Assembly (NCBI GenBank): GCA_937973945.1 | Contig: CALJIY010000078.1 | Coordinates: forward strand, 1-40,324 | Origin: an uncultured Saprospiraceae bacterium | GTDB lineage: Bacteria; Bacteroidota; Bacteroidia; Chitinophagales; Saprospiraceae | Length of the DNA stretch: 40,324 nucleotides | Direction: 5' to 3' | In this document: piece by piece, positions 1 to 40,324 of the stretch | How the letters are laid out: each line of letters opens with the position of its first letter | How positions within the stretch are numbered: position 1 is the first letter of the stretch | Translations under genes and position numbers: made by a program | Notes under the pieces: model-generated | What the model saw: the letters and a program-made list of their open reading frames with translations, nothing else | Told to the model about the DNA's origin: nothing | Databases searched by the model: none

Positions 1-282
1 AGAGATGACAGAAAAGATTCTAGAGGGAGAGATGATAGAAAAGGTCCAAGAAGAGATAACCGCAAACCACGAGAAGAAAGCAAAGATGCTTCAAAGGAGC
101 AAAGTAAACCTAGAGATAAGGAAAATCCAGAGGCAAATGGAAGAGAAAGAGGGAAGTCAAACGATAGAAGTAGGGGCAGAGGTAGAGGACGAAACTCAAG
201 AGGTAAGGGAAGATCGGATCGACCAAATCGGGATAGCTCTAATAACGGAGATGCGCCTACTGGTGGTGGAGAAAAAGCATAA
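1..282 (+). CDS. C-terminal tail (5' truncated) of an RNA-binding-type protein rich in RG/RD/RGR
   Basis: Frame 1 is open from base 1 to TAA at 280-282 and reads RDDRKDSRGRDDRKGPRRDNRKPREE...DRSRGRGRGRNSRGKGRSDRPNRDSSNNGDAPTGGGEKA*. The low-complexity disordered tail resembles those of RNA helicases or RNA-binding proteins. Confidence 0.75.
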   Translation, partial: RDDRKDSRGRDDRKGPRRDNRKPREESKDASKEQSKPRDKENPEANGRERGKSNDRSRGRGRGRNSRGKGRSDRPNRDSSNNGDAPTGGGEKA

Positions 283-324
283 TTATCATAAACATCATTT
301 AGCAACCAAATAATATTTTAAACT

Positions 325-906
325 ATGGCTAGTATAAAAGACAATTTAGACGGTAAGGCGAATGAAATTAAGAAAGGACTTACAGATAAAACTAATGAAA
401 TTCAGAAGGGTATAGCGGATACCACTAAAGGTATTAAAGATGGTTACGAAGATAAAAAGAAAGCTATTGCAGAAGATCTTGCCCAAACGAAGCAAAAGAT
501 TGGTACCTCAATAGATACTGGCAAGCGAGTAGTTACCTCTTTTGTTAAAAAATTATTGATAGCTACCTTTGTATTGGCTATACTTGCTGGGGTTGGTTAT
601 TATTTATTCGCTAGTATGGTCTATAGTGACGGTAGTCGAACAGGTCAGCTGATAAAGATTTCTGAGAAAGGATATGTTTTTAAAACGTACGAGGGCTCTT
701 TAAGCTTGGGAGGCATTTCTGTCGAAGATGATAAGACGAATATTGGTAGTATCTGGGAATTTTCTGTATTAGATGAGGCGGTATTCCAAAAAATGCTTTC
801 TTTGAGAGGAAAAAAAGTAGTCGTACAGTACGAAGAAAAATATAGAGTAATTCCTTGGAAGGGAGACACTAAGTACCTGATTTCTGGGGTAGAATCTATT
901 GAGTAA
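325..906 (+). CDS. Single-TM protein with N-terminal amphipathic 11-mer repeats
   Basis: ORF of 193 aa; repeats ANEIKKGLTDK/TNEIQKGIADT/TKGIKDGYEDK; TM segment LLIATFVLAILAGVGYYLF; soluble C-terminal domain. Confidence 0.85.
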   Translation: MASIKDNLDGKANEIKKGLTDKTNEIQKGIADTTKGIKDGYEDKKKAIAEDLAQTKQKIGTSIDTGKRVVTSFVKKLLIATFVLAILAGVGYYLFASMVYSDGSRTGQLIKISEKGYVFKTYEGSLSLGGISVEDDKTNIGSIWEFSVLDEAVFQKMLSLRGKKVVVQYEEKYRVIPWKGDTKYLISGVESIE

Positions 907-908
907 AG

Positions 909-1165
909 GAAGAAGTCAGAACGCTATGCTGTCGTCAGAACGTTCCGAAATACTTCGGAACTGTCAGAACGCCTACTGCTGTCAGATTTAGAATGTTGAC
1001 GCTAGACGCTACTACTTCAAAAAAAGATGCCATTCAAATTGTAATAATTTGAATGGCATTTTTTTTTGATAAAACTATTTATCAAGTTAAGGTCTTGATG
1101 CCAACGTCATAAGTCTGACAGCCGTAGGCGTTCTGACAGCGAAGCGGTCTGATTGCTGACCTCTT
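909..1165. repeat. Long imperfect inverted repeat around the terminator; family shared with 27771-27980
   Basis: Left arm GTCAGAACGCCTACTGCTGTCAGATTTAGAATGTTGACGC against reverse complement of right arm GTCAGAACGCCTACGGCTGTCAGACTTATGACGTTGGC. Confidence 0.8.
1018..1068. terminator. Bidirectional intrinsic terminator between convergent genes
   Basis: ATGCCATTCAAATT/AATTTGAATGGCAT stem flanked by A- and T-tracts. Confidence 0.85.
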
Positions 1166-1167
1166 TT

Positions 1168-1725
1168 TTATTCCTTCACCAATACCGCATCCGACATAGC
1201 AAACATCAAGCGATTAATATCAGAATCATTCAATTCTAACTTTCCTTTGATTGTTACGGCTTCAGCGGAATATTCAATTTCTTCACTGGCAACTACCTCC
1301 ATAACCGTTTCTGGACCTGCACCGCCACAGAAAAAGCACATATTATATGGAAATGCGGATAAGATAAATTCTTTATGACCTTTATAGCCTTCTACAGGAA
1401 TGATATAGCCTTTGATGGTTACTTCTTTTCCTTCTAATGCTTCAATGGCTTCACTAAATACGGGTACATCTATTTTGAAACCCATCAATTCATCATACTC
1501 CTTCTTAAAGGTGATTTTAGAAAGTGTTCGCCACAGGTTTTTTTCTTTTTTGGTAGTGTTTGCCTTTTCCTTGGCAACTACTTCTTTTGGATTTTCCTTT
1601 GCTATTGCTTTTGACGCTACTTCTTTAATAGTATCTACTACTGCGCTTACCCCTGTTTCATTTTGCGAAAACGCTGAGAAACTAACAAATCCAATTAATA
1701 ATAGAGAAGCAAATAATTTTTTCAT
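1168..1725 (-). CDS. Exported protein with conserved CFFCGGAGPE motif (DUF3299-like)
   Basis: Signal peptide MKKLFASLLLIGFVSFSAFSQ; C-terminal GYIIPVEGYKGHKEFILSAFPYNMCFFCGGAGPETVMEV. Confidence 0.8.
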   Translation of the reverse strand: MKKLFASLLLIGFVSFSAFSQNETGVSAVVDTIKEVASKAIAKENPKEVVAKEKANTTKKEKNLWRTLSKITFKKEYDELMGFKIDVPVFSEAIEALEGKEVTIKGYIIPVEGYKGHKEFILSAFPYNMCFFCGGAGPETVMEVVASEEIEYSAEAVTIKGKLELNDSDINRLMFAMSDAVLVKE

Positions 1726-1972
1726 GATTTTGAACTTTTCTTAAAGTACCCTTTTTTCAGGGAAGCCTTACAAACCAACAGACTATTCTCTGCTAGTGAT
1801 TAATATAATTAACTGCAATTTACAGATTTAAGATTGCTATTTGTTTTAAAGTGCTGTTAAAATGCTGATTGGAGACTAAATTTTAATTATCTCTTTGTTA
1901 AAAACATTTATCTTTCCTTTCGTTCGTTTTATTAGTAGAAGCAAATTACTAACATTCACCTATTTGAAATTT

Positions 1973-3484
1973 ATGCGAAGTTCTACTTTTTATTTAGCAT
2001 TTTTTAGTTTATTACTCTTTGGTTGTAGGGATATAGCGGATACAGAATTACCCGATTATGAGCCAGAGTTTGCGATTCCTATCATTGAGGATGCAATTGT
2101 TAGCATTCCTGCCATATGGCAAAGTAATGATCCCAATCAATCATTAGCTATCTCTCCCGATGGACAATTAGTCTTTAAATATGCCAGTCCTGAAACAACA
2201 ATCCAAGCTAAGGATTTGTTGGGCGGAACATTGGCTTTTTTGTTAAGAGCAACGGTTCCGATGAATGATGATAAAGTACCCTTATTGCCAGATGATTTAG
2301 GGGTCGAACTAAGTGTAGAAGAGGCAGTGTTAATAGGTGGTTTATTTAATTTGACTTATAATACTGATAACTTTTCTGGAGATAGTATAGATATTGTCTT
2401 TACAGTTCCTGAATTGACTAAGGATGGTATGCCTTTACAACTAATGACGAATAGTGCTCAAACGAATTTTATATCAGCGAGTATAGAAGGCTACATCGCA
2501 AGACCAACAAATAACCAATTGACGATAACTTATACAGCTACTAATAAATCGGGAGTTCCCCAAGAACTTTCTAATATCACGATGCTTTTTAGCCCTCAAA
2601 TACAGGTACTAAAAGGATTTTTGGGTAGACAACAAATCATCATTCCTACAGATATTATTCCTATAGATTTGTTTGATGACCGATTTTTAAATGGTACCAT
2701 TCAATTTGCGGAACCCAAAATATCTGCTCGTGCAGAAAATGCTTTTGGTGTACCTGTTCGTACCCAAATAGATATATTAAATGCTTTTAGACCAAATGGA
2801 GAAGCTGTTTTAATAGATGCTAGAGCTATTGATCAGCAAGACATTAATTATCCATCTGTTAGTAATATTGGAACTAGTGAAGTGACGGAACTATATTTAG
2901 ATCATACGAATTCTAATTTGCCAGTAGTGTTTAATGAAGAAGTTACAGCAGTTGAGTATGGCCTAACAGCAGTCATTAATGCGGATAATGACTCAACTAT
3001 TACTAGCTTTTTAACAGATACGAGTTTCTTTAAAATACAAGTATTTGTAGAAGTACCAGTAATTGGCAGTGTTAAAAATTTTAGTTCAGAAGGAACTTAT
3101 GAAGTCTCTTTAGCAGAGGAGTTCGATGATATTGAAGCTATTAAAAAAGCAGAAATGAAATTAATTATTGAAAACGGTATTCCGTTAGAAGCCAAGGTTC
3201 AAGTACTATTTTTAGATAAAAATGGAGGCGTGCTTGATTCTTTGTTTCAAGAGCAACGAACTATTGTTGATGGTGCGCCTATAGATACAAGAGGATTCAC
3301 AACGGGCATACAAGAGACTATTAATTTTATTCCTATTACTGCTCAACAAATGGCTGCTATTCAGCAGACAGAGGCGATCCAAGTAAAGGCCTTGTTTAAT
3401 ACTTCTGGCTCTTTAAAAGAACCTGTGCATATATTGGATACGCAGGAATTGCGGGTACGTATGGGGATGCGGTTTAGTTTATAA
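1973..3484 (+). CDS. Lipoprotein, surface/envelope protein of unknown function
   Basis: The ORF opens at 1895, but MRSSTFYLAFFSLLLFGC (lipobox) starts at 1973; about 500-residue beta-rich sequence. Confidence 0.8.
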   Translation: MRSSTFYLAFFSLLLFGCRDIADTELPDYEPEFAIPIIEDAIVSIPAIWQSNDPNQSLAISPDGQLVFKYASPETTIQAKDLLGGTLAFLLRATVPMNDDKVPLLPDDLGVELSVEEAVLIGGLFNLTYNTDNFSGDSIDIVFTVPELTKDGMPLQLMTNSAQTNFISASIEGYIARPTNNQLTITYTATNKSGVPQELSNITMLFSPQIQVLKGFLGRQQIIIPTDIIPIDLFDDRFLNGTIQFAEPKISARAENAFGVPVRTQIDILNAFRPNGEAVLIDARAIDQQDINYPSVSNIGTSEVTELYLDHTNSNLPVVFNEEVTAVEYGLTAVINADNDSTITSFLTDTSFFKIQVFVEVPVIGSVKNFSSEGTYEVSLAEEFDDIEAIKKAEMKLIIENGIPLEAKVQVLFLDKNGGVLDSLFQEQRTIVDGAPIDTRGFTTGIQETINFIPITAQQMAAIQQTEAIQVKALFNTSGSLKEPVHILDTQELRVRMGMRFSL

Positions 3485-3509
3485 TATGATTTACCACCGA
3501 GAAATATAG

Positions 3510-3578
3510 ATTGTCGAGGTTTGTAACCTCGATACAGTATGATTATCGTATAGCATCGAGGTTGAAAACCTCGACGAT
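3510..3578. repeat. REP-like nested palindrome
   Basis: ATTGTCGAGGTTTGTAACCTCGAT...ATCGAGGTTGAAAACCTCGACGAT; each half is palindromic and the two halves are also mutually inverted. Confidence 0.85.
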
Positions 3579-3598
3579 CTAAGTTATTGCTACCGCAT

Positions 3599-3648
3599 TA
3601 CATTAAAAAGCCTCTATCAATTACCATTGATAGAGGCTTTTTAATGTA
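3599..3648. terminator. Bidirectional intrinsic terminator
   Basis: Perfect 22-bp stem TACATTAAAAAGCCTCTATCAA/TTGATAGAGGCTTTTTAATGTA with loop TTACCA, between convergent genes. Confidence 0.9.
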
Positions 3649-3659
3649 GCATTTATATC

Positions 3660-6518
3660 TTAATCCACAACGATCATTTTATTAGTCGTGCTACCTGCTG
3701 CTGTTTTTATATGATAATATAGAACACCAGAACCAGCTATATCAGATCGATTAATTTGAATTTCATTATATCCTTTTGGATAATCATTTTGCAAGCTATA
3801 TACTTGCCTTCCTGTCAAATCTGTTACTTCTAATTCAACAAATCCTGTTACAGGCACGTCAAATCCAATTGTTGTCCATTCAGAGAATGGATTTGGTTGG
3901 TTTTGTTTAACCTGTAACGTCGGATTTGTTATGAATTGAAATTCTATCCCCATCGCCTCCAGTTGCTCATTATAAGCTTCTGATGGTGTTGGATTGGATT
4001 GAATACTCAAAACATTGCTCAATCGAGCATTCTGTCTCGCAGTGAATGTAAGTTCAAAAGATAAGTCTTTAACTTGGAAGTACTGCAGGCCGTGATATGA
4101 AGCAGTGAGCGTTCCATTGTTTATTAGCCCTACATTCTGTTCAGCTAGCTGCTGCGAATTGACTCGAATAAACTCGAGTGTGGATTGAATATCTTTAAGT
4201 GTGAATTGGTAACCTGTTAGTTTTTCATCACCTATACCTTTGATTGGAATAGTGTAGGTTTCTCCAGCTACTAGATCCATGTCCGCTATTTCTAAGGAGA
4301 TAGTTTCTCTGCTTCTAGATGTACCTTGATTACTAGTTATGGCTGCAGAACGATCTGCTGATTGATTGATGTCTCCTACTTTAATAGCGACAAAATCTTG
4401 GCTGTCATCTTGAGATAAATATACAACAGCTGATTCAGGAAAATCATCAGCGAAAGGATTATTTGGATTTGGGAAAGTATAATTCGCATCTACAAATCTC
4501 CAAGGAGTATTATTTGGAAAGGTATCTTCTATTCCTAAAATTACTTTTCTAATCGCTACTATATCTGCTGTTGTGACGGCGCCAGAGTTATTAACATCCG
4601 CAGCAATATACTTGTATGGAGAATCAAAGGGCTCTAATCCAACAATCTGCTTTAATATAAGGATCATATCTAAGGTAGATACACCATTTTGATAGCTATC
4701 CTCTTTTGAGACCGTCATGGTAATTTCTTCGCAAGTTGGTACACCTGCTAGAGAAAAAGCACCATCTATGATCTCACTCATTATTGGTTCGTTGCTAGCT
4801 GTCGATAAAGTAACGGAAACCCCATCTACTCTTTGGTTAGAGGTCGTTAATACATCTCCCCATAAATCAGCATCTTTTCCATAATAGCCACATATTTCTT
4901 GATGTGCTGTTGCTTCAAACACATTATCTTGCATTAGGTTGATGTTCGTATTTCGCATAATGATTTCGGAGAACTTAGTTGTCTTAATCATTTCCTTTTC
5001 TTCCGCTGATAAATCGTTATCATTTTCGTAATAAAAACGATCGCCATCTCTTAGTGCTTGAAATTGACGTTGCAAGATAGTATTAACAGTTTCACCAAAC
5101 AAAGAATTCTCCATGTGGCCTTCAGCTAGCATGCCTACCCAAGGATCGATATCATTAATATCGTACATTTCTTCTAGAGCAGCTACGACCTCAATATCAT
5201 TTACTATTTGAAAAAAATCAGTATAACGACTAAGACCAAATGCATCTCGAACCGTATTTAAATCTGGTAAGCCTCTTTCCCTACCTCTATTAATATTGAT
5301 GGCTGCTAAATCAAGCCCACCAGCCCCGGGAGGACCAAACAGGAAGTTTCTAACGTCATCTACTATTTTTGCATCCATATTTTGTTGAACCTGAATAGCC
5401 ATTCCTTTAAGAAAAGGACCGATTCCTTCTTGTGCAACAATTGCTGGGTTGAAAAATGCTTGTCGCAATTGTAATGGACCTCCTGGATGCGGAGTTCCAT
5501 CCGTATCTACCATATTTATTTTGCCGCTCAATAGCGTATGTCCCATTCTAAAAGCAGCAGCAGAAAAAACATTGAATATAGTTGGATTCATAGTAGCTTT
5601 ATAGCCACTATAAGGAGGGATTGCTACACCCATTGATGGGAGCCACTCTTCGTAAGTGATAGACTGGAGGAAACCTCCAACAATTTTTCTAGCATGCTGA
5701 TATAGCTGTTCATCAGACCAATCTGGATGTTGGATCGCTAGATCATCACAAACTCTATTATGTTCTAAGTGAAATATCGTATGAAAAGAAGTTAGCAAGG
5801 CATTTTCATTTGCTCTCACATCTCCTGCCACAAATAAACGCTGGGCAATACCCACACCATCTTCCATATGTGGCGCATCAATATCTACCGCATCTTCAAA
5901 TTCCCCAGAAATTGTATTGTAAGGAAGTAGATTTCCTCTAGATACTTTTAACTTTCCTCCTTGCATGGTTCGCAACCAATTAGCCCGAAAAGCATCTGAT
6001 CCGTAAACACAAGAACCATCAATCCAAGCAGTGATTTCATTCATATGTTCTCTTGGATTACCTAAGTTTGTTCCAGTGCCTTCCATTACTTTATTTCTAT
6101 TCATTGGAATAACGGTATTAGGAAAAGCGCCTCCAGGATTAAAATGAGGATCTGGAAAGTCTACAGAAATCATTGCTGGTTCATCATTATTCTCAGATAG
6201 CGTGATGTCGTGATCTAACAGTTGACCAAAGACCCAAGTAAAGTCGCTTAAATTTAGCCGATCATTAATTAGTAAAGAATCTTGAGAGAACAGCGTATTA
6301 CTAATTTTTCTTGGATTCAACCTATTCGCTCCAGCAGGAGTGGAAATGTTATCTCCATAGTCTGCTGGCGCTATTCTTCGGAGTTGGGTATGCGTTGCCC
6401 CCCATTCAGGATTTAACAAGTTGTTATTTGAACCATCATAGGTTCTAATTTCGGATTGAGCGATTAAGCTGATCCCCAATAATATCATCCCTAGAACTAA
6501 AGTAAATTTCTTTTCCAT
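3660..6518 (-). CDS. Secreted animal-type haem peroxidase with dockerin-like and cohesin-like modules and a T9SS C-terminal sorting domain
   Basis: Peroxidase motifs FGQLLDHD, IDGSCVYGSD, AFRMGHTLL and INRGRERGLP; AADVNNSGAVTTADIVAIRKVILG (dockerin-like); cohesin-like VAGETYTIPIKGIG...YQFTL; C-terminal QPNPFSEWTTIGFDVP...GVLYYHIKTAAGSTTNKMIVVD. Start placed at MEKKFTLVL (6518). Confidence 0.9.
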   Translation of the reverse strand: MEKKFTLVLGMILLGISLIAQSEIRTYDGSNNNLLNPEWGATHTQLRRIAPADYGDNISTPAGANRLNPRKISNTLFSQDSLLINDRLNLSDFTWVFGQLLDHDITLSENNDEPAMISVDFPDPHFNPGGAFPNTVIPMNRNKVMEGTGTNLGNPREHMNEITAWIDGSCVYGSDAFRANWLRTMQGGKLKVSRGNLLPYNTISGEFEDAVDIDAPHMEDGVGIAQRLFVAGDVRANENALLTSFHTIFHLEHNRVCDDLAIQHPDWSDEQLYQHARKIVGGFLQSITYEEWLPSMGVAIPPYSGYKATMNPTIFNVFSAAAFRMGHTLLSGKINMVDTDGTPHPGGPLQLRQAFFNPAIVAQEGIGPFLKGMAIQVQQNMDAKIVDDVRNFLFGPPGAGGLDLAAININRGRERGLPDLNTVRDAFGLSRYTDFFQIVNDIEVVAALEEMYDINDIDPWVGMLAEGHMENSLFGETVNTILQRQFQALRDGDRFYYENDNDLSAEEKEMIKTTKFSEIIMRNTNINLMQDNVFEATAHQEICGYYGKDADLWGDVLTTSNQRVDGVSVTLSTASNEPIMSEIIDGAFSLAGVPTCEEITMTVSKEDSYQNGVSTLDMILILKQIVGLEPFDSPYKYIAADVNNSGAVTTADIVAIRKVILGIEDTFPNNTPWRFVDANYTFPNPNNPFADDFPESAVVYLSQDDSQDFVAIKVGDINQSADRSAAITSNQGTSRSRETISLEIADMDLVAGETYTIPIKGIGDEKLTGYQFTLKDIQSTLEFIRVNSQQLAEQNVGLINNGTLTASYHGLQYFQVKDLSFELTFTARQNARLSNVLSIQSNPTPSEAYNEQLEAMGIEFQFITNPTLQVKQNQPNPFSEWTTIGFDVPVTGFVELEVTDLTGRQVYSLQNDYPKGYNEIQINRSDIAGSGVLYYHIKTAAGSTTNKMIVVD

Positions 6519-6652
6519 TATCGCGTTAATGTGCACTTCGTTAGACTTAAAGTAATTTTTATCAGTTTGTTTGAAAAATAAAAGAGAAGTAGACCATATT
6601 GAGGTCTCTTCTTAAGTGTTTTCAGACAAAAGACTTCTTTACAAAAGCTATA

Positions 6653-6744
6653 CTTAGTAACGACGAAAGAATAAATTGATCATCTATAGGAGGATACTAA
6701 ATGATACCTTCTTAGACATTCAAGTTGTTTTTATCGTTACTTAA
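6653..6744. repeat. MITE-like inverted-repeat element, degenerate copy
   Basis: CTTAGTAACGA...TCGTTACTTAA; ends match those of the 17922-18062 element. Confidence 0.55.
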
Positions 6745-7054
6745 TCGGAATTCAGGAAAATGGAGTTTTTTATGTAACTCTATTTGAGTAGGTTGGGAAG
6801 TAATGTAGACTTCGCAAATATAAAAAAAAATACACTATTAATAGCTTTAACACTAACTAAGTTTCAGATATGAATTAAATAATATGTTTCTTTTTTAATG
6901 ATTCCGTTACTCAGCAAAAAAAACTACAGAAATAGCTGTCTTTTCTCACTTTTCCATGCTATATATTTGGATTAAAATTATGCCAGTTTCCATAGAAATT
7001 GGATTCTTTTCTTATTGTAAGTGATTTTTTTTTATAAGTTGCTTACTATAGCAA

Positions 7055-7089
7055 TAAAAAAAAGCGATTTTCGAAAGAAAATCGCTTTT
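7055..7089. terminator. Intrinsic terminator downstream of the adaptor gene
   Basis: AAAAGCGATTTTC-GAAA-GAAAATCGCTTTT. Confidence 0.85.
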
Positions 7090-7156
7090 GGGTATCTGTT
7101 TGAAATTGTTTTATTGGGGGGGGGAGAAAATAATCTTTATCAAGATTAACGGTGTT

Positions 7157-8563
7157 TTATTCTTTTTCTTCCTCTTTATCTTCTTCTTTTTTAGTGTTTA
7201 TATCACTGCCATTTTTTAATTTTCTTGAAATAGCAGAATATGGACCTACTACAATCTCTTCTCCGTCGCTCACACCTGAAAGTACCTCAATATAGGTGTC
7301 ATCTTGTAAGCCTGTTTTGACAGGGACCATTTTTACAGTATCTGCGGTTGAATCTGTTACAAAAATGACTTCTAAATTGGTATCGTCTTCCTTATTTTTT
7401 CCCTTTTCTTTTGCCTCGGGATCTTCCCGAACTGTTACGGCTTGTATCGGAACACTTAAAACATCTGTTGCTTCATTGGTAAAAATTTCTACAGAAGCAG
7501 ACATCCCTGGTCGTAATGGAAATCTATTACTATTAGAGGATAATTCAGCGTAGGAATCTAAGTCGATCAATATCTTCACGACGAAGTTAGTGACTTGATC
7601 AGAATTTAAGGAGGTTCCTGCAGAAGTGGCAGAATTAGCAATTTCTGTGACTTTCCCTTTAAATTTTCTATCAATGTATGCATCCACTTCCACTTCTACA
7701 ATATCTCCTAGTTGAACTCTGGGAATGTCATTTTCACTTACATCCACTTGTACCTCCATCGCATTCATATTGGCTACACGCATCATTTCTGTACCTGCCA
7801 TCATACCGGCACCGACCACGCGTTCTCCTTTTTCCACATTTAGCATAGATACTACGCCAGTCATTGGACTGAATACGGAAGTCCTTTTAAGATTTGTTTT
7901 TAGTTCTTTTAAGCTTGCTTCACTACTCTTAACCGTAAATTCTGCTGCTTTTTCAGATTGTTCTGCCGCTTTTAAATTGGCTTTGGCAGATTCTAAACTA
8001 GCATCGGCAGATTTTAAATTGGCTTCTAAATTTTGAAGATTAGAAAGAGATTGATCAAATTCTGCATCAGAGATAATCCCTTCTTTATGCATATTCTCAT
8101 TTCGCTGATGAATAGCGCGAGCATTTTGTAATTGAGCAGCTATTTGTTCTTTTTGAGCTTGAGATTGGGCTAACATCGCTTTATTTCTTTCTATATCAGC
8201 CGAAGCCCTAGCTACTTGCGCCTTGGAGTTATTGACACTTGCTGCTTGTCGTTCTACCTGTGAAAGAATCGCATCTGGATCAATTTTGGCTAATAGTTGG
8301 CCTACTTTTACGGAATCACCTTCTTCGATATAAATATCTATAATTTCTCCAGATACATCAGGACTGATATTCACTTCTGTTTCTGGAAAAACTTTTCCAC
8401 TTGCAGCGACGGTCTCTTTGATTGTTCTCTTTTTGACGGTGTCTACTTCTACCTTTTCGCCTTTAGGCTTTTGTTTACTTTTCCAAACAGCACCAATCAC
8501 TAATAAGGCTATTAATCCGATTAAAATATAAATTAATTTATTACTCTTTTTTTTCTTTGCCAT
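7157..8563 (-). CDS. MacA/HlyD-type efflux periplasmic adaptor subunit
   Basis: N-terminal TM; barrel-sandwich motif VFPETEVNISPDVSGEIIDIYIEEGDSVKVGQLLAKID; long coiled coil; C-terminal VKTGLQDDTYIEVLSGVSDGEEIVVGP. Confidence 0.92.
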   Translation of the reverse strand: MAKKKKSNKLIYILIGLIALLVIGAVWKSKQKPKGEKVEVDTVKKRTIKETVAASGKVFPETEVNISPDVSGEIIDIYIEEGDSVKVGQLLAKIDPDAILSQVERQAASVNNSKAQVARASADIERNKAMLAQSQAQKEQIAAQLQNARAIHQRNENMHKEGIISDAEFDQSLSNLQNLEANLKSADASLESAKANLKAAEQSEKAAEFTVKSSEASLKELKTNLKRTSVFSPMTGVVSMLNVEKGERVVGAGMMAGTEMMRVANMNAMEVQVDVSENDIPRVQLGDIVEVEVDAYIDRKFKGKVTEIANSATSAGTSLNSDQVTNFVVKILIDLDSYAELSSNSNRFPLRPGMSASVEIFTNEATDVLSVPIQAVTVREDPEAKEKGKNKEDDTNLEVIFVTDSTADTVKMVPVKTGLQDDTYIEVLSGVSDGEEIVVGPYSAISRKLKNGSDINTKKEEDKEEEKE

Positions 8564-8646
8564 ACTTGTTTTAAACTTGATTCTTTATTTTTTTGCTAAA
8601 CCATAGATTCTAGATCAATCCAATTGTCTATTAGGGGTGGAATAAA

Positions 8647-8726
8647 GATATATTTCGTTTGAAAAATAACGAGATTCCGTCTATTTTTAAATGGAATATG
8701 TCTCTACTCTCTGTTCTATTCTATAC
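8647..8726. repeat. GA/CT-rich inverted-repeat element, degenerate third copy
   Basis: Inner stem AGATATATTTCGTTTGAAAAATA/TATTTTTAAATGGAATATGTCT followed by TCTCTACTCTCTGTTCTATTCTATAC, as in 22131-22249. Confidence 0.5.
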
Positions 8727-10041
8727 TCAAATCTTTACCAAGATAAAAGTCAATTATCTTTAGTCGAAATACATAATCGTATTTTGATTGAATTACATTT
8801 AGTTCTGCGGCATCTAGGTTACCTTTTGAATTGGTGAATTCTAAAGTATTGATAGCTCCTAACTCATACATTTTTTGCGCATTATTATAAGAAGCTTTAG
8901 CAGCGTCCAAAGCTGTTTGATTAGCGGCTAATTGTGATTTAGCGGCTCTTGCACTAGCAATGGCATTTTGGATATCTGCTTTTAGTGCTTGTTTCGCTTG
9001 CTTGTTTTGAACTTCTGCATTGATTACGCCTAATCTAGCTCTTTCCACAGCTAATTTAGTTCTATTCCTATTATAAATGGGAATAGATAGTTGAGCACCA
9101 AGTGTTTGCCCTAAGTTATTATCTAATTGAGTAAAATATTTAGGATTTTGAAAGTTAGGGATGTTTGCATAATTCGAATTAATTTGAGCAAAGAGATCAA
9201 TCTGAGGTAAACCTAATGATTCAGCGATAGGAATATCTAATTGAGCACTTTCCATTCTTAATTCACTCGCTTTAATAGATGGCTGTGCATCTAATGCCTG
9301 CACGTAAATTTCTTCTAAGGAAAGAATTTCTTCTGCACTAGGAATAACATCTGTTGGGACCTCCACCCTAATATCTTGAGCAGGGTCCAACTCTAATAGA
9401 TTTTTTAAATTAACCAAATTAATAGCTACGTTATTCTGAGCTGTAACTAAGTTTTGCTGATTTCTGGCTTGCTGTGCTAATATTTCTAAGCGCTCATTTT
9501 TTGGCAATACGCCGGCATTAATACGCTTGTCTGTTTGCGCTAATTGCGTATCTGTTAGTTTTAGTTGATTTTGAGCAATAGCCACTTGTTCTTGAGCTAA
9601 TAATACGTTCAAATAAACAGAAGATATTTGTAAAGCGATATCATTTTGCATCGTCTGTGCCTCTGCTTTTGCGGCTTCTATTTCAAGACTACTTTTTTCA
9701 ATAGAATTTTTGATTCGACCGCCACTATATACATTCATGCCTGATGATATAGATACTTGACTATTTCCAATTCGTTGATTTCTAAAATCGTTTGTGGTAG
9801 GATCAATCGTTCTTCCAAAATTAAAACCACCATTGATATTGGCATTTAAATTAGGATAGCGCGCAAATTTATCTTCTTTATTATTTATGACTGCTTGTTG
9901 AATGGCAATTTCAGATTGACGAAGATTTAAGTTGTTCTTTTGAGCATGTTCTATGCACTTTTGCAGAGACCAGACTTCTTGTGCTTGTACATTATAACAA
10001 ATTATACAGAGTAATGTTAGTAAAAAGGTATTTCGTATCAT
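8716..10041 (-). CDS. TolC-family outer membrane efflux protein
   Basis: Start at MIRNTFLLTLLCIICYNVQAQ (10041); WSLQKCIEHAQKNNLNLRQSEIAIQQ and repeated TolC helical hairpins. Confidence 0.92.
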   Translation of the reverse strand: MIRNTFLLTLLCIICYNVQAQEVWSLQKCIEHAQKNNLNLRQSEIAIQQAVINNKEDKFARYPNLNANINGGFNFGRTIDPTTNDFRNQRIGNSQVSISSGMNVYSGGRIKNSIEKSSLEIEAAKAEAQTMQNDIALQISSVYLNVLLAQEQVAIAQNQLKLTDTQLAQTDKRINAGVLPKNERLEILAQQARNQQNLVTAQNNVAINLVNLKNLLELDPAQDIRVEVPTDVIPSAEEILSLEEIYVQALDAQPSIKASELRMESAQLDIPIAESLGLPQIDLFAQINSNYANIPNFQNPKYFTQLDNNLGQTLGAQLSIPIYNRNRTKLAVERARLGVINAEVQNKQAKQALKADIQNAIASARAAKSQLAANQTALDAAKASYNNAQKMYELGAINTLEFTNSKGNLDAAELNVIQSKYDYVFRLKIIDFYLGKDLSIE

Positions 10042-10246
10042 TTTGTATCTTTTCGGATGATTTACTATTAGTTTTCTGAATTGCTTTTTGGCGTATAACA
10101 GATTTCCTACAATAATAACAAGTCCTACGAATAACAAAGTCATTATTTATATTAAAGGTCCAGAATTATGGATTAAAGGTAAGTAAAATGCGATTATTGG
10201 CAGAATTTCTTATAAATATTAAAGAAATGGGAAGGCGGTTTAATAC

Positions 10247-10312
10247 TAGTTTAGACCTCTGATTGGGGTAGGGAAACATAATAAAGACTGCTCGGACCAG
10301 AGGTCTAAGCTA
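10247..10312. repeat. REP-like inverted repeat
   Basis: TAGTTTAGACCTCTG...CAGAGGTCTAAGCTA (11 bp perfect; 15 bp with one G-T pair). Confidence 0.65.
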
Positions 10313-10325
10313 CGGATATGACGAT

Positions 10326-10931
10326 TTACTTCAATGCTTTAATTTTTTCAAAAAGCACATCTTCATCTCCTGTACGGTATTTTCGTTTGTGATACACTAT
10401 ATTACCTTCGGCATCATACAAAAATACTTGTGGTAAACCATTTAGGTTACCCGGCATAACTCTAGAAAAGCCTTTGTTGGTATCATGATATGCTTCAAAA
10501 GGCCATTGACTTTCAGACACCCTTTTAGTGAAATTAGCGTAATTCTTTTGGAAATCCGTAGACACCGCATAGAAATTGAAATCTTCCTCTGCTATCCATT
10601 TTGGGTACTTTTCTTTTAATGCTTTGAGCTCTAGCCCACAGGGATAGCAGGTTGTTAACCAAAATAAGATAACAGTCGGTTTTCCATTTTTTTTGAAGGT
10701 GGAGGAGGAGTTTAAGGCAGTACCCTCTACATTAGTTAAATCCACATTATATGGATAATCTGTAGCAATAGGTAGTCCTTCTGTGGGTATAGTGCCTTTG
10801 TAATGAGCAGGAACTTTAAATGTAGGAACAGTAGCTGTAGCTACCTTTTCGACAGGAGGTGCTGTTACTTGTTGAGATTGGCAAGCAACGAATGAAAGTA
10901 ATATAAAGGGAAGGAAGAATAGTTTTTTCAC
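10326..10931 (-). CDS. TlpA-like thioredoxin-fold lipoprotein
   Basis: GTG start at 10931 gives VKKLFFLPFILLSFVACQSQ (lipobox); redox motif LTTCYPCGLELKAL. Confidence 0.85.
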   Translation of the reverse strand: MKKLFFLPFILLSFVACQSQQVTAPPVEKVATATVPTFKVPAHYKGTIPTEGLPIATDYPYNVDLTNVEGTALNSSSTFKKNGKPTVILFWLTTCYPCGLELKALKEKYPKWIAEEDFNFYAVSTDFQKNYANFTKRVSESQWPFEAYHDTNKGFSRVMPGNLNGLPQVFLYDAEGNIVYHKRKYRTGDEDVLFEKIKALK

Positions 10932-11011
10932 AAGTCTATATTTTTGTGTGTCCACATATGTGACTGATACAATCAAAAATACATCAAATAGAATGCCTTG
11001 GCAAGTTAAAT

Positions 11012-12814
11012 ATGGAAAAAAGACTAATTAGATACCAAGAAAGAGCTACGAAATATGCTGATTCAGCAGTAGCGCTAAAAAGCCGATACAATTATTTCTC
11101 AATCATTAGGTTAGTGACTTTTTTCGCTAGCATATTTTTGATCATTTTTGTTTTTACTAAATGGAATGCGTGGGCAGGTATGGCTTTCTTAGTCCTATTT
11201 CTGATAGCTTTTGCTCGGTTTATTTTCTGGCATCGAGCCATATTGACGAAAGCTAAGCACCACCAATATCTTGCGACTATAAATGAGGAAGAACTGGATG
11301 TCTTAAACCATCAATACCACCACTTTGATAATGGTGATTTATTTATTGATCCAGCACATCCATATAGTGTAGACTTGGATATTTTCGGAGATTACTCCAT
11401 CTTTCAATATTTCAACCGCACTTCTACTAGTATCGGTAGGGAATCCCTAGCTATCTATTTAACTCGAATGCCAGAAAAGGCAGAGATCTTAGACCGGCAA
11501 GCGGCTGTTCAAGAACTGCAAGATCAACTAGATTGGCGACAAAATTTGCAGGCATATGGGCGAGATTCTATTGATAATCCAGAACACCTACGATTACTAA
11601 ATTTATGGCTATCAGATGAACCATTTGTTAGCACTAGTCGCTGGCTAAACTTAGCATTATATCTCGTTCCTATTTGGATGGTTATAGGGATTGGGTTGTC
11701 TATCTATTATATGTCTTGGCAATTGATGATTTTATTTATCATTTTGCCAGGCATTATTCTTAGTCGGAATGCCACCAAGGTAAATGACACCCATTTGCGA
11801 ACAACACATGCTGCAAAAATGCTATCCTCCTATGCAAAGTTGATGCAACATATAGAACCAACTGCTTTTAAATCAACTAAATTAATCACGCTTCAAAAGA
11901 AACTGAATAGCAACAACAAACTAGCTTCTGCATCTATTCGTCAATTATCTTATATCATCGAGCAGTTAAATGTCCGGTATAATGTATTTGCCGTCTTTTT
12001 AAATTTAATAGGATTGTGGGAACTACAATGGGTGTCAAAATTAGAAAAATGGAAAGCGGCAAATAAAGCTAATTTACCAGAATGGTTTATAGCTCTACAA
12101 GAATTTGAGGCACTCAATAGTATAGCAACTACCTATTACAACAATCCAGATTGGCAATTTCCAACGATCCACGAATCAGATCATTTAGTAGGAGATGCTA
12201 TGGGGCATCCATTGATCCATAGGAGCAAAAGAATCACGAATGATTTTCAAAGTCCTACTCAAGCACATATCAAACTAGTGACTGGTTCTAATATGGCGGG
12301 TAAAAGTACCTTCTTGAGAACAGTTGGTACGAATATCGTATTAGCTATGACGGGATCACCTGTTTGTGCAAAATCATTGCAACTACCTATGCTACAAGTG
12401 TATACGAGTATGCGAACGCAAGATGCTTTACACGAAAGTACTTCTTCCTTTTACGCAGAATTAAAACGTTTAAAAATCATTATTGAAGCGGTTGAAAAAG
12501 GTGAAAACATCTATTTTCTAATGGATGAAATTCTAAAAGGAACCAATTCAAAAGATCGACATACCGGATCTCGAGCATTGATTCAACAAATGATTAAAAG
12601 TAAGGGGGCAGGAATTATTGCGACCCATGATCTAGAATTGGGCAATATGGAAGCTGCTGCCAATGGAGCTATTGAGAATTTATGCATGGAAGTTGCAGTA
12701 GATAATGGGGCGCTAAGATTTGATTATAAACTAGAAAAAGGCGTCAGTAAAAGCTTTAATGCTACTATTCTGATGAAAGAAATGGGTATTGCCATCGAAG
12801 AGGAAGACCTGTAG
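11012..12814 (+). CDS. MutS-related ATPase with N-terminal transmembrane region
   Basis: Walker A TGSNMAGKSTFLRTVG; Walker B IYFLMDEILKGTNSKDR; ATHDLELG; two hydrophobic segments near the N-terminus and another pair around residues 210-250. Confidence 0.9.
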   Translation: MEKRLIRYQERATKYADSAVALKSRYNYFSIIRLVTFFASIFLIIFVFTKWNAWAGMAFLVLFLIAFARFIFWHRAILTKAKHHQYLATINEEELDVLNHQYHHFDNGDLFIDPAHPYSVDLDIFGDYSIFQYFNRTSTSIGRESLAIYLTRMPEKAEILDRQAAVQELQDQLDWRQNLQAYGRDSIDNPEHLRLLNLWLSDEPFVSTSRWLNLALYLVPIWMVIGIGLSIYYMSWQLMILFIILPGIILSRNATKVNDTHLRTTHAAKMLSSYAKLMQHIEPTAFKSTKLITLQKKLNSNNKLASASIRQLSYIIEQLNVRYNVFAVFLNLIGLWELQWVSKLEKWKAANKANLPEWFIALQEFEALNSIATTYYNNPDWQFPTIHESDHLVGDAMGHPLIHRSKRITNDFQSPTQAHIKLVTGSNMAGKSTFLRTVGTNIVLAMTGSPVCAKSLQLPMLQVYTSMRTQDALHESTSSFYAELKRLKIIIEAVEKGENIYFLMDEILKGTNSKDRHTGSRALIQQMIKSKGAGIIATHDLELGNMEAAANGAIENLCMEVAVDNGALRFDYKLEKGVSKSFNATILMKEMGIAIEEEDL

Positions 12815-12905
12815 TTGCTTAGGACTGTAACAATTGATACTAGGAATAGTAAAACTTATAAGTAGTGGAATAAGTTATAAAGTTTTGCTTGGTCAACATC
12901 TGAGT

Positions 12906-12980
12906 GGGATGGCCCGACAAAAATACCGGAGATGAGGGAATATATTCCCGAACCGCTTGCGGATGGGCTGGCTTTTTGTC
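12906..12980. repeat. REP-like element (copy 1)
   Basis: GACAAAAATACCGGAGATGAGGGA...TTCCCGAACCGCTTGCGGATGGGCTGGCTTTTTGTC; core shared inverted with 30066-30205. Confidence 0.8.
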
Positions 12981-13120
12981 TAGGGTTTTTGGTTCTTTTC
13001 TTTTGCTATACTCTTTATGCCTCTAGGCATAAGCCTGCGCAGAATGCAAAAAGAACAATGTTTATTTCTGGAAACTTCTTTTACTACTAAGTTCTAATAC
13101 GATTCACAAAAATTAATCAC

Positions 13121-13999
13121 ATGAAAGGAATTATTCTAGCTGGTGGACTAGGCACTCGATTATATCCACTTACAATGGCAGTGAGTAAGCAGATGATGCC
13201 CGTTTATGATAAGCCAATGATCTATTATCCATTATCGACTTTAATGTCTGCTGGAATAAAAGATATATTGATTATCTCAACACCTCAAGATTTACCTAAT
13301 TTTTGGAAATTATTAGGAGATGGTAGCCAAATTGGCTGCAATTTCAGCTATATAGAGCAAAAAGTACCTAATGGATTAGCGCAGGCTTTTGTGTTAGGGG
13401 AGCAATTCATCGGGAATGATAGTGTAGCCTTGATATTGGGAGACAATATTTTTTATGGTGCTGGCATGTCAGAAACCATGCAGCAAAGTGTAGATCCAGA
13501 AGGCGGGGTAGTCTTTGCCTATCAAGTAGCCGACCCTGAGCGATATGGCGTAGTGGAGTTTGACGAGCAGTTAAATGCGGTATCTATCGAAGAGAAACCA
13601 GCCAAGCCAAAATCTAATTTTGCGGTACCTGGATTATATTTTTACAATAATAGTGTTATTGATATTGCTAAGAATCTAGAACCAAGTCCTAGAGGAGAAT
13701 ATGAAATCACCGATGTCAACAAGCATTACTTAGAAATGGGGAAGCTTCGAGTTGGAGTTTTTGGACGTGGGATTGCTTGGCTAGATACAGGAACGCATGA
13801 TTCCTTAATGCAAGCAGGCCAGTTTATACAAGTAATAGAACAACGCCAAGGTTTAAAAATTGGCTGTATTGAAGAGGTTGCTTATAATATGGGCTTTATT
13901 GATGAGGCGCAATTAGAAGTGCAAGGACAGCGATTTATTAAAAGTGGCTATGGAGAATACTTGATGAATTTACTAAATCGTAAAACGCAATTGGCTTAG
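13121..13999 (+). CDS. rfbA: Glucose-1-phosphate thymidylyltransferase
   Basis: [63 protein letters not shown]; 292 aa. Confidence 0.97.
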
Positions 14000-14015
14000 T
14001 TTTTATATGTTATAA

Positions 14016-14138
14016 TCAGGTCGAACGAAAAGTCCAAATCATAATATATAATTCATTGAAAAATGCTTGGATCGATGGTTGAAGTTTGTAACTTTCTTCC
14101 ACCAATACATATTATAGAAACGACTTTTCGTTTGCCCT
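14016..14138. repeat. Long imperfect inverted repeat, MITE/REP-like
   Basis: CGAACGAAAAGTC (14022-14034) / GACTTTTCGTTTG (14122-14134), with inner GGTTGAAGTTTGTAACTTTCTTCCACC. Confidence 0.65.
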
Positions 14139-14144
14139 AATATT

Positions 14145-14189
14145 ATAATGAAGTTCTTTAGGAATATATTTCTCAAAGAACTTCATTAT
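14145..14189. terminator. Hairpin terminator
   Basis: ATAATGAAGTTCTTT...AAAGAACTTCATTAT, 13-15 bp stem. Confidence 0.65.
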
Positions 14190-14355
14190 TCTCTCTAATT
14201 CCTACCTGATTTGTTATAGAACCTACCTGAAAATCATAATTTCCTTCCTATTTTTGTCATAAGTAGTATTCCTGCCTTTACCCACTTTCAAGATTAGCCT
14301 TTTCTTATTAACTTGTAGGTTATTTTTGCATAGATCGACCTCATAAATAAGATGT

Positions 14356-15789
14356 ATGAAGCAATCCACCAGCAGGAGGAATTTTTTGCGCCAATCAACT
14401 ATGGCCAGTATTGGGTTTTTAGGCCTACAAATGTTTGTAGCAACTACCCTTCAATCCTGTGGAGAGCAGTCTACCCCCGTTGAAGAACAATTACTAAAAG
14501 CAAAGTACGGTAAACTAAGGAGGGCTAGAGGGGGGGAACTAAACTTGCCTAGAGGTTTTTCTTATAAAATTATCGCTAGAAGGGGCGATCCAATGAGCGA
14601 TGGCCTAGTTCACCCCGATAAGCCTGATGGTATGGCGACATATATAGGCGGCAATGGTCGAGTGATTTTGGTAAGAAATCATGAATTAATGCCGACTAAT
14701 TTTAGTGCATTTGGAAGAAGCTATGAACATTTAGAAAAAATAGATCCCTCTAAAATTTATGATTTTAGAAATGGTAACCTCCCTTGTAGTGGAGGAACGA
14801 CTACTTTGATTGTGAATGAAGATACTTTGGAAGTGGAGCAGTCTTGGCTTAGTTTGACGGGTACCTTAAGAAATTGTGCCGGTGGAGCCACGCCTTGGGG
14901 CACTTGGATTTCTTGTGAGGAGATTGTTATTACTGCTGACAATGGATATGAACAAGCACATGGGTATAACTTTGAAGTACCCATTACGGAAAATATACAC
15001 CTAGCAGCGCCAATCCCTTTAAAGGCGATGGGACAGTTTAATCATGAAGCGGTTTGTGTAGATCCTAAAACTAGTATCGTTTACCAAACAGAGGATAGAG
15101 AAGATGGATTGATTTATCGCTTTCTGCCAAATCAACCAGGTAAATTAGTTAAAGGTGGAAAATTGCAAGCTTTAGCAATTAAAGGGAAAAAAAGTGCCAT
15201 TACCAGGAATTGGAAAATAGATGATCAAATTTTTCCATTAAATGAACCGCTAGCAGTAGAATGGATTGATTTGGAAAATGTAGAATACATAGAAAACGAT
15301 TCTTTGCGCATGCAAGGCTTTCAAAATGGGGCTGCAAAATTTGCAAGAGGAGAAGGGATGTGGTTTGGCAATCAAGAATTGTATTTTGCCTGCACTAGTG
15401 GTGGGGTAACTAATACGGGGCAAATATTTAGGTATACACCGAGCCCTTATGAAGGAACACCTGATGAAGCAGAGCAGCCTGGTCAAATAGAATTATTTTT
15501 AGAACCAAACAATGGCGAACTATTAAGATATTGTGATAATTTGACGGTTGCTCCGTGGGGAGATGTTATTTTTTGTGAAGATAATGCTAGGCCTCGTGTT
15601 GTAGGCATTACAAAGAGTGGAGAATTTTATAAAATTGCAGAGAATATCGGCTTCGAATCAGAATTTGCTGGTGGCGTTTTTTCTCCATCAGGTAGAACCT
15701 ATTTCGTAAATATTCAACATGCAGGCTTAACGATCGCCATTCAAGGCCCATGGACAAAACGGGCAAAAAGAAAAATAGGTAGCGCTTAA
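14356..15789 (+). CDS. PhoX/DUF839 family protein, probable Tat-exported lipoprotein
   Basis: MKQSTSRRNFLRQS twin-arginine motif, then QSCGEQ; VLVRNHELMP, PWGTWISCEE, FNHEAVCVDP, VYQTEDRED, WFGNQELYFACTSGG. Confidence 0.88.
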   Translation: MKQSTSRRNFLRQSTMASIGFLGLQMFVATTLQSCGEQSTPVEEQLLKAKYGKLRRARGGELNLPRGFSYKIIARRGDPMSDGLVHPDKPDGMATYIGGNGRVILVRNHELMPTNFSAFGRSYEHLEKIDPSKIYDFRNGNLPCSGGTTTLIVNEDTLEVEQSWLSLTGTLRNCAGGATPWGTWISCEEIVITADNGYEQAHGYNFEVPITENIHLAAPIPLKAMGQFNHEAVCVDPKTSIVYQTEDREDGLIYRFLPNQPGKLVKGGKLQALAIKGKKSAITRNWKIDDQIFPLNEPLAVEWIDLENVEYIENDSLRMQGFQNGAAKFARGEGMWFGNQELYFACTSGGVTNTGQIFRYTPSPYEGTPDEAEQPGQIELFLEPNNGELLRYCDNLTVAPWGDVIFCEDNARPRVVGITKSGEFYKIAENIGFESEFAGGVFSPSGRTYFVNIQHAGLTIAIQGPWTKRAKRKIGSA

Positions 15790-15795
15790 AAAAAA

Positions 15796-15842
15796 GCTCC
15801 AACGGAGCGACATCTGGTAGACCATGCAAAGCCATGGGACAA
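15796..15842. repeat. REP-like multi-hairpin element
   Basis: GCTCCAACGGAGC, TGGTAGACCA and CCATGCAAAGCCATGG: three successive small palindromes. Confidence 0.55.
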
Positions 15843-15853
15843 AAAGAACAAAC

Positions 15854-16969
15854 ATGAGAAATATTATTTTAACAACAATCATTGCCCTATTATCAATAGG
15901 GCTATTTTCAAGCACCGCAATCGGTCAAGTAGACACCGCACAGGTATACAACTTAGTAGACCAAATGCCACTAATTCCAAACTGTGGCAATATGGATACC
16001 AGTTATGTAGCAAAGCAAAAATGCACACAAGATTTACTATTAGATTTTATCTATAGAAATGTTCAATATCCAGATTCTGCTCGTTTTAATGGAATCGAAG
16101 GGATGGTGGTTCTTAGCTTTGTCATAGGACGGGATAGTATGATTAAAGAATCTAAGGTCGTAAAAGATATAGGTGGAGGATGTGGTGCTGCGGCGCTGTA
16201 CGTCATCAATGCAATGAACCCAATGAATTTAAGATGGATGCCAGGGAAGAAAGAAGGGGTGCCAGTAGATGTAAGAATGACCATTCCTGTAAAATTCAAG
16301 ATCAAAGAAATACCACCTTATACGTTCATTAACGGAGATACAGTTTATACAGAATTTGAGAAACCTTTAACTTATAAAGGAGGCCCGACAGCTCTAGCTA
16401 ATTTCATTAATACAAATAAGAAATATCCGGTAACCGGTAATACCACTTGTGGTGTCGGAACAATAGAGGCAAAAATACTCGTGCGGGCATCTGGCGCAAT
16501 TGAAATATTAGAGCTTCATGATTTTAATAGTTTAGGAGTAGATTTTCAGTTTGAAGGAATTAGTGCCATTAATGCAACGACGGGGCAATGGGAGATGGCA
16601 GAATATCAGGGAAGAAAGGTACCTACGACCTATGTCATAAGAATTGATTTTCAACCTAGCGTTGATGGATGTAAAAATGTAACGGATAATTTTAAAACGG
16701 CACAAGAATTAGCCGCAACAGGTAGCGCGCTATTTAATGAGGGTGCACAGGAAGAAGGCTTGGCGAAATTAGACGAGGCGGTCACCTTATTTCCCAATAA
16801 TGCAGAATATTTATATGCTAGAGGACAAGCCCATATGGAATTGAACCAGATGGAGAAAGCCTGCACGGATTTAACCAAAGTCAAGGAGTTATTGTTAGTA
16901 AGTTGGGTCGATAATTTGTTGCCTTTAATTTGTAATCCTGCTTTGCAACAAGAAACTAGTGGAAATTAG
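15854..16969 (+). CDS. Exported protein with two TonB C-terminal-like domains and a TPR-like tail
   Basis: Signal peptide MRNIILTTIIALLSIGLFSSTAIGQ; YPDSARFNGIEGMVVLSFVIGRDS...VKFKI; second YPVTGNTTCGVGTIEAKILV; tail LFPNNAEYLYARGQAHMELNQMEKACTDL. Confidence 0.8.
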   Translation: MRNIILTTIIALLSIGLFSSTAIGQVDTAQVYNLVDQMPLIPNCGNMDTSYVAKQKCTQDLLLDFIYRNVQYPDSARFNGIEGMVVLSFVIGRDSMIKESKVVKDIGGGCGAAALYVINAMNPMNLRWMPGKKEGVPVDVRMTIPVKFKIKEIPPYTFINGDTVYTEFEKPLTYKGGPTALANFINTNKKYPVTGNTTCGVGTIEAKILVRASGAIEILELHDFNSLGVDFQFEGISAINATTGQWEMAEYQGRKVPTTYVIRIDFQPSVDGCKNVTDNFKTAQELAATGSALFNEGAQEEGLAKLDEAVTLFPNNAEYLYARGQAHMELNQMEKACTDLTKVKELLLVSWVDNLLPLICNPALQQETSGN

Positions 16970-17007
16970 GTGGTACTTTTGTATTCCGTAAACAAAATCA
17001 TAAAAAA

Positions 17008-17919
17008 TTGAAATCAAAGATAGTCATAGGTACCAGAGGTAGTAAGCTAGCATTGTGGCAAGCAAACTTCACCAAAGATCAATTAGAAAAACTAGGTCTA
17101 ACAGTGGAGTTAAAAATTATTAAAACCAAAGGAGATAAAATCCAGCATTTGAGTTTTGATAAAATAGAAGGGAAAGGATTCTTTACAAAGGAATTGGAAG
17201 ATGCTTTATTAAGTGGACAAGTAGATATGGCGGTTCACTCTATGAAGGACTTACCAACGACTTCGCCTGAAGGACTGGTGATTGCGGGGGTATCTTATAG
17301 AGCTAATCCTGCGGATTGGTTAATTATTAGAAAAGGACAGGAAGATACTTCTAAAATATATCAATTAAAAGAAGGGGCAATTGTAGGTACTTCTTCTGCG
17401 CGCCGCAAAGCGCAATTATTAAACATCCGAGCAGATGTTCAAGTAAAAGATATTAGAGGGAATGTGCCTACTCGTTTGAATAAATTAGCAGCAGGTGATT
17501 TTGATGCCATTCTTTTGGCAGCCGCAGGTATGGAGCGATTGGAAATGGATTTGACGCCTTTTATCGTTATTCCGCTTAATCCAAAAGAATTTGTTCCTGC
17601 CCCTGCACAAGGTGTTTTGGCTTTTCAGACTTGTGCTGCGGATAAAGAAACCCGTCGGATTATTCAACAATTACATCATAAAGAGGTGGCTGCTAGAACG
17701 AATATAGAACGAAAGGTGTTGCAATTTTTTCAAGGAGGGTGCCAGATGCCACTAGGTGTTTATTGCGAGCAAGATGCTGCGGGTAATTATCATGTATGGG
17801 CAGCTAAGGCGGAGGCTTGGGACGGAGAGATAAAACGAATTCGATATTCTGCTAGTACGAATTATTTATTAGCGGAAGAGATTGTAAAGCAGTTAAAAGA
17901 AGAGATCTTATTGAAATAG
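17008..17919 (+). CDS. hemC: Hydroxymethylbilane synthase (porphobilinogen deaminase)
   Basis: TTG start; IGTRGSKLALWQA, MAVHSMKDLPT, IVGTSSARRKAQLL, RGNVPTRLNKL, FFQGGCQMPLG. Confidence 0.97.
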   Translation: MKSKIVIGTRGSKLALWQANFTKDQLEKLGLTVELKIIKTKGDKIQHLSFDKIEGKGFFTKELEDALLSGQVDMAVHSMKDLPTTSPEGLVIAGVSYRANPADWLIIRKGQEDTSKIYQLKEGAIVGTSSARRKAQLLNIRADVQVKDIRGNVPTRLNKLAAGDFDAILLAAAGMERLEMDLTPFIVIPLNPKEFVPAPAQGVLAFQTCAADKETRRIIQQLHHKEVAARTNIERKVLQFFQGGCQMPLGVYCEQDAAGNYHVWAAKAEAWDGEIKRIRYSASTNYLLAEEIVKQLKEEILLK

Positions 17920-17921
17920 AA

Positions 17922-18062
17922 ATTGTGCTTAGTAACGATGAACTAATAACTCCGTCTCTTAGATTTTAAAAGGAGTCTTTTTTCTATAGGTTTTCAACCC
18001 ATTGAAAAAAAAACTCATTTTAAAATCGACTGACTTATTTTTTTGTCGTTACTAAGCACAAT
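17922..18062. repeat. MITE-like element, 141 bp with 17-bp perfect terminal inverted repeats
   Basis: ATTGTGCTTAGTAACGA (17922-17938) / TCGTTACTAAGCACAAT (18046-18062). Confidence 0.8.
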
Positions 18063-18171
18063 CCAAAATAGCGAGATTGTTCAATAAACTGTGTCAAAAA
18101 CAAAACGATAGTTTCGTAAAAATATGATTGTCAACTTTTTGTGAGTTTGATACTTGAACTTGACACTTGAG

Positions 18172-18201
18172 CCCGCCTGCCTGAAGGCACGAACGGGCAG
18201 G
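18172..18201. repeat. REP-like GC-rich hairpin
   Basis: CCTGCCTGAAGGCACGAACGGGCAGG in an otherwise AT-rich intergenic region. Confidence 0.55.
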
Positions 18202-18225
18202 TTTTAACTTTCTCAACATAGCTAT

Positions 18226-18900
18226 TTACTGAACAGGAATAGCAGAAGCATTTAGCTCTAGCACTAATGCTATATCGTCATTAATGACTTTATCTTTTGC
18301 CAAATCAACAATAGAGCCCGAGCCATAAGTGATACCCCATTCTGTACGATTGATCGTAAATGATGGCGATACTGCAGAAACCTTACCTCCTGCAACAGAG
18401 ATATTAGCTGGTATCGTAATACTTTTCTTAGTACCTTTTAACGTTAAATTTCCTTTTACATTATGAGTTACATCTGCAATGCCAGTAGCTGGCGTTACAC
18501 TTGTAATTTCAAAAGTACCTGTAGGAAACTGAGCAACATCAAAGAAATCAGCATTTTTAAGGTGTCCTTCTAGCTTCTCTTTCCCTTTACCTGCTTCTAA
18601 ATCTGTACAAGTAATCGAATTCATATCGATCATGAAATCACCAGCTTGTAACGCTCCGTCTGCTACGGCTAATTTACCATTACTCAAACTAATGGTACCT
18701 GAATGAGAATCTCCTAAAGCTTTAGAACCCACCCAGTTCAGTTTGCCGCTATCTAATTTATAAACAGTAGCTTGAGTCACTTGCTTTGCCGCTTTTTCAG
18801 CTGCTCCTGTTACAGCCTTTACGCCTGTTGCTTTATCACCTTTGCATGCAAAGGCTAAGAATACCAATAAGAATGCGCTTAATCTTAAAGCAGTCTTCAT
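18226..18900 (-). CDS. YceI family lipid-binding-type protein (lipoprotein)
   Basis: Lipobox LAFACKGD; YKLDSGKLNWVGSKALGDSHSGTISLSNGKL...IDMNSITCTDLE; HLKNADFFDVAQFPTGTFEITSV. Confidence 0.93.
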   Translation of the reverse strand: MKTALRLSAFLLVFLAFACKGDKATGVKAVTGAAEKAAKQVTQATVYKLDSGKLNWVGSKALGDSHSGTISLSNGKLAVADGALQAGDFMIDMNSITCTDLEAGKGKEKLEGHLKNADFFDVAQFPTGTFEITSVTPATGIADVTHNVKGNLTLKGTKKSITIPANISVAGGKVSAVSPSFTINRTEWGITYGSGSIVDLAKDKVINDDIALVLELNASAIPVQ

Positions 18901-19112
18901 TGAATTAAATTTTAGTTAGAAGTTGTTTTAGATAAGTACCATTTTGAGGACTTAGCTAGAAGAAAACAACTACTTCGTGAAGAAAAATAAAAAATGATGT
19001 AAAGATAAGATTTAAATAGAATAGAGGTGAGTTTCCTTGCTGTCCTTCAGCAGATAGTATTGGCTATATTTTGTTAAAGGAAAGAAGACGACTAGCAATC
19101 AAGGATTTATCC

Positions 19113-20003
19113 TTAAGCATTTTTTTTGCCGCTTAAGAAATCAATGGTGTCATCTAGACTTTTGAGTACGGTAACATATTGTTCACCTTGGATGTTTTGT
19201 GTGAGTACTTGATAACCAGATAACAATAGTTGAGTGGTAGGAAAATTATTTGTAAGGGTAGAGATATACTCTTTTAAAGTTGGTTTGACAAAGTCTTTAG
19301 ATATAATCGTGTAGATAAAATCTGGTTGATGAATATGATGGGCATCTTGAATATCAGAGATCGTTACATTTTTACCAATATATACTACTTTGAATTGTCT
19401 AGATTTTAAAATATAATGCATGAACAATAGACTCAATTCCTGATCCTCTCCTTCTGGCAGATAAATCAAAAATTTTGGTATATCTACGCCCATTGCAACT
19501 GGAACACTATCAATCGCAGCGATAATTTTTTGACGAATCAAATAGGTCATGAAATATTCTTGGGCAGGATTAATAGACCCTGTTAGCCATAGTAGTCCAA
19601 GTTTATCCAAAAAAGGATAAATAACCTCTATCATCGTTCGCTCAAAGCCAAGTTGTTGAATATTAGTGGATATAATTCGGTCAAACTTATATTCGTCCAT
19701 TTCAATCATGGACAAAGTGAGTGCGTCTAATTGAACATCATTCTCAAAATTGATTTCAGAAATGGCAGCTACCTTTTCCAAAATCTCCTCTTTTTCCATC
19801 TTAGCAATCTTAGAGATTTTGATCCCATTTCGATTAAGCAATGCTATATTAAGCACTACTTTAAGATTATCTTCTGTATAATATCTAATATTTGTCTTCG
19901 TTCGCCCAGGTTTAATAATACCATAGCGTTGCTCCCATATCCGTAATGTATGAGCTTTAATACCTGTGAGCTTTTCTAGATCTTTTATGGAGTAAACGGT
20001 CAC
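19113..20003 (-). CDS. MerR-family transcriptional regulator with a CarH-like (degenerate) B12-binding region
   Basis: N-terminal YSIKDLEKLTGIKAHTLRIWEQRYGIIKPGRTKTNIRYY; C-terminal Rossmann-like LIYLPEGEDQELSLLFMHYILKSRQFKVVYIGKNV. Confidence 0.92.
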   Translation of the reverse strand: MTVYSIKDLEKLTGIKAHTLRIWEQRYGIIKPGRTKTNIRYYTEDNLKVVLNIALLNRNGIKISKIAKMEKEEILEKVAAISEINFENDVQLDALTLSMIEMDEYKFDRIISTNIQQLGFERTMIEVIYPFLDKLGLLWLTGSINPAQEYFMTYLIRQKIIAAIDSVPVAMGVDIPKFLIYLPEGEDQELSLLFMHYILKSRQFKVVYIGKNVTISDIQDAHHIHQPDFIYTIISKDFVKPTLKEYISTLTNNFPTTQLLLSGYQVLTQNIQGEQYVTVLKSLDDTIDFLSGKKNA

Positions 20004-20110
20004 GCTATGATTTGTGGTTTATGAACTTATAGATATTGTTATCCGAGGATAAACAGGAAATTAAGGAAATTGTTTAAGAAAACCATGTAGGAATTAGCGC
20101 TTAATAAACT

Positions 20111-21181
20111 TTATTGATTAAAATGATTCCATCCCTGCGCCTTAATTGCATGAATTTTGCCTCCCTTAGCATGCAATTTTACACCATCTTCTGCTGCCAC
20201 AATATCTCCCATAATATAGATGTCTGGCAAATATTTAACCTTTTCAATATCGCTTGGATCGATGGTGAATAGTAGTTCATAGTCCTCTCCACCGCTTAAT
20301 GCACAGGTGATAGGGTCCATGCCAAAATTAATCGCCTGCATTTGTGCATCTGGGTGAATGGGTACACCTGTTTCCTCTATATATGCGCCTACCTTAGATT
20401 GTTTGCAAATATGAAATAGCTCAGACGCTACGCCGTCTGAAATATCAATCATGGAAGTAGGAACGAGATTGTTTTTTTCGAAAGCACGAATCATATCTCT
20501 TCTAGCCTCTGGTTTTAATTGACGTTCTACCAAGAACTTATGCTCGTCTAACTCTGGCTTCATATCAGGATTGGCTATAAAAACTTGCTTCTCTCGTTCT
20601 AACAATTGTAAGCCTAAATAGGCTGCACCTACATTGCCAGTAATACAAATGATATCGCCTTCTTTTGCTCCATCTCTATAGCATAAGGTCTCTTTTTTCC
20701 CTTGACCAATGGCTGTAACACTAATGTAAAGCCCCTTAGGAGAAGAAGTAGTATCTCCGCCAACTAGGTCCACATTATATTTTTCGCAAGCCAAATTAAT
20801 ACCGCTATACAATTCTTCTAAAGCTTCTACAGAAAATCGATTAGACAAAGCAATCGACACCGTAATCTGTTTAGGGATCGCATTCATCGCATATATATCG
20901 GATATGTTTACGACCACTGCCTTATAGCCCAAATGTTTCAAAGGCGTATACATTAAGTCAAAATGAATACCTTCTACTAATGCATCCGTGGAAACGACCG
21001 TCAAATAATCTTTGTTATCAATAACCGCCGCGTCATCGCCAATTCCTTTTTTACTGGAACGATTACGAAGGCTTGTGTTTTTTGTCAAGTGTTCAATTAA
21101 ACCGAATTCCCCTAATTCATTGACATCTGTTCTCTTTTGTTCTTCCTTTGCCATGTGTTGTTTCGAATGTTTTTTAGACAA
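20111..21181 (-). CDS. thiL: Thiamine-monophosphate kinase
   Basis: ELGEFGLIEHLTK, KGIGDDAAVID, STDALVEGIHFDLMYTPLKHLGYKAVVVNISDIYAM, VGGDTTSSPKG, ALSGGEDYELLFT. Confidence 0.96.
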   Translation of the reverse strand: MSKKHSKQHMAKEEQKRTDVNELGEFGLIEHLTKNTSLRNRSSKKGIGDDAAVIDNKDYLTVVSTDALVEGIHFDLMYTPLKHLGYKAVVVNISDIYAMNAIPKQITVSIALSNRFSVEALEELYSGINLACEKYNVDLVGGDTTSSPKGLYISVTAIGQGKKETLCYRDGAKEGDIICITGNVGAAYLGLQLLEREKQVFIANPDMKPELDEHKFLVERQLKPEARRDMIRAFEKNNLVPTSMIDISDGVASELFHICKQSKVGAYIEETGVPIHPDAQMQAINFGMDPITCALSGGEDYELLFTIDPSDIEKVKYLPDIYIMGDIVAAEDGVKLHAKGGKIHAIKAQGWNHFNQ

Positions 21182-21333
21182 GTTCTAATTTTGATTTCGC
21201 AAAAATACAAATAAAATAAGCCAATAAACCGTTAACGAATAGGTCAAGTAGTATTTTCTTTCCTGCTTTTTGTACATTTGATTATTCATTTTAGACGAAT
21301 AAGACTTAATAGAAAAAAGGCTAACAGCAATAC

Positions 21334-22068
21334 ATGATATTAAGAGGAGAACAGTTAATTAAAAAATACGGGAAGCGAACGGTCGTCCAAGGGGTATCCT
21401 TAGAAGTAAATCAAGGAGAAATTGTTGGTTTACTAGGCCCGAATGGGGCAGGTAAAACGACTACTTTTTATATGGTCGTTGGTTTTATTAAACCGAATGG
21501 CGGGCAGGTGTTTTTGGATAATGAGGACATCACAGACCTACCGATGTATAAGCGTGCTCAGCGAGGTATTGGCTACTTGCCACAAGAGCCCTCTGTTTTT
21601 AGAAAACTAAGTGTAGAGGATAATATTAAGGCCGTATTAGAAATGACGAAATTAAGTTCGAAGGAGCAAGAAGAGCGCCTAGAATTATTGATAGATGAAT
21701 TTACTTTACACAAGGTCCGTAAGAGCATGGGCGATACGCTTTCAGGAGGGGAACGTCGACGGACAGAAATTGCAAGAGCATTGGCCACTAATCCCAGCTT
21801 TATTTTATTAGATGAGCCCTTTGCTGGAATTGACCCGATAGCTGTAGAAGATATTCAATCTATTGTTGCTAAATTACGAACTAGAAATATAGGTATTCTT
21901 ATTACCGATCATAATGTCCAAGAGACCCTATCTATCACAGATAGAGCTTACTTAATGTTTGAAGGAAATATTTTGAAAGCAGGCACTGCAGAGGAATTGG
22001 CTGCGGATGAAATGGTTAGAAAAGTATATTTAGGAATGAACTTTGAATTGCGGAAACGAGTACTGTGA
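21334..22068 (+). CDS. lptB: LPS export ABC transporter ATP-binding protein
   Basis: [93 protein letters not shown]. Confidence 0.95.
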
Positions 22069-22130
22069 TTTTTTTATTTTGAGATTGTTACACTCTAATT
22101 ATATGTAACAGATACACTACTGGACATTGA

Positions 22131-22249
22131 ATTAGAACATAGAGCAGAGAAGCGAGAACAGAGATGTATTCCGTTTGCAACCAACGGAATTTGGTCATTT
22201 TTTAAACGAAATTTATCTCTACTCTCTATTCTCTGCTCTCTGTTCTAAT
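22131..22249. repeat. GA/CT-rich long inverted-repeat element (copy 1)
   Basis: ATTAGAACATAGAGCAGAGAAGCGAGAACAGAGATG...TATCTCTACTCTCTATTCTCTGCTCTCTGTTCTAAT with inner TTCCGTT/AACGGAA stem. Confidence 0.88.
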
Positions 22250-22265
22250 CATTCTAAACGAGCTA

Positions 22266-24437
22266 TTGAGAAAACTAAACACGAACAACCCTATCGCGTA
22301 TTGGAGGGAAATACCCTTAGTACGCTTACTCCTACCATTTATTGTTGGGATATATCTGACAGAATCTTTCCATTCTTTTCAGCAAGAACTTGTATGGCTT
22401 TTATTTGGCTTGTTGATAGGCTTATATAGTTTAGGGCAGGCTTCTTTTACTTTTAAAAATCGATGGCTTCCAGGAACCTACATTAGCTTTTTCTTTCTTC
22501 TTTTCGGATATACAATTACCTGCCATCAAGATGAACGGACCGTAAATACTTATTTAGATAATTACCAGCAAACAGAGAATAGAATATTCGGTACCGTGGT
22601 AAGTTATCCAAAAGAAAGTGAGGTTTATACAAGGTTCAAATTTGCCCTTCAAGGTATTCAAGGGACTGAAAAGAAATTACATAGTTGCACAGGAAATATA
22701 CAGGTTGCTATAAAAAAATCATTTTCCCACCCAATACCAGTATATGGTGATCAATTATTTTTAGTAGGAAATATAGATACCATCGCAGCACCTAGAAATC
22801 CATCTACCTTTGATTATCGCCAATATTTACACTTTCAAAATATCCATCATCAGCTGTTCGTGGATACGATGAATTGGAAAGTATTAAAGAGCGCACAAGC
22901 ACCAGCAGTTTTTCAGCTAGCAAATACGCTTCAACAAAATTTTATTACACGCTTGGCAGAATATGTACCTGCTAGTGAAAGCTTTGCTATTGCAGCGGCG
23001 ATGGCCTTGGGATATAAAGCGGCAATGACTTCAGATATTAAAGATGCTTATTCGGAAAGTGGAGCGATCCATGTGTTGGCTGTGTCGGGCTTGCATGTTG
23101 GTGTTTTGAGTGAAGTATTGTTATTTCTGCTAGGCTTTTTTACTAGCAAAAAAACGCATTGGAAATGGTTGAAATATTTTTGTTCCTTATTGCTTATCTG
23201 GACTTTTGTGTTACTTGTTGGAGCAACGGATTCGGTCGTGAGAGCTGGAATTTTATTTTCATTTATTAACTTTGGTAGATTGACTAGAAGAGATATTCAT
23301 TCTTTGAATGCTTTGGCAGCGGCCGCATTTATTATCTTGGTAGTCGATCCTTATGCATTATTTCAAGTTGGTTTTCAGTTTTCTTTTTTAGCAGTTACAG
23401 GAATTATTATAGGGTATAAGCCTATTTATAATTTTTGGACTCCTAGATTCAAAGCAATTCATTTCTTTTGGCAATTAACTGCCGTTGGTATTAGTGCGCA
23501 GTTATTTGTTATGCCATTATCTGTCTACTACTTTCATCAATTTCCGCTATACTCGATCTTGTCTGGCTTAATGGTGGTGCCATTTGCTGGACTAATTTTA
23601 TATACAACAATCGTTCTCTTAATCAGTAGTTATTTCAGCATATCATTAGCTAGTGTTATTGGTATGGGATTGTCCTGGGTGATTGCCTTCCAAAATGAAT
23701 TTCTATTCATGATACAGAAACTTCCTTATCATAGTATTCAAGGAATATGGATAGAATGGTATGAAGTACTTTTAGTCTATGGTATAATATTTAGTTCATT
23801 ATTACTCATTCGAACCAAGATAACTACTTGGTTGCAGGTGACTCTATGTTGTATGAGTGTACTATTGGGAATCCAAACTTGGCAATTAATAAATAGTTAT
23901 CAACAACAATTGTTGGTGATATATGCATTACCAAAAGATACAGTGATAGATTTTGTAGATGGGAGAGAATTGGTGAGCTGGCAATCTAATTCGATCTCAG
24001 AAAAGACAATGGATTTTAATGTACAACCAAATAGGTGGGCAATGGATATTCAAGAAGAAAAAATCATTGTACCCAATAATGTCTTTGCATCTAAGCGACT
24101 ATATGTTGATACCTCCTACCTGCAATTTGGAGATCGGAAATTAGTTATTGTGGATGATGCTTTATCGAAATCTTCTATTCCTCAAGCGGCACTAGATTGT
24201 ACCTATGTATTAGTGAGAGACAATCCAAAAATAGTTATTAAAGAAGTGTTAGCTAATTATAATATGGACTTAATTATTTTTGATGGATCGAACAAACGGT
24301 ATAAAATAGAAGCGTGGGAAAAAGAATGTGAAGCGATAGGACTCAGCTATCATGATGTGAAAGAAGAAGGAGCTTTTATGGATGATTTTACTAGTCAAAC
24401 ATTCTCTTCTGCCAAACCAAGGATTTCCTCTAAATAG
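22266..24437 (+). CDS. comEC: ComEC/Rec2-type competence membrane protein, DUF4131 + competence domain
   Basis: TTG start; AMALGYKAAMTSDIKDAYSESGAIHVLAVSGLHVGVLSEVL; multiple TM segments; VGATDSVVRAGILFSF. Confidence 0.92.
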   Translation: MRKLNTNNPIAYWREIPLVRLLLPFIVGIYLTESFHSFQQELVWLLFGLLIGLYSLGQASFTFKNRWLPGTYISFFFLLFGYTITCHQDERTVNTYLDNYQQTENRIFGTVVSYPKESEVYTRFKFALQGIQGTEKKLHSCTGNIQVAIKKSFSHPIPVYGDQLFLVGNIDTIAAPRNPSTFDYRQYLHFQNIHHQLFVDTMNWKVLKSAQAPAVFQLANTLQQNFITRLAEYVPASESFAIAAAMALGYKAAMTSDIKDAYSESGAIHVLAVSGLHVGVLSEVLLFLLGFFTSKKTHWKWLKYFCSLLLIWTFVLLVGATDSVVRAGILFSFINFGRLTRRDIHSLNALAAAAFIILVVDPYALFQVGFQFSFLAVTGIIIGYKPIYNFWTPRFKAIHFFWQLTAVGISAQLFVMPLSVYYFHQFPLYSILSGLMVVPFAGLILYTTIVLLISSYFSISLASVIGMGLSWVIAFQNEFLFMIQKLPYHSIQGIWIEWYEVLLVYGIIFSSLLLIRTKITTWLQVTLCCMSVLLGIQTWQLINSYQQQLLVIYALPKDTVIDFVDGRELVSWQSNSISEKTMDFNVQPNRWAMDIQEEKIIVPNNVFASKRLYVDTSYLQFGDRKLVIVDDALSKSSIPQAALDCTYVLVRDNPKIVIKEVLANYNMDLIIFDGSNKRYKIEAWEKECEAIGLSYHDVKEEGAFMDDFTSQTFSSAKPRISSK

Positions 24438-25960
24438 CGACGATGATTGGCTAATCTAGGTATTTTATTTTGCACGCCAAATTTTCCTCTAGATCGCATC
24501 CATGCATGAAAAGTACCTTTAGGCAGTACGGTAAGTTTTAGTTGATTGAGTGCCATGTTTTTATAACGTTTAGCTTCATAATCAGAATTTATCTGCTGTA
24601 GGTTTTCATCTAAACGTTTAGTAAAGTCTTCTACGTTGAGTGGATGGTGTTCAAATTCAATCAACCAGTGATGTCCACCCTTTCCTTCTTTTGAAAAATA
24701 AATAGGCGCGACCGTATACTCTGCGACCATAGCGCGAGTTTGCTGACAGGTAAGAGCTACTGCCTTATCTGTATTATCTACCATGACCTCTTCGCCAAAG
24801 GCATTGACAAATTGCTTGGTACGACCTGTAATTTTTATTTTATATGGATAGATGGAAGTGAAGCTGACGGTGTCTCCAATTTTATACCTCCACAGCCCTG
24901 CATTTGTACTCACGACCATCGCATAGTTCTTTCCTATTTCTACTTCTTGTAAAGGAATGGCGATTGGTGCTTCTTTTTCCCATTCTTCCATTGGTAAGAA
25001 TTCATAATAGACGCCATTATTTAATAAGAGCAGCATATCCTCATCCTCTGGATTCAATTTTAAGGAAAAGAAACCCTCAGACGCATTATAGATTTCCATG
25101 TAGGTGAAATCCTCTTTCGGAATGAATCGTTTGAACTGCTCCTTATAGGGGGCAAAGCCAACTCCGCCGTGTGCATAGACACTTAAGTTAGGCCATATTT
25201 GGCTAATGTTTTCTTTTCCTGTTATTTCTAATAATTTTCTAAACAAGACAATCGTCCAAGTAGGTACACCAGCGATCATATTGATGCTAGTATCGTCTTT
25301 AGTTAATTGTGCCGTGCGCTCGATTTTTTCTTCCCAATTAGACATGAGCGCCGTTTTAAAATCTGGCGCAAAAAATGGTCGACCGACCCAAGGCATTCTA
25401 TGGGCCATGATAGCAGATACATCTCCGATAGTTGTTTTAGGATAAGGCTCGAACCTTTCTAAACTTCCCACCATTAAAAGATTTTTATCCGCAAAAGTTC
25501 TAGCATTGGGATTATGGTGATAGAGGATAGTGGTCGTATCCCAATTACCTCGAATATGGTTAGAAAATAAATTTTGATCCGTTAGGGGAACGTATTTGCT
25601 CTTGTCGCTTGTTGTACCAGAAGACTTAGCAAACCATTTTACTTTACCGCCCCACAAAACATCTTTTTCGCCATACATCATTCGTTCTATATATGGCTTT
25701 AGTTGGTCATAGTCAGATATTGGTACTTGTGTAGCGTAATCTTTTTGATTTTTAATAGACTTATACCCAAATTCTTGTCCCCATTTAGTATGTTTACTAG
25801 CAGCAATTAACTCTCTAAGTACTTGCTGTTGTACTTTATGAGGTTGCTCCATAAACGTTCTGATTCGCACCATACGTTGGCGCAGATACCAGCGCATTAT
25901 TTTATTAATTCTTTCTTTCATCAGCAGATATGGGCTGAAATTGGTTAAAATGGGTTTCAT
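24395..25960 (-). CDS. GH3-family (auxin-responsive GH3-like) acyl-adenylate-forming enzyme
   Basis: WFAKSSGTTSDKSKYVPLT; YNASEGFFSL; AGLWRYKIGDTVSFTSIYPYKIKITGRTKQFVNAFGEEVMVDN. Confidence 0.93.
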   Translation of the reverse strand: MKPILTNFSPYLLMKERINKIMRWYLRQRMVRIRTFMEQPHKVQQQVLRELIAASKHTKWGQEFGYKSIKNQKDYATQVPISDYDQLKPYIERMMYGEKDVLWGGKVKWFAKSSGTTSDKSKYVPLTDQNLFSNHIRGNWDTTTILYHHNPNARTFADKNLLMVGSLERFEPYPKTTIGDVSAIMAHRMPWVGRPFFAPDFKTALMSNWEEKIERTAQLTKDDTSINMIAGVPTWTIVLFRKLLEITGKENISQIWPNLSVYAHGGVGFAPYKEQFKRFIPKEDFTYMEIYNASEGFFSLKLNPEDEDMLLLLNNGVYYEFLPMEEWEKEAPIAIPLQEVEIGKNYAMVVSTNAGLWRYKIGDTVSFTSIYPYKIKITGRTKQFVNAFGEEVMVDNTDKAVALTCQQTRAMVAEYTVAPIYFSKEGKGGHHWLIEFEHHPLNVEDFTKRLDENLQQINSDYEAKRYKNMALNQLKLTVLPKGTFHAWMRSRGKFGVQNKIPRLANHRRYLEEILGLAEENV

Positions 25961-26195
25961 AAGGCATAATTATCAAACGCACTATTTCAACAGACATATG
26001 CGCTACTGGCCTTATCAGTGGTAATCCAATATAAAAGTAGATAATTAATTGTATTTCTAGCTAGTGATATATGGAATAATTATTTTAGAAGGTTTAAGTG
26101 TTTATAACTTGGTTTTTACACCTTTCTTGAACTTTCTAGCGATTCTGTTTATTTTCGCAACTTTTATATACGTTTTGAGGTATTGAAGTTGTAAG

Positions 26196-26308
26196 TAGAA
26201 TAGAGAGCAGAGAATAGAGAACAGAGACAGATTTCGATTAAAAACGAATATTTTTCAATTTTCAACGAAATCTATCTCTGTTCTCGCTTCTCTGCTCTCT
26301 ACTCTGAT
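26196..26308. repeat. GA/CT-rich long inverted-repeat element (copy 2)
   Basis: AGAATAGAGAGCAGAGAATAGAGAACAGAGACAGATTTCG...CGAAATCTATCTCTGTTCTCGCTTCTCTGCTCTCTACTCT. Confidence 0.88.
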
Positions 26309-26333
26309 TAATTAGACTCTTAAATTAATTCAT

Positions 26334-27767
26334 ATGGGTAGGCGCAAAGAAATTGTAACTATATTAAAAGATCCTCAAATAGGGGAGCGAGTTACTGTTA
26401 AAGGTTGGGTTAGAGCATTTCGAAATAATAAGTTCGTTGCACTAAATGATGGTTCTTGTTTTAAAACATTACAGATTGTTATTGATCCTGACGTGATAGC
26501 CGAAGATATTGTTAGTAAGGTCGGGTTTCATGCTTGTATTGCTGCTACGGGGACATTATTAGAATCCCAAGGGGCAGGACAAGCAGTGGAGTTGCAAGCG
26601 GATAGTATTGAAATACTTGGAGAAACAGATTTGAGTACTTATCCATTACAATCTAAGAAACAGTCTATGGAGTTTCTTAGAGAGAAGGCGCACCTTAGAA
26701 TGCGGACGAATACCTTTAGTGCGGTTTTTAGAATTCGGCATGCCGTAGCTTTTGCGATCAATAAGTATTTTAATGATAAGGGATATTATTACCTGCACAC
26801 ACCAATTATCACAGGCTCAGATGCAGAAGGTGCAGGAGAGATGTTTCGGGTAAGTACGCTTGATCCTAAAGGCGCACCTATTGCTGAAGATGGAAGTATT
26901 GATTGGAAGCAAGATTTTTTTGGTAAACAAACCAATTTGACGGTATCGGGTCAATTGCAAGCAGAGATTGGAGCATTAGCACTTGGGAAGGTATATACAT
27001 TTGGACCTACTTTTAGAGCAGAAAATTCTAATACTTCTCGACATTTGGCCGAATTCTGGATGATTGAGCCAGAAGTGGCTTTCTTTGACATCTTCGATGA
27101 TATGGATTTGGCAGAAGATTTTGTCAAGTATCTAATTAACTACTGCTTAGATAATTATCCAGATGATCTAGCCTTTTTGGACAGTCGGATTGAGGAGATG
27201 GAAAAGAATATGAAGAAAGAGCTTCGCCGGCCGATGGGCTTAATTGATACGCTTCGATTTGTTGTGGAAAACGATTTTGAGCGGATTACTTATACAGATG
27301 CAATTAACTTATTGAAAAGCTCTAAGCCTTATAAGAAAGGTAAATTTGAGTATGATGTAGAATGGGGGATAGATTTACAATCGGAGCACGAGCGATGGTT
27401 GGTGGAAAAGAAATTTAAAAAACCAGTAATTGTTAGAGACTACCCAAAGGACATCAAGGCATTCTATATGCGTATGAATGATGACGATAAAACCGTTGCA
27501 GCAATGGATGTTTTATTTCCAGGTATCGGAGAAGTGATTGGTGGTTCGCAAAGAGAAGAGCGATTGGATAAGTTAACGAAGCGAATGCAAGAAATGGATA
27601 TACCAGAAGAAGAATTATCTTGGTACCTTGATTTACGTAAGTTTGGTGGCACTCCCCATTCTGGATTTGGATTGGGCTTTGAAAGAATTATTCTTTTTAT
27701 TACGGGTATGGGGAATATTAGAGATGTCATTCCTTTCCCTCGAACGCCCGGTAACGCAGAGTTTTAA
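26334..27767 (+). CDS. asnS: Asparagine--tRNA ligase
   Basis: [105 protein letters not shown]. Confidence 0.98.
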
Positions 27768-27770
27768 GGG

Positions 27771-27980
27771 CAGAAGTCATAAGTCAGATCGTTCTAGTTA
27801 GCTTACGCTAACGGAACTGTCAGGTGTCAGACTTATGATGTTGATGCAGTGCTAGTTAGTCCTATTCATTTCACAAAAAAAAGAACCTATCTGATCTCAG
27901 ATAGGTTCTTTTTTAGTAAGGTCAACATAGTAATCAGTAAGCGGTCAACATCATAAATCTGACTTCTGACCTCTTTTCTT
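27771..27980. repeat. Inverted-repeat element of the same family as 909-1165
   Basis: GTCAGACTTATGATGTTGA (left) and TCAACATCATAAATCTGACTTCTGACC (right) around a terminator; inner hairpin GTTAGCTTACGCTAAC. Confidence 0.75.
27875..27914. terminator. Bidirectional intrinsic terminator
   Basis: AAAAAAGAACCTATCTGA/TCAGATAGGTTCTTTTTT. Confidence 0.9.
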
Positions 27981-28491
27981 AAGCTCTCTCCAATCCAGCT
28001 CTACTATACATTTTCTGCAACTTCTTTCTTGCGAAGAATATTCTGCTTTTAACCGTACCAAGAGGTACATCTAAGCGATCAGCTATTTCATCATATTTAT
28101 AACCTTGATAAGCCATCCAGAAAGGTACTCTAAACTCATCTCCTAGTCGATGTACCATTTTTAGTAATTCTCCATAAGCAATATTACTCTCGCCGTCATT
28201 TCGAATACTTGCGTCTCCAGAATTTAGGTAGTAATTATTACTAGTTTGATCAAGGATGACTCCTCTACGAACTTTCTTTCTATAGTTATTAATAAAGACA
28301 TTACGCATAATGGTGACGGCCCAAGCTTTGAAATTGGTATTCTCTTGAAACTTGTCAGCATTCGCTATGATTCGCATAGCTGTATCTTGATATAGATCCG
28401 CTGCATCAGCAGCATCTCCGGTTAATTTTAAAGCAAAAGCTCTCAAAGTGCTATTAACGCTTTTTAAATGCGCTTGAATTTTACTTAACAT
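27979..28491 (-). CDS. ECF-type RNA polymerase sigma factor
   Basis: DAADLYQDTAMRIIANADKFQENTNFKAWAVTIMRNVFINNYRKK; GYKYDEIADRLDVPLGTVKSRIFFARKKLQ. Confidence 0.94.
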   Translation of the reverse strand: MLSKIQAHLKSVNSTLRAFALKLTGDAADAADLYQDTAMRIIANADKFQENTNFKAWAVTIMRNVFINNYRKKVRRGVILDQTSNNYYLNSGDASIRNDGESNIAYGELLKMVHRLGDEFRVPFWMAYQGYKYDEIADRLDVPLGTVKSRIFFARKKLQKMYSRAGLERA

Positions 28492-28916
28492 GGCGTCGAA
28501 TTTAAAAGTTCTATTACTGTTTGGGGTAGCCAGCTATAGAACCCTATTTATTAGGAAATCGGGTAATTGTTATTTTGATATGACAAAAATATTTACAAAA
28601 TGTGATTTTTGCAAATATTTTTTACTTTTTTTGTGAAATATTATTACAATAACGGTATTTTACTTTCTTAAATTGTAAAAAATAACTGCATTATTGATTT
28701 AATTGTCTTAATTCTGATGTTTTTCTACCAAAAGTTATTTTTTTTTAAGAAATTGTAGAATATTTTCGACTATTATCAACATTTATTAGATAAAGGGTGT
28801 TAATATTTTTTACAAGTAGATAAGAAAGTATCCACCAACTGAATTTTTACCGATTTTATGGTTGGGTATCTCTCAAGAACTATTTATATAACTCACGATT
28901 AGAAAACAAAAGGAAG

Positions 28917-29405
28917 ATGACTTTATCAAGTTTAGCTTCTAATATTCGTCATTTGCGGAAGCAACTGTCTTTAAGTCAGGAAGAGCTGGCTAATAGACTA
29001 GGATTGAATAGAGGGAATATTGCATCGTATGAGAAAGGCACAGCAGAGCCCAAGATTTGTAATTTATTAAATCTAGCGCACTTCTATAAAGTTCCTATGA
29101 ATGATCTCATCAGTGTGGATCTTCACTGTCCTGTTGCTTTAAAAACAGCAAAGGAGAACTATAAATATGAATTAAAAGCAGAGGATAAAGTAAAATTGGA
29201 GCAATTTATTAAGCAGGCGGAAGAACTACGTACCGTGATACAAAGTTTAAAGGTATGCCATCAATATCAACTAAAGACAGTGAATGATATGCCTGCTGAA
29301 TTACAACCGATCGTTTCTAATTTTAACCAACTATGTGGTGCAGGTGGGCATTTAATGAAAGCACACGATGAATTATTAGATTTTGTTAAGAGTCGAATGA
29401 AATAG
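28917..29405 (+). CDS. XRE-family HTH transcriptional regulator
   Basis: NIRHLRKQLSLSQEELANRLGLNRGNIASYEKGTAEPKICNLLNLAHFYKVPMNDLI. Confidence 0.93.
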   Translation: MTLSSLASNIRHLRKQLSLSQEELANRLGLNRGNIASYEKGTAEPKICNLLNLAHFYKVPMNDLISVDLHCPVALKTAKENYKYELKAEDKVKLEQFIKQAEELRTVIQSLKVCHQYQLKTVNDMPAELQPIVSNFNQLCGAGGHLMKAHDELLDFVKSRMK

Positions 29406-29422
29406 GATAAAATGATTCAAAG

Positions 29423-29463
29423 AAAAATAGGTCATGAGCATTAACTCATGACCTATTTTTTTT
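29423..29463. terminator. Bidirectional intrinsic terminator
   Basis: AAAAATAGGTCATGAG-CATTAA-CTCATGACCTATTTTT. Confidence 0.9.
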
Positions 29464-29482
29464 GAGATTGTTGAAATCACTT

Positions 29483-29983
29483 TTATTTCTCAGCAAGTGC
29501 TTTTATTTTATCTTCCAATTCGTATTCATCACCAGGAACATACCCGTTATGGTGATATATAATTTTTCCTTCTTGATTTACTAAAAAGGTTTGAGGAATT
29601 GTCTGAAAATTAAAAGCAGTTTGTAAAGCTGTAGGGTTACCACTTAGTATCGTGTATTCCCATCCTTTAGAAGCGACCAAAGCAGGAATAGTGGCTGCTG
29701 CTCTCCTTGTATCGATAGATACCGCTACTAATTCCATATCGTAATCATCTTGCCAATCCGAATATACATCAGCAATAGCATCTAACTCCTTCTTACAAGG
29801 TGCACACCAAGTAGCCCAGAAACTAATAACTGTAATTTTACCAGACTTTCCAAACTCTTGCATGTTGACCGTCTTTCCTTCTAAAGTTTTTACGTTGACA
29901 TCAGGTAATGCTTTATCCTGGGCAGTAGCCGTAAAGAGGAAAAGAGAGAAAGAACAAAGTAAAATAGATCTTAATAGGTTCAT
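29483..29983 (-). CDS. TlpA-family thiol-disulfide oxidoreductase
   Basis: Signal peptide; ITVISFWATWCAPCKKELDAIADVY; TIPQTFLVNQEGKIIYHHNGY. Confidence 0.93.
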   Translation of the reverse strand: MNLLRSILLCSFSLFLFTATAQDKALPDVNVKTLEGKTVNMQEFGKSGKITVISFWATWCAPCKKELDAIADVYSDWQDDYDMELVAVSIDTRRAAATIPALVASKGWEYTILSGNPTALQTAFNFQTIPQTFLVNQEGKIIYHHNGYVPGDEYELEDKIKALAEK

Positions 29984-30065
29984 TATTGATGTGTTTTTAA
30001 ATTTGGAGTCTACAGAAGTAGTTGATGAGCATAAATCAATTAACTCATACTATCTATAATTTCTG

Positions 30066-30205
30066 GTTCTTTGACAAATTCAGTGAAAACGATCAAACAA
30101 AAATAAAAAACGCCTCCCATCCGCAAGCGGTTCGGGAGAAAACTCCCTCATCTCTGGTCGCTTTTGATTTTTCTTTTTATTTGAACACTGAATTTGTCAA
30201 AGAAC
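30066..30205. repeat. Inverted-repeat element with 20-bp perfect arms around a REP-like core (copy 2)
   Basis: GTTCTTTGACAAATTCAGTG / CACTGAATTTGTCAAAGAAC; core CCCATCCGCAAGCGGTTCGGGAGAAAACTCCCTCATCTCTGGT is the reverse complement of the 12906 core. Confidence 0.88.
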
Positions 30206-30297
30206 GTAATTTCTTTTTCTATTGGACGTACAATATGGGATCTTTAATTCAAAAAATCCTAACCTTAACAAGACTTTAAGTCATTTATGGACGCAAA

Positions 30298-30354
30298 AAA
30301 ATAGATTTACCTATTTGACTTTAAATTGAATCTTAAAATTGGTAAATCTATTTT
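30298..30354 (-). terminator. Hairpin with T-tract on the minus strand
   Basis: Perfect 14-bp stem AAAATAGATTTACC/GGTAAATCTATTTT; followed by a T run when read on the minus strand. Confidence 0.5.
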
Positions 30355-30872
30355 CTCCAGCTGCTAATTATTTGTATATAATATGCTCTTTTTTCGAGAA
30401 AAAAATGTTTCCTAAAAAATGCAAAAATATTAACATATTTCTATATCCCGAATTCTAACAGAACATGACCGTTTATTTAAATAATGTAACATCTGATGTA
30501 CTTGAACAAATTTAAGAAAATGGAAGCTGTTGTATATTCCATTAAAATGACATAACTTACGGATAATTAGGAAGATATAGTTTAGAAATGACTAAAACAT
30601 TATCCTGTTTTTATCAAAAGAACAAAAATCTATACTATATTCATTCTAATTTTTTTAAACAACTTGGCAGACATTATTAAAGATTACATCAATGATTTAG
30701 CTGTTTATATAGCTTAATTAGGTGATTGATAGTTCATGTACATGAAATAGAGATCTACTGATCTTTATTGTTTTTATTATAATATCCCATGAGTATTAAT
30801 CCAACTTAGTGTAAATTTCAGAACAATTTGGCGCTTCTATAATAACACATCTTACTAATCGATTGGTATCTT

Positions 30873-31064
30873 TTAGATACTATTGATGATGCCTTTTTGT
30901 CTCTCGATCTTCTTTAATAACTTCTTTTCTGAAGTTAGTACTTCACCGAAAGTCACACCTTTTTCAGAATTCGCCATTTTACGACAAAAATAGCTATCAC
31001 TATATTGACATGTGGCAGCATAAAATGATGGTTTAGAACACATCATATTAGAAGTTTTAGCCAT
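30873..31064 (-). CDS. Small 63-aa Cys-containing hypothetical protein
   Basis: Only ORF in a gene-poor 1.2-kb region; MAKTSNMMCSKPSFYAATCQYSDSYFCRKMANSEKGVTFGEVLTSEKKLLKKIERQKGIINSI; no recognised domain. Confidence 0.4.
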   Translation of the reverse strand: MAKTSNMMCSKPSFYAATCQYSDSYFCRKMANSEKGVTFGEVLTSEKKLLKKIERQKGIINSI

Positions 31065-31142
31065 ATTTTATATTTAAATTTTTCAAATATGAAAAATATA
31101 TCTATTTTTGTATTTCTAGCATAGATTTTGTAATATTATATA

Positions 31143-31309
31143 TGTAATACAAAAGTGTATTACAGTCAATTATTTATGAGCCATTCTGTGCACATTCCAG
31201 AATGGATACTATTATAGATGGATCTCAAATTTGAGACTATTACACCAATTTTAGTTATTGGCAAAACCGATTCTTTCCAATGATGGTCTAATTTTAATTC
31301 CGAAGAATT
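31143..31309 (+). promoter_or_regulatory. Hairpin-rich region upstream of the sigma factor gene
   Basis: TGTAATAC/GTATTACA; CCATTCTG/CAGAATGG; TCTCAAATTTGAGA; AATTC-CGAA-GAATT in succession. Confidence 0.45.
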
Positions 31310-31389
31310 AGCACATTAAAGGAATGTAAGGTTGTTGTCCTTTTTAATTAAATTTTTGCATCCATTATGTTAATAGGTAAAACTCAAGC

Positions 31390-32067
31390 ATGGAAGTTAC
31401 AACAACAAATTTATCCCCTCAGGCTCAGGCTGATTATCGCCTAGTCTTGAGCGCCATTGACGGCGACCAAAGAGCATACGCAAAATTAATGGACCGGTAT
31501 CGCAATTCCATCTATCACATGATGTACAAGATGGTGAGCAATCGGGAAGATGCGGACGACTTGACACTTGAAGCCTTCGGAAAAGCTTTTAACAAATTGC
31601 CAAGTTATACGCCGCGCTATGCCTTTAGTACCTGGTTATTTAAAATAGCCATTAATAATTGTATCGACTACATTCGTAAAAAAAGATTACATCTATTATC
31701 TATAGATGATCCTATTGAACCGGATGGCGACCACGATTATTCAAGCAATCTTAAAGCTAGTATTCTTGATCCTGAAGAAAAATTTATTCGGGCGCAAAGA
31801 GTAGAGCTCATGCAGGAAATTCTTCAAAAGCTGAATTTGAAATATCGTCTGATGATCGAGCTTCGCTTCTTTGAAGAGTTAAGCTATGATGAGATTGCTA
31901 AAGAGTTAGACATTCCTTTAGGAACTGTCAAAGCACAATTATTCAGAGCTAAGGAAATTATGTATAATTACCTTCAGCAGCCTGGTGCGAGTGCTTATTT
32001 AGAATCTACTAAAAGAAGAGTTAGAAGAAAAGCAAAGCCAAAGCCTGCTGTAGTGGCAGAAGTTTAA
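31390..32067 (+). CDS. ECF/RpoE-like sigma factor
   Basis: YRNSIYHMMYKMVSNREDADDLTLEAFGKAFNKLPSYTPRYAFSTWLFKIAINNCIDYIRKKR; FEELSYDEIAKELDIPLGTVKAQLFRAKE. Confidence 0.95.
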   Translation: MEVTTTNLSPQAQADYRLVLSAIDGDQRAYAKLMDRYRNSIYHMMYKMVSNREDADDLTLEAFGKAFNKLPSYTPRYAFSTWLFKIAINNCIDYIRKKRLHLLSIDDPIEPDGDHDYSSNLKASILDPEEKFIRAQRVELMQEILQKLNLKYRLMIELRFFEELSYDEIAKELDIPLGTVKAQLFRAKEIMYNYLQQPGASAYLESTKRRVRRKAKPKPAVVAEV

Positions 32068-32082
32068 TTTTCTTCCCTTCTG

Positions 32083-32143
32083 TTAAGTGCATGAACTAGA
32101 CTTTCAAAGTCAATCAAGGGATTTAAATTATTTATGCACTTAA
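32083..32143 (+). other. Potential structured RNA or nested hairpin after the sigma factor gene
   Basis: TTAAGTGCAT/ATGCACTTAA perfect 10-bp arms enclosing GACTTTCAAAGTC. Confidence 0.5.
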
Positions 32144-32165
32144 TTCTGATATATTTTATATCAGT

Positions 32166-32209
32166 AAAATAGGAGTCATCTTTATATTTGAAGATGCCTC
32201 CTATTTTTA
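32166..32209 (+). terminator. Intrinsic terminator
   Basis: AAAATAGGAG-CATCTT...AAGATG-CTCCTATTTTT. Confidence 0.85.
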
Positions 32210-32358
32210 TTTATTATCTCCTCGTTCCTTACCTTCCGCATAATTTCCTTTAAATTTGAATTTGTTTTGAAAGCCATGCTTCTACTTACCTATTCTGTGA
32301 GTATTCGGTGGACCTATGAGATTTGATTGCAGAAGTACTCCATAAAAAATAGTAAAAC

Positions 32359-34242
32359 GTGAATTATTTAAATCTAGAATCCATTAGTAAGACCTATGGA
32401 GAAAAAGTGCTTTTTGATAATATTTCCTTTCAGGTAAATAAAGGGGAAAAGATTGCTATTGTCGCTAAAAATGGTGCTGGGAAATCGACCCTCTTAAAGG
32501 TGATTGCTGGAGTAGAGCCAGCAGAAGGGGAGAATAAAAATATCTGGATTTCTAAAGATATTCGAATTGGTTATTTGGTCCAAGCACCTGAATTTGAGGA
32601 AGGGATTAGTATTATGGATGCCGTCTTTAATTCGGATAATCCAATGATCCAAGCAATCAAAGCGTACGAAGAGGCACTTATTTGGCAAGACCGTCCTGAA
32701 CTTTCTCAAGCCGCTATTACAAAGATGGATGATTTAAAGGCATGGGATTTTGAGGCTTCTATAAAAGAAATACTCTATAAATTTAATATTCGAGACCTAC
32801 AGAAAAAAGTGGATAATCTTTCTGGTGGGCAAAAAAAACGACTAGCATTAGCTAAATTACTGATTGATGATCCAGAGTTTTTGATACTAGATGAGCCTAC
32901 TAACCATTTGGATTTAGAAATGATTGAATGGTTGGAAGAATATCTACAACAAGCTAAATTGACTATTTTGATGGTTACGCATGATCGTTATTTCTTGGAA
33001 CGGGTCTGTAATCATATCTTAGAGTTAGATGGTGGAATTTTGTATCGATACAAAGGGAGTTATTCCGATTTCTTAATTAAAAAGACATCTAGAGAAGAAG
33101 TTCAAGAATCTACTTTAGACCGGACTAAAAAATTAATGAAGCGAGAATTGGAATGGGTTCGAAGAATGCCAAAGGCCAGAGGAACTAAATCCAAGTCTAG
33201 AGTTGATAAATTTCATGAAATAAAAGAGAAAGCGACTCAAAAGATTGATAAATCAAAGATTCAAATAGATATTAAAGGACAACGATTAGGTAAGACGATT
33301 TTAGAGGCACAGTATATCAGTAAAAGCTTTGGAGATTTAAAAATAGTAGAAGATTTTGATTATAAGTTCAGAGCTAGAGAGCGAGTAGGGATCGTTGGTC
33401 CTAATGGAGTGGGTAAATCTACTTTTATTAATTTGTTGACAAAAAACATTAGACCAGATGCTGGAAAGGTGGTGGTAGGTGGGAATACGGTTTTTGGCTA
33501 TTATACGCAAGAAGGTATACAACTAGAGAAAGATACTAGAGTAATAGATTTTATTCGAGATATAGCAGAATATATTCCCCTAGATAAAGGCTATAAACTA
33601 ACAGCTATACAGCTATTGGAACGCTTTCTTTTTGATAGAAAACAACAACAAGTTTATATTTCTCAACTAAGTGGGGGAGAGCGTCGACGTTTATACCTGC
33701 TCTCCGTTTTAATGGAAAATCCTAATTTTTTGATATTAGATGAGCCTACCAATGATTTAGATATATTGACCTTAAATATTTTGGAAGATTTTTTAATGGA
33801 ATATCCTGGATGTATCGTGATCGTTACGCACGATCGTTACTTTATGGATAAAGTGGTAGAGCACTTGTTTGTTTTTGAGGGAGATGGGGTAATTCGAGAT
33901 TTTAATGGCACTTATAATGAATATAGAACCCTACAGAAAAATGAGGAAAAAGAACGAAGAAGAATAGAGTCCGCTAAAGAAAAGAAACCTAATGATAAAG
34001 TAAAACACCAATACCAACAAGAACTAACACCAGGCTTAGACTACGAGCAAAGAAAAGAGTTCAAAAGATTGGAAAAACAAATCGAAAAACTGGAAGAAAA
34101 GAAAATAACTTTGACGGATAAATTTAATGACCTAAGTTTAACTCCCGAAGATATTGAAAAATATTCTAACGAATTAGGCGCATTACAAGAAGAATTAGAA
34201 CTTAAAGAATTGCGCTGGATGGAGCTAGCTGAAAAAGCATAA
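32359..34242 (+). CDS. ABC-F family ATPase (Uup/EttA-like, duplicated ABC domains)
   Basis: Start GTG/ATG region at 32359; two Walker A (AKNGAGKSTLLK, GPNGVGKSTFIN); LSGGQKKRLALAKLL and [15 protein letters not shown]; coiled-coil C-terminus. Confidence 0.95.
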   Translation: MNYLNLESISKTYGEKVLFDNISFQVNKGEKIAIVAKNGAGKSTLLKVIAGVEPAEGENKNIWISKDIRIGYLVQAPEFEEGISIMDAVFNSDNPMIQAIKAYEEALIWQDRPELSQAAITKMDDLKAWDFEASIKEILYKFNIRDLQKKVDNLSGGQKKRLALAKLLIDDPEFLILDEPTNHLDLEMIEWLEEYLQQAKLTILMVTHDRYFLERVCNHILELDGGILYRYKGSYSDFLIKKTSREEVQESTLDRTKKLMKRELEWVRRMPKARGTKSKSRVDKFHEIKEKATQKIDKSKIQIDIKGQRLGKTILEAQYISKSFGDLKIVEDFDYKFRARERVGIVGPNGVGKSTFINLLTKNIRPDAGKVVVGGNTVFGYYTQEGIQLEKDTRVIDFIRDIAEYIPLDKGYKLTAIQLLERFLFDRKQQQVYISQLSGGERRRLYLLSVLMENPNFLILDEPTNDLDILTLNILEDFLMEYPGCIVIVTHDRYFMDKVVEHLFVFEGDGVIRDFNGTYNEYRTLQKNEEKERRRIESAKEKKPNDKVKHQYQQELTPGLDYEQRKEFKRLEKQIEKLEEKKITLTDKFNDLSLTPEDIEKYSNELGALQEELELKELRWMELAEKA

Positions 34243-34509
34243 TTTTTTATTATGTAAATAATGATACTATATTTTTTGTCTAAATAGATGTTTATTGGAC
34301 CATGAAACAGTTGATTAAGTGTTGTTTTTCGGTTTTAAATGTTGTTTTTAGATACATGAAAGGAGTTTAATCCTATATTGGTTTTAAATAATTAAACAAT
34401 GACTCAGTAAAGACATTGTTTTAAATATTTTTTTTTAATAAATACTTGTTGCTGCAATAGAAAAAATAGCCTATTTTGCATATGCCTTTAATGATTCTCT
34501 CTATTGTTA

Positions 34510-34539
34510 GCAAGTTATCGATTAATTTCGATAGCTTGC
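34510..34539. other. Strong intergenic hairpin
   Basis: GCAAG-T-TATCGA/TCGATA-G-CTTGC, 11 paired bp with one internal mismatch. Confidence 0.5.
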
Positions 34540-34635
34540 CTTTAGAAATACATCCACTTCTTTTTATAGACCTACTTCCGATAAGTACTATTAAGCGAAC
34601 CATTTTTCTTGATGATTATTTAACTATTTGCATCA

Positions 34636-35109
34636 ATGGTAGATAGCGTTAGTATATCTTATAAAGTTTTACCTTTTCTTTTATTGTTATTCCCATATAC
34701 TTTTTTCGCCCAATCAGGGGTAGAAGGAACTTGGGAAGGTACGATAAGCCTAGAGCGTCCTGGGCCAGTTACTACTCATAAATTTGAGTTAACCTTACGA
34801 AAAAAAGGCAAGGAAATAGTGGGTACTTCGTATATCTATTACGATGAAAAAACGGCTGTATCTATGAGTCTTTCTGGACGTTATTTTCGGGATCGATCAA
34901 TGCGGCTATTTAATTATGATGTATTGTATCCAGCAAACGAACCGAATAAAGAAAAGCATATAAGAAAGTATCAATTAATATATAAACGAAGTGCCTTTAA
35001 CCCCGATACGATTGAAGGTTACTGGCAAGAGAAAAATGATCCTATATTTGCTAAGTATAGACAGGGTAAGGTCTATTTGACTAAAAAGAAAGGACTATCT
35101 AAAGCATGA
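34636..35109 (+). CDS. Exported hypothetical protein (lipocalin/beta-barrel-like)
   Basis: Signal-like LPFLLLLFPYTFFAQSG; GTWEGTISLERPGPVTTHKFELTLRKKGKEIVGTSYIYYD; 4-bp overlap with the next gene. Confidence 0.8.
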   Translation: MVDSVSISYKVLPFLLLLFPYTFFAQSGVEGTWEGTISLERPGPVTTHKFELTLRKKGKEIVGTSYIYYDEKTAVSMSLSGRYFRDRSMRLFNYDVLYPANEPNKEKHIRKYQLIYKRSAFNPDTIEGYWQEKNDPIFAKYRQGKVYLTKKKGLSKA

Positions 35110-35537
35110 GCAACGCTGATTTAAATAAACTACTTCCACCGAATAAACAAATCATATTGTTTGATGGCGTTTGTAATTTATGTGATAAATTTGTTCAATT
35201 TGTATTGCGTCATGACAAGGAAAAGCAATTTATTTTTGCTTCTCTTCAATCCTCTATTGGACAACAATTATTAAGGGAGTACAATTTGGAAAATAGCCTT
35301 AAAACGGTCGTTTTGATTAGTGATGGAGTGGCTTACCTTTATTCAGATGTCGCTATAAGAGTTGGTAATACTTTAGGCGGTTGGATGAAAATTACTTACT
35401 TGTTCTATTTAGTCCCTAAATTTTTTAGAGATATTATCTATAATTGGATTGCAGCAAATCGGTATCGACTTTTTGGTAAGCAAGATCATTGTATAATACC
35501 TAAAGTAGAGTGGAAAGATAGATTCATAGATACTTGA
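35106..35537 (+). CDS. DUF393 / DCC-family thiol-disulfide oxidoreductase
   Basis: IILFDGVCNLCDKFVQFVLRHDKEKQFIFASLQSSIGQ. Confidence 0.93.
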   Translation: MSNADLNKLLPPNKQIILFDGVCNLCDKFVQFVLRHDKEKQFIFASLQSSIGQQLLREYNLENSLKTVVLISDGVAYLYSDVAIRVGNTLGGWMKITYLFYLVPKFFRDIIYNWIAANRYRLFGKQDHCIIPKVEWKDRFIDT

Positions 35538-35591
35538 AAGCGAATTGTCTTTCAGCTATTCTTTCTCCAGAATTATAGAAGTTGTTTAACG

Positions 35592-36149
35592 ATGAATTTA
35601 AAAATTGGTATCTCTATTTTAATATCTTGCCTATCTATCTTGGCTTGTCAAAAAGAAACCCATCAGGCTGGCATTCAACCATCTTCCTTTTTTGATCTTA
35701 AAGAATTCTTTAAAGAGGAAGAGCAAGCTTTGTCTGGAAAGATAAAAAGTTTGCATAAAGAAATTACAATTAACGGGAAGCTAGAAGAGCAAAAGATAGA
35801 TTCTTTTGATTTAAACAAAGAACTAGCCATCTTTATAGCTGCAGATATAAATCGACCTGCTTGGTTAGGGCAATATCAAGTGGATAGCTTAAAAGATGCC
35901 CAAAACGTACTAAAAGCAATTAATTATAAGGCGCTTAAAGATAATTTGAAGACAAAAGAGCTGACTATCAGTTATCAAGATGGGGAAGTGACAGAAATTT
36001 ACGTTAAAAAAGCTATTTCCACCATGGCGGCAACTTCTTTCCAAGAATTAACTTATTACAAAGGAAAAGGGTACAAGAATAAGAATGAGCAATCCATGAT
36101 TTTCTCAGAAGCTAATGCGATTCAATTAGATGTGAAGTTTTTAGAATAA
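35592..36149 (+). CDS. Hypothetical lipoprotein
   Basis: MNLKIGISILISCLSILACQKET lipobox. Confidence 0.82.
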   Translation: MNLKIGISILISCLSILACQKETHQAGIQPSSFFDLKEFFKEEEQALSGKIKSLHKEITINGKLEEQKIDSFDLNKELAIFIAADINRPAWLGQYQVDSLKDAQNVLKAINYKALKDNLKTKELTISYQDGEVTEIYVKKAISTMAATSFQELTYYKGKGYKNKNEQSMIFSEANAIQLDVKFLE

Positions 36150-36182
36150 ACTATTTAGGTCAATATTATCAAGTGTTAAAAC

Positions 36183-36222
36183 AAAAAAAGCCTACTCTTT
36201 GTACAAAGAGTAGGCCTTTTTT
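36183..36222. terminator. Bidirectional intrinsic terminator
   Basis: GCCTACTCTTTGTACAAAGAGTAGGC between A and T tracts. Confidence 0.92.
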
Positions 36223-36260
36223 ATATGTATTGATTTTGTTTGTTGTAAGCAATTAATTGC

Positions 36261-37241
36261 TTAGAAACCGTAAGTGAAACCTAAAGAATTAAAGCTCTGA
36301 AGGCCATCATACTCAATTTCAGACTTTCTTAACCCATAGGTAAGTCCTACACCTATGCCGTTCCAAAGATTAGCAATATTTAAAGAGTTGATCCAAGTAT
36401 ATTCAAATGCACCAGCATCTCTTGCAGCAACTATCTCCTCACCTGCAGCGTTTACTTCTGCTGGCAAAGCTAATGTTTTATCACCGTACGGTAAGAATGC
36501 ACCTAAGTTAGAAGACCAAACAATACCCCCTGGGAACTCGTGAGTGTAAGTACCTTTTATCTTTGCACCAGCTACCCCTAAGCTTTTGCTTGACTCACCT
36601 GCAGACCAACCAATGTGGTAAGTTAATGGGTGAACAACAAATACCAAGTTAGGAATTTGATGAGGAGTCCAAGTAACACCAACACCTACATCAAAAGAAC
36701 CAGGATTCAAGAAATTGAATACAGAAGAGTTAAAATCACCCATTGCAGAGATTGCAAAGTCTTGATTTAATCTGTATCCCCAAAGAGAAGTACCAATTAA
36801 TACGTCTGTATTTCGATCTCCAAGAAAATCACTTCCTTGTGCATCATCATTGGTATCATTATCTAATCCTTGCCAAGCAACGTTAGCAGTAAGATTATTT
36901 CTCCAAAAAGTTTTTTCTTTGATGTTGTTTGCGAATGCATTAACACCTAAGTTTAAATTAGAAGAAGAACTATTTCTGTTAGCATTAGCTGCCCAGTTAT
37001 TAGAGCCACCAAAGTTAAGCCCTACTAAACCGTTTAAACCTGTCTGCCATCCAGAAAGAATTTCAATCTCTTTCTTAAGGCCATCAATTTCTCCTTGAAA
37101 TGCATCTACTTCTGCTTGCTTAGCTGCTTGCATTCCTTCGATTTCTGATTTTTTAGTCTTTAGCTCCTCAAGAGTTTGCGCTTGAAGGAAGTTTACGGAT
37201 AAACATACTAAAACTAGTAATGTCAATTTTTTAATAATCAT
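36261..37241 (-). CDS. DUF3078-type outer-membrane beta-barrel protein with N-terminal coiled coil
   Basis: Signal peptide; coiled coil EELKTKKSEIEGMQAAKQAEVDAFQGEIDGLKKEIE; GLVGLNFGGSNNWAANANRNSSSSNLNLGVNAFA; C-terminal GFTYGF. Confidence 0.85.
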   Translation of the reverse strand: MIIKKLTLLVLVCLSVNFLQAQTLEELKTKKSEIEGMQAAKQAEVDAFQGEIDGLKKEIEILSGWQTGLNGLVGLNFGGSNNWAANANRNSSSSNLNLGVNAFANNIKEKTFWRNNLTANVAWQGLDNDTNDDAQGSDFLGDRNTDVLIGTSLWGYRLNQDFAISAMGDFNSSVFNFLNPGSFDVGVGVTWTPHQIPNLVFVVHPLTYHIGWSAGESSKSLGVAGAKIKGTYTHEFPGGIVWSSNLGAFLPYGDKTLALPAEVNAAGEEIVAARDAGAFEYTWINSLNIANLWNGIGVGLTYGLRKSEIEYDGLQSFNSLGFTYGF

Positions 37242-37528
37242 CTTTAAAACTTTTAATTTAATAATGCTTTATAAATTCCTACTAAGTAGGAGAAGTATTA
37301 TTTAAAACACTTCATGTATAGTACAACAATCTAACGCCATAAGACTAGCAATTGCTGCTATGGGTAATTATATTATTAAGCTTAAGTAAGCTATTTCCTT
37401 TAATAATTAAATGGTAATGTTTGTGGGATATAGTATAACAAAATACTAAAAGAGGTATTTCATTATAGTGCTATAAACTAGTGGCGGCCTTAGTGTAATT
37501 GAATTTCTTTACATAAATAAAAAAATAA

Positions 37529-38326
37529 TTAAGAATGTATTTCTACCTTATCGTGAGCTAGTTTGCTAAGTGGAAATACTACTTTTTTATCACCTGTCTT
37601 TAAAACAAAAGATTTGTTATCCATTGTTTCTATTTGTCCTTTTATGCCTTCTACTGTAATTTGATCTCCTGCTTCAAATTTATTTTTAACATAAAAAGAT
37701 GCTAAAAAATTGGCCATCATTTCTTTAGAAGCTAGACCATAGCCTAGTGCAAAAGAAATTACTATGCCAGATATAATGATTAAGAAACTAGAGTTAATTA
37801 AATCGGTGCTAATTTTAGCTTGATCCAATGCACTCATAGTAACAATCATCAACAAAAAATAAAATACTATTGATGCAATCGCTTTAGCTGATGGAATTCC
37901 TAAAGATTGACACGTTGTTAATAAAAGCCCCTTTACAGAGTCTGCTATTAATAAGCCAACTAAAAAGAATATAACTGCCGAGAATAGGCTCGGTAGATAA
38001 TTCATAAAATCTATCATCAAATTAGAAATAGATTCTATCTGTAACACATCAGTTGCTGCAATTAAAGCTATGAACAATCCCAAATAATAAACAACCTTAC
38101 TAATTACTACACTAGGTTTAATTGTAATATTTGCTTTTTGAACAACATCAATATCATTTAGTTTATCCGCTAAGCTATCTACCTTAAGGCTTTCAAGAAC
38201 TTTTCTTATTACTCTAGCAATGATTTTTGCAATCATCCATCCAAGGATGGCAATAACGAAAGCAAAAAGTATATTTGGAGCTGCTTGGGTTATTCTGTTA
38301 AGTAATTCTATTGATAATTCGCCCAT
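37529..38326 (-). CDS. Mechanosensitive ion channel (MscS)-like membrane protein
   Basis: LGWMIAKIIARVIRKVLESLKVDSL; multiple TM segments; FEAGDQITVEGIKGQIETMDNKSFVLKTGDKKVVFPLSKL. Confidence 0.88.
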   Translation of the reverse strand: MGELSIELLNRITQAAPNILFAFVIAILGWMIAKIIARVIRKVLESLKVDSLADKLNDIDVVQKANITIKPSVVISKVVYYLGLFIALIAATDVLQIESISNLMIDFMNYLPSLFSAVIFFLVGLLIADSVKGLLLTTCQSLGIPSAKAIASIVFYFLLMIVTMSALDQAKISTDLINSSFLIIISGIVISFALGYGLASKEMMANFLASFYVKNKFEAGDQITVEGIKGQIETMDNKSFVLKTGDKKVVFPLSKLAHDKVEIHS

Positions 38327-38399
38327 CTAATGAGAGTTGGTTTTGTTATAATGTTTGATTTCTATCTCTTTATGATATAGAAATCTATTAGGGTTCTTT

Positions 38400-38663
38400 T
38401 TATCCTGCTGATGGACCACCAGACGGCGCATCATTTTGGTTGATGCTGCCAGGAGGGCCAGATTTTTTACTCCTATTGGAAGATGCCACTTCTCCACCAG
38501 TCATCATTACAAAAGCATCTAGAATTTTAGTTAGATATAACTCTACTACTTGACCAATGGTCTGCATACCCTCTATTTGTTGTCTTACTTGACGTTGTGT
38601 ATCTCTTAAGTCCGGTACTCGACCCATTTCATCATCTTGCAGTCTTTGGAAATTATTTTTCAT
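38400..38663 (-). CDS. Small hypothetical protein with disordered S/G/P-rich C-terminus
   Basis: 87 aa, tightly spaced between the sigma factor and MscS-like genes. Confidence 0.7.
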   Translation of the reverse strand: MKNNFQRLQDDEMGRVPDLRDTQRQVRQQIEGMQTIGQVVELYLTKILDAFVMMTGGEVASSNRSKKSGPPGSINQNDAPSGGPSAG

Positions 38664-38724
38664 AACTAATATATTTTGTAGGTCCCCAAGAACAGATATA
38701 TGGCCTTAGGTCTTTTTTTTCTCT

Positions 38725-39306
38725 CTAAAACTCTCGAGCTGCAAATATTTCTTTGTACACTTTCTGGACTTTATGTTTAGCTCTCTTAATTTTCATTTTA
38801 ATCGCACTCTCAGACTTTAATAAAGTTTCGGATATCTCTTTGATGGACATATCATCCTGATATTTCATAAGTAATACCGCTTTATCTCCTACTGGAATTT
38901 TATCCAGTATTATTTTTAGCTTCTTTACCTCAATCTCTAATATGGCACTATCAGGAACTTCTTCCGCTACATCAGCCACTTTTTCAATATCCTCCGAGAA
39001 AATATTCTTTTCTTTCTTCCCTTTTCTAATTAAATCAATGCAATAGTTATAGGTGATAGAATATATCCAAGTAGAAAATTTTGATTTTCCACCAAACTTG
39101 GCCAAATTCAAGAAAATCTTTAAAAAGATGTCTTGAGTAGCATCTTGAGCCAATGCTTCGTTTTTTAGCAAAGAGATACACTTGCTAAAGACCTTATTTG
39201 AGTATTTCAAGTAAAGTTGGTCAAAATACCTAGATTCTTGCGTCTCTAAATATTTTGCTATGAGTTCTTCGTCTGAAGTTTTGGTTCTATGCAGTGTCTT
39301 TTCCAA
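38725..39306 (-). CDS. ECF-type RNA polymerase sigma factor
   Basis: ALAQDATQDIFLKIFLNLAKFGGKSKFSTWIYSITYNYCIDLIRK; DDMSIKEISETLLKSESAIKMKIKRAKHKV. Confidence 0.93.
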   Translation of the reverse strand: MEKTLHRTKTSDEELIAKYLETQESRYFDQLYLKYSNKVFSKCISLLKNEALAQDATQDIFLKIFLNLAKFGGKSKFSTWIYSITYNYCIDLIRKGKKEKNIFSEDIEKVADVAEEVPDSAILEIEVKKLKIILDKIPVGDKAVLLMKYQDDMSIKEISETLLKSESAIKMKIKRAKHKVQKVYKEIFAAREF

Positions 39307-39833
39307 GTTTTTTTAAGTTTGTACTTTCCGCAAAGGTAAATAAAGTAGTACAACTTTGTATTGGAGAGCGTAAAAGATAAATTTTTATTTTCTTTCTTCT
39401 TTCTCCTTATTTTACAAGGGGCTTCATGTAAAAATATCATAAAATGCAACTATTCATCTCTTACGATGGATATGCTACCGATATAGTAGTGCAAATATGG
39501 AGGCACGCAGCCGACTATTTGACGATAACTTTTTGTAATAGGGTACACAATCTATTAAGGAATTTATGTTAATAAGTTAAAAATAGTGCTTTGGGACTTG
39601 CTTTAAGTGTTTGATTTACAGTTGTTTGAGGATATTGTTGGATAGGAATTTTTGAATGGTAGATATTATTCTAAAGAGCTGTATTATGACAATAACAAGA
39701 TGTACTTTAACTTCTTATTTTAAGAGCAAGTGAGGAGTAGGTAGCTACAAAGGGAAGTAACATTTTTAATCAGGTACAAAAATACATGATGTAGGCTTGA
39801 GTTTTTTTTGAAACTAAAGAGCGTATTGGCAAT

Positions 39834-40304
39834 TTATTTATTCTTTAGAATAGTCTTTTTTTTATAAAATTTAATTATTTGATCGCAGGCAGCATCTAAT
39901 AATTGGTAAACTTGTCCAAAACCATCATTATAATAAGGGTCTGGTACTCGTCGATTCTCATTGGGATAGCTATAATTTAAGATCATTTTGACTTTAGCAG
40001 CTTGTTCTTTAGAGGCTTTAGCTAGAATGGTATTGTAATTGTCTGCGTCCATCGCAAGAATTAGGTCAAACTCCTCTAAATCTGATGCTTGAAATTGTCG
40101 TGCTCGTTGATCTGTAATATCTATTCCATTTAGACGAGCTATAGCTATTGATCTGCTATCTGGCAAAGAATTGATATGCCAACCACTAGTTCCTGCGGAA
40201 TCCACTTGCCAATTTAGATTATTTTCTTTGAGTTTAGCTTTTAAAATACCTTCTGCCAAAGGAGATCGACAGATATTGCCTAGGCAAACCATTAATATTT
40301 TCAT
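39834..40304 (-). CDS. Low-molecular-weight protein-tyrosine-phosphatase
   Basis: MVCLGNICRSPLAEGIL (CX5R loop); VDSAGTSGWHINSLPDSRSI; VPDPYYNDGFGQVYQLLDAA. Confidence 0.95.
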   Translation of the reverse strand: MKILMVCLGNICRSPLAEGILKAKLKENNLNWQVDSAGTSGWHINSLPDSRSIAIARLNGIDITDQRARQFQASDLEEFDLILAMDADNYNTILAKASKEQAAKVKMILNYSYPNENRRVPDPYYNDGFGQVYQLLDAACDQIIKFYKKKTILKNK

Positions 40305-40324
40305 TCAAGACTGTAATTTGTAAC

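Follow-up and report, generated by a model that had tools for sequence, protein, structure and literature searches.

Members of the peroxidase-cyclooxygenase superfamily are recognised by a distal Gln and His, a catalytic Arg-x-x-Glu, and a proximal His that is hydrogen-bonded to an Asn (PMC4420034, PMC11776367). Among the bacterial representatives, CyanoPOX from Cyanobacterium sp. TDX16 has been characterised as an active peroxidase whose best substrate is iodide (PMC11776367), and fusions of a peroxidase with a dockerin have already been named peroxidockerins, Family 6 of the superfamily (PMC4420034). Here, we analysed a window of 40,324 nucleotides from an uncultured Saprospiraceae bacterium (contig CALJIY010000078.1, assembly GCA_937973945.1), which encodes an animal-type haem peroxidase with a long modular tail. 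Our literature search retrieved no named Saprospiraceae dockerin-cohesin tail and no animal-type peroxidase exported by the type IX secretion system (T9SS), which is not proof that none exists.

The solved structure closest to the catalytic half is CyanoPOX (PDB 8s6c, Table 1); Dictyostelium peroxinectin A and lactoperoxidase (LPO) come next. The likeness to CyanoPOX (PMC11776367) spans the domain over residues 30-541 and includes the distal and proximal residues, the Ca site and the ester acids, whereas CyanoPOX differs in carrying RGRDHG and Asp84 and in ending with a short PEP-CTERM tail where the window protein has a T9SS tail. Peroxinectin A (6erc) and lactoperoxidase/myeloperoxidase share the fold and the haem-pocket residues (278 and ~220 bits) but are eukaryotic, less similar and without a dockerin/cohesin/T9SS tail. 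Like the peroxidockerins (PMC4420034), the window protein joins a bacterial peroxidase domain to a dockerin-type module; it is likened to them by domain content, the dockerin being supported by homologues and its single-sequence match falling below the Pfam cut-off. Unlike them, it adds a cohesin-like domain and a T9SS sorting domain, and this addition is common on secreted proteins of Saprospiraceae. The gene is largely ordinary because it combines an intact known enzyme with a stock Saprospiraceae C-terminal cassette. We read its product as a stand-alone, T9SS-exported LPO-type peroxidase carried on a generic stalk (probability roughly 0.8), with the activity, substrate, surface anchoring and role predicted from the sequence.

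Gene model and domain architecture

The open reading frame lies on the minus strand (3660-6536) and encodes 958 amino acids if read from a GTG, while an ATG at 6518 yields a product of 952 amino acids (3660-6518). The ATG is the likely start because the N-termini of relatives and the signal peptide agree with it; the product then begins with MEKKFTLVLGMILLGISLIAQ, as the relatives do, and ends at the coordinate (6518) already chosen in the preliminary description. At the N-terminus, a signal peptide is followed by a PF03098 haem peroxidase and an Ig-like domain; the rest of the chain consists of a dockerin-like repeat, then a cohesin-like sandwich, and lastly the T9SS type A sorting domain (Table 1). 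The preliminary description had proposed a peroxidase fused to dockerin-like, cohesin-like and T9SS C-terminal modules, and the domain and profile matches confirm this gene. The signal peptide was judged by eye; its predicted cleavage site, A/Q before Gln27, fits the Bacteroidetes Q-rule, by which a Gln is expected after the cleavage site (PMC5837995). An artefact of assembly does not explain the fusion, since a protein from a Saprospiraceae metagenome-assembled genome (L035) is 89% identical over the full length and ~30 full-length orthologues of 950-1024 amino acids were read from other genomes.

Table 1. Features of the peroxidase gene, with positions in the window
Feature	Position	Strand	Evidence
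Signal peptide (MEKKFTLVLGMILLGISLIA/Q)	6459..6518	-	Seen in sequence; N-terminus shared with L035 and L076
Animal-type haem peroxidase PF03098, residues 31-540	4917..6446	-	E=2.4e-143; PDB 8s6c E=1.2e-132
Distal motif GQLLDHD: Gln105, Asp108 (haem ester), His109 (distal), Asp110 (Ca)	6207..6227	-	Q, D, H in 53/53
Calcium loop T169-x-W-x-D173-x-S175	6012..6032	-	Mapped from CyanoPOX T140/W142/D144/S146; D and S invariant
GDVRANE: catalytic Arg241 and second ester Glu244	5805..5825	-	Both in 53/53
RMGH: Arg330 (propionate) and proximal His333	5538..5549	-	Both invariant in 53 sequences
NINRGRERG: proximal Asn414, propionate Arg417, D to E and H to R variant of RGRDHG	5271..5297	-	Asn, both Arg and Gly invariant
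Ig-like / CarboxypepD_reg-like domain, residues 549-611	4704..4892	-	PF13620 in homologous tails; NOMO2 beta-sandwich
Dockerin-like duplicated segment, residues 611-672	4521..4706	-	PF00404 sub-threshold; profile matches PDB dockerins
Conserved linker (FPNNTPWRFVDANYTF ... DFVAIKVGDIN)	4320..4520	-	Conserved across aligned tails
Cohesin-like domain, ~residues 740-868	3933..4319	-	Profile matches PDB cohesins 3l8q, 2y3n, 1tyj, 5g5d
T9SS type A C-terminal sorting domain, residues 881-956	3669..3896	-	TIGR04183 27.2 bits, cut-off 23

The tail and its modules

A profile built from 18 tails (that of the window protein and 17 others from the same genome) matched PDB dockerins (4dh2_B, 1e-4) and cohesins (3l8q, 2e-5; 2y3n, 1e-3), showed a weak match to T9SS C-terminal domains (8glk_D, 0.012), and aligned with the NOMO2 beta-sandwich over the Ig-like domain. 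On the window sequence alone, Dockerin_1 scored 18.8 bits against a cut-off of 22.9 and no Pfam match to cohesin was reported; several homologous tails exceed the Pfam cut-offs for both cohesin (PF00963) and dockerin. By this profile and by the Pfam matches of the homologues, the names dockerin-like and cohesin-like, first given from the sequence, are right. AlphaFold models of the tail and of the full protein, made with three alignment rows, had low confidence, with mean pLDDT values of 45 and 33. In the dockerin-like segment, the second loop is canonical (D647-x-N649-x-S651...D658), and the first is degenerate, being one residue short with weak ligand positions. Column counts showed that the second-loop pattern (D-x-N/D-x-S/N...D) and the hydrophobic helix pattern are conserved.

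The genome encodes ~20 near full-length copies of the tail (31-41% identity), mostly on adhesin-like repeat proteins (HYR, SprB, SdrD_B, DUF11, PKD) and also on a redoxin-like protein. PF00404 was matched 19 times in the genome, always within one of these tails and always upstream of a cohesin-like region in cis. Among 198 Bacteroidota genomes, the dockerin and cohesin part was detected in five Saprospiraceae (including the genome of the window), with at least 10 copies in each, and outside this family in partial form in one genome of another family. The combination of Ig, dockerin-like and cohesin-like modules is best read as a generic Saprospiraceae stalk placed on many cargos, not as a cellulosome-type address. 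Sequence similarity to the clostridial cellulosomal dockerins and cohesins (4dh2, 3l8q, 2y3n) is detectable in both modules. A cellulosomal system, however, is recognised by dockerins with two canonical Ca loops and by a multi-cohesin scaffoldin alongside cohesin-free dockerin enzymes, whereas here only the second loop is canonical, the two modules always share one chain (19/19 dockerins in cis), and the assembly (632 contigs, ~91% complete) yielded no scaffoldin-like chain, with at most two cohesin matches per chain. At this completeness, a scaffoldin may have been missed.

That dockerin and cohesin always occur in one chain, ~20 times in this genome and ahead of a T9SS signal, is the part that deserves attention. 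The tail might be a self-contained dockerin-cohesin pair, acting as an intrachain Ca-dependent latch that sets the shape of the stalk or protects the sorting signal, or as a head-to-tail linkage at the surface; we put this forward tentatively and consider it rather doubtful. If true, the dockerin-cohesin pair would have a use beyond cellulosomes, and its passengers would include an enzyme that produces oxidants.

The modules could instead dock in trans, such that the peroxidase would be one subunit of a Ca-dependent surface network made with other tail-bearing proteins or with small secreted proteins that have a single cohesin. Both modules are common to the ~20 tail proteins, and the conserved second Ca loop and helix pattern would suit such docking, as would the few dockerin-free cohesin-like proteins of the genome. 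We nevertheless judge it improbable, since each dockerin is already adjoined by a cohesin, the cohesin counts per chain leave no scaffoldin-like array, the first Ca loop is degenerate and the cohesin part is little conserved between species. Two of the dockerin-free proteins were read, C55 (L136:993-1874) and C73 (L137:1150-1887); each is a small secreted protein in which one cohesin-like domain but no dockerin was matched, one carries a sorting-like tail, and both are possible partners in trans. The preliminary description had suggested assembly with other surface proteins, which is unsupported as stated given a cassette of ~20 copies with its cohesin always in cis. The search for partners that it had called for did return these few proteins, but neither a scaffoldin nor a dockerin without a cohesin in cis. 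Pairing in cis or in trans would tell how Saprospiraceae build their surface, and dockerin and cohesin annotations of this kind should not be taken as cellulosomes.

The haem pocket and the RGRERG motif

The match to PF03098 (An_peroxidase) reaches 478.9 bits against a cut-off of 25 and covers positions 2-530 of the 530 in the profile, and the window protein is a full-length member of the peroxidase-cyclooxygenase superfamily. We mapped the haem-pocket residues from the CyanoPOX structure onto 53 sequences, including the window protein and three paralogues from its genome. The distal Gln and His, both ester acids, the catalytic Arg, the propionate Args, and the proximal His and Asn are invariant in 53/53. 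The distal Ca ligands are invariant or almost so, with the Asp of the distal motif (Asp110) kept in 50/53 sequences and replaced by Glu in 3/53. The window protein thus has the residues by which the superfamily is recognised, the proximal His-Asn hydrogen bond itself being predicted. One haem propionate contact of CyanoPOX, Asp84, is a Thr in the window protein and varies within the clade. The motifs quoted in the preliminary description (GQLLDHD, VYGSD, FRMGH and RGRERG) were all found as given, and its intact haem pocket was borne out by the residue mapping. The protein is an intact bacterial relative of lactoperoxidase that keeps every residue expected for activity, and we take it for an ordinary bacterial LPO-type peroxidase with activity and substrate predicted.

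In the numbering of CyanoPOX, the RGRDHG motif comes after the proximal Asn376 and includes the propionate Arg379; both of these and the second Arg are present in 53/53 sequences. The Asp and His positions are occupied by Glu in 50/53 and by Arg in 50/53, the Saprospiraceae clade having mostly Glu-Arg, and the Asp-His pair is kept by CyanoPOX and, among the four paralogues of the genome, by L003 and L004. Because Glu-Arg is near-universal in the Saprospiraceae clade and the Asn and Args are invariant, RGRERG reads as a conserved clade signature, not as a lesion of the window gene. The change noted earlier from RGRDHG to RGRERG is real, but is a clade-wide variant and no anomaly of this gene. 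The alteration at both Asp and His would fit a catalytically dead relative, in which haem use was lost through RGRERG and other changes and the domain became structural. This is very unlikely, as the distal Gln/His/Arg, the ester acids, the propionate Args, the distal Ca ligands and the proximal His/Asn are all kept, and the conservation of the variant itself in 50/53 sequences indicates selection, not decay. Three more An_peroxidase genes are present in the same genome (C266, C123 and C332, at L001, L003 and L004, respectively), with frames of 679, 733 and 903 amino acids, and two of them keep RGRDHG.

Export and proposed function

The sorting domain passes the type A model (Table 1) and falls slightly below the Pfam cut-off for Por_Secre_tail (24.4 against 27). 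The T9SS machinery of the genome was detected above cut-off for SprA (2382 bits), PorU (1275 bits) and PorV (480 bits), the genes whose absence the preliminary description had named as speaking against its proposal. Together with the type A sorting domain and a signal peptide ending in A/Q, they support the surface display suggested there, with anchoring predicted. Sec would carry the peroxidase over the inner membrane and the type IX system over the outer membrane, after which PorU would cleave the sorting domain, leaving the protein anchored or released. At the surface, it would oxidise small electron donors (iodide, another halide or pseudohalide, or phenols) with H2O2, the distal His/Arg and the proximal His-Asn acting as they do in CyanoPOX and LPO. 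The cell would most likely gain from the destruction of peroxide and from diffusible oxidants made close by. The reading of a T9SS-exported peroxidase on a generic stalk was set on computed domain content, residue conservation, T9SS genes, tail multiplicity and inheritance of the fusion. With at least four An_peroxidase genes in the genome, the role of the one in the window may overlap with those of the others.

Genomic neighbourhood

We treated the peroxidase gene as stand-alone because its neighbours, a TlpA-like thioredoxin, TolC and an HlyD-type adaptor encoded in a row (7157-10976, minus strand), adjoin the orthologue in only one congener. Least probable of the alternatives, and very unlikely, is a functional unit with these upstream genes, for instance for export or maturation. 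They are adjacent on the same strand and keep their order in that congener (L076), but of 20 loci examined, 19 (some on short contigs) do not have them beside the orthologue, a gap of 620 bases separates them from the peroxidase gene, and the T9SS signal offers another export route. No inner-membrane transporter gene lies between this row and the peroxidase. In 12 of 20 loci (L076-L095), a divergent gene without a family match is located 4-7 kb upstream of the orthologue; one example is L082:13164-16001, which has homologues in 11 other loci of this set. Neither these genes nor the row found in one congener provided a conserved neighbour as a functional lead. Also adjoining the peroxidase is an open reading frame of 529 amino acids without Pfam or NCBIfam match (1895-3484, plus strand). 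Further along the window is a gene for porphobilinogen deaminase, an enzyme of haem biosynthesis (17008-17919, plus strand), and the remaining genes are ordinary housekeeping or envelope genes.

Distribution and inheritance of the fusion

Relatives of the peroxidase were identified in 177 of 248 Saprospiraceae genomes in two forms, one long and bearing the full tail, the other of ~640 amino acids and lacking the dockerin-cohesin part. The long form is common to ~30 Saprospiraceae species and strongly clustered on the peroxidase tree, in which CyanoPOX served only as an outside row, with three changes between forms against 17 in shuffles; one short row (L052) seems to belong to the long group and to be truncated. 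Because of this clustering, we take the fusion to be old and inherited. Between the window protein and other species (L035 left aside), the catalytic part is 57-73% identical and the cohesin part 18-45%, showing that the tail changes more rapidly than the enzyme, which would be expected of a stalk. Other Saprospiraceae encode tandem An_peroxidase pairs as single open reading frames of ~1160-1450 amino acids, at G239:C378:10263-13373 (L113), G173:C326:1173-4277 (L114) and G101:C595:40965-44057 (L115). Both An_peroxidase domains of L113 and L115 contain RGRDRG.
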